Source: Embleya scabrispora (GTDB lineage Bacteria; Actinomycetota; Actinomycetes; Streptomycetales; Streptomycetaceae). From it: a stretch of 64,000 nt of DNA. The position numbers were made by a program, and so were the translations under genes. Below are positions 1-64,000 of this stretch, in pieces; positions within the stretch are counted from its first letter, which is position 1; each line of letters starts with the position of its first letter. The stretch spans positions 5,704,001-5,768,000 of the forward strand of contig NZ_MWQN01000001.1 in NCBI RefSeq assembly GCF_002024165.1. The letters are read 5' to 3'. The notes under the pieces were generated by a model. The model was not told the origin of the DNA. It was given only the letters and a program-made list of their open reading frames with translations, and did not search any database.

Positions 1-223
1 GTACGCCGAGGCGGGCCAACGCCCGTTCCGGCCACGGGGGTCGGTCGATCGCGGCGTCGATGCCGGCCCAGGAGTGGGCCAGCCAGTCCGGGTCGACCGG
101 GACGTCTGCGCGACAACTCGGGCAGGCGGCCAGGTGTGCCTCGATCGACATCACGTGCGGAACGGGCAGCCCACCGGTCAGGTAGCGGGCGAGCAGCGGT
201 TCGGGGATGTGCCAGGTGCTCAT
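1..223 (-). CDS. Zinc-finger anti-sigma factor, partial (C-terminus outside window)
   Basis: Partial gene running off the left edge. The visible N-terminal ~74 residues contain HLAACPSC, the His-x3-Cys-x2-Cys core of the zf-HC2 (ZAS) fold that holds a cognate ECF sigma factor inactive. Its ATG overlaps the TGA of the sigma gene as ATGA, so the two are probably translationally coupled and form one sigma/anti-sigma operon. Whether a membrane segment follows cannot be seen. The zinc-binding reading rests on the motif and the position directly after a sigma gene. Confidence 0.8.
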   Translation of the reverse strand, partial: MSTWHIPEPLLARYLTGGLPVPHVMSIEAHLAACPSCRADVPVDPDWLAHSWAGIDAAIDRPPWPERALARLGV

Positions 224-789
224 GTCAGCAACTCCCTCAGCCGGGCCCGGGCGCGCATCGCCCTGGTCTTGACGGTGCCCTGGGGGATCCCGAGGAGCCG
301 GGCGGCCTCGCCGGTGCTGAGTCCGTCCAGCACGGTGGCCTCGATCACCGCGCGCAACTCGGGGGAGAGCCGGGCGATCGCGTCGCCGACGTCGGTGTGT
401 TCGACGCCGAGCAGGACCAGGTCCTCGGCGGAGGCGGTGGTGGCGTGGTCGGCGTGGAGTTCGATCGCGGGTATGCGCCGGACCCGCAGCAGGGAGACGA
501 GCCGACGGATGCCGATGGTCCAGATCCAGGCGGCCGGTTCGCCGCCTGCCGGATCGAAGCGCCCCGCTCCGCGCCACACCGCGACGAAGGTGTCCTGGAT
601 CGCGTCGTCGACGAGGTCGGCGTCGGCACAGCGCCGGGCCAGTCGGGCGCGCAGCCAGGGGGCGTGGCGGGTGTGCAGGATGCGCAGCGCCTCCTGGCGG
701 CCGGCGGCGACGGCGGCAAGCAGGTCGGTGTCGGTGGAATCCTCGGTGATGGGCGGCGGGTCGGGGCGGTTTGCGAAAAACAGGCGCAC
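220..789 (-). CDS. ECF-family RNA polymerase sigma factor
   Basis: A 189-residue protein with GTG start. Region 2 lies around residues 25-95 (VDDAIQDTFVAVWRGAGRFD, then AWIWTIGIRRLVSLLR) and region 4 around 130-185, with the helix-turn-helix STGEAARLLGIPQGTVKTR followed by ARLREL. Length and two-domain layout are typical of extracytoplasmic-function sigma factors. It is coupled by a 4-nt overlap to the zinc-finger anti-sigma gene on its 3' side. It lies 81 bases after the xdhC gene on the same strand, but a shared transcript is not implied. The signal sensed is unknown. Confidence 0.9.
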   Translation of the reverse strand: MRLFFANRPDPPPITEDSTDTDLLAAVAAGRQEALRILHTRHAPWLRARLARRCADADLVDDAIQDTFVAVWRGAGRFDPAGGEPAAWIWTIGIRRLVSLLRVRRIPAIELHADHATTASAEDLVLLGVEHTDVGDAIARLSPELRAVIEATVLDGLSTGEAARLLGIPQGTVKTRAMRARARLRELLT

Positions 790-870
790 ACCCTGGACTA
801 TCGCCGTTGGCCGCGCCGCGGTTCACGCGTTGGGCGCGGCTCGGGACCGGGAGTCGTGCGAGGGGCAGGG

Positions 871-2024
871 TCACGCCGCGTGGTGGATGGGCCCCGTGGC
901 GGTGCGTAGGGGGCGGGCCGTGGCGCCGGTGCGGGTGGCCACCACCTCGGCGAAGACGGACAGGGCCGTCTCGTCGGGGGTGCGGGCGCCGAGGTCCAGG
1001 CCGATGGGGGAGTGCAGCGCGGCCAACTCCTGCTCGGTGAGCCCGATGTCGCGCAGCCGGGTCAGGCGCGCCTCGTGGGTGCGGCGCGAGCCCATGGCGC
1101 CGACGTAGGCCAGGTCCAGGCGCAGCGCCAGGTCCAGGAGGGGGACGTCGAACTTCGGGTCGTGGGTCAGGACGGTGATCACCGTGCGGGCGTCGAGGGT
1201 GTCCGCGACCGAGGCCAAGTGGCGGTGCGGCCAGTCCACGATCACCTCGTCCGCGTCGGGGAACCGCCGCCGCGTGGCGAACACCTCCCTCGCGTCGCAC
1301 ACCGTCACCCGGTAGCCGAGCAGGTTGCCCATCCGGGTCACCGCCGCCGCGAAGTCGATCGCGCCGTAGACGAGCAGGCGCGGGGGCGGGGTGCGGGTCT
1401 CCACGAAGACGGTGATGTCGTCGGGGGCCGACTCCGGGCACGGGCGGCCGTCCGGGCGCAGCGTGACCAGGCCGGTGCGGCCCGGGCCGAGCATGGCCCG
1501 GGCCTGCGCCACCACGGATGCGTCCAGCGCGGGATCGGCGCCGAACGTGCCGGTCACCGCCGACTCCGGGGCGCCGGAGCCGCCGCCTGCTCCGCGCGCC
1601 GCGTCCACGACCGTGATCGCCCGCCCCACCAGCGCCGCCGGACCCGCCACGACGCGGGCCGCGGCCACGGGGATGTCCCGTTCGGCCGCGGCCAGGGCCG
1701 CCTCCACCGTCGCGTCGCCGGCGCGTTGCACGAAGACGTCGATTACTCCGCCGCAGGTCAGCCCTACCGCGAAGGCGTCCTCGTCGCTGTAGCCGAAGCG
1801 TTGGAGCACCGGGGTGCCGCTCGCCAGCGCCTCGCGGCACAACTCGTACACCGCAGCCTCCACACACCCGCCGGAGACGCTGCCGACGACCGTGCCGTCG
1901 GCGCCCACGGCGAGCGCCGCGCCCGGGGGCGGGGGGCGCTCCCGTCGACGCCGACGACGGTGGCCAGGGCGTATGGCGTTCCCGCCCGGCGCCATGCCGC
2001 GAGTTCGGTCCCGAGGTCGAGCAT
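871..2024 (-). pseudogene. XdhC/CoxI-family molybdenum-cofactor maturation factor with an apparent frameshift
   Basis: XdhC-family proteins load sulfurated molybdenum cofactor into xanthine dehydrogenase. The N-terminus (ATG at 2024, MLDLGTELAAW, then TVVGVDGSAPRP) is in one frame, while the rest (GAALAVGADG, GSVSGGCVE, and a C-terminal Rossmann-like part with ARLTRLRDIGL) is in another. The break falls in the G-runs at 1925-1929 and 1931-1936. Adding one base restores SAPRPPGAALAV, which matches the family pattern. Either this is a sequencing error in a homopolymer or the gene is truly broken, leaving a truncated protein of about 86 residues. It follows the permease gene by 40 bases at the end of the xdh operon, which fits a maturation role. 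Confidence 0.82.
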
Positions 2025-2064
2025 CGACGTCTCCTGGGGGTGTGGGTGGTGCGGTGTGCGGGCG

Positions 2065-3570
2065 TCAGCTGACGCCCAACCACTCCTTGATCGGATGCAG
2101 GGCGAAGAACACGAGGAAGGCCAGGGTGAGGATCCACATCAGCGGGCCGATGTCGCGGAACCTGCCCTGGGCGGCCCTGATCAGCGTGTAGGCGATCACG
2201 CCGGCGGCGACGCCCGCGGTGATCGAGTACGTGAACGGCATCAGCACGATGGTCAGGAACGCGGGGATCGCCGCGGCCTTGTCGTCCCAGTCGATGTGCT
2301 TGACCTGGGTGATCATCATCGAGCCGATCACCACGAGCGCGGCGGCGGCGACCTGGTCGGGGACCACGCCGGCGATCGGGGTGAAGAACAACATCAGGCC
2401 GAAGATCGCGCCGGTGACCACACTGGACAGCCCGGTGCGGGCGCCGTCGCCGACGCCGGTCGCCGATTCGATGAAGACGGTCTGACCGGACGAGCTGGTC
2501 ACCCCACCGACGATGCCCCCCGCACCGTCGATGGCCAGGGCCTTGGACAGCCCGGGCATCCGGCCCTCGTCGTCCACGAGCTCGGCCTCGGTGCCGATGC
2601 CGATGATGGTGGCCATCGCGTCGAAGAAGCCCGCGAAGACGAGGGTGAACACCAGGACGGAAGCGGTGATGCCGCCGGCCTCGGCGAAGCCGCCGAACAC
2701 GCTCACCTCGCCGAACAGCCCGAAGTCCGGCGCGTCGACCACCTTGTCCGGCAGGTTCGGCACGCCGCCGCCCCAGGTCTTGTCGGATATGTCGACGATG
2801 GCGTTGACCACCATCGCCAACACGGTGCCGAAGACCAGGCCGATCAGGATCGCGCCGCGGATGTCGCGGGCCATCAGCATGAAGATGACGAGCACCGTGA
2901 CCGCGAAGACCAGCACCGGCCAGCCGGCCAGTTCACCGGCCGGGCCGAGCGTCACCGGCGGTCCCCCCGGCGCGGCGTTCTCGGTCACCACGCCCGCCTT
3001 GTTCAGTCCGATCATCGCGATGAACAGGCCGATACCGATGGTGATCGCGTGCTTGAGCGCCATCGGGATGGCGTTCATGATCCGCTCGCGCAGCCCCGAG
3101 ACGACCATCAGCATGATGATCAGGCCGTAGATCACGCACAGGCCCATCGCCTGCGGCCAGGTCATCTCGGCCGCGACCTGGTTGCCCACCACGCCGGCCA
3201 CCGACAGGCCCGCGGCCAGTGCCAGCGGCACGTTGCCGATCAGGCCCATGGCCACCGTGGTGATGAACGCGGCCAGTGCGGTCATCGTGGTGATCTGCGC
3301 GGGGTCGAGCTGATGCCCCTTGACGTCCTTGCCGCCCAGCAGGATCGGATTGAGCAGCAGGATGTACGCCATCGCCATGAACGTGGTGAGGCCGCCGCGC
3401 AGTTCGCGGCCCACCGAGCTGCCGCGCGCGCTGATCCGGAAGTACGTGTCCAACGCGCCCGAACCGGACGAGCCGGCCGGCGGCGGATCGCCGGCCCTGC
3501 TCGCCCCGGATCCGCGTGGCGGATTCGGGGGATTCTCGCCGGGCTCCGTCGGAACCGATGTCTGAGCCAC
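2065..3570 (-). CDS. Purine permease of the AzgA (NCS2-like) family
   Basis: A 501-residue multi-spanning membrane protein that probably imports hypoxanthine, guanine, adenine or xanthine. After a ~45-residue Pro/Gly/Ser-rich cytoplasmic tail, the family signature ELRGGLTTFMAMAYILLLNP begins the first membrane segment. Further hydrophobic stretches follow to the C-terminus, including the family-typical GTEAELVDDEGRMPGLSKAL and SSSGQTVFIESATGVGDGAR. The start is GTG at 3570. It sits 229 bases downstream of the xanthine dehydrogenase large subunit and 40 bases before xdhC, so it likely supplies substrate for that enzyme. The exact purine cannot be decided from sequence. Confidence 0.9.
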   Translation of the reverse strand: MAQTSVPTEPGENPPNPPRGSGASRAGDPPPAGSSGSGALDTYFRISARGSSVGRELRGGLTTFMAMAYILLLNPILLGGKDVKGHQLDPAQITTMTALAAFITTVAMGLIGNVPLALAAGLSVAGVVGNQVAAEMTWPQAMGLCVIYGLIIMLMVVSGLRERIMNAIPMALKHAITIGIGLFIAMIGLNKAGVVTENAAPGGPPVTLGPAGELAGWPVLVFAVTVLVIFMLMARDIRGAILIGLVFGTVLAMVVNAIVDISDKTWGGGVPNLPDKVVDAPDFGLFGEVSVFGGFAEAGGITASVLVFTLVFAGFFDAMATIIGIGTEAELVDDEGRMPGLSKALAIDGAGGIVGGVTSSSGQTVFIESATGVGDGARTGLSSVVTGAIFGLMLFFTPIAGVVPDQVAAAALVVIGSMMITQVKHIDWDDKAAAIPAFLTIVLMPFTYSITAGVAAGVIAYTLIRAAQGRFRDIGPLMWILTLAFLVFFALHPIKEWLGVS

Positions 3571-3799
3571 TTTCCCACTCCCAAGTGTCTAGGTGTTGTT
3601 GGGGTGGAGCGAGTCGGCGCGGCGCGACCGCCCGGAGCCTGCTCCGGGCAGGCGGGCGCGACGACCTTCCTGCGTGGGGGCGCGTCCGCTCGACGGCACG
3701 GCGATCGGCCGTGCGGGGTCGGGCCGGTCCGGCCCCGGGGAGGCGTCTGCGCCGCCGCCGGGACCGTACTACGGTGGGGAAACCGGAACTGACGGTGTC

Positions 3800-6166
3800 T
3801 CAGGTCCCGGTGAGGTGTTCCGGCCGGATCGGCACCCGGTTCAGGGCCAGACCGGTCGCCGCGCGAATCGCCGCGACGATCGCGGGCGTCGCGGACAACG
3901 TGGGTGCCTCGCCGGCTCCGCGCAGCCCGTACGGGGCGTGCGGGTCGGCCAGTTCGAGTACGTCCACCGGCATCGGCGGGGTGTCGAGGATGGTGGGGAT
4001 CAGGTAGTCCGTGAAGGACGGATTGCCCACCCGTCCCTCGGTGACCACGATCTCCTCCATCACCGCCAGACCCAGCCCCTGGGTGGTGCCGCCGTGGATC
4101 TGGCCGAGCACCGCGAGCGGGTTCATCGCCTTGCCGACGTCCTGCGCGGCGGCCAGTTCGACCACCTTGACCAGGCCCAGCTCCACGTCCACGTCCACCA
4201 CCGCGCGATGTGCGCAGAAGGTGTACTGCACGTGCCCGAAGCCCTGTCCGGTGGTCCGGTCGAACGCCTGGGTGGGGCGGTGCCGGAACTCGACCGTCTC
4301 GTCCACGGGTTCGTCGCCGAGCAGGTCGACCAGGTCGGCGACGACCGCGTCGGCGCGATCGACCACCTTGCCGCCGACCAGGCGCAGGCCCGCCACGAGA
4401 TCGGGCGGCCAGCCGCGGCGAAGCCGGCCGCGCTCGAACACCGCGCCGCGCACGGCCTCGGCGGCCGACTTGACCGCGCCGCCCGTCATGTACGTCTGCC
4501 GCGACGCGGAGGTCGACCCGGCCGAGCCCACCCGCGTATCGGCCGGCGCGATGGTCACCAGGTCCACGCCCAACTCGGTGCGCACGATCTGCGCGTGCAC
4601 CGTGACGCCGCCCTGGCCCACCTCGGCCATCGCGGTGTGCACCAGCGCGACCGGCGCGCCGCCCACCACCTCGAGCCGGACCCGCGCGGTGGAGTAGTCG
4701 TCGAAACCCTCGGAGAAGCCGACGTTCTTGATCCCGACGCCGTAGCCGATCCCGCGTACGACGCCCTCGCCGTGCGTGCTGTTGGACACCCCGCCCGGCA
4801 ACTCGCGGACGTCCACACCGTCGCCGGTGTGCCGGTGCTCCGCCGCCGGCAGCGGCATCGCCTCGACCCGGCGCAGCAGTTCGGCCACCGGCGCGGGGGC
4901 GTCCACGACCTGCCCGGTGGGCAGCACCGAGCCCTGCTCCATCGCGTTCAGCCGCCGCAACTCCACCGGATCCAGGCCGAGTTCGGCGGCCAGCCGGTCC
5001 ATCTGGGACTCGTAGCCGAAGCACATCTGGACCGCGCCGAAGCCGCGCATCGCACCGCACGGCGGGTTGTTCGTGTACACGGCGGTCGCGTCGATCAAGG
5101 CATTCGGGACCACGTACGGACCGATCCCGAGCGAGGCCGCGTTGCCGACCACGGCGGGGGACGAGGACGCGTACGCGCCGCCGTCCAGCACGATCTCCGC
5201 CCGGACGAACACCAGTCGGCCGTCCCGCGTGGCGCCGTGCTCGAAGACCATCGTCGCCGGGTGGCGGTGCACGTGGCCGAAGAACGACTCCTCGCGGTTG
5301 TAGACGATCTTCACCGGCTTGCCGGTGTACTGCGCGAGCAGACACGCGTGCACCTGCATCGAGATGTCCTCGCGCCCGCCGAACGCGCCGCCGACGCCGG
5401 CCAGGGTCAGCCGTACCTTCTCCGGCGGCAGGCCGAGCACCGGGCACATCTGCTGCCGGTCCACGTGCAGCCACTGGGTGGCGATGTACAGATCGATCCC
5501 GCCGTCCTCGGCGGGCACCGCGAGCCCCGACTCCGGGCCCAGGAACGCCTGGTCCTGCATGCCGACCTCGTACTCGCCGCGCACGATCACCTCGGCCCGC
5601 GCGCGCACCTGCGCCGAGTCCCCGTCGCCGTGGCGGATGTGCTGGCTGTGCACGACGTTTCCCGAGGCGTGCGCCTTGTAGTCGGCCGGCGCGTGCACGT
5701 AGCCGTAGCGCTCCGGGTCCAGCGCCTGGGCCGGTCCGATCGCCGGCAGCACGTCGTAGTCGACCACGATCCGGTCCACCGCGCGCCGCGCCGTCTCGGG
5801 GTGGTCGGCGGCCACGATCGCGACCGGTTCGCCGTGGAAGCGCACCTCGTCGATGGCCAGCACCGGCTGATCGGCGATCTCCAGGCCGTAGAACTTGCTG
5901 CCGGGGATGTCCTCGTGGGTGAGCACCGCGTACACCCCCGGCAGGGCCAGCGCCGCGGACACGTCCACGGACCGGATCCGGGCCCGGGCGTGCGGGCTGC
6001 GCAGCGTGGTGCCCCACAACATGTCCTCGTGCCACAGGTCCGAGGCGTAGGCGAAGTCGCCCCTGACCTTGAGGATCCCGTCGGGACGCAGGGGCGACGC
6101 GCCGATGCCGTCCCGACCGGGCGCACAGACGTCCAGGAGGTTCTTCGGCATGGTGGGACCGGCCAT
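3800..6166 (-). CDS. Xanthine dehydrogenase, molybdopterin-binding subunit
   Basis: The 788-residue large subunit carries the molybdopterin site that hydroxylates hypoxanthine to xanthine and xanthine to urate. Visible cofactor-binding segments are GVGGAFGGREDIS, GAMRGFGAVQ, GQGGVTVHAQI and, near the C-terminus, GLRGAGEAPT with the catalytic Glu expected in GEAP. The N-terminal a/b hammerhead (RGDFAYASDL, LRSPHARARI) is complete. Length matches split, three-gene bacterial xanthine dehydrogenases. It starts 4 bases after the 2Fe-2S subunit stop. Family members also act on other N-heterocycles or aldehydes, but the PucR regulator and purine permease next to it favour purines. Confidence 0.92.
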   Translation of the reverse strand: MAGPTMPKNLLDVCAPGRDGIGASPLRPDGILKVRGDFAYASDLWHEDMLWGTTLRSPHARARIRSVDVSAALALPGVYAVLTHEDIPGSKFYGLEIADQPVLAIDEVRFHGEPVAIVAADHPETARRAVDRIVVDYDVLPAIGPAQALDPERYGYVHAPADYKAHASGNVVHSQHIRHGDGDSAQVRARAEVIVRGEYEVGMQDQAFLGPESGLAVPAEDGGIDLYIATQWLHVDRQQMCPVLGLPPEKVRLTLAGVGGAFGGREDISMQVHACLLAQYTGKPVKIVYNREESFFGHVHRHPATMVFEHGATRDGRLVFVRAEIVLDGGAYASSSPAVVGNAASLGIGPYVVPNALIDATAVYTNNPPCGAMRGFGAVQMCFGYESQMDRLAAELGLDPVELRRLNAMEQGSVLPTGQVVDAPAPVAELLRRVEAMPLPAAEHRHTGDGVDVRELPGGVSNSTHGEGVVRGIGYGVGIKNVGFSEGFDDYSTARVRLEVVGGAPVALVHTAMAEVGQGGVTVHAQIVRTELGVDLVTIAPADTRVGSAGSTSASRQTYMTGGAVKSAAEAVRGAVFERGRLRRGWPPDLVAGLRLVGGKVVDRADAVVADLVDLLGDEPVDETVEFRHRPTQAFDRTTGQGFGHVQYTFCAHRAVVDVDVELGLVKVVELAAAQDVGKAMNPLAVLGQIHGGTTQGLGLAVMEEIVVTEGRVGNPSFTDYLIPTILDTPPMPVDVLELADPHAPYGLRGAGEAPTLSATPAIVAAIRAATGLALNRVPIRPEHLTGT

Positions 6167-6170
6167 GGCG

Positions 6171-6671
6171 TCAGCCCTCCGAACCGGCCGGGGCCGTACC
6201 GCGGGCGTCGGCCTTGCGCGCGGCCGCCAACCGGACCGCGTCCATGATCTTCTCGTAGCCCGTGCAGCGACACAGGTTGCCGGACAGCGCCTCGCGGATC
6301 TCCGCGTCGGAGGGGTGGTGCGCCCGGTTCAGCAGATCGTGCGTCTGGACCAGCAGGCCCGGCGTACAGAACCCGCACTGCACCGCGCCCGCGTCCACGA
6401 ACGCCTGCTGGACCGGATCCAGCGTGTCCCCGTCGGCCAGCCCCTCGACCGTGCCGACCGCACGATCCTGCACCTGTCCGGCGGCGACCAGACACGCGCA
6501 CACCGGGGCGCCGTCGAGATAGACCGTGCACGAGCCGCACTCGCCCTGCTCGCACGCGTTCTTGGAACCGGGCAGCCCGACCCGCTCGCGCAGGACGTAG
6601 AGCAGGCTCTCGCCCTCCCACACGTCGTCCGCCTCGGTCGGGCGGCCGTTCACGGTGAATGTGACCCTCAT
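6171..6671 (-). CDS. Xanthine dehydrogenase, 2Fe-2S subunit
   Basis: A 166-residue electron-transfer subunit with two [2Fe-2S] centres. The plant-ferredoxin-like cluster is seen in NACEQGECGSCTVYLDG with a fourth Cys in APVCAC. The all-helical domain has CGFCTPG and NLCRCTGYEKI. It passes electrons from the molybdenum site to FAD. The ATG at 6671 overlaps the stop of the FAD subunit by 4 nt (ATGA), so translation is coupled. Length is normal for the small subunit of the family. Confidence 0.95.
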   Translation of the reverse strand: MRVTFTVNGRPTEADDVWEGESLLYVLRERVGLPGSKNACEQGECGSCTVYLDGAPVCACLVAAGQVQDRAVGTVEGLADGDTLDPVQQAFVDAGAVQCGFCTPGLLVQTHDLLNRAHHPSDAEIREALSGNLCRCTGYEKIMDAVRLAAARKADARGTAPAGSEG

Positions 6672-7552
6672 GCGGCGGCCCTCCCGGCGGTGCGGTGGTC
6701 GTTCCAGGTCCAGAGCAGGGTGCGGCGCGCCAGCACGGCCAGCGCGTGGCGCCGGTACGCGGCCGACCCGCGCACGTCGTCGATCGGCGCGGCGGCCGCC
6801 GCCACCAGTTCGCCGAAACGCCGCGCGGTGGCCTGCGGCAATTCGCCGCCAGAGGTCCACAGGCCGCTCTCGTCGAGCTCGGCCCGGATGAACTTCTCCG
6901 CCTCGTGCGCCCGCCGCGGGGTGGGCGCGGCGGAGCCGATCCCGGTGCGCACGTCCCGCGTGCGCGGGTGCAGCGCGATCGCGAACGAGCAGACGGCGAT
7001 CACCATCGCGTTGCGGGTGCCGATCTTGGCGAACTGCTGCGGCCCGGTCGCCGACGGGATGTGGATCGCCCGGATCAGCTCGTCCGGCTCCAGCGCGTTG
7101 CGCTTGACGCCGAGATAGAAGTCGTCGATCGGGATCAGCCGGGTGCCGCGCACCGATGCCGCCTCCACCGTCGCGCCCGAGGCGAGCAGCGGCGGGTGCG
7201 CGTCGCCCGCCGGCGAGGCGCCGCCGAGGTTGCCGCCGACCGAACCCCGGTTGCGGATCTGCGGCGAGCCGACCGTGCGCGCGCCGAGGGACAACCCCGG
7301 CAGGCGGTCGTGCAGCGCCTCGATGATCCGCGCGTACGGTACGGAGGCGCCCAGGCGCACCGTGTCGTCGTCCTCGATCCGCCATTCGTGCAACTCGCGA
7401 ATACGGTTGAGATCCACCAGGGCATCGGGGCGATGCCGGTCGAAGTTCAACTCGACCATCACGTCGGTGCCACCGGCGATCGGGACCGCGGACGGGTGCT
7501 GCGCCTTGACGGCGAGCGCCTCCTCCCACGTCGCGGGCCGCAGGAATTCCAT
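6668..7552 (-). CDS. Xanthine dehydrogenase, FAD-binding subunit
   Basis: A 294-residue FAD subunit of the molybdenum hydroxylase, first gene of the xdh operon. The FAD-binding PCMH-type fold begins MEFLRPATWEEALAV, with AGGTDVMVEL and NRGSVGGNLGGASPAGD as pyrophosphate- and flavin-contact loops. The C-terminal CO-dehydrogenase-flavoprotein-like domain covers roughly residues 175-285. Gene order FAD, FeS, Mo, with 4-nt overlap or spacing, is common for xanthine dehydrogenases. Expression probably starts in the 300-base divergent region shared with pucR. Confidence 0.93.
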   Translation of the reverse strand: MEFLRPATWEEALAVKAQHPSAVPIAGGTDVMVELNFDRHRPDALVDLNRIRELHEWRIEDDDTVRLGASVPYARIIEALHDRLPGLSLGARTVGSPQIRNRGSVGGNLGGASPAGDAHPPLLASGATVEAASVRGTRLIPIDDFYLGVKRNALEPDELIRAIHIPSATGPQQFAKIGTRNAMVIAVCSFAIALHPRTRDVRTGIGSAAPTPRRAHEAEKFIRAELDESGLWTSGGELPQATARRFGELVAAAAAPIDDVRGSAAYRRHALAVLARRTLLWTWNDHRTAGRAAA

Positions 7553-7633
7553 GTCGGGTCTCTCCTTCTGCCTTGCGTATGGCCCTGCCGTCCCTGTACC
7601 CGTCGCGGGGGCGCGTCGCTCGGGGCGTGGTGA

Positions 7634-7785
7634 CCGGTCGTTGTGTGGCCGGTCGTTTCGTGGACGGGAGGGTGCGCACCAGTACACCGAGACGCAGGTC
7701 ACTGTGAGTACCCACCAAAGACATGACCCAGGCGTGTCACACGGGGGGTGTTCCCGTACTTTTCTCCAAGTGTTCGTCCGGTCGT
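7634..7785. promoter_or_regulatory. Candidate PucR operators: three CCGGTCGT copies between xdh and pucR
   Basis: The 300-base divergent region between the xdh start (7552) and the pucR start (7853) holds CCGGTCGTT at 7634-7642 and again at 7649-7657, 15 bases apart, and a third CCGGTCGT at 7778-7785. Repeated elements between a regulator and its likely target operon are a common operator arrangement. That PucR binds them is inference. Confidence 0.45.
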
Positions 7786-7852
7786 CGAACCGGTATGACG
7801 GATCCGCCGCGCGGCCGACGCCGTGGCCGGCTCGATCGAGAGGGGGCCGTCG

Positions 7853-9472
7853 ATGCGATTGCGCGCGCTTCTCGGCGATGGCACGACCGGCGTCGGCATA
7901 GCCGGCATCCGTCTGCTGGTGGGCGAGGGGGAGTTGGATCGCACGGTGCGGGCGGTGATGACCACCGACCTGCACGACCCCAGCCGCTACCTGACCGCCG
8001 GGGCCCTGGTGCTGACCGGGATGGGCTGGCGCTCGGGTTCGGCCGACTCGGACCGGTTCGTCCGGGTGCTGACCCGGGGCGGAGCCACCGCGCTGGCCGC
8101 GGGGGAGGCCGAGATCGGGGCCATCCCGGCCGATCTGGTGGACGCCTGCGAGCGGCACCACCTGCCGCTGTTCGCGGTCGAGGAGGAGTTGTCCTTCGCC
8201 CACCTGACCGAATTCGTGGTCCGGCGGATATCCGCCGAGCGGGCCGACGACCTGACCGCGGTGGTCGACCGGCACCGGCGCCTGGTCCAGGCGGCGGCCG
8301 GCGGGGCCGGGCTCGACGGGGTGCTCGGATTGGTCGCGGCCGACATCGACATCCACTGCTGGGTGCTTTCGCTGATCGGGCGGCAGGCCGCCGCCGGCGG
8401 GCCGGACCTGGCGCCGGGGTTGCGGGTCAAACTGGCCCGCGCGCACTTCGCCGCCCGCGAGCGCCGGGCCAGGGTGCCGTTCCGCCACCGGGTCGACGGG
8501 CGCTCGTTCTCGCTGCTGCCGGTGCCCGAGGCGGGCGGCGCGGCCGACCCGGACGCCTGGGGCGACTGGTTCCTGGCGGTCGAGGACGACGTGACCGACT
8601 GGCCCGACCGGCACCAGGCGCTGCTCGGCGAACTGGTCCGGCTGGTCTCGGTGGGCCGGGAACGGGTCGAGGACGGGCGCCGGCACACCCGCCGCCTGGC
8701 CGAGGACGTGCTGAACCTGCTCGCGACCGGCGCCGACGCGATGGAGGTGGCGACGCGCCTGCGGGTGGCCGACCCGGACGAGGGCGACACGTGGCGCCGG
8801 CAGTTCGTCACCCTCACGCTGCCCGACGTGCCCGTGCGCGACGCACCCCGACTGGCCCGGGTGCTTCTGGAGGAGGCGCTGGCGGATCGACCGACGCCCG
8901 CCCTGGTGTCGGCGGCCGGCACCGGCGCGGTGGCGCTGATCTCGTGCGAGAGCCGGGACGACCGGGACGGCGCCGAGCCGGATCCCACCACGGGTCTGGT
9001 GCGCGAGCGGCTGGCCGCGCTGGACGGGCCCGCGACGGACGACCTGCGGGCGCACATCGGCGTGAGCGCCCGGGTGGCCCGCGTCGACGCGCTGCGCGGC
9101 GCCCTGGAGGAGGCCTGGCACGCCGGCCGGATCGCCGGCACCAGGCCGGGCCGGATCGAGGTGGTCGGGCACGCGGAACTCGCCTCGCACGTGGCGCTGT
9201 TGGCCGCGGTGCCCGAGGATGTGCGCCGGGCCTTTCGGGGCCGGCTCCTGGACCCGTTGCGCGCGTACGACGCGAGCCATCAGGCGGACCTGATCGGCAC
9301 GCTGGAGGTGTTCCTGGACTGCGACGGGTCGTGGACCAGGTGCGCCGCGCGGTTGCACGTACACGTGAACACGCTGCGCTACCGGATCGGCCGGATCGAG
9401 GAGCTGACCGGGCGTCAGTTGGCCCGCCTGGAGGACAAGGTGGACTTCTTCCTGGCGCTGCGGCTGCGCTGA
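7853..9472 (+). CDS. pucR: PucR-family transcriptional regulator of purine catabolism
   Basis: A 539-residue regulator. The N-terminal PucR sensory domain covers about residues 1-125 (MRLRALLGDG, TAGALVLTGMGWR, RHHLPLFAVEEELSF). A GGDEF-like middle region follows, and the C-terminal PucR helix-turn-helix is near 475-535 (TLEVFLDCDGSWTRCAARLH, HVNTLRYRIGRIEELTG). The ATG at 7853 is preferred over an upstream GTG at 7823 because GAGAGGGGG lies at the right distance upstream. It is divergent from the xanthine dehydrogenase operon, which it probably controls. The symbol is by family only; this clade can act as activator or repressor. Confidence 0.88.
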   Translation: MRLRALLGDGTTGVGIAGIRLLVGEGELDRTVRAVMTTDLHDPSRYLTAGALVLTGMGWRSGSADSDRFVRVLTRGGATALAAGEAEIGAIPADLVDACERHHLPLFAVEEELSFAHLTEFVVRRISAERADDLTAVVDRHRRLVQAAAGGAGLDGVLGLVAADIDIHCWVLSLIGRQAAAGGPDLAPGLRVKLARAHFAARERRARVPFRHRVDGRSFSLLPVPEAGGAADPDAWGDWFLAVEDDVTDWPDRHQALLGELVRLVSVGRERVEDGRRHTRRLAEDVLNLLATGADAMEVATRLRVADPDEGDTWRRQFVTLTLPDVPVRDAPRLARVLLEEALADRPTPALVSAAGTGAVALISCESRDDRDGAEPDPTTGLVRERLAALDGPATDDLRAHIGVSARVARVDALRGALEEAWHAGRIAGTRPGRIEVVGHAELASHVALLAAVPEDVRRAFRGRLLDPLRAYDASHQADLIGTLEVFLDCDGSWTRCAARLHVHVNTLRYRIGRIEELTGRQLARLEDKVDFFLALRLR

Positions 9473-9510
9473 GCGGGCGCGAACGGGCGCGTCGGCGGGC
9501 CGAGTTCCGC

Positions 9511-9566
9511 GCCGATGGGTCGAAATCGGGTCGGCGTGCGGATCCCGGGTCGGCCGATGGGTCGAA
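9511..9566 (+). repeat. Short direct repeat downstream of pucR
   Basis: GCCGATGGGTCGAA occurs at 9511-9524 and 9553-9566, inside the 110-base convergent gap between pucR and the next SDR gene. It could be a slippage remnant or part of a 3' structure; no function is evident. Confidence 0.5.
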
Positions 9567-9582
9567 GTTCGTGCCGGCCGGA

Positions 9583-10368
9583 TCAGCCGAAGGAGACCCC
9601 CGACGTGACCGGGACGACCGTGCCGGTGATCGCCCGGGCCCGGTCGGAGGCCAGGAAGGCGACCGCGTCGGCGATGTCCTCGGGCCGGGTGATCCGACGC
9701 AGCGCAGAGGACCGGGTCAGCTCGGCCCGCACCTCGCTCTCCGGTACCTCGCGGCGCGCGGCGATGTCGGCGATGTATCCGGCGAGTTTGGCGTTCTCGG
9801 TGTAGCCCGCGACGACCACGTTGACCCGGATGCCGTCCGGCCCGACCTCCTTGGCCAACACCCCGGAGGCCACCTCCATCGCGGCCTTGGTCGACGCGTA
9901 CGCGCCCAGTCCGACCGGCTTCGCGCGCGGCGCCTCCGAGGAGATCTGCACGATCGAGCCGCCGCCGACCGCACGCAGATGGGGCAACGCCGCCCGGGAG
10001 ACGGCCAGTACGCCGAGCACGTTGATCTCGAACGCGCGCCGGAACTCGTCGGGGTCCAACTCCTCCAGGCGTCCCGACGGGTTGTATGTCGCCACGTTCA
10101 CCACCACGTCCACCCGGCCCAACTCCCGGGCCGAGGTGTCCACGAGTGCGCGGCAGGCGTCCTGGTCGGCCAGGTCGGTCGGCACCGCGAGGACCCGACG
10201 GCCCGTCAGGTCCCGAATGTCGTCCGCGAGTTCGCCCAGCGGTTCGGGGCGGCGGGCGGCCAGCACCAGATCCGCGCCGTCGCGGGCCAGCGCCAGCGCC
10301 GACGCGCGCCCGATGCCCGCGCCGGCTCCCGCGACGATTGCGACCCGTGCGTCCGGTTCCTCCGCCAT
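9583..10368 (-). CDS. Short-chain dehydrogenase/reductase
   Basis: A 261-residue classical SDR. The Rossmann glycine motif is AGAGAGIGRAS near the N-terminus, the catalytic Ser is in QISSEAP and the YxxxK motif is YASTK. The C-terminus (RPEDIADAVAFLASDRA, then TGTVVPVTSG) is typical of 3-oxoacyl-ACP-reductase-like SDRs. ATG at 10368 is chosen over a GTG two codons upstream because AAAGGGG lies 5 bases before it. It is divergent from the UPF0261 operon, with a perfect 16-bp palindrome just upstream of its ribosome-binding site. Substrate is unknown. Confidence 0.88.
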   Translation of the reverse strand: MAEEPDARVAIVAGAGAGIGRASALALARDGADLVLAARRPEPLGELADDIRDLTGRRVLAVPTDLADQDACRALVDTSARELGRVDVVVNVATYNPSGRLEELDPDEFRRAFEINVLGVLAVSRAALPHLRAVGGGSIVQISSEAPRAKPVGLGAYASTKAAMEVASGVLAKEVGPDGIRVNVVVAGYTENAKLAGYIADIAARREVPESEVRAELTRSSALRRITRPEDIADAVAFLASDRARAITGTVVPVTSGVSFG

Positions 10369-10377
10369 CGACACCCC

Positions 10378-10393
10378 TTTCCCGCGCGGGAAA
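10378..10393. promoter_or_regulatory. Perfect 16-bp palindrome upstream of the SDR start
   Basis: TTTCCCGCGCGGGAAA is a perfect inverted repeat ten bases upstream of the SDR ATG, touching its ribosome-binding site and lying in the divergent region shared with the UPF0261 operon. It is a good operator candidate, and as RNA it could also fold and mask the SDR ribosome-binding site. No regulator gene lies directly beside it. Confidence 0.5.
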
Positions 10394-10433
10394 TCCGCGA
10401 CTCGCCCCCCGTCCTATCGCACGGTGCTTTGCA

Positions 10434-10462
10434 TTGCCATGATCATCCGGTTGGGTTACTGT
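10434..10462 (+). promoter_or_regulatory. Sigma70-like promoter for the UPF0261/PEP-hydrolase/EthD operon
   Basis: TTGCCA at 10434-10439 and TACTGT at 10457-10462 are separated by 17 bases, close to the vegetative sigma consensus. This leaves a leader of about 55-60 bases before the ATG at 10526, which has CCGGAGG just upstream. Inferred by eye. Confidence 0.5.
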
Positions 10463-10525
10463 GCGCGGCCGTTCGCCGCCGAAGCGTCAACCCGGCAAGC
10501 CGTACCGACACCACCGGAGGCACCG

Positions 10526-11770
10526 ATGCCCACCGTCGTACTGATCGGAACGCTGGACACCAAGGGGTCCGAATACGCGTGGCTGGCCTACCGGCTGCGG
10601 GCCAGAGGCGCCGAGGTCGTGCTGATGAACGTCGGCGTCCTCGGCGACTCGCTGGCCCAGGCCGATGTACAGGCGGGCGAGGTCGCCGCCGCGGCGGGCA
10701 CCGATCTGGAGGACCTGCGCACCCGCGCCGACCGGGGCGCGGCGACCACCGCGATGGCCGAGGGCGCGGCCTCGATCCTGCGCGAACTCTACGAGCGGGG
10801 GCGGGTGGACGGGGTGCTCGCGATGGGCGGCTCGGGCGGCTCGGCGATCGCCTCCCACGCGATGCGCGCGCTGCCCGTGGGCGTGCCCAAGCTGCTGGTG
10901 TCCACGATGGCGGCGGGCGACGTGTCGCCGTACGTCGGCGCGGTGGACGTGACGATGATGTACAGCGTCGTGGACATCGCCGGCATCAACCGGCTCTCCG
11001 AACGCATCCTGGGCAACGCGGCGGACGCGATCGCGGGCATGGCCGGCGGCTACGCCGAGGACCGCGCGGCGGTCGCCGGGGTGACCGGCGAGGGCCGGCC
11101 GCTGGTGGCCGCGAGCCAGTTCGGGGTGACCACGCCGGCCGTGGACGCGGCGCGCGAGCGGCTCAACGAACTCGGCTACGAGGTACTGGTGTTCCACGCC
11201 ACCGGGGCCGGCGGCCGGGCCATGGAGAACCTGGCCGCGGGGGGCTTCCTGGCCGGGGTGCTGGACCTGACCACCACCGAGTTGGCCGACGACCTGGTCG
11301 GCGGGGTGCTCAGCGCGGGCCCGGAGCGGCTGACCGCCGCCGGACGCGTGGGGTTGCCGCAGGTGGTCGGCGTGGGGGCGCTCGACATGGTCAACTTCGG
11401 CCCCCGCGACACCGTTCCGCCGCGTTTCGAGGACCGGCTGTTGTACGTGCACAACCCGACCGTGACGCTGATGCGCACCACACCGGCCGAAAACGCCGAA
11501 CTCGGACGGCGGATCGCCGCCAAACTGAGGGACGCGACCGGGCCCACCGCGCTGTACCTGCCCCTGCGCGGGATTTCGGCGATCGACGTCGAGGGCGGAC
11601 CCTTCTACGATTCCGACGCCGATACGGCGTTGTTCGACGCGCTGCGCGCCGGCCTCGACGGGACCGCCGTCGAGCTGTACGAGGCCGCGACGGACATCAA
11701 CGATCCGGCGTTCGCCAAGGCGGCGGCGGATCGATTGCACGAATTGATCACGAAGGGACATGTGGACTGA
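10526..11770 (+). CDS. UPF0261 (Tm-1-like ATP-binding domain) family protein
   Basis: A 414-residue protein of the Tm-1-like, ATP-binding UPF0261 family. It begins [26 protein letters not shown] is the family signature, and GLY-rich [10 protein letters not shown] and [13 protein letters not shown] follow. The C-terminal half ([34 protein letters not shown]) covers the second domain. Length is normal for the stand-alone bacterial form. ATG at 10526 has CCGGAGG 5 bases upstream. It overlaps the next gene by 11 bases. In plants this domain is fused to the domain encoded next. The biochemical role is unknown. Confidence 0.88.
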
Positions 11771-12635
11771 GATGAACGGACGCGAGGCGCGGGGCCGACT
11801 GCGCACGACGATCGAGCAGGGCGGCGTCGTGATCGGCGCGGGCGCGGGCACCGGATTGTCCGCCAAGTGCGCCGAGGCCGGGGGTGTGGACCTGATCATC
11901 ATCTACAACTCGGGCCGCTATCGCATGGCCGGCCGGGGTTCGTTGGCGGGACTGCTGCCGTACGGCGACGCCAACGCGATCGTGGTGGAGATGGCGGGCG
12001 AGGTGCTGCCGGTGGTGCGCAGTACTCCGGTCCTCGCGGGGGTGTGCGGCACCGATCCGTTCCGGGTCATGCCGCACTTCCTGGACCAACTCGCGGCCAT
12101 GGGCTTCGCGGGAGTGCAGAACTTCCCGACGGTCGGCCTGTTCGACGGTGTCTTCCGGCAGAACCTGGAGGAGACCGGGATGGGCTACGACCTGGAGGTG
12201 GAGATGATCCGGCTGGCGGCGGAGCGCGGCCTGCTCACGGCGCCGTACGTCTTCGACCCCGAGCAGGCCCGCGCGATGGCGGCGGCCGGCGCCGACGTGC
12301 TGGTCCCGCACCTGGGCCTGACCACCAAGGGCAGCATCGGCGCGACCACCGCGGTCACCCTCGACCAGGCGGTGGAGCGCGTGCAGGAGATGCGCGACGC
12401 GGCGGCGGAGGTCAACCCCGACGTGCTGGTGCTGTGCCACGGCGGCCCGATCGCCGAACCCGGGGACGCGGCGTACGTCCTGGCCCACACCACCGGCGTG
12501 GTCGGCTTCTTCGGCGCCTCCAGCATGGAACGCCTGCCGACCGAGGTGGCCATCACCGAACAGGCGCGGGCGTTCAAGAGCATCACCCCGGGTGGGGGCG
12601 TCGCCACGGCGGGCGACACTCCGGCACACCCGTAG
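11760..12635 (+). CDS. PEP-hydrolase-family TIM-barrel protein (Tm-1 C-terminal domain type)
   Basis: A 291-residue TIM-barrel-like protein of the family named phosphoenolpyruvate hydrolase. Typical stretches are [63 protein letters not shown] and [11 protein letters not shown]. The start overlaps the end of the UPF0261 gene; a second ATG at 11772 is possible. In plant Tm-1 proteins these two domains form one polypeptide, so the products probably act together. The family name comes from database naming; the reaction here is not known. Confidence 0.85.
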
Positions 12636-12705
12636 CCGACGCGCCCGGCACACGCGTGGCGCGAAACGTACGTCCGTCCGACCACTCCGAGCGTGAGGAT
12701 TCGGC

Positions 12706-13041
12706 ATGTACAAGTTGACCGTGCTCTACGGCCACCCCGAAGACCCGGCGGCGTTCGACTCCTATTACTGGGAGAAGCACGTCCCGCTGGCCCGCACCAT
12801 GCCGGGACTCACCGGCTGGACCATCGGCAAGTGCGAGCCGGATCCCTCCGGCGCGAGGCCGCCCTATTACCTGGTGGTCGCGCTGTACGCGCCCTCACGC
12901 GCGGAGCTCCAGGCGGTGCTGGACTCGCCCGAGGGCCGCGCCACGGTGGCCGACGTGCCCCATTTCGCGACCGGCGGGGCGACGTTCCTCTGGGACGAGG
13001 AGCGGGTAGTGGTTCCGGTGGAGCTGCCCGCGACGGAATAG
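12706..13041 (+). CDS. EthD-domain protein (dimeric alpha-beta barrel)
   Basis: A 111-residue small protein of the EthD family, which has the dimeric ferredoxin-like alpha+beta fold. Visible features are MYKLTVLYGHPEDPAAFDSY with the following YWEKHVPLARTMPGL and a C-terminal AGxxF-like GGATFLWDE. EthD was first found with an ether-degrading P450, but most members are small auxiliary enzymes of unknown reaction. It lies 70 bases after the PEP-hydrolase gene on the same strand and is likely part of the same operon. Confidence 0.82.
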   Translation: MYKLTVLYGHPEDPAAFDSYYWEKHVPLARTMPGLTGWTIGKCEPDPSGARPPYYLVVALYAPSRAELQAVLDSPEGRATVADVPHFATGGATFLWDEERVVVPVELPATE

Positions 13042-13140
13042 TCCGTCGTCGACGCACGCGTGACCGCGCGGCCGCGCACCGTGTACGCCGGAGCCGTGAC
13101 CTGCAAGGACGGCGACAAATAGGGCAAATAGGTGTTATTC

Positions 13141-13153
13141 CCCCCTATGGGGG
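13141..13153 (+). terminator. Short C5/G5 hairpin after the EthD gene
   Basis: CCCCC TAT GGGGG at 13141-13153 forms a 5-bp stem with a 3-base loop, about 100 bases after the EthD stop. It may end that transcript, but no T-run follows. Confidence 0.3.
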
Positions 13154-13176
13154 ACCTCACAAACAGCCCGAAATGT

Positions 13177-13206
13177 TTGCCAACCCGGCGAACCGGTGCG
13201 TAGCTT
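13177..13206 (+). promoter_or_regulatory. Candidate promoter of the rpf transcript
   Basis: TTGCCA at 13177-13182 and TAGCTT at 13201-13206 are 18 bases apart. Transcription from here would start near 13213, just before the riboswitch, which fits a long regulated leader for the rpf gene. Confidence 0.45.
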
Positions 13207-13240
13207 CGTGGTTGTTCGCACAAGCGGACTCCCCGGGCGG

Positions 13241-13412
13241 TACGCCGAATCCTGCCGCCGCCCGAGGGAAGCAGTCGATATCGACTGGCGGCAGGAGCGG
13301 GGGAACCAAGTGAGCCGACATCGGCACTGCCGATGCCTGGGGTGAAGCCATGCCTGTGACAGGCGAGGCCGGGCCAATCGTCCGAACCCGACAGCTAACT
13401 TCGTAGGCGCCC
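13241..13412 (+). ncRNA. Cyclic di-AMP (ydaO-yuaA) riboswitch in the rpf leader
   Basis: The leader shows the conserved core of the ydaO/yuaA class: CGCCGAATCCTGCC, then GGCAGGAGCGGGGGAACCA, then GGGGTGAAGCC, and at the 3' end CGAACCCGACAGCTAA followed by CGTAGGCG, which pairs back to the 5' TACGCC. The order and spacing of these blocks match the class that binds cyclic di-AMP. In Streptomyces and relatives this riboswitch commonly sits upstream of resuscitation-promoting-factor and other wall-hydrolase genes and lowers expression when the ligand is abundant. It ends 13 bases before the rpf ATG, so control could be by termination or ribosome access. Confidence 0.9.
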
Positions 13413-13425
13413 GACGAGGTAATCA

Positions 13426-14151
13426 ATGACCTTCCGTGCCATCACCGCTCCGGTTCGTTCGCTCTCTCGTGGCCGTCGCGCCGGCATCGCCGTCGCCGCC
13501 GGCGCGGGTCTCGTCCTTCCCCTCGTGGGCATGGCGGGCAGCGCGAACGCCGCGACTTCGTCCACCTGGGACGCGGTCGCCCAGTGCGAGAGCACCGGCA
13601 ACTGGAGCATCAACACGGGCAACGGCTTCTCCGGCGGTCTGCAGTTCACCCCGAGCACCTGGAACGCGTTCGGCGGCAGCCAGTACGCGGCCAGTGCCGC
13701 GCAGGCCTCCGAGGCGCAGCAGATCGCCGTGGCGGAGCGGGTCCTGGCGAGCCAGGGCCCCGGCGCCTGGCCGGTCTGCTCCGTGAAGGCCGGTCTGGGC
13801 AAGGGCGGCAACGCCAACGCCACGGCCGAGTCCTCGGCCACCGGCAAGACCAAGTCCTCGGTCGAGCCGAAGGCCGCGCCCAAGTCCGAGGCCAAGCCCG
13901 CGACCGGCAACGCGCCGAAGCTCAACGTGCAGCCCAAGCAGGACGTCGCCAAGCAGGACGCGCCGAAGTCGGCCGCGACCGGGCGGGCGTCGGGCTCCGG
14001 CACCTACACCGTCAAGTCCGGTGACACGCTGTCCGCGATCGCGGCCAAGTTCGGTGTCAAGGGCGGCTACAAGGCCCTGCACGCGGCCAACGCCGGCGTC
14101 ATCGGCGACAACCCGAACGTGATCGGCGTGGGCACCAAGCTCGCCGTCTGA
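13426..14151 (+). CDS. rpfA: Resuscitation-promoting factor: secreted Rpf domain plus LysM
   Basis: A 241-residue secreted wall lytic enzyme. A signal peptide covers about residues 1-43 (AGIAVAAGAGLVLPLVG, cleavage near SANA-A). The Rpf transglycosylase-like domain follows at about 45-122, with the catalytic Glu in AQCESTGNWS and the family-typical GGLQFTPSTWNAFGG and a C-terminal Cys in WPVC. A Lys/Ala/Pro-rich linker (~125-190) leads to a LysM domain (YTVKSGDTLSAIAAKFG) that binds peptidoglycan. GAGGT lies 6 bases before the ATG. Rpf proteins cut peptidoglycan and help spores or dormant cells regrow. The upstream riboswitch suggests control by c-di-AMP. The symbol follows Streptomyces use. 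Confidence 0.93.
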   Translation: MTFRAITAPVRSLSRGRRAGIAVAAGAGLVLPLVGMAGSANAATSSTWDAVAQCESTGNWSINTGNGFSGGLQFTPSTWNAFGGSQYAASAAQASEAQQIAVAERVLASQGPGAWPVCSVKAGLGKGGNANATAESSATGKTKSSVEPKAAPKSEAKPATGNAPKLNVQPKQDVAKQDAPKSAATGRASGSGTYTVKSGDTLSAIAAKFGVKGGYKALHAANAGVIGDNPNVIGVGTKLAV

Positions 14152-14165
14152 TCCACCCGCACCAC

Positions 14166-14204
14166 CACGTGGGCCCCGTCGAATACCTCGGCGGGGCCCA
14201 CGTG
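14166..14204 (+). terminator. Rho-independent-type terminator hairpin after rpf
   Basis: A perfect 13-bp inverted repeat (CACGTGGGCCCCG at 14166-14178, complement at 14192-14204) with a 13-base loop lies 15 bases after the rpf stop. There is no strong U-run, as is usual in high-GC actinomycetes. Confidence 0.75.
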
Positions 14205-14418
14205 CGTTCGGTGGGGCCGAAGCGGGGCGGTCGGGCGCGTTCCCCGGCCGATGGTTCGGCTGCGGACTTCGCGGGAACGAGATGATCGCATTCCCAACTT
14301 ATTCGGGCAAAACGTACTGGGGACGATAAGATTGCGTTTGAATCCGCCTTGCCACGTGAAATTCTTTTGACATAGGTTCATCTGGCCGTGGTTCCTGCGT
14401 TTCCCTTGAGGGGGTTTC

Positions 14419-15804
14419 ATGTCCGACATGACCCGCGTAGCCGTCCGTACCGCCGTCGACCACCCGCAGTGGCCGGTGCTCAAGGAAGCCGTTGCCGACC
14501 TGCGTCCGCTTCAGGCCAAGGACGGTTCGATCGAGCCGTCCGGGCATGCCGCCGCCCGCGTCCTGGTCGCCGACATCACCGCCGCCATCGCGGCACTGGC
14601 CCCGCTGTTCCCGTACGACGAGGCCTACCTCGACGCCGTCGTGGCCGATTTCCACCGCTGGGCCGAGGCCGACTTCGCCCGCCCCGACTTCCTGGACTCG
14701 CTGGTCGCCTTCCGCCCCGAGCAGAACCGGCGGGACGGCCTGGAGCACCTGGTCGTCTTCCCGATGACCACCCAGAACGGCAACCCGAACCGCAACGTCG
14801 AGGCGGTGCTGCTGCGGGTGGTGTGGCCGCAGTGGCTGGCCGACCTGGAGGCGACGCGCTACGACAACGCGATGTTCGTGCCGCTCGCGTTCGTCGACTT
14901 CACCGACGGATACGACACCGACTCGGCGGTGCTCTTCCCCGAGACCGTGGCCGTCCGCGAAGTGCCCAGGTTCACCTGGGGCGGCATCTTCTGCGACCGC
15001 GAGGCGGCCCGCTTCCGTCGGGTCGGGACCGCCGCGGCGGACACCCTCGGGCTGGAACTGCCGCCGGAGGCACAGGCGTTGGTCGAGAGCCAGCAGCTCG
15101 CCCAGAACGCGTTCGTGTTGTGGGACCTGATCCACGACCGCAGCCACATGCGCGGGCACATGCCTTTCGACCCGTTCATGATCAAGCAGCGCATGCCGTT
15201 CTGGATGTACGCCCTGGAGGAGCTGCGCTGCGACCTGACCGCGTTCCGCGAGGCGGTCGCGCTGTCCGCGGAGGGCGAGCCGACCGCGCCGCTGGTGCGC
15301 TACGCGGTGATCTTCGACCGGCTGTTCCGCTTCCCGGTCACCGGTGGACGGGTGCGCAACTACGACGGGCTCGGCGGGCAGTTGCTGTTCGCCTACCTGC
15401 ATCGCGCGGGTGTGCTCGACTGGTCGGACAACCGCCTCACCATCGACTGGGACCGGATCACCGACGCGGTCCTCGGACTGTTCGACGAGGTGGACCGGCT
15501 CTACCGCGAGGGTGTCGACCGTTCGAAGGTCGGCCACTGGCTGGCCGGCTACCGACTGGTCGCCGAATACGTGCCGTCGCACCCCGGTTCGGTGTGGGCC
15601 AAGGGGACCGCCGCGCTGCCGATGGACGGGCCGCCGAAGGCGCTCGTGGACGCGGTACTGCCCGACGAGTTCCCGCTGAGCATGTTCTACGAGGCGCTGA
15701 ACCGGCGGCTGCGCGACGTGATCGCGTCCACGCGCGGGATCACCGCCGACGCCCCGCAGGCGGGCCCGGGCGAGGCGCGCGAGCGGGACGCCGCGGCGTC
15801 GTGA
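14419..15804 (+). CDS. DUF6421-family protein of unknown function
   Basis: A 461-residue cytoplasmic protein matching a conserved actinomycete family of unknown function. No signal peptide or membrane segment is seen. A distinctive His-rich stretch, HDRSHMRGHMPFDPF near residue 240, could bind metal. Other conserved-looking blocks are RRDGLEHLVVFPMTTQNGNP, RFTWGGIFCDR and ALEELRCDLTAFREA. Neighbours on the same strand are an SDR (about 100 bases later) and a threonine-aldolase-like enzyme, an arrangement I recall from other Streptomyces genomes. The three may act on one metabolite; this is inference. Confidence 0.75.
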   Translation: MSDMTRVAVRTAVDHPQWPVLKEAVADLRPLQAKDGSIEPSGHAAARVLVADITAAIAALAPLFPYDEAYLDAVVADFHRWAEADFARPDFLDSLVAFRPEQNRRDGLEHLVVFPMTTQNGNPNRNVEAVLLRVVWPQWLADLEATRYDNAMFVPLAFVDFTDGYDTDSAVLFPETVAVREVPRFTWGGIFCDREAARFRRVGTAAADTLGLELPPEAQALVESQQLAQNAFVLWDLIHDRSHMRGHMPFDPFMIKQRMPFWMYALEELRCDLTAFREAVALSAEGEPTAPLVRYAVIFDRLFRFPVTGGRVRNYDGLGGQLLFAYLHRAGVLDWSDNRLTIDWDRITDAVLGLFDEVDRLYREGVDRSKVGHWLAGYRLVAEYVPSHPGSVWAKGTAALPMDGPPKALVDAVLPDEFPLSMFYEALNRRLRDVIASTRGITADAPQAGPGEARERDAAAS

Positions 15805-15907
15805 CCGTGCGGGTGCGGGTGCGGCGTGCGAGGGGTGCGATGGGTGCGCCGGATGCCCGCCGGGGTACGGGCCAGGACGAACGGCACGTGAACGAGGAGT
15901 CGCAGTG

Positions 15908-16609
15908 ATGAACGGTCTCGAAGGCGCGGTGATCGCGGTCGCGGGCGCGGGTGGCCCCACCGGCCGGGCGGTGCTCGAACGGCTGGTCGGCGCCGGCGCC
16001 CGGGTGTACGGCGCGGACGCGAACGCCGAACGATTGCGGGCGAGCGTGGACGCCGCGCCCGGAGCGCGCGGCGCGGTGGTGGACCTGCTCGACCCGGACG
16101 CCACCCGCCGCTGGGCGGAGGAGGTCGAGCGCGAGCACGGCCGGGTGGACGGGCTGGTGCACCTGGTCGGCGGCTGGCGCGGCGGCAAGAGGTTCGGCGA
16201 CAACTCGCTCGACGACTGGGCCCTGCTGCACAACCTGCTCGTGCGTACCCTCCAGCACACCACGCTGGCCTTCCACGAAGCGCTCGCGCGCAGCCCGCGC
16301 GGCCGATTCGTACTGATCTCCGCCGCCGCGGCCGGACAACCGACCCAGGGCAACGCGGGCTACGCCGCCGCCAAGGCCGCCGCGGAGACCTGGACCCTGG
16401 CGCTGGCCGACGCGTTCACCGACACCGAGGCGGCGGCCACGATCCTGGTGGTCAAGGCACTCGTCAACGACGAGATGCGCGAGGCCCGACCCAACGCAAA
16501 GTTCGCCGGATTCACCGACGTCGCCGATCTCGCCGCCGAGATCGCGGGTCTGTGGAACACTCCGGCCATCGACCTGAACGGGAAACGACTGTGCCTGAAC
16601 GTCCCCTGA
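15908..16609 (+). CDS. Short-chain dehydrogenase/reductase
   Basis: A 233-residue SDR with the glycine motif AGAGGPTGRAV, catalytic Ser in LISAAAAGQ and intact YxxxK in GYAAAKAAAE. ATG at 15908 is preferred because GAGGAG lies 8 bases upstream; an in-frame GTG precedes it by one codon. It lies between the DUF6421 gene and a threonine-aldolase-like gene, whose start overlaps its end by 19 bases, so the three are likely co-expressed. Substrate is not evident. Confidence 0.85.
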   Translation: MNGLEGAVIAVAGAGGPTGRAVLERLVGAGARVYGADANAERLRASVDAAPGARGAVVDLLDPDATRRWAEEVEREHGRVDGLVHLVGGWRGGKRFGDNSLDDWALLHNLLVRTLQHTTLAFHEALARSPRGRFVLISAAAAGQPTQGNAGYAAAKAAAETWTLALADAFTDTEAAATILVVKALVNDEMREARPNAKFAGFTDVADLAAEIAGLWNTPAIDLNGKRLCLNVP

Positions 16610-17658
16610 CCCCGCGTCACGACCCCGACGCGCGCGGTTTCGCCAGCGACAACTACGCGGGCATACATCCCGAGGTGTTGGCCGCGATCGGCACGGCCAA
16701 CGGCGGACACCAGATCTCCTACGGCGAGGACGTCTACACCGAGCACCTGACCGAGGTCTTTCGCACCCACTTCGGCGAACGCGCCGAGGTGTTCCCGGTG
16801 TTCAACGGCACCGGGGCCAACGTGGTCGGCCTGCAGTCGATGACCGACCGCTGGGAATCGGTGATCTGCGCGGCCACCGCGCACATCAACGTGGACGAGT
16901 GCGGGGCCCCGGAGAAGGTGGCGGGCCTGAAGCTGCTCACCGTGGCCACCCCCGACGGCAAGCTCACCCCCGAACTCGTGGACACGCACGCGTGGGGCTG
17001 GGGCGACGAACACCGGGCCCAGCCGAGGGTGGTCTCGTTCGCGGAGAGCACCGAACTGGGCACGGTCTACACGGTGGACGAGATCGCCGCGTTGGTCGCG
17101 CACGCGCACGACCACGGCATGCTCGCCCACCTGGACGGCTCGCGCCTGGCCAACGCCGCCGCCGCGCTGGACGTGCCGCTGCGCGCGCTGAGCACGGACG
17201 TGGGCGTGGACGTATTGTCCTTCGGCGGCACCAAGAGCGGCCTGATGTTCGGCGAGGCCGTGGTCGTGCTCAACCCGGACGCGGCGCGCGGCATCAAGTA
17301 TCTGCGCAAGGCGGCGATGCAACTCGCGTCCAAGATGCGGTTCGTGTCGGTGCAGTTCGAGGCGCTGCTCTCCGGCGACCTGTGGCTGCGCAACGCGCGG
17401 CACGCGAACGCGATGGCGGCGCTGCTCGCCGAGAAGGTCGCCGACCTGGACGGGGTGACGCTGTCCCGGATGCCGCAGGCCAACGCGGTGTTCGCGGTGC
17501 TGCCGGTGGATGTGACCGAGCGGATGCAGAAGCGGTTCCGGTTCTACACGTGGGACGAGTCGATCGGCGAGGTGCGCTGGATGACGGCGTTCGATACCAC
17601 CGAGGCGGACATCGACGCCTTCGCGACCGCGCTCGCCGAGGAGTTGGGCGCGCGCTAG
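16591..17658 (+). CDS. Low-specificity L-threonine aldolase-like PLP enzyme
   Basis: A 355-residue fold-type I PLP enzyme. Threonine aldolases cleave beta-hydroxy amino acids to glycine and an aldehyde. Family features: GFASDNYAGIHPEVLAAI at the N-terminus, NGTGANVVGLQ in the cofactor-binding region, HLDGSRLANAAAAL, and the Schiff-base Lys in SFGGTKSGLMFGEAVV. The GTG start at 16591 overlaps the SDR gene by 19 bases. The true substrate may be another beta-hydroxy amino acid, since the operon pairs it with DUF6421 and an SDR. Confidence 0.85.
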   Translation: MPERPLTPRHDPDARGFASDNYAGIHPEVLAAIGTANGGHQISYGEDVYTEHLTEVFRTHFGERAEVFPVFNGTGANVVGLQSMTDRWESVICAATAHINVDECGAPEKVAGLKLLTVATPDGKLTPELVDTHAWGWGDEHRAQPRVVSFAESTELGTVYTVDEIAALVAHAHDHGMLAHLDGSRLANAAAALDVPLRALSTDVGVDVLSFGGTKSGLMFGEAVVVLNPDAARGIKYLRKAAMQLASKMRFVSVQFEALLSGDLWLRNARHANAMAALLAEKVADLDGVTLSRMPQANAVFAVLPVDVTERMQKRFRFYTWDESIGEVRWMTAFDTTEADIDAFATALAEELGAR

Positions 17659-17780
17659 CCGAACGGGCGCGCGGCGGTGGGCGGGTCGGGGCGGACGCCC
17701 CGGCCCGCCTTCGCGTCGGGTGCCGGATCGGCGGGAACAGGTGTTACAGTCACCGACCCGGGTGATCGGAGCGCGCCGTC

Positions 17781-19145
17781 GTGGACCTGCGAAAGCCCTA
17801 TCTCGCCGAGCACTTCGCGCCCGTCGCCGACGAGATCGACCGGCGCGACCTGAAGGTTTCGGGCAGGCTTCCGCCGGAGCTGAACGGTCGCTACATCCGC
17901 AACGGCCACAACCCGCGACCCGGTGACGTGCCGTCGCACTGGTTCCGGGGCAGCGGCATGCTGCACGGCATCCGGCTGCGGGCCGGCCGGGCCGAGTGGT
18001 ATCGCAACCGGTGGGTGCGTACCCCGGCGTGGAACGGCGCGCCGTACGTGCGCGCGGACGGCAGTGTGGACCTGACCGCGAGCGTCGCCGGCACGCACAT
18101 CGTCGAACACGCCGGTCGGCTGCTCGCGCTCCAGGAGGCCAACCTCCCGTTCGAGGTGACCCGCGAGTTGGACACGGTCGGCCCGTACGACTTCGCCGGC
18201 GGGCTGACCACCGCGATGACGGCGCACCCCAAAACCGATCCGGGCACCGGCGAACTGCACTTCTTCGGCTGCTCGCCGACTCCGCCGTATCTCACGTACC
18301 ACGTGGCGTCGCCCCGGGGCCGGATCATCCGCAGCGAGGTGATCTGCGGCGCGGGGCCCTCGCTGATGCACGACTTCGGGCTGACGCGGCGTCATGTGGT
18401 CTGGCTCGACCTGCCCGTGGTGTTCAACCCGGCCGAGTCCTCCGGCGTGCCCTACCGCTGGAGCGAGTCCTACGCGCCCCGGATCGGCGTGATGCCGCGC
18501 ACCGGCCCGGCCGTGCCGACCTGGTTCGAGGTGTCGCCGGGGATGGTGCTGCACGTGGCCAACGCGTACGAGGACGTGCGCGGGCGGATCGTGCTGGAGG
18601 CGCCGAGGTTCGATCGGGCCGCGTGGGAGACGAGTTGGCGGTGGTGGGTGGGCGCGCCCGGCTATCCCGAATTCCCCGTGGTGGGCGCGATCTCGCACCG
18701 ATGGATCCTCGATCCGATCTCGGGTGTCGCGGGGGAGCAGGAACTGGACTCGCTGGTCGTGGAGTTCCCCACGATCGACGCCCGCGCGGTGGGCCGGCCA
18801 CACCGGTTCGGCTACGCGTCGGCCTTTCCCGGGGCGGGGCTGCGCGAGTACGCGATCGTCAAGTACGACCGGGTGAGCGGGGAGCGATGGATCGCCGGGC
18901 AGGGGCGCGACCGCATGCCCGGCGAGGCGGTGTTCGTGCCGGCCGAGGGCGGCACCGCCGAGGACGACGGCTACCTGCTCACCGTGGTCGGCGATCCGGC
19001 CCGGAACGCCTCGGAGTTGCTGGTGCTGGACGCGCGGCGGATCACCGCACCGCCGATCGCGGCCGTGGAACTGCCGCGCCGGGTCCCGGCGGGGATGCAC
19101 GGCTCGTGGATTCCCGACCCCGACGGATCGGTTGCCGACGACTGA
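17781..19145 (+). CDS. Carotenoid-cleavage oxygenase family protein (RPE65-like)
   Basis: A 454-residue seven-bladed propeller enzyme of the carotenoid/apocarotenoid oxygenase family, which use non-heme Fe(II) held by four His to split polyene or stilbene double bonds. Candidate iron-ligand His are in TAHPKTDP, SLMHDFGLT, VLHVANAYED and, at the end, MHGSWIPD. The N-terminal NGRYIRNGHNPRP and the loop GSGMLHGIRL (family: GDGMxH) are characteristic. Start is GTG at 17781. No carotenoid-biosynthesis gene is nearby, so the natural substrate could be an apocarotenoid or lignin-derived stilbene. Confidence 0.88.
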   Translation: MDLRKPYLAEHFAPVADEIDRRDLKVSGRLPPELNGRYIRNGHNPRPGDVPSHWFRGSGMLHGIRLRAGRAEWYRNRWVRTPAWNGAPYVRADGSVDLTASVAGTHIVEHAGRLLALQEANLPFEVTRELDTVGPYDFAGGLTTAMTAHPKTDPGTGELHFFGCSPTPPYLTYHVASPRGRIIRSEVICGAGPSLMHDFGLTRRHVVWLDLPVVFNPAESSGVPYRWSESYAPRIGVMPRTGPAVPTWFEVSPGMVLHVANAYEDVRGRIVLEAPRFDRAAWETSWRWWVGAPGYPEFPVVGAISHRWILDPISGVAGEQELDSLVVEFPTIDARAVGRPHRFGYASAFPGAGLREYAIVKYDRVSGERWIAGQGRDRMPGEAVFVPAEGGTAEDDGYLLTVVGDPARNASELLVLDARRITAPPIAAVELPRRVPAGMHGSWIPDPDGSVADD

Positions 19146-19229
19146 ACCCGATTCCGGTGATCCGCGTGCCCTACAGTCCGGGCAGGGTGCTCGGGTGGGC
19201 CGATCACCGGGGTGGGGAGTGGAGTTCGG

Positions 19230-19979
19230 GTGAGCGCGGCCAAAGGGCTGGGAGTTCTGCTGTTCGTCGGCACGACCGTGTTGGGCATCGTGCTGTATTT
19301 CGTCGAGGACACGTCGTTGGCGGACCTGCTCTCGCTGGGGGCGGGGGCGCTGTGTCTGTTCTGGCTGATCATGGTGCTGACCGTGCCGTGGAATTTGTAC
19401 TTCCGGGCCCGACAGCTGATCACGGAGATCGCGATCAGTCGGGAGCGGGGCCTGGCGGTACCGGAGGGGCGTGACGTCGAGGCCCGGCGGATCGCCCGCC
19501 GGCTGCTCGTCGGCGCGATCGGCGCCCACATGCTCTCCGCCGGGGTGATCGCGCTGATCACCTGGATCTCCGGCGGCGTCGTGGGCTACTGGTTCGCCGG
19601 GTTCTACCTGCTCAGCACCCTGTTTCGACCCGGTGGGGCGTATGCGGAGCACCTGGCTCAGCGGCTGCGCACGATGTTGCGGGAGGTGACCCACCCCCGC
19701 GAGGACGTGCTCGCGCTGATCGAGCGGGTCAGGGTGCTGGAAACCAGGGTCGAGGCGCTGGAGACCCGGACCGAGGACCTGCGCGTGAGCGTCACGCAAC
19801 TTCGGGAAACGGCGGTCTCCGAGACCGCCCACACCACGACCCGCTTCCACGAGGCGGACCGCAAGGTGGACGCCCTCGGCCGCCGCTTCGAGGACACCAT
19901 CAGCCAATTGACGGACAACCAGGAGGTCATCTCCGGCATCAAGGCGTTCCTGCGTCTTCTGCGCACCGAGCAGAGCTGA
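19230..19979 (+). CDS. Membrane protein with C-terminal coiled coil, unknown function
   Basis: A 249-residue protein that I do not recognise. Two hydrophobic pairs are clear: about residues 7-50 (LGVLLFVGTTVLGIVLYF, then LLSLGAGALCLFWLIMVLTV) and about 90-125 (LLVGAIGAHMLSAGVIALIT, then GVVGYWFAGFYLL). From about 150 onward it is hydrophilic and heptad-patterned (LALIERVRVLETRVEALETR), predicting a long coiled coil in the cytoplasm. GTG at 19230 is preferred because GGAG lies 5 bases upstream. It is convergent with the flavoprotein gene after it. It may be a scaffold or sensor; nothing more specific is supported. Confidence 0.65.
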   Translation: MSAAKGLGVLLFVGTTVLGIVLYFVEDTSLADLLSLGAGALCLFWLIMVLTVPWNLYFRARQLITEIAISRERGLAVPEGRDVEARRIARRLLVGAIGAHMLSAGVIALITWISGGVVGYWFAGFYLLSTLFRPGGAYAEHLAQRLRTMLREVTHPREDVLALIERVRVLETRVEALETRTEDLRVSVTQLRETAVSETAHTTTRFHEADRKVDALGRRFEDTISQLTDNQEVISGIKAFLRLLRTEQS

Positions 19980-20106
19980 CCAGAGCTGATCTCGCCGTTC
20001 GGCCTACTCCCCTGCGGCGCCGGCGACCGCCCGCAACACGGCGGAGTCGATGGCGGCGGCCGGCCGGGCCGAGGGGGGCCCGGTGGCCGCTTTGTTTCGA
20101 TGGTGG

Positions 20107-21879
20107 TCAGGGGAGGAGGAGGTCCAGGAACGGGTTGGTGAAGACGCGGGTCGGGTCGTACTTGTTCAAGGTGGCGCGGGCCGTGTCGAAGTTGGCCGTG
20201 GTGGGCAGGCCGGTGCGGAAGGCGTTGGGGATGCGGCCGGTCACGGCGGCCGTGTCGGTCCAGGCGCCGCCGAGGCCGTACGCCCAGCCCTTGGACCACT
20301 CCGGACGGACACAGGCGTAGTCGCCGGTGTAGTTGGCCCAGATCCAGGAGTCCATCTCCCGGTAGAAGTCGTGGTTGGCGGGGGTGCCGGGCAGGGTGGC
20401 GACGTCGAGCCAGACCACGGTGTCCCATTCGGGGTGATCGGGGCGCGGACGGGCGGCGGACAGGGTCGGCTCGACCGCGTTCGGGACCACGACCTCGCTC
20501 GCCCGGTCCACGCCGGTCACCCGCAACTCGATCGGACTGTTGCACGGGTACCGGCCGTTGGCCTTGTACGCGCTCAACAGGCCCGTGTAGCGCACGAAGA
20601 ACTCGTTGAGGACCCGCTGTACGTTCGCCCGCGCGGTCGACACCGCCCAGCCGCCCTCGTGGATGCGCAGCGTGGTCGGTTCGACGAAGAGTTGGGTGTT
20701 CTTCGCCCAGCCCCAGATGTCCCACGTCCAGGTCGCGATCAGGCCCGAACCGACCACCGCCATCTCGGCGTTGGTGAACACCTCGGTGCCGCCGACGTTG
20801 CCGGTGGCGATGTCGGCGAGGAACTTCGCCTGGTCCTCCGTGACGAAGTTGGCGAACGTGTACGGGTACGGTGCGTTGACCTGGGTGGACACCCACGGCT
20901 TGCTCGGCGCGACGCTCCACACCTTGAGCCACGGCACCGTGGTGAACGGGAACCAGATCACCTCGACCCGGCCGGAGTCGCGCAGGTAGTCGGCGAGCTT
21001 CTTGCCGGATCCGCCGGGCGGGCCGAGCAGGGTGCCGATCCGGTCGTGGTAGAAGTTCTGGCAGCGCAGCCGTTGGTTCGCATTGGTCTGGAGGGTGACC
21101 TCGATGACGAACGCCCGGCCCAGGTGCACCAGGAAGGGGCCGATCTCGGGGTTGTCGCGCCGGAAGGTCTTCAGGACGTACGCGCCGGCCGCCGCATCCC
21201 ACACCACCGCGGTCAGTGCCACCACCAGGTTGCTCAGCGTGCCGTAAGTGCCGCCCTGGGGCAGGGTTTCGCCGGGTGTCGGGATGCCGCTGCCGTGTGC
21301 TCCGATGGCCAGCACGCCACCTACGCTCAACTTGCCCGGCGCGGTGGTGGCGATCATTCCGCGACCGGCCTCCTCCAGTTTGGTCAGCAGGCGCTCGATG
21401 CTGCATCCGGTCTCGACGGTCACCGTGGTCGGCGAACCGGGATCGACCACCAGCGAGGTCAGGTTCCGTGTGGTGTCCACCATCAGGGTGCGCGAGGTGT
21501 CCGCGCCGGGCGGGATCAGGACGGGCGACCAGTTGTGGCTCATGCCGCGTGGGCGGAGCCGATAGCCCTTGGCACGCGCCCAGTTCGCCAGCGTCACCAC
21601 GTCGGAGGGGTGTGCGGGTACCGCCGTCCAGACGTCGTCGGCGCGCATTTCGCCGGACCAGTTCCGGTATTGCTGCACGCCCAGCGGGATGCCGGCCGGG
21701 AAGTCGGGCGGGGCCGGCGGAGCGGCGGCCCCGGCGGCGGGGATCAGACCGGCGGGGGTCCACTGGGCCGCGACGAGCGCGGCGCCGGCGAGGCCGCCGA
21801 GCACCGTACGGCGGGAGGGACCCGAGACGGGAACGGGGTCGGGATTCGGGTTCGGGTTCGGGTGGTTCGGTCGGGGCAT
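20107..21879 (-). CDS. Exported FAD-dependent oxidase, cholesterol-oxidase (type II) like
   Basis: A 590-residue VAO-type flavoprotein. A Tat signal is present (SRRTVLGGLAGAALVAAQ, near residues 21-40). The FAD-binding PCMH-type domain follows: VWTAVPAHPSDVVTLANWAR, RPRGMSHNWSPVLI and GGVLAIGAHGSGIPTPGE, which may hold the His for covalent FAD. The C-terminal half (from about residue 270, NFYHDRIGTLLGPPG, then NKYDPTRVFTNPF) resembles the substrate-binding domain of Brevibacterium-type covalent cholesterol oxidase. Family members oxidise sterols to 4-en-3-ones with release of H2O2. It could oxidise another alcohol, since no other sterol-degradation gene is seen nearby. Confidence 0.8.
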   Translation of the reverse strand: MPRPNHPNPNPNPDPVPVSGPSRRTVLGGLAGAALVAAQWTPAGLIPAAGAAAPPAPPDFPAGIPLGVQQYRNWSGEMRADDVWTAVPAHPSDVVTLANWARAKGYRLRPRGMSHNWSPVLIPPGADTSRTLMVDTTRNLTSLVVDPGSPTTVTVETGCSIERLLTKLEEAGRGMIATTAPGKLSVGGVLAIGAHGSGIPTPGETLPQGGTYGTLSNLVVALTAVVWDAAAGAYVLKTFRRDNPEIGPFLVHLGRAFVIEVTLQTNANQRLRCQNFYHDRIGTLLGPPGGSGKKLADYLRDSGRVEVIWFPFTTVPWLKVWSVAPSKPWVSTQVNAPYPYTFANFVTEDQAKFLADIATGNVGGTEVFTNAEMAVVGSGLIATWTWDIWGWAKNTQLFVEPTTLRIHEGGWAVSTARANVQRVLNEFFVRYTGLLSAYKANGRYPCNSPIELRVTGVDRASEVVVPNAVEPTLSAARPRPDHPEWDTVVWLDVATLPGTPANHDFYREMDSWIWANYTGDYACVRPEWSKGWAYGLGGAWTDTAAVTGRIPNAFRTGLPTTANFDTARATLNKYDPTRVFTNPFLDLLLP

Positions 21880-22246
21880 CAGGATGCCTTTCGGGGCGTC
21901 CCGAGGGCCGGCAGCCCGGGGGAGTTCGACATGCGGAACCGGTGGCTCCGGTTCCGGAAGATCGATCTGCTGCGTACCGAGGTGCGGGGCGGAGCGGGTG
22001 ATGTCGAGGCCACGGCGCGAAGGCGGAGAAACGGAGCCGGGCGCCGTGCGGTGTCGTGCCGGTGCGGGCCGTGCCGGGCGTGCCGGGGCGGCGGGTCCGG
22101 GGCGGTTCCGGAACCCGGGGCCGGTCGGGCGAACGGTGCGGCGCGGCTGGCCCGAGGGTCCATCCGGGGGCTGCGCAAGTCAACACCGAAAGGTGGGTGA
22201 CACGTGTCGAGGATCGAGAAGTCGGTGCGGCCGGATCCTCCGGGTA
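21880..22246. other. Intergenic region, 367 bases, with one inverted repeat
   Basis: I see no convincing gene here. The one clear element is GGAACCGG at 21935-21942 facing CCGGTTCC at 21948-21955 across five bases. It lies about 55 bases upstream of the exported oxidase start and could be an operator for that gene. Confidence 0.45.
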
Positions 22247-23668
22247 TCAACCGGTTTCGGGGCGTGATCCCGTCAGTACTCCCGGTGTCGACACCACCGC
22301 GTCGTTCGGGCGCTCCGCGTGCTCCGGATCGGGGCGGCCCGCCGCCGACCGACCCCGGGCCGCCCGGTCCCGAGCCGGCCGTACCGGACGCGCTCGCAGC
22401 GGCCATCCGATCCCGCTGGGCGACTCGGCGGGCGCTGCTCCGGGGGCGATCTCGCCCTGCGGCGGCTCGATCGGCCCGTCCATCCCGGCCGCCGGAACCG
22501 CCACCTCCGACGCCACCGACAACCGCGCGTCCAGCTCGAAGCCCCCATCCGAGCAAGGCCCCGCCCGGAACGTGCCCCCCGTCAGCTCGATCCGTCGATG
22601 CAGCCCGACCAGACCCGTTCCACCCGCGCCCAGTTCGATCTCGGGCGGCCGGGTGGGCGCGGTGTTCGTCACGGTGATCCGCAACTCGCCGTCGGTGTGC
22701 CGCACCAGCACCTGGACGAAGGCGCCGGGCGCGTGCTTGTGCACATTCGTCAACGCCTCCTGGACCACCCGATACGCGGTGCGGACCACCACCGGCGAGG
22801 CCGGCCGGGGCGTGCCCTCCACGTCCAGGCGGACATCGACGCCCGCCGCCGCCGATTCCTCCACCAGTGCCGACGCGTCCAGCACCGCCGGCTCCACCGG
22901 GGCGCTTGCGTCGCGCTCCTGGGCGGTACGCAACACCGCGACGAGGTCCCGCAGTTCGGCCAGCGCCTGGCAGCCGGTCGAGCGCAGGTCCTCGGCCGCC
23001 GTCCGGCTCGCGTCGTCGACCGCCCGCGCCCGCATCGCGCCCGCCTGGAGGACCATCAGGCTGACCCGGTGCGTGACGATGTCGTGCATGTCCCCGGCGA
23101 GCCGGTTGCGTTCCTCCTCCCGCGCTTGTTCGGCGCGCAACTCCTGTTCGCGCTCCGCCCGTTCGGCGCGCTCTCCGAGCGCGGCGATGAGTCGGCGGCG
23201 GGAGGCGATGTACAGACCGAAGCACGCGGGGGTGAGAGTTCCGAACACGTTCGCGGTGTTGTTGCCGAAATCCCGCCAATCCCACGGTTGCCACGTGGCC
23301 AGGCACAGGACGCCGATCAACAGCCACATCCGCCGACGGTCGGCCACGTAGACCGCGACGGCGTAGGCCGCGAGCAGGGCGCCGATGCTTTGCGTCTGCA
23401 CCATGGTCGGCGCGGCGATCACGACGCACACCTGCGGCCGCCGGCGCCGAACGACCAGGATCGCCCCGGCGATCGCCTGCGCCACGAACGTCAGCCACGC
23501 GTCCGCGACGTCGACACCCGGCTCGTTCAGGTGCAACACCAAGGCGAGCGCGGGGATCAGCGGCCCGGCCACGATCGCCACCGCGACGTCGAAGGCGAAC
23601 GAGCGTCGGGCCTGCGGCCAGGACGGGAAGGGGCGGCGGATCGACTCGGCGGCGGAGCGAAAAGTCAC
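22247..23668 (-). CDS. NarL/DesK-type sensor histidine kinase, orphan
   Basis: A 473-residue histidine kinase. Four or five membrane segments fill about residues 15-145 (AVAIVAGPLIPALALVLHL, then VAQAIAGAILVV). A short coiled coil precedes the HisKA_3 box EEERNRLAGDMHDIVTHRVS, with the phospho-acceptor His in MHDIV, and the HATPase region has YRVVQEALTNVHKHA and GTGLVGLHRRI. An unusual feature is a Pro/Ala/Arg-rich tail of about 88 residues after the ATPase domain. GTG at 23668 is the most plausible start, though no strong ribosome-binding site is seen. No response regulator is adjacent; the nearest, at 27.6 kb, already has its own kinase. Confidence 0.8.
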   Translation of the reverse strand: MTFRSAAESIRRPFPSWPQARRSFAFDVAVAIVAGPLIPALALVLHLNEPGVDVADAWLTFVAQAIAGAILVVRRRRPQVCVVIAAPTMVQTQSIGALLAAYAVAVYVADRRRMWLLIGVLCLATWQPWDWRDFGNNTANVFGTLTPACFGLYIASRRRLIAALGERAERAEREQELRAEQAREEERNRLAGDMHDIVTHRVSLMVLQAGAMRARAVDDASRTAAEDLRSTGCQALAELRDLVAVLRTAQERDASAPVEPAVLDASALVEESAAAGVDVRLDVEGTPRPASPVVVRTAYRVVQEALTNVHKHAPGAFVQVLVRHTDGELRITVTNTAPTRPPEIELGAGGTGLVGLHRRIELTGGTFRAGPCSDGGFELDARLSVASEVAVPAAGMDGPIEPPQGEIAPGAAPAESPSGIGWPLRARPVRPARDRAARGRSAAGRPDPEHAERPNDAVVSTPGVLTGSRPETG

Positions 23669-23945
23669 GGATGCCACGGTAGCCGGCCGCCCCCGACGCG
23701 CCGTCAGCCCAGCGGAGGAGAGCGCGCGTGGTACCTGGGGCGCGATCCACCCGCCGCACGGGCCGCCGCACGGCGCGCCCCCCGCAGTGCGGGCGGCCCC
23801 GGCACCGTCCCCGCCGACTCTCGACCACGCGTGTGGCCCGGGTAGTCCCCGAGAGCTACCCGCAGGGTCCACTCCCTGGCGCGACGCAGGCTACGGACGC
23901 CGATTCCTAGCTTCGAGTCCGGAACCTCGAGGACGGGAGCGGGAG

Positions 23946-24917
23946 ATGCGTGGTCGGCTGCGAATGGGCCTGGTCTCGGTGCTGGTGGCGGCCGGTCTGG
24001 CCGGGCCGGGCGTGGGCGTGGCGGAGGCCGCGGCGGCGGCCCCGCCGACACTGCCGGCGATGTCCGCGACCACCCTGGGCGAGCGCTACACCGCCAACCA
24101 ACGGGCCATCGCCGACGCGGCCGGGTCGGCCCGGGAGACCGGACACACCGGTCGGGCGGACAAACTGGCGCGGATGGCCGACCCGGGCCGGACCTTCCTG
24201 TCCTTCGACGGCCGCGCGGGCCGGGTACGGGCGGTCGAGGTGGTCGGCGACCTGGCCGCCGCGGACCGGATCGCCGTCCTGGTCCCGGGCGCCGACACCG
24301 ACCTGGACCACTTCGACACGCGCGGCGACAAGCCGTACTCGGCCCCCGGCGGCGGCGCGCGCGCCCTGTACGCGGAGATCCACACCCAGGACCCGACCGC
24401 GCGCGTCGCGGTGATCGCCTGGCTCGGCTACTCGCCGCCGCACACGATCAGCCTCGACGTGCTGACCACCGGCCGGGCCGACGACGGCGCGCGCGAACTG
24501 CGCCGCTTCGTGGCCGGGCTGTACGCCGTCGCGCCCGCCGCGCAGGTGTCGCTGCTGTGCCACTCCTACGGCTCGGTGGTGTGCGGGCGGGCGGTCGCCA
24601 CGATCGACGTGGCCGACCTCGCCGTGTTCGGCAGCCCCGGCGTGGGCGTCGACGACCGGGACGACCTGGGCACCGGAGCCCGCGTGTGGGCCGGTCGCGG
24701 CGGCTCGGACCGGATCGACCTGGTGCCGCACGTGAGCATCCCGTTCTTCGACACCACCATCGGCTTCGGCGCGGACCCGACCTCGCGCGGCTTCGGCGCC
24801 CGCGACTTCGCGGCCGGCGGCGGTGGCCACTCGGACTACCTGCGACCCGGCGGGCGGGCCCTGTACAACCTCGCGCTGATCGTGCGAGGCCGCGCGACGG
24901 AGGTGACCCATGGCTGA
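23946..24917 (+). CDS. Secreted alpha/beta-hydrolase, DUF1023 type
   Basis: A 323-residue exported hydrolase. A Sec-type signal peptide covers about residues 1-30 (LVSVLVAAGLAGPGVGVAEA). The catalytic domain has the nucleophile elbow LLCHSYGSVVCGRA with Ser as nucleophile, an oxyanion-side region IAVLVPGADTDLDHF, and a C-terminal His in GGGGHSDYL. This arrangement fits the DUF1023 branch of alpha/beta hydrolases common in actinomycetes. GGGAG immediately precedes the ATG at 23946, with tight spacing. The next gene, a membrane acyltransferase, overlaps by 8 bases, so the pair may add and remove acyl groups on an envelope component. Substrate is unknown. Confidence 0.85.
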   Translation: MRGRLRMGLVSVLVAAGLAGPGVGVAEAAAAAPPTLPAMSATTLGERYTANQRAIADAAGSARETGHTGRADKLARMADPGRTFLSFDGRAGRVRAVEVVGDLAAADRIAVLVPGADTDLDHFDTRGDKPYSAPGGGARALYAEIHTQDPTARVAVIAWLGYSPPHTISLDVLTTGRADDGARELRRFVAGLYAVAPAAQVSLLCHSYGSVVCGRAVATIDVADLAVFGSPGVGVDDRDDLGTGARVWAGRGGSDRIDLVPHVSIPFFDTTIGFGADPTSRGFGARDFAAGGGGHSDYLRPGGRALYNLALIVRGRATEVTHG

Positions 24918-26058
24918 ACAAGGCGTGCTGGTGCGCCGGATCGAGCAGGCGACCCCCGCCGACCGGGAGCGGGAGGTGGACGGTCTGCGGGCGTTCGCCA
25001 TCCTCGGCGTGGTCCTCGGCCACTGGATCGTCACGGGCGTGTCCGCCGGCGCCGACCACTGGCAGACCGACAGCCCGCTGCGCCGGCTGCCGGACTTCGC
25101 CCCGGTCACCTGGCTGCTCCAGCCGCTGGCGGTGTTCTTCCTGGTCGGCGGGTATGTGGGAGCACGCTCGTACGCCCACGCGACGCACTACCGCTCGTGG
25201 GCCCGGCGGCGGATGATCCGACTCGGCCGGCCGATCGCCGCGCTGCTCGCGGTGTGGACCGTACTCATGGCGCTGCTCGCCGACTTCGTACCCGGCGGCA
25301 CCCTCCACACGCTCGGCAAGCTCGTGCTCTCCCCGCTGTGGTTCGTGCTCGTCTACGCGGGCCTGACCCTGCTCACCCCGCCGGTGGTCCGCCTCGGCCG
25401 GGCCGGGCCGCCGCTCGCGCTCGCCGTGGTCGCCGCGGTGGACCTGACCAGGTTCGCCGCCGACGGGCCGGCCGCGCTCGGCTGGGTCGACGTGCTCGCC
25501 GGCTGGCTGGTCCCGTACAGCCTCGGGGTGCTCTGGGCCGGTCCGCATCGGGCCCGGATCGAGCGCCTGGGCGGTCCGCTCCTGGTGGTGGGCGCGCTCG
25601 GCTGCGCCGCGCTGATCCGCTGGTGCGGCTATCCGGTCAGCATGGTCGGCGTCCCGGGCCAGGCGATCTCCAACCTCAACCCGCCCACCCTCGCGGCGGT
25701 CGCCTTCGGCCTCGCCCAGTGCGGCCTCGCGCTGCTGGTCCGGGCCCCGCTGCGCCGGGCGCTGAGCCGGCATCCGCGCACCTGGGCGGCGGTGGCACTG
25801 GTCAATCTGTCCGCGATGACGGTGTTCCTGTGGCATCAGAGCGCGATGCTCGCGACCACCTCGATCGGCATCGGCCTCGGCGGGCTGCCCGGCCTGGGTA
25901 CCGCGCCCGACGGACTGCCGTGGGTGGCCGCGCGGATCGGCTGGATGCCGGTGTTCGCCGCCGTGCTGCTCGCGTTGTGGACGGTTTTCCATCGATGGGA
26001 GGCCGGCGGCGGGCGATCACGTGGCTCCTCGACCGCCGGGCGTAGCTCCCGAGAGTGA
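24910..26058 (+). CDS. Membrane acyltransferase (acyltransferase-3 family)
   Basis: A 382-residue integral membrane protein with about ten predicted helices. The N-terminal family motif is REVDGLRAFAILGVVLGHW with the expected catalytic His near residue 38, and an Arg-rich loop (RSWARRRMIRLGRP) follows helix 2. Members acylate sugars, peptidoglycan or lipids using acyl-CoA. Its start overlaps the end of the secreted hydrolase gene by 8 bases, implying coupled expression. The C-terminal 25 residues are hydrophilic and Arg/Ser-rich. The acceptor cannot be named. Confidence 0.85.
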   Translation: MAEQGVLVRRIEQATPADREREVDGLRAFAILGVVLGHWIVTGVSAGADHWQTDSPLRRLPDFAPVTWLLQPLAVFFLVGGYVGARSYAHATHYRSWARRRMIRLGRPIAALLAVWTVLMALLADFVPGGTLHTLGKLVLSPLWFVLVYAGLTLLTPPVVRLGRAGPPLALAVVAAVDLTRFAADGPAALGWVDVLAGWLVPYSLGVLWAGPHRARIERLGGPLLVVGALGCAALIRWCGYPVSMVGVPGQAISNLNPPTLAAVAFGLAQCGLALLVRAPLRRALSRHPRTWAAVALVNLSAMTVFLWHQSAMLATTSIGIGLGGLPGLGTAPDGLPWVAARIGWMPVFAAVLLALWTVFHRWEAGGGRSRGSSTAGRSSRE

Positions 26059-26118
26059 CATCCCGGATCACCCGGGCCGGGGACGCCGTGCCCCGACCGG
26101 GGCCCTAGCCTGCTGTGG

Positions 26119-27513
26119 ATGAGCACAAAGGCAGGCGGATCGGGCGGGCGGGACATCGACGTCGCGCATGCGGCGGGCCGCGCCGAGACCTCGACCGGCG
26201 GCCGAGCCGGTGCGGCCGGCCGGGTGCGGCAGGGGCTGACCACACTGCGCGGCGATTTGTTCGACGTCCGGGTCCGGACGCAGCGCCCGCCCGCCCCGTT
26301 CAGCAGCCGCGCGGTCGCCCTGGCCCTGCACTACCTCACCGTGGTGTTCGTCGTGGGCATCCAGGGGGCGGTGTTCGCCGGCTATCCCGGGGTGTCCGGC
26401 GGGACGGCCTTCGCCATGGGCCTCGCCACCGGTGTACCGATCCTGCTCGCGCCGCAACGACCGATCGTGGCCTGGTGGATGTCACTCGGCTCGACCGTGA
26501 TCTGCGCGCTGGCCGCCACGCCGGGCGGGCCCGGGTCCGGCACGGCCGCCGGCATGCAGTGGCCGTGGAGCGCCGTCGGCGTGGTCGCCCAGGTGGTGGT
26601 GATGGCGCACGTCGCCTTCCACACCCCGGTGCGGACCGTAGTGGAGACGTGGGTGTGCACCACGCTGCTCGGCGTGGTGCTGGTGCGCAACGCGCAGGAC
26701 GACCCGTCGCGCTGGGGCACGATGCCCGCCGTGGCGCTGCTGACCGCGACCGTGATGATCGTCGTGGTCGCCTTCCGGAGCCGCGGCGACGCGCGCCGCG
26801 AACTCGCCGTACAGTCCGACCTGACCGCCACCGAGCGGGAGCGCAGCGCGCTCCTGGAGGAACGCGCCCGGATCGCCCGCGAGTTGCACGACGTGGTCGC
26901 CCACCACATGTCGGTGATCGCGATCCAGGCCGAGGCGGCCCCGTACCGAGTCGCCGACCCACCACCGGAGTTGGTGCGGAGCTTCGTCACGATCCGGGCC
27001 AACGCGGTCGACGCGCTGGCCGAACTCCGCCGCGTGCTCGGCCTGTTGCGCACCGAGAGCGACGGCGGGAGTGACGGTGCGGCGGCTGCGGCAGTGGACC
27101 GGAACGGCCGCCCCGCCCCGCTGCCGACGCTGGACCGACTGCCCGAACTGATCGACAACGTGCGCGCGGCCGGGATGACGGTGGACTGCGTCACCGTCGG
27201 CGCCGCGCGCCCGCTGCCCCAGGGCGTCGACCTGTCCGCCTACCGGATCGCCCAGGAGGCACTGAGCAACGCGCTGCGCCACGCGTCCGGCGCGCGCGTG
27301 CGGGTCGAGGTCGCGTACGTGCCGACCGGACTCGGGCTGCGCGTGCACAACGAACCGCCCCCGCACCCGACGCCGCCCGCACGCGACGGCTCCGGACACG
27401 GCGTGATGGGCATGCGCGAGCGGGCCGCGATGATCGGCGGCACCCTGAAGGCCGGGCATACTCCCGAGGGCGGCTACCACGTCGAGGTCTTCCTGCCGAC
27501 GGACGGGCAATGA
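26119..27513 (+). CDS. Sensor histidine kinase of a NarL-type two-component system
   Basis: A 464-residue kinase. A ~65-residue cytoplasmic N-terminus is followed by about five membrane helices (residues ~68-215), then HisKA_3 (ERARIARELHDVVAHHMSV, with phospho-acceptor His in LHDVV) and HATPase (YRIAQEALSNALRHASGA, then GHGVMGMRERAAMIGG). This layout is typical of the many actinomycete kinases with unknown membrane-sensed signals. The cognate response regulator gene follows 83 bases later on the same strand. Confidence 0.92.
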   Translation: MSTKAGGSGGRDIDVAHAAGRAETSTGGRAGAAGRVRQGLTTLRGDLFDVRVRTQRPPAPFSSRAVALALHYLTVVFVVGIQGAVFAGYPGVSGGTAFAMGLATGVPILLAPQRPIVAWWMSLGSTVICALAATPGGPGSGTAAGMQWPWSAVGVVAQVVVMAHVAFHTPVRTVVETWVCTTLLGVVLVRNAQDDPSRWGTMPAVALLTATVMIVVVAFRSRGDARRELAVQSDLTATERERSALLEERARIARELHDVVAHHMSVIAIQAEAAPYRVADPPPELVRSFVTIRANAVDALAELRRVLGLLRTESDGGSDGAAAAAVDRNGRPAPLPTLDRLPELIDNVRAAGMTVDCVTVGAARPLPQGVDLSAYRIAQEALSNALRHASGARVRVEVAYVPTGLGLRVHNEPPPHPTPPARDGSGHGVMGMRERAAMIGGTLKAGHTPEGGYHVEVFLPTDGQ

Positions 27514-27596
27514 CGCTCTCCGGCGAACGCGGAGCCGGGACACCACCCGCCGACCGCGACCGAACCGACCGAGTACACCGAGCAGTAGGGACCTCC

Positions 27597-28265
27597 ATGG
27601 CCATCCGCGTGCTGATCGCCGACGACCAGATGATGGTGCGCGAGGGCTTTTCGGTCCTGCTCGGCGCGCAGCCCGGGATCGAGGTCGCGGGCGAGGCGGT
27701 CGACGGGCGCGACGCGGTCGAACGGGTCGCGGCGCTGCGCCCGGACGTGGTGCTGATGGACGTACGGATGCCCGTCCTGGACGGCCTGGCCGCCACCCGC
27801 GAGATCACCGCCGACCCCGACTGCGCGACCCGGGTCCTGGTGCTGACCACGTTCGATCTGGACGAGTACGTCTACGAGGCGCTGCGCGCGGGGGCGAGCG
27901 GGTTCTTGCTCAAGGACGCCTCGGCGCGGCAACTCGCGGACGCGGTACGCGTGGTGGCGGCCGGTGAGGCGCTGCTCGCGCCGACCGTGACCCGGCGGTT
28001 GATCGCCGAGTTCGCCCGGCTCGGCGGTCCGAGCGCCGGCCCGCGGGCCCGGGTCGAACAGCTCACCGAACGGGAGACCGAGGTGTTGTCGCTGATCGCC
28101 CACGGGTTGTCCAACGCGGAGATCTCCGCGCGGTTGGTGGTCAGCGAGCAGACGGTCAAGACGCACGTCAGCCGGTTGCTGGCCAAGCTGAATCTGCGCG
28201 ACCGCACGCAGGCGGCGGTGTTCGCGTACGAGAACGGCGTGGTGCGCGCGGGCGAGCGCCGCTGA
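27597..28265 (+). CDS. NarL/LuxR-family response regulator
   Basis: A 222-residue response regulator. The receiver domain begins MAIRVLIADDQMMVREGF; the phospho-acceptor Asp is in VVLMDVRMPVLDG, with Thr in VLVLTTFDLDEYV and Lys in GFLLKDAS. The C-terminal LuxR helix-turn-helix covers about residues 150-215 (LTERETEVLSLIAHGLSN, VSEQTVKTHVSRLLAKL). ATG at 27597 is chosen because the receiver fold starts there and TAGGGA lies upstream; an in-frame ATG at 27510 overlapping the kinase stop would add 29 unlikely residues. It pairs with the kinase before it. Targets are unknown. Confidence 0.92.
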   Translation: MAIRVLIADDQMMVREGFSVLLGAQPGIEVAGEAVDGRDAVERVAALRPDVVLMDVRMPVLDGLAATREITADPDCATRVLVLTTFDLDEYVYEALRAGASGFLLKDASARQLADAVRVVAAGEALLAPTVTRRLIAEFARLGGPSAGPRARVEQLTERETEVLSLIAHGLSNAEISARLVVSEQTVKTHVSRLLAKLNLRDRTQAAVFAYENGVVRAGERR

Positions 28266-28274
28266 CGCGAGGGC

Positions 28275-28919
28275 TCAGCCCGCGTCGGCGCCGCGCGGGT
28301 AGGTGTCGATCAGCCGGGTCAGGTGGGCGCCGGCGAGCAGCAGCGGTTCCTCGCTGCGGGTCACCTGGGCGGCCAGTTCGGCGCCCTCCAGCGTGCTGAT
28401 CACGGTGTGCGCGAGTTCGCGCGCGTCGGTCTCGGTCAGGCCCGCCTCGATCAGCTTGGCGCGGACCGCCTCCCGCCAGTGCGCGAACGCCTCGGCCGCG
28501 GCGGCCTGGATGTCCGGCAGGCCGGCGGCGGTGCCGAGCGCGGTCGCGGTGACCGGGCAGCCGTCGGCCCAGTCGGAGGCGCGCAGCCCCTCGGCCAGAC
28601 TCCGGGTGAGCGCGCGGATGGCCGCGCCCGGGTCCGGCTCGGCGGCCAGTACGGCGCCCAGGATGTCGATGAACTCCGCGTCCCCGTGTCGGATCGCGGC
28701 GACCGCCAACTCCTGCTTGCCGCCCGGGAAGAAGTGGTACATCGAGCCCAGCGTGGCGCCGGCCTCGGTGGAGATCTGCTTGATCCCGGTGCCGTCGTAG
28801 CCCTGCCGCTGCATCAGCCGCGACGCCGTGCGCACGATGCGCTCGCGGGTACCGAGCGGAGACGCCTCGGCGGCGGGCTCGGACTGACCGGGTCGGCTCT
28901 GCTGCGTCTTCGTCTGCAC
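28275..28919 (-). CDS. TetR-family repressor next to the imine-reductase-like gene
   Basis: A 214-residue TetR regulator. The DNA-binding domain is at about residues 24-70 (GTRERIVRTASRLMQRQGYD, then GIKQISTEAGATLGSMYHFF with GGKQEL). The ligand domain begins with AIRHGDAEF; a CPV stretch (DWADGCPVTATAL) resembles the AcrR/LmrA-YxaF branch. It is divergent from the oxidoreductase at 29037, and two matching operator-like elements lie between. It probably represses both genes and is released by a small molecule handled by the oxidoreductase. Confidence 0.9.
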   Translation of the reverse strand: MQTKTQQSRPGQSEPAAEASPLGTRERIVRTASRLMQRQGYDGTGIKQISTEAGATLGSMYHFFPGGKQELAVAAIRHGDAEFIDILGAVLAAEPDPGAAIRALTRSLAEGLRASDWADGCPVTATALGTAAGLPDIQAAAAEAFAHWREAVRAKLIEAGLTETDARELAHTVISTLEGAELAAQVTRSEEPLLLAGAHLTRLIDTYPRGADAG

Positions 28920-28936
28920 GGGCCGAGTCTACCGAA

Positions 28937-28995
28937 TAGAGCGTTCACTCCAGAGGCGTGCTACGTTTCTCTCGCTGGATAGAGCGTTCGTTCTA
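28937..28995. promoter_or_regulatory. Paired TetR operator candidates
   Basis: TAGAGCGTTCACTCCA at 28937-28952 and TAGAGCGTTCGTTCTA at 28980-28995 share TAGAGCGTTC; the second is a near-perfect palindrome. They are 43 bases apart start to start, close to four helical turns, in the divergent region between the tetR gene and the oxidoreductase. This fits two TetR dimers bound on one face of the DNA. Confidence 0.7.
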
Positions 28996-29036
28996 GTCAG
29001 GCATCCCCTCACTCATATCTCGAAACGGGAGTACTC

Positions 29037-29912
29037 ATGGGCGACAAGCAGGCGGTCACGGTCATCGGACTCGGCCCGATGGGGCAGGCGATGACCCGCG
29101 CGTTCCTGGCCGCCGGCCACCCGGTGACGGTGTGGAACCGGACCGCGAGCCGGGCCGACGAAGTGGTGGCCGAAGGGGCGGTACGGGCCGACACGATCGA
29201 GGCGGCGCTGGCCGCGAACGAGCTGGTGGTGCTGAGCCTGACCGACTACGCGGCGATGTACGCGCTGCTCGAACCGGTTGCCGCGGCGCTGGCCGGGCGG
29301 GTGGTGGTCAATCTGAGCTCGGACACCCCGGAGCGGGCCCGCAAGGCGGCCGAGTGGGTGGGTCGGCACGGCGGCCGGCAGCTGACCGGCGGGGTGCAGT
29401 CGCCGCCCTCGGGCATCGGGTCGCCGCAGATGTCGACCTTCTACAGCGGCCCCGCCGACGTCTTCGAGGCGCATCGGGACACGCTGGCCGTACTGACCGG
29501 CACCGACTACCGGGGCGCCGACCCGGGTTTGGCCGCGCTGCTCTACCAGCTCCAGATGGACATCTTCTGGACCTCGATGCTCAGCGCCCTGCACTCCCTT
29601 GCGGTGGCCCGGGCGAACGGCATCTCGGCCCGGGAGTTCCTGCCGTACGCGTCCTCGACGGCCGCGTCCGTGCCGGACTTCCTCGCCTTCTACGCACCCC
29701 GCCTGGACGCGGACGACCACAGCGGGGACGTGGACAACCTGGCGATGGGCGTGGCGAGCGTCGAGCACGTGCTGCATACGACGCGCGACTCGGGCGTGGA
29801 CACGGCACTGCCGGCGGCGGTCCTGGAGATCTTCCGTCGGGGGATCGCGGCCGGGCACGGCAGGGACAGCTTCACCGGTCTGAGCGAGGTCTTCCGGTCG
29901 AGCCGGGGGTGA
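29037..29912 (+). CDS. NADPH-dependent reductase, imine-reductase-like (6-PGDH fold)
   Basis: A 291-residue protein of the beta-hydroxyacid dehydrogenase/imine reductase superfamily. The N-terminal Rossmann fold has VIGLGPMGQAMTRAFLAAGH, followed by TVWNRTASRAD, where Arg suggests NADPH. In the helical C-terminal domain, LLYQLQMDIFWTSMLSALHS lies where imine reductases put the catalytic Asp/Tyr region, and the usual hydroxyacid-dehydrogenase Lys motif is not obvious. It is divergent from a TetR regulator with paired operators, so it is probably inducible. Its 3' end overlaps the convergent lactonase-like gene by 41 bases. Confidence 0.82.
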   Translation: MGDKQAVTVIGLGPMGQAMTRAFLAAGHPVTVWNRTASRADEVVAEGAVRADTIEAALAANELVVLSLTDYAAMYALLEPVAAALAGRVVVNLSSDTPERARKAAEWVGRHGGRQLTGGVQSPPSGIGSPQMSTFYSGPADVFEAHRDTLAVLTGTDYRGADPGLAALLYQLQMDIFWTSMLSALHSLAVARANGISAREFLPYASSTAASVPDFLAFYAPRLDADDHSGDVDNLAMGVASVEHVLHTTRDSGVDTALPAAVLEIFRRGIAAGHGRDSFTGLSEVFRSSRG

Positions 29913-30927
29913 TCCGGGATGCCGGCAGGCCCCGGCGCAGCGGCAGGACGCAGCGCGGATCCGGGATGCGCAGCGCCGCGCCGAGGGGGCGCAGCGTGCC
30001 GGTGCCCGGGGTCCAGGCGAACGCGGTGACCGCGTCGGCGTCGGGGACGGCCGCGTACAGGACCCGGCCGACGAAGGCCAGGTCCTGCGGGGCGGCGCCG
30101 CCGGCGGGGAGGTCGGACATCGGATGCGGGGCGCCGGCGGCCAGGGTGGTGATGGTGCCGGGGCCGCGGTTGGCCGCGTACACGTGGGCCCCGTCGGGCG
30201 CGGTGACGATCGCGGACGGCAGGCCCGGTGCGGCCAGCGGATGGCGGGTGAGGGCGGGCAACGCCAGGATGACCGGGTCGAGTTCGCCCAGCAGCCAGCG
30301 ACCGGCCAGGTGCCGGGGGCCGGTTCCGGGCGGAACGGGGCGGGTGGCGAGCAACCGCGGCCGGCCCTCGGCCAGTCGGTAGGTCAGCAGCGCGTCGCCG
30401 CCGAGGTCGACCACGGTGAACGTGTCGGTGTCCGCGAACACGATCTGATGGGGGTGTGGGGCGGATTGCCGGTCCGCGACCGCGCCGGAGCCCGGCCCGG
30501 GCAGCGGGACGCGGGCGGTCACACCCGCGAGCGCGCCGTCCGGGGCGAGCCGGTGCACGATCAGGTCGCCGCTGCCGTAGTTGGCGGTGATCAGCCGGTG
30601 GCCGTCGGGGGAGACCGCGAGATGGCAGGGGATCGCGCCGTGCGAGGGGGCCTGTTGTCGGATCCGGGCGCCGCCGGTCGTCTCGATCACGGTGATCGTG
30701 CCGACCGGCGCCTCGTCCACGCCGTAGGCCAGGCCGAGGCGCGGATGGGCGGCGGCATACGCGGTGCGGACCGGAGCCGGCGGGCCGACCGGGGTCAGGA
30801 CACCCGTGTCCTGGTCGGCGGCGCAGATCAGCGTGCGGGCACCGCCGACCAGGACCGGCACCCGACTCGGCGGCACGGGGTGATTCCACACCGAGCCGGG
30901 TGGTATCGCGGCGTCCTGTCGGTCCAT
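29872..30927 (-). CDS. Lactonase-family beta-propeller protein (6-phosphogluconolactonase type)
   Basis: A 351-residue seven-bladed propeller of the lactonase family. Recurrent blade-like segments include PCHLAVSPDGHRLITANYGS, SAPHPHQIVFADTDTF, GPRHLAGRWLLGEL and PSAIVTAPDGAHVYAANRG. Homologues hydrolyse 6-phosphogluconolactone or other sugar lactones. It is the last gene in a leftward run after a beta-helix protein and a GNAT gene; its ATG shares one base with the GNAT stop. A role in opening a sugar lactone from the neighbouring catabolic locus is plausible. Its end overlaps the convergent imine-reductase-like gene by 41 bases. Confidence 0.8.
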   Translation of the reverse strand: MDRQDAAIPPGSVWNHPVPPSRVPVLVGGARTLICAADQDTGVLTPVGPPAPVRTAYAAAHPRLGLAYGVDEAPVGTITVIETTGGARIRQQAPSHGAIPCHLAVSPDGHRLITANYGSGDLIVHRLAPDGALAGVTARVPLPGPGSGAVADRQSAPHPHQIVFADTDTFTVVDLGGDALLTYRLAEGRPRLLATRPVPPGTGPRHLAGRWLLGELDPVILALPALTRHPLAAPGLPSAIVTAPDGAHVYAANRGPGTITTLAAGAPHPMSDLPAGGAAPQDLAFVGRVLYAAVPDADAVTAFAWTPGTGTLRPLGAALRIPDPRCVLPLRRGLPASRITPGSTGRPRSDR

Positions 30928-31832
30928 CAGAACGCGTCCGCCGGCCAGTGGATCGCGCCGGGGGCGGTGATGGTGGCGCGCACCCGGGCCCGGTCGCTCT
31001 GGATCGGGCGGGCCAGACCGAACGTGGTGTGCCCGGTGCTCAGGTCGGCGAGTACCGCGCCGACCGCCCGGGTCAGCGCCGCGTCGATCGGCACGTGCGA
31101 TGTGACCACCGTGCCGGGGCCGCCCAGTTCGCGCGTCGCCGCCCGCAACAGCGCGGGCAGCGCGTACGGGCGGCCCGGGCCGAGCGCGAGTTCGAGCACC
31201 TCGCCGGTGTCCGGCCGGACCACCGCGTAGTCGCCCTCCTCCGTGACCAGCACCCGGGTCGGCGGCGCGTACCAGTGCGGGAAGCGGTGCGCCCAGTCGG
31301 CGGCGGAACGCACCGTGGTCAGCGGTCGGTTCGCATTCCACGCGGCGTGCGTGGCGACCATGCGGGGCAGGTCGGCGGGGGCGGCCGGGCGCACCCGCCG
31401 ATCGCCCCACGCGGCCTCGGGGCCGGCCACGCCGCGCAGATACGGGGCCGCGAAGGTCTCCCAGCCGGATCCGGTGTAGACCCCCGGCGTACCGCTGAAC
31501 ATCAACGACCACGCACAACCGTGGCGCGTCATGTCGTCGACGGCCAGGGCGAGCAGCCGCCGGATCAACCCCCGGCCGCGGGCCCTTGGCGCACTGGCCA
31601 CGCTGCCGACGCAGCCGACCGTGTCCGCCCCGCCCGCCGCGTTGCGGATCGGGCGGGGCTGCCAGTGCACGACGGCGTCGATCGTGCCGTCGTCGTCGGC
31701 CACCAGGGTGCGCGGATGCCGGCCCGCGTCGCGCGCGTACAGCGCGGGCAGGTCGGGCGCGTCCGGGAAGGCCACCGCCCACAGGGCGCGCAGCGCGGGT
31801 TCGTCGGCCGTGGTGGTCGGGCGCAGCCGCAT
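30927..31832 (-). CDS. GNAT-family N-acetyltransferase
   Basis: A 301-residue protein whose N-terminal half is a GNAT domain: MRLRPTTTADEPALRALWAV, then the acetyl-CoA loop GSVASAPRARGRGLIRRLLA (family V-x-P-x-x-R/Q-G-x-G-x). A second, weaker domain follows from about residue 145. The extended length and SGTPGVYTGSGWETF resemble Eis-like acetyltransferases. It lies one base after the beta-helix gene stop and shares one base with the lactonase start, so the three are tightly linked. Acceptor unknown. Confidence 0.8.
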   Translation of the reverse strand: MRLRPTTTADEPALRALWAVAFPDAPDLPALYARDAGRHPRTLVADDDGTIDAVVHWQPRPIRNAAGGADTVGCVGSVASAPRARGRGLIRRLLALAVDDMTRHGCAWSLMFSGTPGVYTGSGWETFAAPYLRGVAGPEAAWGDRRVRPAAPADLPRMVATHAAWNANRPLTTVRSAADWAHRFPHWYAPPTRVLVTEEGDYAVVRPDTGEVLELALGPGRPYALPALLRAATRELGGPGTVVTSHVPIDAALTRAVGAVLADLSTGHTTFGLARPIQSDRARVRATITAPGAIHWPADAF

Positions 31833-31833
31833 C

Positions 31834-34008
31834 TCAGATCGCCAGGTTCCCGCTCGTGACCACCCGCGGGCCGTCCGCCGGCATCGCGCTGCGGGTCACC
31901 CCGTCCTCGACACAACCGGTGTGCAGCGCCGAGGACGCGCCGCCGAACGCCTCCGGGCGCAGCTCCAACCGGCCGCCGGTGAACCGGGTCTGGCCGGCCA
32001 TCCAGTGGTTGACCCCGCCCGCCAGGCGCACATGCGCACCGTCGGTGGCCAGCGCGGCGCCGGCCAGGTGCCAGCGCAGCACACCCGCCCCGGCGCCTCG
32101 GGACAGCAGCGCGCCCGCGCCGTTGCCGCCGGTCAGCCGGGTGCCGGCGCTCGCGTGCAGGCTCTGGTCGCGGACGGCCGACAGCAGGATGCCGGTGTCG
32201 GTCAGGGTGCTCGCGGTCAGGCGCAGTACGGCCGAGCCGGCCTCCAGCGGCGCGGCGGCCGGTCCCGCGCCGACGAGGGTGCAGGAGTCGAAGTCGACCT
32301 CGCCCGAGCCGCGCAGGATCGCGCCGTCGACACCGGTGAACAGGCAGTCCCGGAAGTGCACGGTGTTGCTCACCGGGGTCTGGACCAGCACCTGCTTCGC
32401 GGGCAGGTCGAACGTGCAACCCTCGACGATGTTCGGCCGGGTCGAGCGGTTCGAGCGCTGGCCGATCGCGAACGTACGGGCCGCACAGCCGCGCATCTGC
32501 ACGCCGTCGGCGTTGACCTGTAGCGTGCCGCCCGGGTCGAAGGTCGGACGCGGGATCACCCGGACATTCTCCAGGGTCAGATCGGTGATCTTGGTGCCCG
32601 CCACGAACCACGAGCAGGTGTGGTCGCGCACGGTGATGCGCTTGGCCGAAGTGCCCCAGAGCACACCGGAGTTGGCGATGTCCATCAGTCCGGAGTTGCC
32701 CTCGAAGAGCAGGTCGTGCTCGTACTGGCCGTGCGTGGTGAAGGGGTTTCCGCCCTGGTCGTCGCCGTCGCCGTGACAGTTGACGACGTGACAGTAGGCG
32801 GACGCGGTCAGGTCGTTCAGGTGTCGGGCGTTGCTGGAGACGCAGTCCTCGACCCGGCCGTAGAGGCAGTAGATCTGCTGGGTCAGATACCCCGCGCCGC
32901 CGTACATCACCGTCGGCGGGTTCTTCAACGACGAGCGCGCGGTGACGAAGTGGGTGCACCAACGGCGCATGACCACCGGCCAGAACGAGCCGGTCGCCTC
33001 GATCCCGGTGACATCGCAGCGCACCGCGTACTCGTACGCGATCGGATGCGAGCCGGTGTACTCGTCGTCGGCGGCACCCGCCCCGAAGAACACCATGTTC
33101 CGGACGTCGGCGCGCTGTACGGGTTCCACCCGGGTCCAGGTGATGCCGCGCCCGGCGGCGAGTTCCCACCCGTTGAGGTAGTCGACCCGGATGTGCCTGC
33201 CGTCGACGACCTGGGTGATCTCGACCAGCTTCTGCAGTTCTCGCTCGTAGGTGCCGCCCCCGGCGATCGGATCGATCTCGACCGTCCACCACTCGCCGAC
33301 CTTGAACGCGCCGGCGTCGGGAACCGGGAAGACGTCGGTGAGTTCGATGACGGTCTCGGGGAGGGCATATGTCACGACCGCGCCGGTGACCTTGCCCCGG
33401 AAGTACAGGACGGCGCCGAACGGGTTGTCGTGGGTGTTCTTCTCGATGCCGGTGGTGCGCACGGTGTGGCCGCCGAAGTCGAGCACGATGCGGGAGCGGG
33501 CGAAGGTGTGGCGTTTGACGAAGAGCAGGTCGCTGTGGGCTTCGACGCGGTGGATGTACGGGTCGTTCACCATCGCGTCGAGCGCGGCGTCGGCGGGGAC
33601 CTTGTCGTCGAGGATGCCGAACCGGCGGAAGTCCATCACCCCGTCGTGCACCTGGATCCACCGCCCGTCCCGACGCGGTGACGGATCGGCCAACACGGTG
33701 CCGCCGTTGACCGGAAGCCGCGAGCGCGGGTCCCAGCGCACCACCATCGCGCCGCCGTCGCCCGCCGCGTGGTAGCCGGCCACCAGGACCACACCGTCCG
33801 TCGGGGTGCGGCGCGGGTCCAGGCGCAGCAGTGCGGCGACGTTCGGCACGCTCGTGGACACCTCGCGCGCTCCGCCGACGCGGTCGTCGTCGGGGGCGGC
33901 CGAGGCGGTCCCCGCGGCGGCCGAGCCGGCGAGCAACAACCCGCCCAGTCCGCCCGCGGCCAGCAGTCGGCGGCGGGACGACGAAGGGGAAGAACCGAGT
34001 GAGGACAT
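31834..34008 (-). CDS. Exported right-handed beta-helix protein, copy A
   Basis: A 724-residue protein with a Tat-like signal near the N-terminus (SSSRRRLLAAGGLGGLLLAG, cleavage near ASA-A). The body has the short parallel repeats of pectate-lyase-like beta-helix folds, with motifs such as GGAGYLTQQIYCLYGRVEDC, NARHLNDLTASAYCHVVNCH and GDGDDQGG. Such proteins bind or cut polysaccharides outside the cell; no catalytic set is recognised here. A close paralogue is at 39721-41931 in opposite orientation, and the two share an almost identical 286-bp tract. ATG at 34008 is chosen to give a normal Tat signal. It is 1 base before the GNAT gene. A strong hairpin lies 45 bases upstream. Confidence 0.85.
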   Translation of the reverse strand: MSSLGSSPSSSRRRLLAAGGLGGLLLAGSAAAGTASAAPDDDRVGGAREVSTSVPNVAALLRLDPRRTPTDGVVLVAGYHAAGDGGAMVVRWDPRSRLPVNGGTVLADPSPRRDGRWIQVHDGVMDFRRFGILDDKVPADAALDAMVNDPYIHRVEAHSDLLFVKRHTFARSRIVLDFGGHTVRTTGIEKNTHDNPFGAVLYFRGKVTGAVVTYALPETVIELTDVFPVPDAGAFKVGEWWTVEIDPIAGGGTYERELQKLVEITQVVDGRHIRVDYLNGWELAAGRGITWTRVEPVQRADVRNMVFFGAGAADDEYTGSHPIAYEYAVRCDVTGIEATGSFWPVVMRRWCTHFVTARSSLKNPPTVMYGGAGYLTQQIYCLYGRVEDCVSSNARHLNDLTASAYCHVVNCHGDGDDQGGNPFTTHGQYEHDLLFEGNSGLMDIANSGVLWGTSAKRITVRDHTCSWFVAGTKITDLTLENVRVIPRPTFDPGGTLQVNADGVQMRGCAARTFAIGQRSNRSTRPNIVEGCTFDLPAKQVLVQTPVSNTVHFRDCLFTGVDGAILRGSGEVDFDSCTLVGAGPAAAPLEAGSAVLRLTASTLTDTGILLSAVRDQSLHASAGTRLTGGNGAGALLSRGAGAGVLRWHLAGAALATDGAHVRLAGGVNHWMAGQTRFTGGRLELRPEAFGGASSALHTGCVEDGVTRSAMPADGPRVVTSGNLAI
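33384..33669 (-). repeat. 286-bp near-identical tract shared with the second beta-helix gene
   Basis: Reverse-complemented, this tract matches 40096-40381 at 285 of 286 bases; the only difference is the third position of a Val codon (G here, C at 40197). Identity stops sharply at both ends, where the paralogues drop to ordinary divergence. It encodes the part from GRWIQVHDGVMDFRRFG to YFRGKVT. The pattern fits recent gene conversion between the two copies. Confidence 0.9.
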
Positions 34009-34052
34009 GGGGGTCCCGCTCACTTTCTCGATCCGTGCACGAAGTGGGGTCG

Positions 34053-34094
34053 GGTGTGTGCCCGTCGACCCTTTCGGGCCGACGGGCACACACC
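34053..34094 (-). terminator. Strong hairpin between the SDR and beta-helix copy A
   Basis: A 15-bp perfect stem (GGTGTGTGCCCGTCG at 34053-34067, complement at 34080-34094) has a loop containing a further CCC/GGG pairing. It lies 5 bases after the SDR stop and 45 bases before the beta-helix start. It may end the upstream sugar-acid operon or act as an attenuator that lowers expression of the three genes beyond. Confidence 0.7.
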
Positions 34095-34099
34095 GGTGA

Positions 34100-34933
34100 T
34101 CAGAGCGAGGTGCGGTACGGCGGCATGTGGCGCATGCGCGGCATCTGGTCCGCGAGCACGCCGCCGTCGACGACGATGCGGGTGCCGGTCACGTAGGACG
34201 CGGCGGGCGCGGCCAGGAAGACCACCGCGCCGGCGCACTCGTCGGGGGCGGCGTAGCGGCCGAGCGGGATGCGTTCGCGGTAGGCGGCCTCGAACGGCTC
34301 GCGGTCCAGCGGGAATTCGCCGTCGATGGGGGTCTCGACCATGCCGGGCGCCACGGCGTTGACGGTGATCCCGTGCGGGGCGAGTTCGACCGCCAGGCTC
34401 TGCACGAGCAGGTCCACACCCGCCTTGGACGCGTTGTAGTGGGCCAACCCCGCCTCGGCGACGTGGGCGTTCTTCGAGGTCACCGCGATGATCCGGCCGG
34501 CGACCCGGTCCGCGATCTGGTGCTCGGCGACCCGCTGGGACAGGAAGAACACCGCGTCCAGGTTCACCGTGAGCACCCGCCGCCAACTCGCCACGGAGAT
34601 CTCGTTGAACCGTTCCAGGGCGGCCGTGCCCGCGTTGTTGACCAGGATGTGCAGCGGCCCGGCCGCGGCCCGCACCTCGTCCACGAAGCCGGCCAGACCG
34701 GCGGTGTCGGCCAGGTCGAACGGCATCGCCCGGGCGGTGCGGCCGGTCGCCTCGACGGCCGTGCGGGTCGGCTCCAGGTCGACGCCCGGCAGGTCGGTGA
34801 GCACGATGTCGGCGCCCGCCCCGGCCAGCGCGACCGCGAACGCCCGACCCAGGCCGCCGGCCGCACCGGTGACCAGCGCGGTGCGGCCGGTCAACGCGAA
34901 GTCGACCGCGCGCCCCGCCTCGCCGCCGGTCAC
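34100..34933 (-). CDS. Short-chain dehydrogenase/reductase of the sugar-acid locus
   Basis: A 277-residue classical SDR: glycine motif VTGAAGGLGRAFAVAL, Asp in TDLPG that favours NAD, NNAG loop in LVNNAGTAAL, catalytic Ser in AVTSKNAHV and YNASK. GTG at 34933 overlaps the amidohydrolase stop as GTGA. It is the fourth gene in a leftward run after an aminotransferase, an enolase-superfamily dehydratase and an amidohydrolase. In comparable loci such SDRs oxidise a sugar or a keto-deoxy sugar acid; which applies here is not decided. Confidence 0.88.
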   Translation of the reverse strand: MTGGEAGRAVDFALTGRTALVTGAAGGLGRAFAVALAGAGADIVLTDLPGVDLEPTRTAVEATGRTARAMPFDLADTAGLAGFVDEVRAAAGPLHILVNNAGTAALERFNEISVASWRRVLTVNLDAVFFLSQRVAEHQIADRVAGRIIAVTSKNAHVAEAGLAHYNASKAGVDLLVQSLAVELAPHGITVNAVAPGMVETPIDGEFPLDREPFEAAYRERIPLGRYAAPDECAGAVVFLAAPAASYVTGTRIVVDGGVLADQMPRMRHMPPYRTSL

Positions 34934-35796
34934 GACAACCCCAGCAGGGGCAGTGCGTTCCGGAAGATGATCGCCTCCACCGCGTCCCGGTCCAGCGGCG
35001 GCAGACCCGGGATCCCGGGCACGGCGGCCACCTCGCGCAGCCCGGTCACCGACGCGTCCACCGTGGTGAACGGGTAGTCGCTGCCGAACAGCAGCTTGTG
35101 CAGCACCCCGTAGTCCTGAGCGAGCCGCAGGCTGTGCCACAGCTGGAACGGCCGGTAGTGCAGCGCGCTGAGGTCGGCGTACAGGTGCGGGTGCTTGCGG
35201 ATCACCGCGATGCACTCGCCCTCGAACGGATGGCCCAGATGCGCGAGCACCATGCGCAGTTCCGGATGCCGGATCGCCACCGGGTCCAGCAACCTCGGCT
35301 GCGCGTAGGCGATCGGCGCCGCCGAGACGAACGTGGTCCCGGTGTGCACCAGGATCGGCAGGCCGTTGTCCTCGGCGTACGCGAACAGCGGGTCGTATTG
35401 GGGATCACCCGGATCGAAACCCGCGTACATCGGCATCAGCTTGATCCCGCGCAACCCCAACTCCTGGTGTCCGAACCGCAGTTCGTCCTGCCAGCCGGGT
35501 TGGGTCGGGTCGATGGACAGGTAGCCGATCAGCCGCTCCGGCCGCGCGCCGACATATTCGGCGACGGCCTTGTCCTCGACCCAGAGACCGCTGCGCCGGG
35601 CCTTGCCGCCGACCACGATGGTGCGGGTGTCCGCCGGGCTGCTCGCCGCGTAGTCGGCCCAGCGCACGGTCAGGTCCACCTCGCCCGCGTGCGCGCGGGC
35701 CGACTCGGCCTTGAACGCGTCGTCGAAGTCGCAACACTGCCGGAACAGATGGGAGTGCACGTCGACGATGCCGGGGTTTGCCGGCGCGGAGGTCAT
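34930..35796 (-). CDS. Amidohydrolase (amidohydrolase-2 family, possible lactonase)
   Basis: A 288-residue TIM-barrel metal-dependent hydrolase. Metal-site motifs are GIVDVHSHLF (HxH) near the N-terminus, LPILVHTGTT, MVLAHLGHPFEGE and the C-terminal Asp in LLFGSDYPFTTVDA. This set is typical of the branch with L-fuconolactonase, PDC hydrolase and related decarboxylases. ATG at 35796 overlaps the dehydratase stop (ATGA), and its own stop overlaps the SDR start, so the three are translationally coupled. A lactone-opening role in sugar-acid breakdown is likely but not proven. Confidence 0.82.
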   Translation of the reverse strand: MTSAPANPGIVDVHSHLFRQCCDFDDAFKAESARAHAGEVDLTVRWADYAASSPADTRTIVVGGKARRSGLWVEDKAVAEYVGARPERLIGYLSIDPTQPGWQDELRFGHQELGLRGIKLMPMYAGFDPGDPQYDPLFAYAEDNGLPILVHTGTTFVSAAPIAYAQPRLLDPVAIRHPELRMVLAHLGHPFEGECIAVIRKHPHLYADLSALHYRPFQLWHSLRLAQDYGVLHKLLFGSDYPFTTVDASVTGLREVAAVPGIPGLPPLDRDAVEAIIFRNALPLLGLS

Positions 35797-36983
35797 GTGC
35801 GGTTCCTCTTCTCCCAGCCGGCCGAGAACATGTTCCAGAACCGGTGCGTCGGCGGATGTTCGGCGAACACGTCGTCGTCGAGTTCGACACCGAAGCCGGG
35901 CGCGGTGGGGATCTCCACATGGCCGTCGGCGGTCACCGGCAGCGCGCCGCGCACCGCGTCGAAGACGTACGGCTCCAGCAGACCGTCGAAGGTCTCCAGG
36001 ATCTTGAAGTTGGGAATCCCGAGCGCGGCGTGCACCGAAACCGTGGTGCACAGCGGGGAGTTGGAGTTGTGCGGGGCGACCATCACGCCGTGCGTGTCGG
36101 CGATCGCGGCCAGCTTGCGCACCTCGGTCAGGCCGCCGGCCATGGACAGGTCAGGCTGGATGATGTCCACGGCGTTGGTCGCGAACAACTGCTTGTACTC
36201 GTAGCGGTTGTGGAAGTGTTCGCCGCCGGAGATGGGGAACGGCGCACGGGCGCGCAGTTCCGCGTAGCGCTCGATGTGCGTCCAGGGCATCGGCTCCTCC
36301 AACCAGCCGATGTCGAACGGCTCCAACGCCCGCAGCAGTGCGGAGGCGGTGGTCATCGCGAAGCGGGCGTGCCCCTCGACGAACAGGTCCACGTCCGGCC
36401 CGATCGCCTCGCGGACCGCGCCGACCAGTTCGACCGACTGGCGCAGTTCGGCCCGGGACAACTCGTGCAGCCCGGCCCCGAACGGGTCGAACTTGAGCGC
36501 CGAATACCCCTTGGCCACGGTCTCCCGGGCCTTGGCCGCGAATACCGCCGGGTCGCGCTCGCCGTTGTACCAGCCGTTGGCGTACACCCGGACCCGGTTC
36601 CGGCAGGCGCCGCCGGTGAGCCGGTACACCGGCACGCCCAACGCCTTGCCCATCAGGTCGTGCATGGCCTGGTCGAAGCCGGAGAGCACGATGCCGCCGA
36701 CGTCGCCGCCGCGCAGGAAGTCGCCCTGGTACAGGCGCAGCCAGATCTCCTCGGTGTCGAACGGGTCGGCGCCGATCAGGTGCCGCCGCGCCATCGCCTC
36801 GGCCAGTGCCGCGGTCTCGGCGACCCGGTAGGGGTGGGTGATCTCGCCGACGCCGGACAGGCCCTGGTCGGTGTGCACGCGGACATAGCCGAAGTCGCGC
36901 CACGCGGTGCCCAGGAGCAGGGTCTCGACGTGGGTGATCCGGCCGGCGGGTCCGGTGGGTCGGGTGCGGTCGACGACGAGCAT
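35793..36983 (-). CDS. Enolase-superfamily sugar-acid dehydratase (mandelate racemase/MLE type)
   Basis: A 396-residue protein of the mandelate racemase group of the enolase superfamily. The N-terminal capping domain includes VRVHTDQGLSGVGEITHP. Barrel motifs are YSALKFDPFGAGL, metal ligands in VDLFVEGHARF, GWLEEPMPW and ISGGEHFHNR, and the catalytic His in VAPHNSNSPL. The set resembles galactonate/fuconate-type dehydratases, which remove water from aldonic acids to give 2-keto-3-deoxy acids. Start ATG at 36983 shares one base with the aminotransferase stop. This is the best clue that the locus handles a sugar acid; the stereochemistry of the substrate is not readable. Confidence 0.88.
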   Translation of the reverse strand: MLVVDRTRPTGPAGRITHVETLLLGTAWRDFGYVRVHTDQGLSGVGEITHPYRVAETAALAEAMARRHLIGADPFDTEEIWLRLYQGDFLRGGDVGGIVLSGFDQAMHDLMGKALGVPVYRLTGGACRNRVRVYANGWYNGERDPAVFAAKARETVAKGYSALKFDPFGAGLHELSRAELRQSVELVGAVREAIGPDVDLFVEGHARFAMTTASALLRALEPFDIGWLEEPMPWTHIERYAELRARAPFPISGGEHFHNRYEYKQLFATNAVDIIQPDLSMAGGLTEVRKLAAIADTHGVMVAPHNSNSPLCTTVSVHAALGIPNFKILETFDGLLEPYVFDAVRGALPVTADGHVEIPTAPGFGVELDDDVFAEHPPTHRFWNMFSAGWEKRNRT

Positions 36984-38356
36984 CAGCGGGCCGTCCCCTC
37001 GGTCGCGCCGCCCATGGTGGAGGTGCCGGCGAGTTCGTCGATGCCGCCGTCCTTGATCGCGTCCTGCACGGCCAGTTCGGTGGCGGCGATCAGGTGGTCC
37101 ACGTCGGCGTCGGTGTGCGCGTACGAGATGTGGCTGCGCTTGAGGTTCAACGGCAGTTCGAACACGCCGTGTTCGAGTAGTCGTCGGCGGTAGCCGATGA
37201 ACAGGTTCGCGTCGTTGGCGAGCAGGTCGTCGTAGCCGCGCGGCATCCCGCCGGCCATGAAGTAGGTGACGAACACCGAGCCGTAGCCGGTGACCACGGC
37301 CGGGACGCCGAGCCGGGTGTACATCTCGGCCAGGCCGGTGCGCACCCGCTCGCCGAGGCGGAACACGTGCTCGTGGACCGGCTCCTCGCGCAGCTTGCGC
37401 AGCGTCTCCAGGGCGGCGGCGACCACCCACGGGTGGCCGTTGTAGGTGCCTGCGAAGAACGCGGGCGCGCCGGGGCGGGTGCTGAACTGCTCCATCAGGT
37501 CGGCCCGGCCGCCGAGCGCGCCGACCGGGGCGCCGTTGGCGATGGCCTTGCCGAAGGTGGTCAGGTCGGGGGTGATCCCGGCGATCTTCTGGTAGCCGCC
37601 GAGGTCGTGCCGAAAGCCGGTGATCACCTCGTCGAAGACCAGCACCGAGCCGTGCGCGGTGCACTGTTCGCGCAGCGTGGTGAGGAACTCGGCGTCGGGC
37701 AGCAGGCAGCCGACGTTGTGCGGGATCGGCTCCAGGATCACCGCGGCGATGTCCGCGCCGTGCTCGGCGAACGCGGCGCGCACCGCGGCCGGGTCGTTGA
37801 ACGGCAGGACCAGGGTGGCGGCCAGCACCTCGGGCAGGATCCCGGTGGAGATCGGGTCGGGCGCGCCGACCGCCTCGGGGGAGGAGATCACGTTCAGGCT
37901 GACCGCGTCGTGCCAACCGTGGTAGCAGCCCTGGAACTTGACGATCAGTCGCCGACCGGTCACCGCGCGGGCGACCCGCAGCGCGTGGAACGTGGCCTCG
38001 CTGCCGGTGCTGGTGAGCAGCACCTTCTCGACCGAGGGGACCAATTCGACCAGGGTCTCGGCGAGGATGACCTCGCCCTCGGTGACGGCGACGCCGGTCA
38101 GGTCCAACCGGGTCGCGGCCTCGGCCACCGCGCGCTGGACGTCGGGGTCGTTGTGGCCGAGCAGCGGCGGGCCGAACGCGGAGTGGTAGTCGGTGTAGAC
38201 GCGACCCTCGGCGTCGGTGAAGTTCGCCCCGCTCGTGCCGGTGACGATCAGGTCGGTCAGGCCCGGGATCCGGCGCTGACCGCTGTTCACCCCGCCCGGA
38301 ATGACCCGAAGGGCTCGGGCGGGAAGGGAGTCGGTGGCGGCTGTGCCGACACTCAT
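36983..38356 (-). CDS. Class III PLP aminotransferase, glutamate-1-semialdehyde aminomutase type
   Basis: A 457-residue fold-type I PLP enzyme like HemL: ALRVIPGGVNSGQRRIPG at the start, STGSEATFHALRVARAVTGR and KFQGCYHGWHDAVSL around the cofactor phosphate, LVFDEVITGFRHDLGG with the PLP-ring Asp, and Schiff-base Lys in LTTFGKAIANGAPVG. It is the first gene of the leftward operon, divergent from the IclR gene. In a sugar-acid locus it may act on an amino-sugar-derived or keto compound and not in tetrapyrrole synthesis. Confidence 0.85.
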   Translation of the reverse strand: MSVGTAATDSLPARALRVIPGGVNSGQRRIPGLTDLIVTGTSGANFTDAEGRVYTDYHSAFGPPLLGHNDPDVQRAVAEAATRLDLTGVAVTEGEVILAETLVELVPSVEKVLLTSTGSEATFHALRVARAVTGRRLIVKFQGCYHGWHDAVSLNVISSPEAVGAPDPISTGILPEVLAATLVLPFNDPAAVRAAFAEHGADIAAVILEPIPHNVGCLLPDAEFLTTLREQCTAHGSVLVFDEVITGFRHDLGGYQKIAGITPDLTTFGKAIANGAPVGALGGRADLMEQFSTRPGAPAFFAGTYNGHPWVVAAALETLRKLREEPVHEHVFRLGERVRTGLAEMYTRLGVPAVVTGYGSVFVTYFMAGGMPRGYDDLLANDANLFIGYRRRLLEHGVFELPLNLKRSHISYAHTDADVDHLIAATELAVQDAIKDGGIDELAGTSTMGGATEGTAR

Positions 38357-38470
38357 CGGTGGGCTCCTTGCGTCGTTCGTGACCGTTCGGATCCGCGGCC
38401 CTGCCAGGCCGTGGACCTCCGGCGCCATCCGCCTTCGGCACGCGTCGCAGGTGATGCATTTTGGTTTTCT

Positions 38471-38498
38471 GAACACTGTTCGACAGGACCGAACAGTG
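38471..38498. promoter_or_regulatory. Candidate IclR operator between the divergent sugar-acid operon and iclR
   Basis: GAACACTGTTC at 38471-38481 is a perfect odd palindrome, and CACTGTTCG (38474-38482) is matched in inverse by CGAACAGTG (38490-38498) across 7 bases. It lies in the 204-base divergent region, about 60 bases before the IclR start and 115 before the aminotransferase start. Binding by IclR is inferred from position. Confidence 0.6.
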
Positions 38499-38560
38499 CA
38501 GGACTCTACATTTGGATGTACAAAGCAGTCAAGGGGTCTGGACCGGTAAAGTGTTCTGCT

Positions 38561-39394
38561 ATGTCGAACAGCGTTAACGAGAATGTCGAGGAGTCGAAGT
38601 ACTGGGTGAAGTCCGTCGCCCGGGCCGCGGACATCCTCGAGGTGCTCTCCGCACGTGGTCCGGGGGACGGCATGAGCGTCACGGAGGTCGGTCAGGCCTG
38701 CGGGATCTCGAAGAGCGCGACCTTCGGACTGCTCCAGACCCTGCGCGGCTACGGCCTCGTATCCGACGACGGCGAGGGGATGAATCGGCGCTACCGGCTC
38801 GGCATGGGCCTGGCCCGACTCGGCGACCGGGCCCAGGCCCAGGTGTCGCTGCGCGACGTGGCCCGCCCGGTGCTGGCCGAGCTGACCCGGCAGACCGGCA
38901 TGGCGGCCCGCTTCGCGGTGCCCGAGGGCGGGCTCGCGGTGGTGGTCGACCAGGTCGGCGTGGAGCAGCGGGTCCGCCTGGATCTGCGCATGGGGGTGCG
39001 GGAGCTGCCGCACTGCACCGGCCTGGGCAAGGCGATCCTGTCCGCGTTGCCCGAGAACGAGGCGCGCGAGGTGATCCACCGCTCCGGCCTGCCCCGGCGC
39101 ACCTCGCACACGATCACCGACACCGAGACCCTGATCGCCCACCTGCGCGACGTCCGGGTGACCGGCTACGCGCTCGACGACGAGGAGGACGCGGACGGGA
39201 TCTTCTGCATCGGCAGCCCGGTCCGCGACCACCGCGACCAGTGCGTGGGCGCGATCAGCATCACCGGCCTCAAGCTCGACCTGCCCGGCTGGCGATTCCA
39301 GGAACTGGGCCGCCAGGTACGGGCCGGCGCGCTGCGGGTCAGCCGCGAACTGGGCAGCACGGAGAGTGGCGAAGGCGACATCGACGCCGGCTGA
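38561..39394 (+). CDS. IclR-family transcriptional regulator
   Basis: A 277-residue regulator. The winged helix is at about residues 15-80 (VKSVARAADILEVLSARGPG, then VGQACGISKSATFGLLQTL), and the IclR effector domain follows from about 95 (LRDVARPVLAELTRQTGMAA, HCTGLGKAILSALPE, GIFCIGSPVRDHRDQCVGAI). It sits between the two halves of the carbohydrate locus, divergent from the leftward operon and before the rightward beta-helix gene, so it is the obvious local regulator. IclR proteins often sense keto or aromatic acids; the ligand is unknown. Confidence 0.9.
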   Translation: MSNSVNENVEESKYWVKSVARAADILEVLSARGPGDGMSVTEVGQACGISKSATFGLLQTLRGYGLVSDDGEGMNRRYRLGMGLARLGDRAQAQVSLRDVARPVLAELTRQTGMAARFAVPEGGLAVVVDQVGVEQRVRLDLRMGVRELPHCTGLGKAILSALPENEAREVIHRSGLPRRTSHTITDTETLIAHLRDVRVTGYALDDEEDADGIFCIGSPVRDHRDQCVGAISITGLKLDLPGWRFQELGRQVRAGALRVSRELGSTESGEGDIDAG

Positions 39395-39416
39395 AACCGG
39401 TGGGTGAACAACCGGG

Positions 39417-39456
39417 CGAAGGGGTCGTGGTGGAACAATCCGTCGCGACCCCTTCG
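39417..39456 (+). terminator. Terminator hairpin after iclR
   Basis: An 11-bp perfect inverted repeat (CGAAGGGGTCG at 39417-39427, complement at 39446-39456) with an 18-base loop starts 22 bases after the iclR stop. It would isolate iclR from the beta-helix gene that follows. Confidence 0.7.
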
Positions 39457-39497
39457 TGTTCCCGCGATTACGGACGATGAAAGTCGGCCAGGGGGGC

Positions 39498-39527
39498 TTG
39501 ACCAGGGTCGATGTCCGGGCCTACGTT
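39498..39527 (+). promoter_or_regulatory. Candidate promoter for beta-helix copy B and the downstream transport genes
   Basis: TTGACC at 39498-39503 and TACGTT at 39522-39527 are 18 bases apart, after the iclR terminator. The leader to the ATG at 39721 would be about 185 bases. The rest of the 326-base gap between iclR and this gene holds no recognisable gene. Confidence 0.4.
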
Positions 39528-39720
39528 CCTGGACTCATCAGGGCCCGCACGTTCGCTGCCACGAATCGTGCCCGATCACCGGCCCTGGGTTGACGGTCCG
39601 TCACCACGGCCGCGCAGCCCACCCCATGCCATCCGCCGCGCGTTTCCCTCCCCGGTCGGGAAACGACGTCATCGGCACGTGCCACGGGAAGCATCCTCCG
39701 TCGAAGGCCGAGGTTCCCCG

Positions 39721-41931
39721 ATGAGCACGTCCCCCACTCCTTCCACCTCCGCCGCCACGCCGTCGGCCCCCGCTCCCGGGTCCTCGCGCCGACGGCTGCT
39801 CGCCGCCGGCGGTCTCGGCGGATTGTTGCTCGCCGGCACGGCCGCGGCGGGTACGGCCTCGGCCTCGCCCGACGACGACCGGCACGGCGCCGGCTCGCGC
39901 GACGTGTCGATGAGCGTGCCGAACGTGGCCGCGTTGTTGCGGATGAACGTCAGGCCCCTCGAGGCCGACGCGGTGGTGTTGGTCGCCGGCTACCACGCGG
40001 CGGGCGACGGCGGCGCGATGGTGGTGCGCTGGGACCCCCGCTCGAAGCTGGCGATCAACGGCGGCACCGTGCTCGCCGACCCCGCCGCCCGTCGAGACGG
40101 GCGGTGGATCCAGGTGCACGACGGGGTGATGGACTTCCGCCGGTTCGGCATCCTCGACGACAAGGTCCCCGCCGACGCCGCGCTCGACGCGATGGTCAAC
40201 GACCCGTACATCCACCGCGTCGAAGCCCACAGCGACCTGCTCTTCGTCAAACGCCACACCTTCGCCCGCTCCCGCATCGTGCTCGACTTCGGCGGCCACA
40301 CCGTGCGCACCACCGGCATCGAGAAGAACACCCACGACAACCCGTTCGGCGCCGTCCTGTACTTCCGGGGCAAGGTCACCGACACCGTGGTCAAGGCCAA
40401 GCTGTCCCAGCCGATGCCGGACCTCGCGGACGTGTTCGAGGTGCCGGACAGCGCGGCGTTCAAGGTCGGCGACTGGTGGGCGGTCACCATCGATCCCGAG
40501 CCCGGCAAGGGCAAGTACGAGCAGGAGGTGCAGCGCCTGGTCGAGATCACCGGGCGCGTCGACGCCACGCACATCCGGGTCGGCTACAAGATCGGATGGG
40601 ACCTCGCCGCCGGCCGTACCTTCACCTGGACCCGGATCGAACCGGTGGACCGGGCGCACGTGCGCAACATGGTCTTCCAGGGCATCGCCGACGGCGACCA
40701 GTACACCGGATCGCACCCGATCGCCTACGAGTACACGACCAACTGCGATGTCGAACACGTCGACGCGGTGGGCACGTTCTGGCCGGTGATCATGCGGCGC
40801 TGGTGCACCCACTACCGCACCCGTGCCTGCTCGCTGCGCAACCCGGCGAGCGTGACCTGGGGCGGCGCCGGCTATCTCACCCAGCAGATCTACTGCCTGT
40901 ACGGCCACGTCGAGGACTGCCACGTGGCGAACAGTCGGCACCTCAACGACCTGACCGCCTCCGCCTACTGCCACGTGACGAACTGTCACGGCGACGGCGA
41001 CGACCAGGGCCCGTTCGTGACACACGGTCAGTTCGAGCACGACCTCGTCTACACCGGCAACTCCGGCCTGATGACGTTCGCCAACTCCGGCGCCGCGTGG
41101 GGGTCGGTGGCCAAGCGCATCACCGTCCGCAAGCATGTGTGCTCGTGGTTCGTGGCCCGGGTGAAGATCACCGATCTGACCCTGGAGGACATGCAGGTGA
41201 TCGGCAGACCCGCGCTGTCCGGCTCCGGGATGCTCTGGGTCAACGCGGACGGCGTACAGATCCGCGGCTGCACCGCGTCGGGCCCGCTGGTCGTGTCGCA
41301 GGCCTCCAACCGGTCGCAACGCGCCAACGTGATCGCCGACTCGACGTTCACCCTGGCCAAGGACGCCGAGATCACCCAGGCGAGCGTGACCGGCGACCTG
41401 CACCTGGAACGGGTCACCCTCAAGGGACTGGACAACGCGGCGCTGCGCAACACCGGTCGACTCGTACTCACCGAGTGCACCCTGATCGGCGCGCCGAACG
41501 CCGCACCGGTCGCCGTCACCGGCGCCGCGCTGGCCGTGTCCGGCGGCGAACTGCGGGACACCGGGCTGCGGTTGGCGGGCACCGGTGAGCAGGGCGTGGC
41601 CCTGTCGCGCACCCGGCTCGGCGGTACCAACGCCGCCCGGGCACTGCTCTCGCGCACCGGCGGCGCCCGCACGGTCCGCTGGCAGTTGGACGGCTGCGTG
41701 TCCACCGCCGCCGACGCGGCCACCGCACACGTGCTGATCGGCGAGGGCACCAACCGCTACCGCGCGGCGGGCAACACCTTCGCCGGCGGCCGACTCGAAC
41801 TGGCCGGGGCGGCCTTCGGCGGGACCGGCGCGCTGTTGCACAGCGGCTGCGTCGAGGACGGCGTCACCCGTACCGCGATGCCCGACGAGGGCCCGCGCGT
41901 CGCGCACACCGCCGGCAACCAACTGATCTGA
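39721..41931 (+). CDS. Exported right-handed beta-helix protein, copy B
   Basis: A 736-residue paralogue of the protein at 31834-34008. It has the same signal (SSRRRLLAAGGLGGLLLAGT), then DDDR and VPNVAALLR, and the same central motifs GGAGYLTQQIYCLYGHVEDC, NSRHLNDLTASAYCHVTNCH and GDGDDQG. The C-terminus ends with a shared HSGCVEDGVTRTAMPDEGPR-type segment. The fold is pectate-lyase-like beta-helix by repeat pattern. The two copies differ throughout except for a 286-bp tract, so both have been kept. It heads the rightward run with the sugar transporter, which suggests it binds or processes the polymer whose pieces are imported. Catalytic residues are not identified. Confidence 0.85.
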   Translation: MSTSPTPSTSAATPSAPAPGSSRRRLLAAGGLGGLLLAGTAAAGTASASPDDDRHGAGSRDVSMSVPNVAALLRMNVRPLEADAVVLVAGYHAAGDGGAMVVRWDPRSKLAINGGTVLADPAARRDGRWIQVHDGVMDFRRFGILDDKVPADAALDAMVNDPYIHRVEAHSDLLFVKRHTFARSRIVLDFGGHTVRTTGIEKNTHDNPFGAVLYFRGKVTDTVVKAKLSQPMPDLADVFEVPDSAAFKVGDWWAVTIDPEPGKGKYEQEVQRLVEITGRVDATHIRVGYKIGWDLAAGRTFTWTRIEPVDRAHVRNMVFQGIADGDQYTGSHPIAYEYTTNCDVEHVDAVGTFWPVIMRRWCTHYRTRACSLRNPASVTWGGAGYLTQQIYCLYGHVEDCHVANSRHLNDLTASAYCHVTNCHGDGDDQGPFVTHGQFEHDLVYTGNSGLMTFANSGAAWGSVAKRITVRKHVCSWFVARVKITDLTLEDMQVIGRPALSGSGMLWVNADGVQIRGCTASGPLVVSQASNRSQRANVIADSTFTLAKDAEITQASVTGDLHLERVTLKGLDNAALRNTGRLVLTECTLIGAPNAAPVAVTGAALAVSGGELRDTGLRLAGTGEQGVALSRTRLGGTNAARALLSRTGGARTVRWQLDGCVSTAADAATAHVLIGEGTNRYRAAGNTFAGGRLELAGAAFGGTGALLHSGCVEDGVTRTAMPDEGPRVAHTAGNQLI
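40096..40381 (+). repeat. 286-bp near-identical tract shared with beta-helix copy A
   Basis: Partner of 33384-33669 in inverse orientation, with one mismatch (C at 40197, in a Val codon). Because the copies are inverted and about 6.4 kb apart, recombination between them could flip the segment that contains iclR and the leftward operon. Confidence 0.9.
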
Positions 41932-41995
41932 CCCGCCCGCACCCGGGCCCGCCGCCCCCTCGAATCCGCACCGCCCTCGCACCACGGGAAGTCCC

Positions 41996-43306
41996 ATGAC
42001 CGCCACCGGTTCGACCACGAACACCGCCATGCCGGCCCGCACCGACCGACCGGCCATCACCGACCGACCCGTACGGTTCGCGCTGGTCGGCGCGGGCAAC
42101 CGGGGCCTGACCTACACCGATTGGATCCGCCGGCACCCCGACCGCGCCGAACTGGTCGCGGTGGCCGACCCGCGAGCTTCGGCCCGGACCGCGTCCGGGG
42201 CGAGCGTGCAGTTCGAGGACTGGCGACCGCTGCTCGACGAGCGCATCGCGGACGCGGTGATCGTGGCCACCCAGGACCGCGAACACGTCGAGCCGATCCT
42301 GGCGTTGGCCGAGGCCGGCTACGCGATCCTCACCGAGAAGCCGATGGCCGCCACCGAGGCCGACTGCCGGCGCATCCTCGACGGCGTGACCTCGGCCGGC
42401 GTGCCGTTCGCGGTGTGTCACGTGCTCCGGTACACCCCCTACACCGACCTGGTGAAGGGCGTCCTGGACTCCGGCGTGCTCGGTTCGATCGTCAGCCTGG
42501 ACCTGCTGGAGCCGGTCGGCTGGTGGCACTACGCGCACAGCTACGTGCGCGGCCCCTGGAGCCGCGAGGCCGACTCGTCGCCGATGATCCTGGCCAAGTC
42601 CTCGCACGACCTGGACTGGATCGGCTACGTCACCGGTGCCCGGATCGAGACGGTGGCAAGCTTCGGCGGGCTCGCCCACTTCAAGCCGGAGAACGCGCCG
42701 GCGGGCTCGGCCCGCAACTGCCTGGACTGCGCGGTGGAGCCGGACTGCCCCTACTCGGGACCGAAGTTGTACTTCCCGGCGCTGCGCGAGACCGGCGACG
42801 CGTGGCCGATCAACCACGTCACCGACGCCGCACACGGCCCGGACGATCGGGCCGAGTTGGTCCGGGCGCTGCGCGAAGGGCCGTACGGGCGCTGCGTCTA
42901 CCACTGCGACAACGACGTGGTGGACCACCAGGTGGTGGCGATGCGGCTGTCCGGCGGGATCACCGCGACCTTCACGATGACCGCGTTCACCGAGCAGACG
43001 CACCGTCAGGTACGGATCTTCGGCAGCCACGGCTGGTTGCGCGGCGACGGCGAGAAGGTCACCGTGCACACCTTCGCGGACGACCGGGTGGTCACGCACG
43101 ACGCGGGCGCGTCCGGATCGAACGCGGCGGACGGACACGGCGGCGGGGACACCGCGCTGATCGACGCGTTCGTCACCGCGCTCGCCACCGGCGATGCCGC
43201 GCACATCCGCTCCAACGGCACCGACTCGCTCGGCAGCCACCTCGCCGCCTTCGCCGTCGAACGCTCCCGACTCGGCGGCAACACCGTGACCGTGCCGCGA
43301 CGTTGA
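41996..43306 (+). CDS. Gfo/Idh/MocA-family oxidoreductase
   Basis: A 436-residue NAD(P)-dependent sugar or inositol dehydrogenase-like protein. The Rossmann domain has FALVGAGNRGLTYTDWI, then AVADPRASA and AILTEKPMAATEADC, where EKP carries the catalytic Lys. In the C-terminal domain a Cys cluster, NCLDCAVEPDCPYSG near residue 240, may bind metal; similar clusters occur in a subset of the family. HVLRYTPYTDLVK and SHDLDWIGYVTG are family-typical. It follows the beta-helix gene by 64 bases and precedes the transporter, fitting oxidation of an imported sugar. Confidence 0.88.
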   Translation: MTATGSTTNTAMPARTDRPAITDRPVRFALVGAGNRGLTYTDWIRRHPDRAELVAVADPRASARTASGASVQFEDWRPLLDERIADAVIVATQDREHVEPILALAEAGYAILTEKPMAATEADCRRILDGVTSAGVPFAVCHVLRYTPYTDLVKGVLDSGVLGSIVSLDLLEPVGWWHYAHSYVRGPWSREADSSPMILAKSSHDLDWIGYVTGARIETVASFGGLAHFKPENAPAGSARNCLDCAVEPDCPYSGPKLYFPALRETGDAWPINHVTDAAHGPDDRAELVRALREGPYGRCVYHCDNDVVDHQVVAMRLSGGITATFTMTAFTEQTHRQVRIFGSHGWLRGDGEKVTVHTFADDRVVTHDAGASGSNAADGHGGGDTALIDAFVTALATGDAAHIRSNGTDSLGSHLAAFAVERSRLGGNTVTVPRR

Positions 43307-43407
43307 GCGCCCGCGCGGGGCGAAGGGCCTCCGCTGCCCCGACCTCGCCGCCTCGGTCCCCAGAACTGACACCCCGTCAAATCTCGCTGTCAGGAGACGC
43401 GATCCCC

Positions 43408-44667
43408 ATGAGCAGAACCATCCGCCCGCGCACCGCCCGCATGATCGCCCTCCCGGTGCTGGCCACCGCCCTCATCGCAAGCCTGGCCGCCTGCGGCGGC
43501 TCGTCCGGTCCGGGCTCGGGCGGCAAGACCGTCACCACCTGGATGTACCCGGTGATCGCCGACGAGGCGAAGAACAAGGAGTACTGGGCCGGCCTGAGCG
43601 ACGCGTTCGGCAAGGCCAACCCGGGCTACAAGGTCAAGGTCGAGACCTACCCGTGGGCCAACCGCGACACCGCGCTCGCCACCGCCATCGCGGCGAACAA
43701 GGGCCCGGACGTGGTCTACCTGGTGCCGGACCAGCTGCCCAAGTACGCGCGCAGCCTGGTGCCCGCCGACGACTACATGCCGCCCGCCGACAAGGCCGAC
43801 TTCCGCAAGGCCGCGCTGGACTCGGTGAGTGTGGACGGCAAGCCGATGGCCACCCCGCTGCTGATGAGCGCCAATCCGCTGATCTGCGACAAGCGGGTGT
43901 TCGCCGCGATCGGCGAGACGAACTACCCGAGCACGTGGGACGACCTGCTCAACCTGGCGCCGAGGTTGAAGGAGAAGGGCTACCAGGCGACCAGCTACAG
44001 CGGCGACACCCAGCAGACGCTGAACCTGACCTGGTACCCGATGCTCTGGCAGGCGGGCGGGGACGTGTTCGCCGCCGACGGCAAGTCGGTCGCGTTCAAC
44101 TCCGAGGCCGGGGTCAAGGCGCTGACCTACCTCAAAACCCTGGTGGAGAAGGGCTATACGGACAAGGACCAGGTCACCACCACGCCCAAGCTGGAGCAGA
44201 CCCCGGTGGCCAAGGGCAAGGTCGCCTGCACCTGGCAGAACACCCCGGCCGACGTGGAGAAGTTCTGGGGCAAGGACAACATCGTGGTCAAGCCCCCGCT
44301 CAAGGACGCCAGGTCGGCGGGCTACGGCACGGTCGGCTCGTTCGCGATGCTCAAGGGCGCCAACAAGGACGCCGCGGGCAAGTGGATCTCGTTCGTGTCC
44401 AAGCCGGAGAACAGCCTGGCCCTGGTCAAGTCCAACGGCTACTTCCCGGCCCGCACCTCGGCCGCCGACCCGTACCCGGGCGACGCGCTCCAGGCGGACG
44501 TGGCCAAGACGCTCGACGTGATGAGCTCCGGCCCGCTCAAGGAGAAGTCGCGGGACGTGATGGGCGTGCTCGCGCCGGAGATCCAGGCCGCGCTGATCGG
44601 CAACAAGAGCCCCAAGGACGCGCTGAACGACGCGGCCAAGGCGGCGAACGCGCTGCTCGCGCGCTGA
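43408..44667 (+). CDS. Sugar ABC transporter, extracellular solute-binding lipoprotein
   Basis: A 419-residue family-1 binding protein. The lipoprotein signal ends in a lipobox, LIASLAACGG, with Cys near residue 30. The mature part has the two-lobed fold pattern of maltose/oligosaccharide binding proteins: TTWMYPVIADEAKNKEYWAG, KGPDVVYLVPDQLPKYARSL, WYPMLWQAGGDVF and GSFAMLKGANKDAAGKWISF. ATG at 43408 has CAGGAG upstream. It delivers sugar to the two permeases that follow. No ATPase gene is present; a shared MsiK-type ATPase elsewhere is usual for such Streptomyces systems. Confidence 0.92.
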   Translation: MSRTIRPRTARMIALPVLATALIASLAACGGSSGPGSGGKTVTTWMYPVIADEAKNKEYWAGLSDAFGKANPGYKVKVETYPWANRDTALATAIAANKGPDVVYLVPDQLPKYARSLVPADDYMPPADKADFRKAALDSVSVDGKPMATPLLMSANPLICDKRVFAAIGETNYPSTWDDLLNLAPRLKEKGYQATSYSGDTQQTLNLTWYPMLWQAGGDVFAADGKSVAFNSEAGVKALTYLKTLVEKGYTDKDQVTTTPKLEQTPVAKGKVACTWQNTPADVEKFWGKDNIVVKPPLKDARSAGYGTVGSFAMLKGANKDAAGKWISFVSKPENSLALVKSNGYFPARTSAADPYPGDALQADVAKTLDVMSSGPLKEKSRDVMGVLAPEIQAALIGNKSPKDALNDAAKAANALLAR

Positions 44668-44750
44668 CCCCGACCGGGCGGCCCGACCCCCGTGCGGGCC
44701 GCCCCCCTCCCGTTCCGTTCCATCCGCCTTCCCAGCCCCAGGAGGTCCCC

Positions 44751-45656
44751 GTGGCCGCAGTCGCGGAACAACCCCGCAGGCTCCGCCGACGCGGGCCGCA
44801 CGCACGCCGCGAGGCCCGGATCGGGCTGCTGTTCGTCCTGCCCGCCTTCGTGCTGTTCGTGCTGTTCCGCTTCGGCCCGAGCATCGCCGGCGTGCTGCTC
44901 GGCTTCACCGACTACTCGCTGATGGACTCGCCGACGTTCACCGGCCTCGACAACTTCACCCGGCTGTGGGACGACCCGGTCTTCTGGTCCTCGCTCAAGG
45001 TCACCGTGCTCTACACGGTGATCACCGTGCCCGGCACGATCGTCGCCGCGATGGGTCTGGCCCTGCTGACCCGGCGCGCGTTTCGCGGATCCAAGCTGTT
45101 CCGCTCGATCTTCTTCCTGCCGGTGGTCACCAGCCTGGTGCTCGCCTCCACGGTGTTCATCTGGATCTTCTCCACCGACGGCCCGTGGTCGACGGTGATG
45201 GGATGGGTCGGCGGACACACCGGATCCTGGCTGGCCGACGATGTGTTCGTGGTGCCGGCGCTGGCCATCGTGGGCATCTGGTCGCGGTTCGGCTACGGCA
45301 TGCTGATCCTGCTGGCCAGTCTGCAGAACGTGCCGCGCGAGTTGGAGGAGGCCGCGCTCACCGACGGCGCCGGCCCCTGGCAGCGCTTCCGCCACATCAT
45401 CCTGCCGAGCCTGAAGCCCGCGCTGTTCTTCCTGGCCGTGATCGAGACCACGGCCAGCTTCCAGGTGTTCGACGCGGTGTACGTGATGACCGGCGGCGGC
45501 CCGGCGAACGCCAGTTACACGCTGGTCTTCCAGCTCTACGACGCCGGCTTCAAGTACTTCGATCTCGGCTACGCCAGCGCGATCGGCCTGGCCCTGTTCG
45601 TGCTGACGCTCATCGTCGCGGTCATCCAACGCCTGGTGATCGGGAAGGAGAAGTGA
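44751..45656 (+). CDS. Sugar ABC transporter permease (MalF-like)
   Basis: A 301-residue inner-membrane permease with six predicted helices (GLLFVLPAFVLFVLFRFG onward). The coupling-loop EAA motif is EEAALTDGAGPWQRFRHIILP. GTG at 44751 has a perfect AGGAGGT 7 bases upstream. It is followed 2 bases later by the second permease, so the two are co-translated and form the channel for the solute-binding lipoprotein. Confidence 0.93.
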   Translation: MAAVAEQPRRLRRRGPHARREARIGLLFVLPAFVLFVLFRFGPSIAGVLLGFTDYSLMDSPTFTGLDNFTRLWDDPVFWSSLKVTVLYTVITVPGTIVAAMGLALLTRRAFRGSKLFRSIFFLPVVTSLVLASTVFIWIFSTDGPWSTVMGWVGGHTGSWLADDVFVVPALAIVGIWSRFGYGMLILLASLQNVPRELEEAALTDGAGPWQRFRHIILPSLKPALFFLAVIETTASFQVFDAVYVMTGGGPANASYTLVFQLYDAGFKYFDLGYASAIGLALFVLTLIVAVIQRLVIGKEK

Positions 45657-45658
45657 CC

Positions 45659-46648
45659 ATGTCCCTGGATACACACGGCACCCACGGCACCGACGAGGCC
45701 CGCGAGGTCGCGGTGATGGAGTCGCCGTCGGTGGTGGCGGCGAAGGGCGAACCCCGGCGCTTCCGGCCAGGGTCGCGCCGGCGCGACGGCTCCGGCGCGG
45801 GACGCGAACAGGACACCGTTCCGTACGCGCTGCGCGGCACCCGGCGGGGCAAGGTGCTGCGCGGCGTGCTGCTCGGCGTGGTGGCGCTGGCCACGATCTT
45901 CCCGTTCTACGCGATGGTCGTGTTGTCCCTGAAGCCGTCCGGCGCGGTCGAGTTCCCGGGCAGCCTGCTGCCGTGGAACCTGACCACGAGCGCGTACAGC
46001 GACGTGCTCGGCTCGCAGGACGTGCCCCAGTGGTTGATCAACACGCTCATCTACTCGATCGTCGGCGTGCTCGGCACGCTGCTGCTGTCCGCGCTGGCCG
46101 GCTACGCGTTCGCCAAGAAGCGTTTTCCCGGCCGCGAGGCGATGTTCTGGTCGTTCCTGTCGATGGTCATGGTTCCGTACCACGTGACGATGATCCCGAC
46201 GTTCGTCCTGATCGCGAAGATGAACGGCGTCGACACCTACTGGGGCCTGATCCTGCCGTCGCTGGCCAACGCGCAGGCGGTGTTCCTGATGCGGCAGTTC
46301 ATCCAGGGCCTGCCGGACGAGCTGTTCGAGGCGGCGAAGATCGACGGCGCCTCCGAGTTCCAGATCTTCGTCCGGATCGTGCTGCCGCTGATCAAGCCGA
46401 TCATGGCCACGCTCGGCACGTTCGTCTTCCTGTGGCACTGGAACGACTTCCTGTGGCCGCTGATCGTCGGGCAGAGCACGGACATGCGCACGCTGACCGT
46501 CGGCATCGCCTCGCTGCAACAACAGAACGTGCCGCTCAACGTGGTCCTCGCGGGCTCGGTGGTCGCGTTCGTCCCCATCTTCATGGCCTACCTGGTGGGC
46601 CAGCGCTACGTCACCGAGGGCGTGGCGGCAACCGGAATCAAGGGCTGA
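45659..46648 (+). CDS. Sugar ABC transporter permease (MalG-like)
   Basis: A 329-residue permease with six helices after an unusually long, basic N-terminal extension of about 65 residues that is absent from many MalG proteins. The EAA motif is EAAKIDGASEFQIFVRIVLP, and WHWNDFLWPLIV precedes the last helices. It starts 2 bases after the MalF-like gene. The pair has no ATPase gene nearby. The N-terminal extension is Gly/Arg/Asp-rich and cytoplasmic; its role is unknown. Confidence 0.92.
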   Translation: MSLDTHGTHGTDEAREVAVMESPSVVAAKGEPRRFRPGSRRRDGSGAGREQDTVPYALRGTRRGKVLRGVLLGVVALATIFPFYAMVVLSLKPSGAVEFPGSLLPWNLTTSAYSDVLGSQDVPQWLINTLIYSIVGVLGTLLLSALAGYAFAKKRFPGREAMFWSFLSMVMVPYHVTMIPTFVLIAKMNGVDTYWGLILPSLANAQAVFLMRQFIQGLPDELFEAAKIDGASEFQIFVRIVLPLIKPIMATLGTFVFLWHWNDFLWPLIVGQSTDMRTLTVGIASLQQQNVPLNVVLAGSVVAFVPIFMAYLVGQRYVTEGVAATGIKG

Positions 46649-46664
46649 GAGCTGATCACGCGTC

Positions 46665-47738
46665 ATGAATGTTGCAGGAATAGCGGAATCGGTGCCGGTC
46701 CGGCCGACCGGATCGGTGTTTCCGGACGGTGAGGCCGCGCTGGAGGAACTGCTCGCGACACCGTCGGCCGGGCTGATCGCGGACCTGGCCGGGATCGAGG
46801 GCGACCTGGTCGTGCTCGGCGCCGGCGGCAAGATGGGCCCGAGCCTGTGCCGGCTGGCCCGGCGGGCGCTGGACGCGGGCGGTCGCGGTGACGTGAGCGT
46901 GTACGCGGTCTCGCGCTGGTCGGACCCGGCGGCGGCCCGCTCGTTGGCGGCGGACGGCGTACGCACCGTCGCGTTCGACCTGATGGACGGCGACCCGGCC
47001 GAACTGCCGGACGCGGGCAACGTGGTGTTCATGGTCGGCGCCAAGTTCGGCTCGGCCGGCGCGCCGGAGCACGCGTGGGCGGTGAACGCGGCGCTGCCGG
47101 ACCGGATCGCGCGCCGCTACCCGGACGCGCGGATCGCCGCGTTCTCGACCGGCAATGTGTATCCGCTGGTCGCGGCCGGCTCCGGGGGCAGCGTGGAGAC
47201 CGACCCGGTGGGGCCGGTCGGTGAGTACGCGATGTCGTGCCTGGGCCGGGAGCGGGTGTTCGCACACGCGGCGAGCACGCGGGGCACCCGGGTGGCGCTG
47301 ATCCGACTGAACTACGCGGTGGATCTGCGGTACGGGGTACTCGCCGACATCGCGGCGGCGGTGTACGCGGGCGAGGCGGTGGATGTGACGACGGGTCAGG
47401 CCAACGTCGTGTGGCAGGGATACGCGAACGAGGTCGCGCTGCGCAGCCTCGGGCACGCGGCGGCGGTACCGTTCACGATCAACCTCACCGGCCCGGAGAC
47501 CGCGTCGGTGCGACGCCTCGCGGCCCGGTTCGGTGCGGAGTTCGGGCGGGAGGCGGCGGTGGCGGGCGTCGAGTCGGGCAGCGCGCTGCTGTCGGACGCG
47601 AGCCGCTGTCACGAGCTGTTCGGCTATCCCGACGTTCCCCTGCGCACACTCGTGGCCTGGCAGGCGGAGTGGATCCGGCGCGGTCATCCGCTGTCCGGGA
47701 AGGCCACCAAGTTCCAGGTCCGCGACGGAAAGTTCTGA
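46665..47738 (+). CDS. NAD-dependent epimerase/dehydratase family protein
   Basis: A 357-residue extended-SDR-like protein. The nucleotide site is LVVLGAGGKMGPSLCRLARR, and a mid-region FSTGNVYPLVAAGSGGS matches the usual Ser/Thr with a following region EYAMSCLGRERVF, where Tyr is present but Lys of YxxxK is replaced. The C-terminal part (INLTGPETASVRRLAARFG) resembles UDP-sugar-epimerase-like proteins. It lies 16 bases after the second permease and 8 before the aldolase-family gene. The likely substrate is the imported sugar or its oxidised form. Confidence 0.78.
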   Translation: MNVAGIAESVPVRPTGSVFPDGEAALEELLATPSAGLIADLAGIEGDLVVLGAGGKMGPSLCRLARRALDAGGRGDVSVYAVSRWSDPAAARSLAADGVRTVAFDLMDGDPAELPDAGNVVFMVGAKFGSAGAPEHAWAVNAALPDRIARRYPDARIAAFSTGNVYPLVAAGSGGSVETDPVGPVGEYAMSCLGRERVFAHAASTRGTRVALIRLNYAVDLRYGVLADIAAAVYAGEAVDVTTGQANVVWQGYANEVALRSLGHAAAVPFTINLTGPETASVRRLAARFGAEFGREAAVAGVESGSALLSDASRCHELFGYPDVPLRTLVAWQAEWIRRGHPLSGKATKFQVRDGKF

Positions 47739-47746
47739 GGCACAAC

Positions 47747-48811
47747 GTGATCAACTCCGATACGGCCGCGTCGAGTACTCCCGACTCGCCGATCGAACTG
47801 CTGCTTTCGGGCACGGTGATTCCCGCGCATCCACTCGCGTTGGACGCCGAGGGACGATTCGACGAGCGGCGGCAGCGGGCGCTGACCCGCTACTACCTCG
47901 CGTCCGGCGCGGGCGGCGTCGCGGTCGGCGTGCACACCACGCAGTTCGAGATCCGCAAACCCGAGGTCGGGCTGTTGCGGCCGGTGCTCGAACTGGCCGC
48001 CGAGACCGTGGCGCGCGAGGCGGGGCGGCCGGTGGTGCGGGTGGCCGGCGCATGCGGCTACACCGCGCAGGTGGTGGCCGAGGCCGAACTCGCCGCCTCG
48101 CTCGGTTATGACGCGGTGTTGCTGAGCCCGGCGGTGCCGGGCGCGGACGAGCAGGGGCTGCTGGATCGGGCCCGCGCGGTCGGCGAGGTGTTGCCGGTGA
48201 TCGGCTTCTACCTCCAGGACGCGGTGGGCGGGCGGTTCCTGACCCCGGGGTTCTGGCGCGCGTTCGCCGACATCCCGTCGGTGGCGGCGATCAAGATAGC
48301 GCCGTTCGACCGCTACCGGACCGCCGACGTGCTCGGCGCGATCGCTTCGGCGGACCGGGCGGGCGAGGTCGCGCTGTACACCGGCAACGACGACGCGATC
48401 ATCACCGACCTGTTGACCCCGTATCGGGCCGGCGACCGGCCCCGCTGGTTCGCGGGCGGGCTGCTCGGTCAGTGGGCGGTGTGGACGTCGACGGCGGTCA
48501 CCCTGCTGGAGCGGGTCCGCCGGGCGCGGGCGGGCGATCACCCGACGATGATCGAACTGCTGCGGCAGGCGCCGGAGTTGACCGACGCGAACTCGGCCGT
48601 CTTCGACGTGCGCGGCGGGTTCCGCGGCTGCATCGCCGGTGTGCACGAAGTGCTGCGGCGACAGGGGTTGTTGGCGGGGACCCGGTGCCTGGACCCGGCC
48701 GAGACGATGTCGCCGGGGCAGGCCGAGGAGATCGACCGGGTGACCTCGGCGTACCCGTGGCTGACCGACGACACCTTTGTCCGGGAGCACCTCGATGCCT
48801 GGCTCGGGTGA
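47747..48811 (+). CDS. DHDPS/N-acetylneuraminate-lyase family aldolase
   Basis: A 354-residue TIM-barrel class I aldolase, longer than the usual ~300 residues. It has LLSGTVIPAHPLALDAEGRF at the start, GVAVGVHTTQFEIR, VIGFYLQDAVGG and the Schiff-base Lys in VAAIKIAPFDRY. Family members split or make 2-keto-3-deoxy sugar acids with pyruvate. GTG at 47747 follows the epimerase stop by 8 bases with TGAGG in between. In this locus a keto-deoxy acid aldolase or lyase role is likely; the C-terminal ~60 residues differ from typical DHDPS. Confidence 0.82.
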   Translation: MINSDTAASSTPDSPIELLLSGTVIPAHPLALDAEGRFDERRQRALTRYYLASGAGGVAVGVHTTQFEIRKPEVGLLRPVLELAAETVAREAGRPVVRVAGACGYTAQVVAEAELAASLGYDAVLLSPAVPGADEQGLLDRARAVGEVLPVIGFYLQDAVGGRFLTPGFWRAFADIPSVAAIKIAPFDRYRTADVLGAIASADRAGEVALYTGNDDAIITDLLTPYRAGDRPRWFAGGLLGQWAVWTSTAVTLLERVRRARAGDHPTMIELLRQAPELTDANSAVFDVRGGFRGCIAGVHEVLRRQGLLAGTRCLDPAETMSPGQAEEIDRVTSAYPWLTDDTFVREHLDAWLG

Positions 48812-49877
48812 GGCGCGATTCGACCGGCCCGGGGCGGACGGGGGACCGGCCGTGGTGGCGGTCGCCGTACCGCCGGGACTGCGGACGGAGTTCTTCGGCG
48901 AGACGGCGGACGCGGCTGCGGGTGAGCCCGAGGTCGGCGTACTGACGGAGCGGCTGCGGGGTCTCGGGCGAATCGTGGTCGTGGACGATCCCCGGGATCT
49001 CCCGGCCCTGCGCGCGGCGTTCGCGCGGGCGGACGTGGTGGTGTCCTCCTGGGGCATGCCGCGGTTGACCGGCGAACTGCTCGCGGCGGCACCCCGGGTG
49101 GGGCTGCTCGCGCACACCGGCGCCGCGATCGCCCCGTACGTCGGCGCCGACGCCTTCGCGCGCGGCGTGCGGGTGACCCAGGCCGGCCAGGGGATGGCGC
49201 GGTCGGTGGCCGAGGTCGCACTGGCCTTCACGCTCGCGCTGCTGCACCGGACCCATCGCTACGACCACGCGCTGCGCGGCGGACGGGAATGGGCCGCGGC
49301 CTCGGTGGCACCGCCCCGGCACGAGGTGTTCGGCGCCCGGATCGGTGTGGTCGGCGCGTCCCGCACCGGTCGGGCGTACATCGAGGTGGTGCGCGCTCTC
49401 GGTGCTCGGGTGCAGGTCGCCGACCCCACCCTGACCGCGCCGGAAGCGGCCCGGATCGGCGCCGAACTCGTGCCGCTTGACCGTTTGTTGTCCACGAGTC
49501 GGATCGTCGCGCTGCACGCGCCGTCGTTGCCGGAGACACGACACCTGATCGGCGCCCGGGAGTTGGCCCTGCTGGCGGACGGCGCCGGCCTGGTGAATAC
49601 GGCACGGTCGTGGCTGGTCGACGAGGACGCACTGCTGGCCGCGTTGCGTACCGGGCGAATCGATGCCGCGCTGGACGTGTACGACGCCGAGCCGTTGCCC
49701 CTCGGGCATGGGTTTCGGGCATTGCCCAACGTGCTGCTGACTCCGCATCAGGCCGCCGGTACGGTCGAGTGTCGCCGCCGACAAGGCGACATCGTCGTCG
49801 ACGAGGTGGAGCGCTATCTGACGGGTCGTTCACTCGACCACGAGGTCGGCCCGGAGGCGCTGATCCGCGTCGGCTGA
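48795..49877 (+). CDS. D-isomer-specific 2-hydroxyacid dehydrogenase
   Basis: A 360-residue NAD-dependent dehydrogenase. The NAD fold has IGVVGASRTGRAYIEVV, and the catalytic Arg, Glu and His are expected in VNTARSWLVDEDAL, DVYDAEPLP and LLTPHQAAGT. Members reduce 2-keto acids such as glyoxylate or hydroxypyruvate. ATG at 48795 overlaps the aldolase gene by 17 bases and has GGGAG upstream. It may recycle NADH from sugar-acid oxidation or act on a keto-acid intermediate. Confidence 0.87.
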   Translation: MPGSGEARFDRPGADGGPAVVAVAVPPGLRTEFFGETADAAAGEPEVGVLTERLRGLGRIVVVDDPRDLPALRAAFARADVVVSSWGMPRLTGELLAAAPRVGLLAHTGAAIAPYVGADAFARGVRVTQAGQGMARSVAEVALAFTLALLHRTHRYDHALRGGREWAAASVAPPRHEVFGARIGVVGASRTGRAYIEVVRALGARVQVADPTLTAPEAARIGAELVPLDRLLSTSRIVALHAPSLPETRHLIGARELALLADGAGLVNTARSWLVDEDALLAALRTGRIDAALDVYDAEPLPLGHGFRALPNVLLTPHQAAGTVECRRRQGDIVVDEVERYLTGRSLDHEVGPEALIRVG

Positions 49878-49892
49878 AGCAGGCCGTTCGGT

Positions 49893-49948
49893 GCTGTGTG
49901 CTGTGTGCTGTGTGCTGTGCGCTGAGTGCCGTGTGCTGTGCGCTGTGC
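49893..49948 (+). repeat. Heptanucleotide tandem repeat, about eight GCTGTGT units
   Basis: Eight units of GCTGTGT or one-base variants run in tandem between the dehydrogenase stop and the FAH-family gene. A heptamer array in a non-coding gap is likely to vary in copy number between strains. Because it lies in the leader of the next gene, it could alter its spacing or RNA structure. Confidence 0.9.
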
Positions 49949-50030
49949 GCCATCACGCCGCGTGCGGCGTGCGGTCCGCCTTTGGTCGGCATCCCCATAT
50001 CCCTACCCATACCTACCTGGAGAGTTCACC

Positions 50031-50882
50031 GTGCGCCTGATGCGCGTAGGCGAGCCCGGCAACGAACGCCCCGTGCTGTTCGCCGCCGACGGCAGCCACT
50101 TCGACCTGAGCCGGCTCACCGCCGACATCGACGGCGCGTTCTTCGCCTCCGACGGCGTCGAGCGGGTCCGCGAGGCCGCGACGGCGGGTACGCTGCCGGA
50201 GCTGGACGTCGCGGGCCTGCGCGTCGGCGCCCCGGTGGCCCGGCCCGGCGCGGTCCTGTGCATCGGTCAGAACTACGCGGCGCACGCGGCCGAATCCGGC
50301 GCCGAGCCGCCGACCACGCCGATCCTGTTCTACAAGACGCCGCACACCGTGGTCGGCCCGTACGACGACGTGTTGATCCCGCGCGGCGCGGTCAAGACCG
50401 ACTGGGAGGTCGAACTCGCCGTCGTGATCGGCCGCCGGGCCCGCTACCTCGACTCGCCGAAGGAGGCCCTGGCACACGTCGCGGGGTACACGATCAGCAA
50501 CGACGTCTCCGAACGCGCCTTCCAGCTGGAGCAGTCGGGTGGGCAGTGGTCCAAGGGCAAGAACTGCGAGACGTTCAACCCGCTCGGCCCGTGGCTGGTG
50601 ACCGCCGACGAGGTTCCCGATCCGCAGACGCTCGGGCTGCGTTCGTGGGTCGGCGGGGATGTCCGGCAGGACTCCTCCACGGCCGACATGATCTTCGGCG
50701 TGGGGTACCTGATCCACCACCTGTCGCACTATCTGGTGCTGGAGCCGGGCGACATCGTCAACACCGGTACGCCGCAGGGCGTCGCGCTGTCCGGCCGATT
50801 CCCCTACCTGGTCGAGGGCGACGTGATGGAACTGGAGATCGACCGACTGGGTCGGCAGCGGTCGCATCTGGTCCAGGCCTGA
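50031..50882 (+). CDS. Fumarylacetoacetate-hydrolase family protein
   Basis: A 283-residue FAH-fold enzyme. The ligand-loop CIGQNYAAHAAESG and metal/catalytic acid motif KTDWEVELAVVIGR are clear, with GYTISNDVSERAF and VNTGTPQGVALS to follow. Family members act on 2-keto or diketo acids, for example hydrolysing 2,4-diketo-3-deoxy-L-fuconate to pyruvate and lactate. GTG at 50031 has CTGGAGAG upstream. In this locus it is a good candidate for the final cleavage step. It lies 150 bases after the dehydrogenase gene, across the heptamer repeat, so may share or have its own promoter. Confidence 0.85.
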   Translation: MRLMRVGEPGNERPVLFAADGSHFDLSRLTADIDGAFFASDGVERVREAATAGTLPELDVAGLRVGAPVARPGAVLCIGQNYAAHAAESGAEPPTTPILFYKTPHTVVGPYDDVLIPRGAVKTDWEVELAVVIGRRARYLDSPKEALAHVAGYTISNDVSERAFQLEQSGGQWSKGKNCETFNPLGPWLVTADEVPDPQTLGLRSWVGGDVRQDSSTADMIFGVGYLIHHLSHYLVLEPGDIVNTGTPQGVALSGRFPYLVEGDVMELEIDRLGRQRSHLVQA

Positions 50883-50999
50883 CGAACGTCGTTCGCCGCG
50901 CGGGCGCCGGTCGGGGGAGAACCCGACCGGCGCCTCGTGCGTGCGTGGGGTAGTCGTAGGATCGGCCGGCGTGTCGGGCCGGTTTGTGGGGGGATTCGG

Positions 51000-52151
51000 G
51001 TGACTGAGGCGGTGGGGGAGCGGCGGGCCACCTGGTTCGAGCTGTTCTGTGACCTGGTGTTCGTGGCCGCCGTCGGGCAGGTCGTGCACCGGGTGGGGGA
51101 GCAGCCCACGGGCGGGTCGGTGGCGGGAGCCGCGGCACTGTTCGTGCCGGTGTGGTGGACCTGGGTGCTGTACACGGTGCGGGCCAATCGATTCGATCCG
51201 GACGACTCCGCGCATCGGTTGATCACCGTGGTGGGGATGGCGGCCGTGGCCGCGATGGCGGTGTTCGTCGGCGGGGTCGGACACGGAACCGGGGCGAATG
51301 TCGGCTTCGTGGCGGGCTACCTCGGCGCGCGCGGGGTGATCGTGTTCTCGTACGCCTGGGGTGCTCGATCCGACCCGAGCTTCCGGCCGATCCTGCGCTC
51401 GTTCGGCACGATGTCGACGCTGACCGGTTCGGTGTGGGTCCTCGGTCTGCTGGTGCCCGGGGACTCGGTCCGCTACGGGCTCTGGGCGGTCGCGATGGCC
51501 GGCGAGTTGTCGCTGCCGTTCCTGGCCCGCCGCCGGATCGCCGCCGCCTCGCACGACGCGGAGCATCTGCGCGAGCGTTTCGGGCTGTTCACGATCATCG
51601 TGATCGGCGAGGCGGTGCTGGGCTGCACCGGCGGTCTCGCCGACGGCGGGCGCGACGCGGTGTCGACGGGGCTGATCGGGCTCAGCGCGTTCGCGCTGTG
51701 CGCGTGTGTCTGGTGGATGTACTTCAACGCGAGCGCGACCCGGGTGGGCGGTCACGAGGAGATCGCCACCAGCGCGGTCCTGCGCGACGTGTACGTCTTC
51801 GGCCATCTGCCCACCCAGTTGGGCATCGCGGTGACCGGGGCGGCGATCGGTACGGTCGTCGGCGGCGACGACCGGCACGTGTCCAGGGCGACCGCCGCGT
51901 GCCTGCTCGGCGGGATCGTGCTGTTCCTGGTCGCCGGGGCGGGGGTACGCGCGGCGTTCGCGGGCTCGCGCGATGCGACGGTGTGGATCAGGGTCGGCGC
52001 CGCGGCGATGGTGTCGGCGCTGCTGCCCGCCGCCGGGGTGCTGCCGGTGGCGGGTCTGATCGGCGCGACCGCCACGATCCTCGTCGTGACGGCGGCGGCC
52101 GAGGGACCGGCGACCCGCCGACGACTGGCGGAGTCGGCCGCGCGGGGGTGA
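51000..52151 (+). CDS. LtrA-like (low temperature requirement) membrane protein
   Basis: A 383-residue multi-pass membrane protein of the bacterial low-temperature-requirement A family. The N-terminal signature TWFELFCDLVFVAAVGQVVH is diagnostic. About ten helices follow. ERFGLFTIIVIGEAVLG is the second family hallmark. GTG at 51000 has a G-run upstream. LtrA was named from a Listeria cold-growth mutant; transport or enzyme activity is unknown. It is convergent with the TetR gene at its 3' side. Confidence 0.9.
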   Translation: MTEAVGERRATWFELFCDLVFVAAVGQVVHRVGEQPTGGSVAGAAALFVPVWWTWVLYTVRANRFDPDDSAHRLITVVGMAAVAAMAVFVGGVGHGTGANVGFVAGYLGARGVIVFSYAWGARSDPSFRPILRSFGTMSTLTGSVWVLGLLVPGDSVRYGLWAVAMAGELSLPFLARRRIAAASHDAEHLRERFGLFTIIVIGEAVLGCTGGLADGGRDAVSTGLIGLSAFALCACVWWMYFNASATRVGGHEEIATSAVLRDVYVFGHLPTQLGIAVTGAAIGTVVGGDDRHVSRATAACLLGGIVLFLVAGAGVRAAFAGSRDATVWIRVGAAAMVSALLPAAGVLPVAGLIGATATILVVTAAAEGPATRRRLAESAARG

Positions 52152-52172
52152 CGCGGGATCGGGTCGCGCCGC

Positions 52173-52784
52173 TCAGGGACCAACGGATCCCGCCCCGGCC
52201 TGGGCGGTGAGGGCCGCGCCGAGGGCCGCGGCGGCCTCGTCCGACAGGGGGCGATGGGCCAGCAGGAAGCGGTACCAGAACAGTCCGTAGAACTGGTCCA
52301 CGATCAGATCGAGGTCGGCATCGGGCGCGAGTTCGTCGGGGTGCCCGGCCAGCAGCGCGCGCAGCGCGTCCCGGCGGGACTCGGTGAACGTGCGGACCAG
52401 GTCGGCGGCATGCGGATCGCGCGCCGCCTCGCGGACCAGCGAGCGCAGGACGGCGGCCGTCGACTCGGCCCGGGCGCCGCGGAATGTGGCGGTGACGAAG
52501 GACGTCAGATCGGCGCGCAGCGTCTCGCCCCGAGGCGGTGACACGACGTCACCGGCCAGGTCGGTCAGAGCCTCCAGCAGGACCGCGCCCTTCGACGGCC
52601 ACCAGCGGTAGATGGTCTGTTTCCCGACGCCGGCCGCGCGCGCGATGGTGTCGATCGTCACGGGCGCGCCGCCCGACTCGGCGAGCAGGACGAGTACGGC
52701 GTCCAGGATCGCGCGGCGGGCGTCCTCGTTGCGGCGTCGACCGGTGTGCGCGCGGCGGGGGGTGTCGTCGTCGGGGTTCGTCAT
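52173..52784 (-). CDS. TetR-family repressor divergent from an SDR
   Basis: A 203-residue TetR regulator: HTH region at about residues 17-63 (NEDARRAILDAVLVLLAESG, then TIARAAGVGKQTIYRWWPSK). The C-terminal domain begins GAVLLEALTDLAGD. ATG at 52784 is chosen; an upstream start at 52883 would overlap the operators and is unlikely. Two perfect palindromes lie in the divergent gap with the SDR gene at 52916, so it probably represses itself and that gene. Confidence 0.9.
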   Translation of the reverse strand: MTNPDDDTPRRAHTGRRRNEDARRAILDAVLVLLAESGGAPVTIDTIARAAGVGKQTIYRWWPSKGAVLLEALTDLAGDVVSPPRGETLRADLTSFVTATFRGARAESTAAVLRSLVREAARDPHAADLVRTFTESRRDALRALLAGHPDELAPDADLDLIVDQFYGLFWYRFLLAHRPLSDEAAAALGAALTAQAGAGSVGP

Positions 52785-52805
52785 GGAATCAGCATAGCCG
52801 CTTGA

Positions 52806-52851
52806 CGAGACTGCCGGTCTCGGTAATGCTTTGTCGAGACGGAAGGTCTCG
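52806..52851. promoter_or_regulatory. Twin perfect TetR operators CGAGAC-N5-GTCTCG
   Basis: CGAGAC TGCCG GTCTCG at 52806-52822 and CGAGAC GGAAG GTCTCG at 52835-52851 have identical 6-bp arms and 5-base spacers, each followed by GTAA. Centre spacing is 29 bases. They are placed between the tetR and SDR starts, as expected for autoregulation and control of the SDR. Confidence 0.85.
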
Positions 52852-52915
52852 GTAAAACTCCCGAGCCCTTCCGGCACCTGCATCGGGTCGTACGAAGAGA
52901 AGGCAAGGCACCGTC

Positions 52916-53659
52916 ATGGCTCTGTCCCGTTCCCTGCAAGGTCAGCACGTCGTCGTCATGGGCGGCACCTCCGGAATCGGCGAGGCGACCGCCGGCCTGC
53001 TGGCCGCCGACGGCGCGGAGGTCGTGGTCACCGGCCGCGACCGGGCACGGCTCGACGCCGCCGTCGAGCGCATCGGCGGCAAGACCACCGGATACCGGCT
53101 CGACGGCGCGAATCAGGCCGAGGTGGCCGAGTTCTTCGCGGCGTCGGTCGAGCCGATCGACCACCTGGTCCTGGCGCTGAGCGGCGCCGCCGGCAGCGGC
53201 CCGATCGCGGGCCTGGACCTGGAGCAACTGGCGGCCGGCTTCGCGGGCAAGTTCTGGCCGTTCGTGCGGATCGTCCAGGCGGCGCTGCCCAGGCTGGCCG
53301 CGCACGCCTCGGTGACGTTCGTGACCGCGGCCTCCGCTCGGGCGGCCTTCCCCGGTACCGCCGGACTGGCCGCGATCAACGGCGCGTTGGAGGCGATGGT
53401 GCCGCCGCTGGCGGTCGAACTCGCGCCGATCCGGGTCAACGCGGTCTCCCCGGGCGTGATCGACACCCCGTGGTGGGACACGATCCCGAGCGAGGCCCGC
53501 GCCGAACTCTTCACCGGGATCAGCGCCGCGACCCCGGTCGGCCGGGTCGGCCACGCCGACGAAGTGGCCGATGTGATCCGGATGTTCGTGGGCAACGGCT
53601 TCGTGACGGGGACGGTGATCGACTGCACCGGGGGTGCGAACCTGGCCACCGGCCGCTGA
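52916..53659 (+). CDS. SDR-fold protein lacking the YxxxK catalytic pair
   Basis: A 247-residue SDR-like protein. The cofactor motif is intact (VVVMGGTSGIGEATAGLLAA) and GRDRA after the second strand suggests NADPH. At the active site, however, the segment TAGLAAINGALEAMVPPLA has Leu and Asn where Tyr and Lys of YxxxK should be, while Ser is still near in VTAASARAAF. IRVNAVSPGVIDTPWW is normal. So it may bind NADP(H) without classical catalysis or use a different mechanism. It is divergent from a TetR gene with twin operators and is probably inducible. Confidence 0.85.
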   Translation: MALSRSLQGQHVVVMGGTSGIGEATAGLLAADGAEVVVTGRDRARLDAAVERIGGKTTGYRLDGANQAEVAEFFAASVEPIDHLVLALSGAAGSGPIAGLDLEQLAAGFAGKFWPFVRIVQAALPRLAAHASVTFVTAASARAAFPGTAGLAAINGALEAMVPPLAVELAPIRVNAVSPGVIDTPWWDTIPSEARAELFTGISAATPVGRVGHADEVADVIRMFVGNGFVTGTVIDCTGGANLATGR

Positions 53660-53785
53660 GTGTCGGTGCGTCGGTGGCCGGTGGCCGGTGGCGGGTGGCC
53701 GGGTGGGCGCACCGTCACACGGCCCGGTGCCGGACCCGCGGCCCGGGTCCGGCGCCGAGCGGACGGCGTGTCTACGATCTCGACC

Positions 53786-54274
53786 GTGACTACCGCGCTG
53801 ATTCTCATCGATCTCATGCCCCGCATCGTCGCGTTGCCGGTGGCACCGCACTCGGGCGAGGACGTGCTCGCCCGCTGCCGCCGGTTGGCCGACGTCTTCC
53901 GGGCCGACGGAAACCCGGTGGTCCTGGTACGGGCGGACCGCCCCGGCGTCGCGGAGCAGCCGCCCGGGAGCGACTTCGCGGAGGGGCTGGTCCGGCCCGG
54001 CGACGTGACGATCGTGAAGCACACCGTCGGCGCGTTCCACGGGACCGACCTGGACGCGCAGTTGCGGGCGAGGGGCGTGGAACGGCTGGTGCTGGCGGGC
54101 CTGGTCACCACCATGGGTGTGGAGTCCACGGCCCGGGCCGCCGACGACCACGGCTACGAGGTCGAGTTCGTGGCCGACGCGATGTCCGGGTTCGCGGCGG
54201 ACGAGCACGACTTCACCGTGGAGCGCATCTTTCCGCGCTTCGGAACGGTGCGAACCGCGGCTTCCTACGGCTGA
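53786..54274 (+). CDS. Isochorismatase-fold hydrolase without the usual catalytic Cys
   Basis: A 162-residue isochorismatase-like protein. Catalytic Asp is in ALILIDLMP and Lys in TIVKHTVGAFHGTDL. At the place of the nucleophilic Cys (usually in TxxCVxxTA) the sequence reads GLVTTMGVESTARAADDHGY, with Gly in its position. Cys-less members include true isochorismatases such as EntB, which also carry Gly there. No isochorismate synthase or DHB genes are nearby. GTG at 53786; it follows the SDR gene on the same strand by 126 bases. Confidence 0.82.
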   Translation: MTTALILIDLMPRIVALPVAPHSGEDVLARCRRLADVFRADGNPVVLVRADRPGVAEQPPGSDFAEGLVRPGDVTIVKHTVGAFHGTDLDAQLRARGVERLVLAGLVTTMGVESTARAADDHGYEVEFVADAMSGFAADEHDFTVERIFPRFGTVRTAASYG

Positions 54275-54578
54275 TTCCGAATGCCGCGCGCGCGGCATGA
54301 CCGAGGCACTGCGCAACGGTGGCCGAAATCTTCCGGGTTCCTGCCCGATCGGGTGTGCGGAAGGTGATCGGGACGTCGCTCGGGTTCGCGGAAGTCGCAA
54401 GGCGCGCGCATGCCGACCGTGTGCGGCCCGCGTACCACCCACGAACCCTCCGGACCCGATCGATCCTCGACCGATCCGGACCGGATGGCCGGTCGGTCCC
54501 GCTCGCCGTCGGTGCCGATCCGCCCCGGCACCCGGACGTCGGCTCAAAGTCGCGGTCCGGACTTTCTATGCTTGCCGC
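54275..54578. other. Intergenic region, 304 bases, with an 18-bp palindrome
   Basis: I see no gene here. A perfect palindrome, ATGCCGCGCGCGCGGCAT, lies at 54281-54298, directly after the isochorismatase-like stop, and could form a cruciform or a weak terminator. The remainder has no clear repeats. TATGCT at 54567-54572, 6 bases before the next gene's GTG, resembles a -10 element. Confidence 0.5.
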
Positions 54579-55280
54579 GTGACCGACCCCAATGACCTCG
54601 ATGTCCCACCGGCTTTCTCGCCGTCCGCAGCCGCCTCCGCACGGGGGGTGATGGCGCTAACCTGCGAGCGTGTGGCCGCGACATTGGCTTCGTACGAGCT
54701 GCGGGTGATGCCGTCGACCGTGGCCCAGTGGGAAGCCGGTACGGAACGCCCGAACGAAGCCGAACTGCTCGCCCTCGCCAAATCCTTGGTCGTGCCCGTG
54801 AGCCGACTGATGGGCGGCCGGCCGACCAACCTCCAGGACCACCGGATCGCGGCCGGCCTCACCCGTGCCGAACTGGCCAAGCGGGTGCGGATGCGGGAGG
54901 TGGGCTACACCCGGCTCGAACGGGCGAACAAGTGGCGGGCCGACGAGGAGCGGACCGGATTCCTGGTCCGCGCGCTCGGCCTTTCCATGCAGGACCTGGC
55001 CGAAGTGTCGGGTGTCGGCCCGGAGTTGGAGAATCTGCTGGCCGAGGCCGTGGTGGGCCGCTGGAAGACGCAACTGCCCGACATCACCCGGCTGATCGGG
55101 ATGCGCCGCAAGCGCATCGGCGAGGTGCTCGAGGTGCTCAGTTCGGTCTTCCCCGAGGGCATGGACGTGGCCGACGTGCCGCGGGCCGCCGTGGTCGAGC
55201 GATTCTGGGGCCTGCTCGGCGACCCGGTCGCCGACCCGGGCGCGCCCGGGGTCTGGTTGCTCCAGGGCCGCTTCGCCTAG
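54579..55280 (+). CDS. XRE-like helix-turn-helix regulator, unusual double-repeat layout
   Basis: A 233-residue protein with two helix-turn-helix-like segments. The first is near residues 25-70 (MALTCERVAATLASYELRVM, then STVAQWEAGTERPNEAELLA), the second near 85-130 (NLQDHRIAAGLTRAELAKRV, then MREVGYTRLERANKW). The C-terminal 90 residues are helical with no recognised domain. GTG at 54579 is only 7 bases after TATGCT, so the mRNA may be leaderless, which is common in actinomycetes. A long terminator hairpin follows. Targets are unknown. Confidence 0.7.
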   Translation: MTDPNDLDVPPAFSPSAAASARGVMALTCERVAATLASYELRVMPSTVAQWEAGTERPNEAELLALAKSLVVPVSRLMGGRPTNLQDHRIAAGLTRAELAKRVRMREVGYTRLERANKWRADEERTGFLVRALGLSMQDLAEVSGVGPELENLLAEAVVGRWKTQLPDITRLIGMRRKRIGEVLEVLSSVFPEGMDVADVPRAAVVERFWGLLGDPVADPGAPGVWLLQGRFA

Positions 55281-55292
55281 AACCCGTTCGGT

Positions 55293-55332
55293 GTGCCGGT
55301 GCCTCGGAACACCCGTTCCGAGGCACCGGCAC
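55293..55332. terminator. Bidirectional terminator between convergent genes
   Basis: A perfect 17-bp stem (GTGCCGGTGCCTCGGAA at 55293-55309, complement at 55316-55332) with a 6-base loop lies between the XRE gene and the convergent anti-sigma gene, so it can serve both. Confidence 0.85.
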
Positions 55333-55353
55333 CGGTACCGGCACCGCCCGCGG

Positions 55354-56112
55354 TTACACCGGCACGCTGACCAGCGTGCCCCCGTCGGACGTGCGTACGT
55401 CGAAGCGGGCCAGATCGCCCTTCGGGGTCCAGGTCCCGGTCTGCAGCACCAGCGGGGCCTCCGAGCCCGGGACGCCGTAGCCCTTCGGCGGCACCATCCA
55501 GGAGGAGATCTGCTGCTCCTTCCCCGCCCTGTCGACCGCGACCAGTGAACACTTCAACGGGCCGCGGACGTTGCGCAGTTCGAGCGCCAGGTTGGTACCC
55601 CACGCCTTGTTCTCCAGGGCGATCCGCGCGACGGCGCCGCCGTTCGGCCCGGTCGCGGCCACCACCTGCCCGTTCGCGGCGATCACGGCCATCGGGTCGC
55701 CCGGCACCACCCGGGTCGCGGTGGACGACTCGTCCTTGAACCAGGTCCGCCCGGTCAGTACGCCGGCACCCAGGCCGATCACCAGAAGTGCCACGCACGC
55801 GGCGATCAGCAACGAGCGCCGCGGCACGCGGCGGGCCACCCGGCGCGCGGCGAGTTCGTCCACGGGAGCAGCCGCCGCCGGCGGAGCTACGGCCGGCCCG
55901 GTCGGCGCGGGTTCACCCCTGGTCTCCGGCAGCTCGTACACCCCCTCGTCGCGCAGCTCGGTCAGCAGCGTGGCCATGCCGGAGAAGTCCGCCAGCTCGT
56001 CCAGGCAGCGCTCGCACGTGGCCAAATGCTCCTCGAACGCCTCCCGGTCGGCCGGTTCCAGCAGTCCGAGGGCATACGCGCCGACATCCGCGTGTTCGGG
56101 TTGGACGCTCAT
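55354..56112 (-). CDS. Membrane anti-sigma factor with zinc finger and RskA-like domain
   Basis: A 252-residue anti-sigma protein. The cytoplasmic ZAS motif HLATCERC (residues ~29-36) follows an N-terminal ALGLLEPADREAFEEH. A Pro/Ala-rich linker leads to one membrane helix near residues 100-122 (SLLIAACVALLVIGLGAGVL), and the rest is an extracellular RskA-type beta domain (SSWMVPPKGYGVPGSEAP). Such proteins release their sigma factor after regulated proteolysis. Its ATG overlaps the sigma stop by 4 nt, so the two are coupled. Confidence 0.9.
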   Translation of the reverse strand: MSVQPEHADVGAYALGLLEPADREAFEEHLATCERCLDELADFSGMATLLTELRDEGVYELPETRGEPAPTGPAVAPPAAAAPVDELAARRVARRVPRRSLLIAACVALLVIGLGAGVLTGRTWFKDESSTATRVVPGDPMAVIAANGQVVAATGPNGGAVARIALENKAWGTNLALELRNVRGPLKCSLVAVDRAGKEQQISSWMVPPKGYGVPGSEAPLVLQTGTWTPKGDLARFDVRTSDGGTLVSVPV

Positions 56113-56672
56113 GACGACACCCCCCTCTCCTCCAGGACGACCCGCAGGGCGCGCAGCGCGTAGTACACGCGCGACTTCGCCGTACCGGCCGGGATGCCGA
56201 GTACGTCGGCCGCCTGATTGACAGTACGGTCACGGAAGAAGGTTTCGATCAAAATTTCCCGGTGCGATGCGGAAAGCGCGTCCAGCGCGTCGCCGACCAC
56301 GACCGAGCGCAGCAGGCGGTCGACCTCGTCGCCGGTGGGCAGCGTGGCCAGCCGCTCGTCGCCGATCTCCGGCGGGCGGGCCGAGCGGGCCCGTTGTTCG
56401 TCGATGACCAGGCGGCGGGCCACGGTGACCAGCCACGGCAGCAGCGGGGCGGCGGGATCCAGCTTCTCCCGGTTGCGCCAGGCGCGGACCAGCACCTCCT
56501 GCACGCTGTCCTCGGCCCGCTGGCGGTCGCCGCCGTTCAACCGCGAGACGACCGCGAGCAGCGGTCGGGAATACTCGCGGTAGAGCATCGCGACGAACCT
56601 GGTCTCATCGTCGCCACCCGGCGGGTCGTCGGTACCCGGCGGGCCCGACCCCGGCGTGTCCACATCGGACAT
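56109..56672 (-). CDS. ECF-family sigma factor paired with an RskA-like anti-sigma
   Basis: A 187-residue ECF sigma: region 2 near residues 25-95 (YREYSRPLLAVVSRLNGGDR, then EDSVQEVLVRAWRNREKLD and VTVARRLVIDEQR) and region 4 near 125-180 (LDALSASHREILIETFFRDR, then VNQAADVLGIPAGTAKSRV). ATG at 56672 is preferred over a longer start at 56726 because GAGGAGG lies 8 bases upstream. It is followed by its anti-sigma gene with a 4-nt overlap. A twin repeat (GTCCCCGGAAC) lies upstream of it at 56709-56740. Confidence 0.92.
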   Translation of the reverse strand: MSDVDTPGSGPPGTDDPPGGDDETRFVAMLYREYSRPLLAVVSRLNGGDRQRAEDSVQEVLVRAWRNREKLDPAAPLLPWLVTVARRLVIDEQRARSARPPEIGDERLATLPTGDEVDRLLRSVVVGDALDALSASHREILIETFFRDRTVNQAADVLGIPAGTAKSRVYYALRALRVVLEERGVSS

Positions 56673-56708
56673 CCGCGACGGCCTCCTCACCCCGTAGTCG
56701 GGATCCGA

Positions 56709-56740
56709 GTCCCCGGAACCGCACACACCGTCCCCGGAAC
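56709..56740. promoter_or_regulatory. Twin 11-bp direct repeats upstream of the sigma gene
   Basis: GTCCCCGGAAC occurs at 56709-56719 and 56730-56740, 21 bases apart (two helical turns), upstream of the ECF sigma start. The pair could be an operator or part of an autoregulated promoter region. Confidence 0.45.
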
Positions 56741-56928
56741 TGGCAATACCCTAGGGGAACCGGAATCGCGCCTCGGCCGGGCCGGCCCGCCGCCGTCGAT
56801 GGGGCCGGGGCGGCGTCGCGGTGTCGGCGGTGGCCGCGACGGTGCCGGCGCGAGGCCGGGGGCCGTCCCGTCGACGGGATCCGGGCATTTCGGGCGACCC
56901 GGCCGGCACCGTTTCGGCGACCGGTCGG

Positions 56929-57774
56929 TCAGCGCCGCAGCTCCAGCGTGCAGCACTTGGTGTTGCCGCCGGCCTTCAGCAGCTCGGTCAGGTCGATGCC
57001 CTGGGGGACGTAGCCGCGCTCGCGCAACTGCGGGCCGAGGAGCGGAACGGCGCGCTCCGGGAGCAGTACGTGCCGGCCGTCGGAGAGCGCGTTGAGCCCG
57101 AACGTGGCGGCGGCGGCCTCGTCGGCCAGGATCGCGTCCGGGAAGCGCTCGGCCAGGACGCGGCGGCCGGCCTCGTCGAACGCCTCCGGGTAGTACATGA
57201 TCTCGTCGGGACCGAGCACGGACAGCGCGGTGTCCAGGTGGTAGAACCGCGGGTCGACCAGGGTCAGGCCGAGTACGGGCAGGCCGAAGAACTCGCGGGC
57301 CTCGTCGTGCGCCCGCGGATCGCTGCGGAAGCCGCTGCCGGCCAGCAGTTGGCCGCCGACCAGGAGGAAGTCCCCCTCGCCCTCGTTGACGTACTCGGCC
57401 TGGTGGACCTCGGCCCAGCCGTCGGCGCGGAACCAGTCGAGGTAGGCGGCGGACTCGTCGACGCGCTGTCGGTGGCGGAAACGGGCCACCAGCACCCGGC
57501 CGTCCACGACGGTGGCGCCGTTCGCCGAGAACACCATGTCGGGCAGTCCGGGCACCGGTTCGATCAGCGCCACGTCGTGCCCGAGCGCGACGTAGGCGTC
57601 GTGCAGGCGTTTCCACTGGGCCAGACCGGTGTCCGCCGACGTGGGCACGCTCGGGTCCATCCACGGATTGATCGAATAGGTGACGTCGAAGTAGGTCGGC
57701 CGGCACATCAGATAGCGGCGCGGTCGAACCGTTCGGTTGTCGTGCGGAGTTCGTTCGGTACCTGTCTGGGGCAC
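56929..57774 (-). CDS. Dimethylargininase-like amidinohydrolase
   Basis: A 281-residue pentein-fold protein of the guanidino-group-modifying superfamily. Features are RRYLMCRPTYFDVTYSINPW, PDMVFSANGATVV, GEGDFLLVGG, the catalytic His region in DPRFYHLDTALSVLG and the C-terminal active Cys in AGGNTKCCTLELRR. This pattern and length fit actinomycete dimethylargininase (hydrolysis of methylated arginine to citrulline and dimethylamine); related proteins act on arginine. Start is GTG at 57774; a Met at about residue 23 is an alternative. It stands alone, with a long gene-poor region upstream. Confidence 0.85.
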   Translation of the reverse strand: MPQTGTERTPHDNRTVRPRRYLMCRPTYFDVTYSINPWMDPSVPTSADTGLAQWKRLHDAYVALGHDVALIEPVPGLPDMVFSANGATVVDGRVLVARFRHRQRVDESAAYLDWFRADGWAEVHQAEYVNEGEGDFLLVGGQLLAGSGFRSDPRAHDEAREFFGLPVLGLTLVDPRFYHLDTALSVLGPDEIMYYPEAFDEAGRRVLAERFPDAILADEAAAATFGLNALSDGRHVLLPERAVPLLGPQLRERGYVPQGIDLTELLKAGGNTKCCTLELRR

Positions 57775-58578
57775 GTTGATTCCCTTGTTCTCCGTGATTG
57801 TGTCCGGGGGATGAAATCAATGCCGAATTCGGCGGTGTGCGACACCGGAGGAAAACACGGTGTGCGCCCGATGGCGCGGGCATACCGGAAAAGAGCGGGA
57901 TTGCCGCCGATCGAAACTAGCACGAGGTTCGACCGGATATCCGTCCCGTTGACAGGACAGCCGTCGATTCGGTCGACGCGGTGCCGTGAAAGCGGTTCGC
58001 GACGGGTCGCGGCGGAGATCGCCAATCGCGCTTTCCGGCGGACCTGCGGCCGTATTTCCCACCGACGCGGGCGTCGCCGCCCGAGCCGGCGAGGTCGGGG
58101 TCCGACCCGGCGGAGCGAACCCGGGACGACCGAGGCGAACGCCCACGCGACCGAGCGGGCGCTCACGCCCGCACTCGGGTCCGCATCCACATCGACGCTC
58201 GCATCGGCACCCACATCGCACCCGTATCGACGCCCGCATCGACACCCGGATCGGCCTCCCCGATCACCCCCACGACCCCCGTGTCCGATCGCGCGCGCGA
58301 CACGCCGCGCACCCCGACAGCTCCCCCGAGACCGTTCCGGCACTTCTTCCCGTCCGGTCGCACCCCGCCGTGGCGCCGACACACGGCGTGTTCGCCGGCC
58401 GGATCGCGTCGCCGACGCGACGTCCATCGAGACGTCGACCCGGTATTCGAAACAACCATCCGGATGGTGATCGGAGGTTCCCCGTCACGCCTTGCCGTGA
58501 ATATCCGAGGGCGGTGCGTTAGGAAGGCGTCAATACGCATGAGTAGCCGAGTGGGGAGCGGTCCGCTTCGTCTATAGT
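57775..58578. other. Long gene-poor region upstream of the dimethylargininase-like gene
   Basis: About 800 bases without a convincing gene. Open frames on both strands here are Arg/Pro/Asp-rich without recognisable motifs and look like high-GC shadow frames. The notable content is a degenerate tandem repeat near 58181-58258 with units close to CGCATCGACACC. Confidence 0.55.
58181..58258 (+). repeat. Degenerate ~12-bp tandem repeat (CGCATCGACACC-like units)
   Basis: About six units of 10-14 bases around CGCATCGACACC occur in series with substitutions and small length changes. The sequence reads as Arg-Ile-Asp-type repeats in one frame, but no start or ribosome-binding site supports translation. 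Confidence 0.6.
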
Positions 58579-59038
58579 GACCGCCCCGCAAGAGCGGTCG
58601 AAGTGTAACGCCGAGTGTGCCGGGTCCGGGCCTGCGGCCAACCGATTGCCTTTCCTGCGGGTTGGCTTGTGGGACGATCCGGTTGGTCGATTCATTCCCG
58701 CCGTCGGCGAAATGCCGATGAACACCAACCCAACAGTTGCGTAGGCAATCGGTCGCGAACTGTCAGTGGTTGGTTCCTTGATTTCCGGGAGTTGCTGAGA
58801 TCTACTCGGGTAGGCCCGAAGAGCACCACTTCGAATGTGGATCTTCGGGAGTCGGCGGGGGTGTGCCGCCGACAGCCGCAACGCCAACGGGGATCTGTAA
58901 AGAGGCGAACGGGGCAAACCGCTGATGCACGCATTCGTACACATATCGACCATGTTCGGCCCTGGCACCATGCCCTGGGCATGGTGTAGCCACATGCCTC
59001 CGGAAGCCGTGTCGCCGATCACCCGGGTGGGGGTGATC
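58579..59038. ncRNA. Dense run of strong hairpins upstream of lmbU; candidate structured RNA
   Basis: Six stem elements occur in about 460 bases. (1) GACCGC 58579-58584 with 58594-58599. (2) A nested structure: ACCGATTGCCT 58641-58651 pairs with 58743-58753, GGGTTGG 58659-58665 with 58725-58731, and an apical TCGGC/GCCGA at 58704-58718. (3) CCCGAAGA 58815-58822 with 58842-58849 plus inner CCAC/GTGG. (4) GTCGGCGG 58851-58858 with 58866-58873. (5) CACCATGCC 58966-58974 with 58978-58986. (6) GATCACCC 59017-59024 with 59031-59038. Base composition appears less GC-rich than neighbouring genes. It could be a long lmbU leader, an independent RNA, or the remnant of a mobile element. Strand is not certain. 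Confidence 0.45.
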
Positions 59039-59208
59039 CGTAGGCGACCGGTGACACCGGAGCCCGCGGCGGGGCCGTTGGTCCACTGAATGCGGATCGG
59101 TTTATCGGGCACACCCCATAGCAGAACTCCCTGGGGCAGCGCACTGCGCAAACAGCGGTTATGACCTGCGCACTATTTGCTTGTTCGAGCATGCACGCAC
59201 ATGGAGGC

Positions 59209-59934
59209 ATGGTGGCGAACCAGACGAGAGTTCACGATCGTGAGAGAGAGGCGCAGCTGCACTCGGGACCGGGAGTGGTCGCCCGCCCGCGAAGAGCTGT
59301 CAGGGAAAGTCCGCATTGCGGGCGATTGCTCACCACAAAGGTGGGTCTGCAAATCCCGGCCGACATGACCTTCGAGGATTGGGAGCAAGCCGGGCGTAAA
59401 CTCTCGGGAATCTTGGATTCCTCGTCGTGGTGGCTCGGCGACTGGTTGGTATACGGAAAAGATCACTATACCGACCTGTATCAGCGAGGGATACGCGCAG
59501 CGGGGTTAAGCTACCAGACGCTCCGGAATTATGCGTGGGTCTCCAGGAGGTTCGACTTCGATCGTCGGCGGTCCGCGCTCAGTTTCCAGCATCATGCCGA
59601 GCTGGCCTCGTTGCCGATCGGTGAACAGGAACTGTGGCTCGACCGCGCGGAACAGATGAAGTGGACCACCAAGCAGCTGCGCAACGCTATCCGCGATGCG
59701 CGAGCGGACGAAGGGCGCGACGGCCGGCAGATCGAGGCGACCCGTCGTCTCGCCGTGCCCGGTGATCGAATCCAGTGGTGGCACAAGGCCGCCGAACATT
59801 CCGGAATCGACTTCGAGCAATGGGTGCTCGCGACCCTCGACAACGCCGCCGAGCGGGTGCTCGAGGACGCCATCGAGGTCGCGCTGGAGGAGGTACAGGA
59901 GGGCGTGCCGCAGGAGGCCGGCGTCGGCGTCTGA
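59209..59934 (+). CDS. LmbU-family transcriptional regulator
   Basis: A 241-residue protein of the LmbU family, known from lincomycin (LmbU), novobiocin (NovE) and hormaomycin (HrmB) clusters, where members regulate antibiotic genes. The conserved core is LLTTKVGLQIPADMTFEDWE, then SSSWWLGDWLVYGKDHYTD, GLSYQTLRNYAWVSRRF, ALSFQHHAELASLPIGEQ and WTTKQLRNAIRDARADE. ATG at 59209 or GTG at 59212 are possible, with GGAGG just upstream; the first 45 residues are poorly conserved. It is preceded by the hairpin-rich region. No full antibiotic cluster is visible, so it may control the nearby N-monooxygenase or genes elsewhere. Confidence 0.88.
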   Translation: MVANQTRVHDREREAQLHSGPGVVARPRRAVRESPHCGRLLTTKVGLQIPADMTFEDWEQAGRKLSGILDSSSWWLGDWLVYGKDHYTDLYQRGIRAAGLSYQTLRNYAWVSRRFDFDRRRSALSFQHHAELASLPIGEQELWLDRAEQMKWTTKQLRNAIRDARADEGRDGRQIEATRRLAVPGDRIQWWHKAAEHSGIDFEQWVLATLDNAAERVLEDAIEVALEEVQEGVPQEAGVGV

Positions 59935-60086
59935 CCGATCCGGCCGCGGAGTGGCGCGCGGGAACGGACCGGCACGGGCGCTGACGGCCCGGAAGTCCGG
60001 TACGCCCCGCCCGACTTCCCGCACCGGTGGGCCGAGGGGCCCGCGCTCCGGGTCGAGCGCGGGTCCTTCGGCAGGCCGGGCCGCGG

Positions 60087-60731
60087 TCAGGGCAGGCGGC
60101 TCATCAACTCGGCCGTGGCGCGATGCCGCGTGCACCCGCGCTCGTCGAACGAGCGCCGCACCCGGTCCCGCACCTCGCCGGGTTGTTCCTGGCTGAGCTT
60201 GAACATGCCGTCGGCCCTGGTCACTCGGATCCGGAAGGCGCCCACGCCGCCCACGATGCTGCGGAAGTACTCGACCGATTCGGTCATGTCCCATCCCGTC
60301 CCGTGCTCGCTTTCGAAGGCTCGGACGGTGGACCTCACCACGCCCAGCGTCTCGTCCGCCGAATCGATCTTCTCCACCGTGCCGCGCAGGTGTACCGAGG
60401 TGAAGTTCCAGGTCGGCGCGGCCGGCGTGATCTCGTACACGGTCGGCGAGACGTACGCGTGCGGTCCGGTGAAGGTGAGCAGCACGGTGCAGCCGTCGGT
60501 CAGTGCCCGCCAATGCGGATTCGCCCGGTTCATGTGTCCGAGCAACGTGACACCGACCAGGTCGTCGCTCCATTCGGTGTGCCGCTCGGGGTCGAGGATC
60601 ACCGGCAGGTGTGTGGCGAAGGGCCCGTCCTCGGGGCTGCCGTTCAGTGCCACGAGCGCCAACGGATTTCTACGGATCAACTCGACCATCCACGAACCGT
60701 CCGGTTCGCGGTACTCCCGGGGAACGAACAT
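60087..60731 (-). CDS. PaiB-like FMN-binding protein
   Basis: A 214-residue protein of the PaiB/FMN-binding negative regulator family (split-barrel flavin-binding fold). It begins MFVPREYREPDGSWMVELIR and contains LVALNGSPEDGPFATHLPVI, VTLLGHMNRANPHWRAL, TFTGPHAYVSPTVYE and GAFRIRVTRADGMFKLSQEQ, all family-typical. ATG at 60731 gives the normal N-terminus; a longer start is less likely. PaiB in Bacillus affects sporulation and protease genes, but many members are probably flavoenzymes or flavin reductases. It is convergent with lmbU and divergent from the N-monooxygenase. Confidence 0.88.
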   Translation of the reverse strand: MFVPREYREPDGSWMVELIRRNPLALVALNGSPEDGPFATHLPVILDPERHTEWSDDLVGVTLLGHMNRANPHWRALTDGCTVLLTFTGPHAYVSPTVYEITPAAPTWNFTSVHLRGTVEKIDSADETLGVVRSTVRAFESEHGTGWDMTESVEYFRSIVGGVGAFRIRVTRADGMFKLSQEQPGEVRDRVRRSFDERGCTRHRATAELMSRLP

Positions 60732-61114
60732 CCGGAACTCACCCTTTCGGTGACCTGGTGCAGGGCGCGGCTCCACGACGACGGAGCCGGAGTCCTTGGT
60801 ATGGATACGAGCGGGGTGCCGCCGCGGCGGGTGTGTTGTCCCGTCGGCAGGACGGCGTACTCCGCTGCATTGCGACCGAGCCCTTGAAAGGTGTGCCCGG
60901 CCCCTCTAAGTTGAAGCTGCGGTGCTTCCCGGCGCAATACCGAATGCGTTTCTCCCGGATCTCCGGTCGAGAGATGCGAGAACCGCCGACAAGGCTCGAC
61001 GATGATTTCCGCTGAATTCCAGGACGCCCGACCAGGGCCCCTTCCCGGTTTCCGTGACCGACCCGTCGAGATACCGAAGTCCCTGTCGCCGCCACGCTAG
61101 CGAGAGAGTATTCT
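60732..61114. other. Divergent intergenic region, 383 bases
   Basis: This gap holds the promoters of the PaiB-like and N-monooxygenase genes. A short hairpin, CGGCTCC at 60768-60774 facing GGAGCCG at 60783-60789, lies in the PaiB leader region. I looked for an iron-box palindrome (TTAGGnnAnnCTAA type) before the N-monooxygenase and saw none. Confidence 0.5.
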
Positions 61115-62431
61115 ATGGGTACTTTTGCACATGAAATCTACGACGTGGCGGGCATCGGATTCGGGCCCTCCAATCTGTCCCTGGCCATCGCCCTGGAGGA
61201 GTACGGGGACGCCGGTCGCAACGGATCCCCGGACGGACCCGGGGCGATATTCTTCGAGCGGCAGCCCGCGTTCGGCTGGCATCGCAATATGTTGCTGCCG
61301 ACCGCGACCATGCAGATCTCGTTCATGAAGGACCTGGCCACGTTCCGGAACCCGGTGTCGCGGTTCAGCTTCGTGTCGTATCTGCACGAGGCGGGCCGGC
61401 TCGCGCAGTTCGTCAACAACCAGGACTTCTTCCCGACCCGCCAGGAGTTCCACCAGTACCTGGAGTGGGCCCAGGCGAGCTTCACCGACCGGGTGCACTA
61501 CGGCTCGGAGGTGGCCGCGATCCGGCTGCCGGCGGGCGTCGACCCGGCCTCGGCAGAGCATCTGCGCCTGGAGATCCGCGACGGCTCCGGCACCCGCACG
61601 GTCGACGCGCGCAACGTGGCCATCTCCACCGGCCTGGTGCCGCGCCTGCCCGACGGCATCCAGGCCGACGAACGGGTCTGGCACAGCTCGGAGTTCCTGG
61701 ACAAGTACAGCCGGACCGACCCGACCGGGCTGCGCACCGTGGCGGTGGTCGGCGCGGGCCAGAGCGCGGCCGAGATCACCCGGTTCCTCTACGACGAACT
61801 CCCGCACGCCCGGGTCTACTCGATCATCCCGTCGTACGGATACTGCGTGGCCGACGACACCCCGTTCGCGAACCAGGTGTTCGACCCGAGCGCGGTGGAC
61901 GCGTACTACTTCGGGACCGACCGCACGCGCGAGGCGTTCTGGCAGTACCACCGGAACACCAATTATTCGGTGGTCGACGACGAGGTGATCCGCGACCTCT
62001 ACCGGCGCTCGTACGACGAGGAGGTGCGCGGGGTCGAGCGGTTGCACTTCCTCAACCTGACCCGGGTCGACGAGGTCAAGCGGGCGGGTGACGAGACGCG
62101 CGTGTCACTGCTGTCGCTGCTCGACGACGAATCGCCCGAACTGGACGTGGACGCGATCGTGTTCGCCACCGGCTACGAGGCGATGGAACCCAGCCGCCTG
62201 CTGGGCGAGTTGGACCGGTACTGCCTGCGCGACGAGGCCGGCCGGCATCGGGTGGACCGGGACTACCGACTGGTCACCTCTCCCGAACTGCGCTGCGGCA
62301 TCTATCTCCAGGGCGGTACGGAGCACACCCACGGGCTGACCTCCTCGCTCCTGTCCAATCTCGCCATCCGCAGCGGTGAGATCGCCGAGTCGATCCTCGG
62401 CCGCCGGCCGGCGGAGGCCCTGCACGGCTGA
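61115..62431 (+). CDS. L-ornithine/L-lysine N-monooxygenase
   Basis: A 438-residue class B flavin monooxygenase (SidA/IucD/PvdA type) that would hydroxylate the side-chain amine of ornithine or lysine using FAD and NADPH. The FAD site is VAGIGFGPSNLSLAIALEEY, the substrate loop is PTATMQISFMKDLATFRNP, the NADPH site is VAVVGAGQSAAEITRFLYDE and the C-terminal FATGY motif is VFATGYEAMEP. Sequence order suggests an ornithine enzyme, as in siderophore or piperazic-acid (KtzI-like) pathways. No NRPS, siderophore synthetase, formyltransferase or piperazate synthase gene is visible in the window. Confidence 0.9.
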   Translation: MGTFAHEIYDVAGIGFGPSNLSLAIALEEYGDAGRNGSPDGPGAIFFERQPAFGWHRNMLLPTATMQISFMKDLATFRNPVSRFSFVSYLHEAGRLAQFVNNQDFFPTRQEFHQYLEWAQASFTDRVHYGSEVAAIRLPAGVDPASAEHLRLEIRDGSGTRTVDARNVAISTGLVPRLPDGIQADERVWHSSEFLDKYSRTDPTGLRTVAVVGAGQSAAEITRFLYDELPHARVYSIIPSYGYCVADDTPFANQVFDPSAVDAYYFGTDRTREAFWQYHRNTNYSVVDDEVIRDLYRRSYDEEVRGVERLHFLNLTRVDEVKRAGDETRVSLLSLLDDESPELDVDAIVFATGYEAMEPSRLLGELDRYCLRDEAGRHRVDRDYRLVTSPELRCGIYLQGGTEHTHGLTSSLLSNLAIRSGEIAESILGRRPAEALHG

Positions 62432-62449
62432 CGTCACCGATACGAGCCG

Positions 62450-63172
62450 CTACTTCCCCGCGGGCAGGCGATCCACCACCTCGCCCGCGGGGGGTGCGAC
62501 GGGCACGCACGAGCGTTCGCTGCGGGTGATCCTCGCGTTCTGCGGACGGGTGCCCTCGGAGCGGATGACGACGGGATACGGCTTGCCGTACGCCCGCACG
62601 TAGACCGTGCGCGACCGCCGCCGACCCTGCGCGTCCCCCTCCCCGTCGACCCGGGTGAGGGGGATCAGCGTACGGCCGTCGATGGTGACCGGTTCGCCCT
62701 TGGTGTAGCCGTCGGCACCGGGTCCGAAGACCACGCCGACCGTGTCCAGGGGATCGGCCGGGTCGTACGCGAGCATCGCGTAACGATCGGCGTACGTCCG
62801 CCTGTTCGCGGCGGTGTCGGGCAGGCTCGGACCGGCCCACTCCCAGAACTCGGCGCCGGCTTTGAGATAGGACTTCCCGCCGACCACGATCGCCTCGCCC
62901 GGGTGCCCGTTCATCTCGAACGTGCCCCGGTAGTCCCGGCCCTCGCGCACGCACAGATCGAAGTCGACGCGCCTGGTGGAGGTGAGCACCTGGTCGCCGA
63001 CGATGCGGATGTCGTCGGCGCCGCGGAGCAGGCTCGCCGACTCGCGGACCAGGTCCCGTGCGTCCCGGTCGACGTTGGACTCCAGCGCGTCACCGACACC
63101 GGCGCAGCCGGCGAGCGCGGCGCAGCAGAGGACGACCGCCGTGGCGGTCACGGCCATTCGGGATGTGTACAC
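62450..63172 (-). CDS. Putative lipoprotein, unknown function
   Basis: A 240-residue exported protein with lipobox AALAGCAGVGDAL (Cys near residue 23). After it, the sequence ASLLRGADDIRIVGDQVLTS, with GHPGEAIVVGGKSYLKAGAE, resembles the LppX/LprAFG-like lipoprotein fold, in which a membrane-anchored protein carries a lipid or hydrophobic ligand; this resemblance is weak. GTG at 63172 has GAGG 6 bases upstream. It is convergent with the N-monooxygenase (18 bases apart). A role with the methyltransferase upstream on the same strand is possible but not supported. Confidence 0.65.
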   Translation of the reverse strand: MYTSRMAVTATAVVLCCAALAGCAGVGDALESNVDRDARDLVRESASLLRGADDIRIVGDQVLTSTRRVDFDLCVREGRDYRGTFEMNGHPGEAIVVGGKSYLKAGAEFWEWAGPSLPDTAANRRTYADRYAMLAYDPADPLDTVGVVFGPGADGYTKGEPVTIDGRTLIPLTRVDGEGDAQGRRRSRTVYVRAYGKPYPVVIRSEGTRPQNARITRSERSCVPVAPPAGEVVDRLPAGK

Positions 63173-63219
63173 GACGTTCCTCGCCTGCGAGCCCGGGAAA
63201 CCGACGGGGGTACGGCCGG

Positions 63220-64000
63220 TCAGGGTTTGATGCCGACGGCGCCGTAGCCCCAGACGTTCTCGACCTCGTCCAACGGGTGTTCGGGTTCGCCGTCCGGGTT
63301 CCAGTGGGTGCGCAAGCCGGGTTCGACCAGGTCGAACCCGGTGAACATGGTGCGGATCTCGTCGTAGGGGCGCATGGTCATCTCGGCCGAGGCGTTCTTC
63401 CAGCCCTCGGCGCCCTTGCGGCCCTGGTGCGGGTTGGCGTCGAAGGACGCGTGCGAGAGCAGCAGCATGCTTTTGGCGGGCAGCGCGTCGCGGAGCCGGG
63501 CGACGATGTCGTGCGGTTTCTCGTCGTCGCGGATGAAGTGCAGGATCGCGACCAGCATCAGCGCCACAGGCTGATCGAAGTCGATGACCTCCAGCACCTC
63601 CGGCGCGGACAGGATGTCCTCGGGCGCGCGCAGATCGGCCTGGGTGAACGTGGTCCGGCCCGGACCCGCGTCGGTCATCAGCGCCCGCCCGTGCACGAGC
63701 ACGATCGGGTCGTTGTCCACGTAGGCCACCCGGGCGTCGGGGGCGATCTCGTGGGCCACTTCGTGGGTGTTGCCCGAGGTGGGGATCCCGGTGCCGATGT
63801 CCAGGAACTGGCGGATGCCCCGGCGGGCCGCGTAGCGCACGGCGCGGCGCAGGAAGAGCCGATTGAGCCGGAGGGAGACCGCAAGGTCCGGGATCGTCGC
63901 GACGATGGCGTCGGCGGCGGCCCGATCGACCGCGAAATTGTTCTTGCCGCCGAGAAGGTAGTCGTAGATCCGGGCGGTATGCGGAACGGTCGTCACGATC
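63220..64000 (-). CDS. SAM-dependent methyltransferase of the DUF574 type, probably 5'-truncated by the window
   Basis: A protein of at least 258 residues with the family opening TARIYDYLLGGKNNFAVDRA, the SAM-binding RQFLDIGTGIPTSGNTHEVA and RVAYVDNDPIVLVHGRALM, and LLSHASFDANPH and YDEIRTMFTGFDLVEPGLR further on. A GTG at 63996 could be the start, but family members usually have 10-20 more N-terminal residues, so the gene probably extends beyond 64000. These proteins are abundant in actinomycetes; the methyl acceptor is unknown. Confidence 0.85.
   Translation of the reverse strand, partial: IVTTVPHTARIYDYLLGGKNNFAVDRAAADAIVATIPDLAVSLRLNRLFLRRAVRYAARRGIRQFLDIGTGIPTSGNTHEVAHEIAPDARVAYVDNDPIVLVHGRALMTDAGPGRTTFTQADLRAPEDILSAPEVLEVIDFDQPVALMLVAILHFIRDDEKPHDIVARLRDALPAKSMLLLSHASFDANPHQGRKGAEGWKNASAEMTMRPYDEIRTMFTGFDLVEPGLRTHWNPDGEPEHPLDEVENVWGYGAVGIKP

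Follow-up and report, generated by a model that had tools for sequence, protein, structure and literature searches.

A probable cis-regulatory region and 5' leader in front of an LmbU-family gene beside piperazate genes in Embleya

Our results suggest that positions 58579-59208 of the 64-kb stretch of DNA analysed here (the window) serve an LmbU-family gene, which heads a conserved lmbU-ktzT-ktzI (piperazic acid precursor) module, as its cis-regulatory region and 5' leader, a reading to which we give a probability of about 0.62. A regulated promoter with flanking operator-like sites would most likely set lmbU transcription, which would most likely start near 58813, driven by TTGATT/TCTACT; another start is possible near 58585. 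The upstream box and the two leader blocks listed in Table 1 would serve as regulator sites, and lmbU would be translated from its GGAGG through a leader of ~395 nt. Going by the described role of LmbU and by the gene context, its product presumably switches on the piperazate genes. The region is thus most likely an ordinary regulatory region with an interesting leader whose RNA role is unproved. An earlier note on this DNA, made from the letters alone, had offered an elaborate leader controlling lmbU as one of three readings; a control region and leader of lmbU is what we find, and control through RNA structure was not shown. To our knowledge, little has been established on how LmbU-family genes beside piperazate genes are themselves switched on. 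The literature that we searched, mostly at the level of listings, held no description of the promoter or leader of these genes.

The regulator itself had been named correctly in that note: its product matches NCBIfam NF038070 with 227.5 bits (curated cut-off 125) over residues 44-213, covering the full profile. On its 3' side lie a convergent piperazate synthase gene and then an ornithine N-hydroxylase gene. The translation of the former contains MFKLSQE, i.e., KLSQ flanked by M and E, which marks piperazate synthases as opposed to PaiB-like regulators (PMC10888640; here and below, statements on published systems follow excerpts of the cited papers).

Table 1. Features of the region upstream of lmbU and of the adjacent genes (window positions)
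Feature	Position	Strand	Detail or basis
Conserved upstream box GTTAGGAAGGCGTCAATAC, candidate activator site	58518-58536	+	E. scabrispora alignment; genome search
TATAGT, possible -10 of an upstream promoter	58573-58578	+	sequence; putative function
Nested stem structure	58641-58753 (58641-58651/58743-58753)	+	11 bp, 113 nt overall
-35-like hexamer TTGATT	58778-58783	+	pattern search across loci
-10-like hexamer TCTACT	58801-58806	+	17 bp after TTGATT; pattern search across loci
Leader hairpin 1, CCCGAAGA/TCTTCGGG	58815-58822/58842-58849	+	stem listing; fold
Leader hairpin 2, GTCGGCGG/CCGCCGAC	58851-58873	+	perfect 8 bp, 58851-58858/58866-58873, within 58846-58858/58866-58878
Conserved leader block GGCGAACGGGGCAA	58904-58917	+	spacing from -10-like hexamer across loci
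Conserved leader block TGATGCACGCATTCGTACACATA, candidate operator	58923-58945	+	imperfect 6-4-6 inverted repeat
Leader hairpin CACCATGCCC-T-GGGCATGGTG	58966-58975/58977-58986	+	10 bp stem
Further stem	59017-59024/59031-59038	+	stem listing (others exist too)
Ribosome binding site GGAGG of lmbU	59203-59207	+	inside conserved CACATGGAGGCATG
lmbU-family regulator gene	59209-59934	+	start ATG 59209 or GTG 59212; NF038070 match
Piperazate synthase gene, KtzT-like	60087-60776	-	PF04299; PDB 9ebk, E 1.5e-99; MFKLSQE
Ornithine N5-hydroxylase gene, KtzI-like	61115-62431	+	PDB 4tlx (KtzI), E 3e-172

Promoter-like pair and operator-like sites

Conservation across Embleya and Streptomyces is found mainly in short blocks, namely the promoter-like pair, the upstream box and the two leader blocks. 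The pair, TTGATT-N17-TCTACT, spans 58778-58806. Relative to Embleya hyalina, the closest named genome (LmbU 99% identical; leader 92.9% over 831 bases), divergence per site is 0.023 in 58770-58812 (1 change in 43 sites), 0.088 in 58600-58770, 0.042 in 58813-58930, 0.122 in 58960-59090 and 0.033 in lmbU. Of 53 loci, 22 carry TTGAnn-N15..19-TCTACT in front of lmbU, with a spacing of 17-18 in every match, none on the opposite strand and a shuffle mean of 0.02; the 53 loci take in the window and count two species twice (L002 and L003 are those of L011 and L012). In the other 31 loci the pair is absent. Seven of 30 further loci also carry it, three being the same Embleya loci and two having the spacers of L033 and L048. 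Among 19 genomes picked as carriers, 17 contain the strict form TTGAWYN{15,16}GWTCTACT a single time (reversed control 0), and all 17 matches lie at lmbU, by coordinates or by identical spacer sequence; in the two genomes without it, G004 and G443, lmbU has a variant. Across groups the hexamers and the distance between them are constant, and the spacer sequence varies. A reading of the conserved core as a hairpin, CCGGG-TTCTA-CTCGG, was dropped for this reason.

Sigma-70-type promoters of Streptomyces have TTGAnn and a spacing of 17-18 bp. The pair resembles them in both respects, TTGAnn with a spacing in the 16-18 bp range being present, but TCTACT departs from the -10 consensus of our scan (A at position 2, T at position 6) by lacking the A at position 2; the scan returned no consensus promoter in the region, and we therefore call the pair promoter-like only. 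The hexamers alone are not specific, since only seven of the 42 matches to a looser pattern, spread over 37 of 297 genomes, lie at lmbU, and the reversed control gives more matches (about 86). Some of the matches away from lmbU recur between genomes with TTGAC at -35, as would be expected of ordinary promoters. The pattern CTTGAAYCTN{8,18}GGTTCTACT, which does not fit the Embleya form, had no match in 394 genomes of the family, so the Streptomyces form is rare. For the possible upstream start, no -35 match was seen before TATAGT; TCTATAGTGACCGCC, at this hexamer, is also present in E. scabrispora (the named-genome locus L012).

The upstream box, as GTTARGAANGCGTCAANAC, occurs once per genome and always upstream of lmbU in the four of four genomes picked as carriers. 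Two conserved blocks lie 103-144 nt past the -10-like hexamer. The block GGCGNACGGGGCGA, in the window at 58904-58917, lies 87-105 nt past it in 10 of 13 loci; in L018 it has three mismatches through an inserted base, and L024, L033 and L048 have no good match at the expected place. In 10 of 18 chosen genomes, the degenerate pattern of the block at 58923-58945 is matched perfectly at one place, which is lmbU every time, and its remaining matches carry 2-3 mismatches; with three mismatches allowed it matches 269 of 297 genomes, too loose to discriminate. In its repeat, TGYACG-N4-CGYACA, Embleya and Streptomyces each deviate in a different half-site, which would suit a protein operator better than a stem. 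Lying about 110-130 nt past the putative start, this block could be the place for a roadblock repressor.

Further repeats and motifs were seen. A unit ACGGGGCGAGTAGTTGA is tandemly doubled in the leaders of six loci (L013, L016, L019, L028, L030 and L060), the second copy ending in TTGATG. A two-mismatch copy of the leader block TGATGYACGNATNYRYACACATR lies on the reverse strand of L185, from base 1936, at an ATG (G000 and G001). The frame opened by this ATG presumably resembles an ornithine/diaminopimelate decarboxylase, and the copy is either due to chance or a shared operator. In the close Streptomyces group a palindrome, TTCGANNNTCGAAAAG, stands ~40 nt ahead of the promoter pair; we did not retain it as a site for the window, whose lmbU has none. 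Searched exactly, it gave six matches across 16 genomes, each of them at lmbU; once a single mismatch is allowed, 15 of these 16 genomes match, nearly all away from lmbU.

A known counterpart is the lmbU promoter region of Streptomyces lincolnensis, for which a reporter with 329 bp of upstream sequence was used (PMC6510168). It is likewise the upstream region of an LmbU-family gene, but it belongs to the lincomycin cluster, which differs from the cluster here, and the two are likened by description. In that species, lmb genes are activated by LmbU, which acts as a repressor on its own promoter, and a site CGCCGGCG was reported for lmbA and lmbW (PMC6510168). We rejected this site for the leader: it has no match in 55884-64000, the nearest in the window being at 55876.

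Stems, folding and short frames of the leader

The stem elements described in the earlier note are present in the inverted-repeat listing, and the region is indeed poorer in G+C than its surroundings (0.622 vs 0.714 in the window). The density of hairpins is another matter. Perfect stems of at least 7, 8, 9 and 10 bp number 10, 5, 2 and 2, above shuffled sequence (P 0.012, 0.002, 0.044 and 0.004; for at least 8 bp, 5 vs 1.1 in shuffles), but close to ordinary for the window, where 48%, 21%, 28% and 2.8% of equal blocks have as many, so that the two longest stems alone stand out. Likewise, 24% of equal blocks have a mean fold z (120-nt windows) as low as that of the region, -0.51. The region had been called the strongest non-coding signal of the window, a rank that was not confirmed: 16 of 1065 windows fall below its lowest z, and the window contains a riboswitch. 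The latter is a c-di-AMP riboswitch (RF00379) at 13263-13425 on the forward strand, with 48.3 bits against a gathering score of 38. The lowest fold z values of the 64-kb scan, at 55261-55380 (-7.3) and 14101-14220 (-6.8), are far under those of the region. We propose that most of its hairpins are by-products of G+C-rich non-coding DNA.

Individual pieces do fold stably, the nested structure (within 58630-58765) reaching -57.2 kcal/mol with z -3.0 in a stretch that was picked, 58807-58935 a z of -2.1 and the 627-nt stretch 58584-59210 a z of -2.8 (20 shuffles). The nested structure was not found in E. scabrispora, where it has only a 24-nt match, and appears lineage-specific as far as tested. 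Against E. hyalina, the 47 substitutions in 58584-59208 break 13 predicted pairs, with 15.3 expected under random placement (P 0.22), and make one double change vs 0.5 expected. By piece, the broken pairs are 1 vs 2.7 in 58630-58765 (P 0.13), 2 vs 1.3 in 58807-58930 and 3 vs 4.0 in 58955-59075. Judged from these substitutions, pairing over the region is not preserved. Nor do known families account for it: near the region there is no Rfam match at gathering score, the only match in 57700-60000 at E up to 5 being ilvB-OMG at 58362-58420 (11.2 bits vs a gathering score of 95.9), and 16 related loci gave one tRNA and nothing else. We thus rejected a known RNA family, and the new structured RNA once suggested for this stretch is not shown for this organism, given the missing Rfam match, the pairs not preserved and the nested structure not found in E. 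scabrispora.

Could a structured RNA of ~100-120 nt nevertheless lie directly past the promoter, sense some signal and control lmbU by attenuation or ribosome access? Such an element would contain hairpin 2 and, in Streptomyces, a closing stem of its first ~35 nt with the GGTCGAGGC that precedes GGCGNACGGGGCGA; we consider it rather unlikely. In the covariation analysis of homologous lmbU-upstream regions called for by the earlier note, hairpin 2 lay above shuffles and slid controls, the 15-pair structure with the closing stem not rising above shuffles. Counterparts of hairpin 2 could be aligned from E. scabrispora, from nine Streptomyces of the close group and from two more distant Streptomyces, their letters changed and mostly paired. 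Counted by itself over 14 sequences of three groups, the window included, it has 92.3% of cells paired, six double-change cells and a covariation score of 0.301, each measure reached by 0 of 500 shuffles and lower in slid versions, which slightly raises the odds of the RNA reading. Yet the hairpin comprises only five pairs, and double changes occur in two of these (against 1.7 in shuffles, with 350 of 500 reaching as many), the sequences are related and the shuffle counts could be reached through relatedness alone, and an inverted repeat may also serve a protein as its site. For the hairpin near 58966-58986, 75.9% of cells are paired (1 of 500 shuffles), with six double-change cells (6 of 500) and a score reached in 19 of 500, but slid by one column it scores 0.200 vs 0.212 with the same three pairs and six cells. 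It alone was counted on alignment A2, because the Embleya block is set against the second repeat copy of the close group. Near this position, E. scabrispora and Streptomyces have hairpins of other sequence.

The ends of the putative element gave a further hint. We compared the pairing of the first ~35 nt past the promoter with the 3' segment of their own leader or of the leaders of other species, and own ends paired better than mixed ones (P 0.00055 with 13 loci, 0.00095 with 11), with none of 528 other segment pairs as extreme, the best of the grid being a neighbouring pair in the same domain, and with z -3.27 on the sense strand vs -2.43 on the reverse complement. Controls gave P 0.37 for a downstream segment and 0.08 for an inner segment pair. 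The choice of these segments was made by eye once folds had been seen, two loci (L024 and L018) were positioned manually, and the test covers 11 or 13 of 20 promoter-bearing loci. The signal moreover comes mostly from one clade, z falling from -3.27 to -1.11 without the close Streptomyces group and to -2.23 without L018 alone, and the window's own leader ranks 12th of 13. The distance from the -10-like hexamer to GGCGNACGGGGCGA is kept in 10 of 13 loci despite the turnover of the intervening sequence, in favour of an RNA element, but folding past the promoter is unexceptional: the mean z over 20 loci is -0.88, with six below -1.5, within the range of the controls (reverse complement -1.09, with 8 below -1.5; upstream -1.10, 5; lmbU -0.62, 5; next 120 nt -0.11, 2). 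Sequence-based consensus folds of 18 loci were near -1 kcal/mol, and 57700-60100 holds no terminator-like site. Part of the conservation past the start goes beyond what a promoter explains: hairpin 2 covaries, and sequence comparison weakly suggests an RNA domain past the promoter in the Streptomyces relatives. These signals are hints, not a finding, and one hairpin among them includes the window. Taken to their furthest, they would describe a new leader-RNA class of ~120 nt past the promoter of lmbU genes beside piperazate genes, made up of a covarying hairpin whose loop is rich in G, a closing stem that in Streptomyces ends at GGTCGAGGC and the tail GGCGNACGGGGCGA. Such an RNA might sense ornithine, piperazate or the translation state and gate the pathway regulator, the Embleya form having diverged; we regard this as unlikely and speculative.

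Short frames in the leader raise another possibility, that ribosome movement over a short ORF ending ~120 nt past the -10-like hexamer (..EA-Y/N-GA..) and over a second short ORF is coupled to lmbU expression. Five distant loci (L014, L015, L049, L056 and L058) have a G-rich site before GTG GTC/ATC .. GC. TAC/AAC GGG GCG (in L049, GTG GTC .. GCG TAC GCG GCG). In the nine close loci this frame has its TGA stop 16-17 nt upstream of the start codon (ATG) of an ORF of 35-36 codons. In the three Embleya its TGA stop and the ATG of a 54-codon ORF overlap, and a GTG lies in frame 60 nt ahead of that stop. However, the start position differs between groups, the nearest usual start in Embleya being inside hairpin 2, and L030 has CTG where the other close loci have GTG. 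The second ORF shows only a weak third-position excess in the nine close loci (variable columns 8/8/11, pairwise differences 91/121/177), and the ORF at 58925-59089 has no codon-position bias (5/8/5). We find such coupling quite improbable.

Coding signal is lacking more generally, in agreement with the initial impression of a region without a convincing gene. Substitutions relative to E. hyalina by codon position are 3/1/20 in lmbU, and flat in the tested leader ORFs (5/8/5, 8/9/6, 20/18/12, 7/5/6 and 7/8/8), counts that show selection on lmbU and none on the leader ORFs, as far as this comparison reaches. Two ORFs inside the region have no Pfam match, and with these results we rejected a protein-coding stretch on either strand in Embleya. 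The attenuator in the lmrC leader of the lincomycin cluster, part of a cascade leading to lmbU transcription, is alike in its long leader, hairpins and short ORFs (PMC8546547), but it precedes lmrC, not lmbU, and has an intrinsic terminator, of which none was found here; the short frames present here carry no coding signal in Embleya. Finally, a remnant of a mobile element or decayed gene, also raised in the earlier note, would fit a gene-poor region with lower G+C and inverted repeats, but we deem it highly improbable and the suggestion unsupported: the conserved blocks hold the same position before lmbU in other species, and the region is single-copy in the genome at E 0.001 and has no Pfam match in its two ORFs.

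The piperazate gene neighbourhood

Of the 50 named-genome loci (L011-L060), 46 have a KtzT-like and/or KtzI-like gene close to lmbU, the four others being L015 and L018 (both with a short stretch after lmbU), L041 and L045. Among 30 other loci (1.5 kb of flank only, some repeats) 13 have such a neighbour, and 15 of the 17 without one have LmbU proteins of 44-54% identity. The ktzT-like gene at 60087-60776 is likely part of an LmbU-controlled module. In L012, lmbU and ktzI are ~560 bases apart (3726-4283) with no ktzT-like match between them.

The lunaemycin cluster (Lun16-Lun18) and its himastatin counterparts likewise have an LmbU regulator beside piperazate synthase and ornithine N-hydroxylase (PMC9866976). 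Unlike that case, the window has no NRPS condensation domain: of the 45 matches in its own genome none falls in the window, and the nearest on the contig, at 5906899, lies about 139 kb past the window end. The piperazate synthase and ornithine hydroxylase genes (60087-62431) sit with lmbU ~139 kb or more from the condensation domains found on the contig, and may be an orphan piperazate supply module or one that serves a distant cluster. One of the related loci, L030, is from Streptomyces aurantiacus JA 4570; the activator ArtB, from the aurantimycin cluster of this strain, belongs to an HTH family that is uncharacterised (PMC5031334).

Other genes lie on the upstream side. A dimethylargininase-type gene lies upstream of lmbU in the window (56929-57774, reverse strand; NF045659, 413.5 bits), and relatives are also near lmbU in L033, L071 and the other Embleya. 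In L036, L044, L053 and L059, the reading frame before lmbU is one that we take to be ArgD-like. Such neighbours suggest ornithine supply. An ECF-type sigma factor and anti-sigma-like pair lies upstream of the region (55354-56726, reverse strand).

If the RNA hints hold, these leaders would form a new class. The cis-acting sites in front of lmbU, which are unique or seldom found in the genomes searched, would offer precise points to probe with reporters and a handle for activating silent piperazate clusters.
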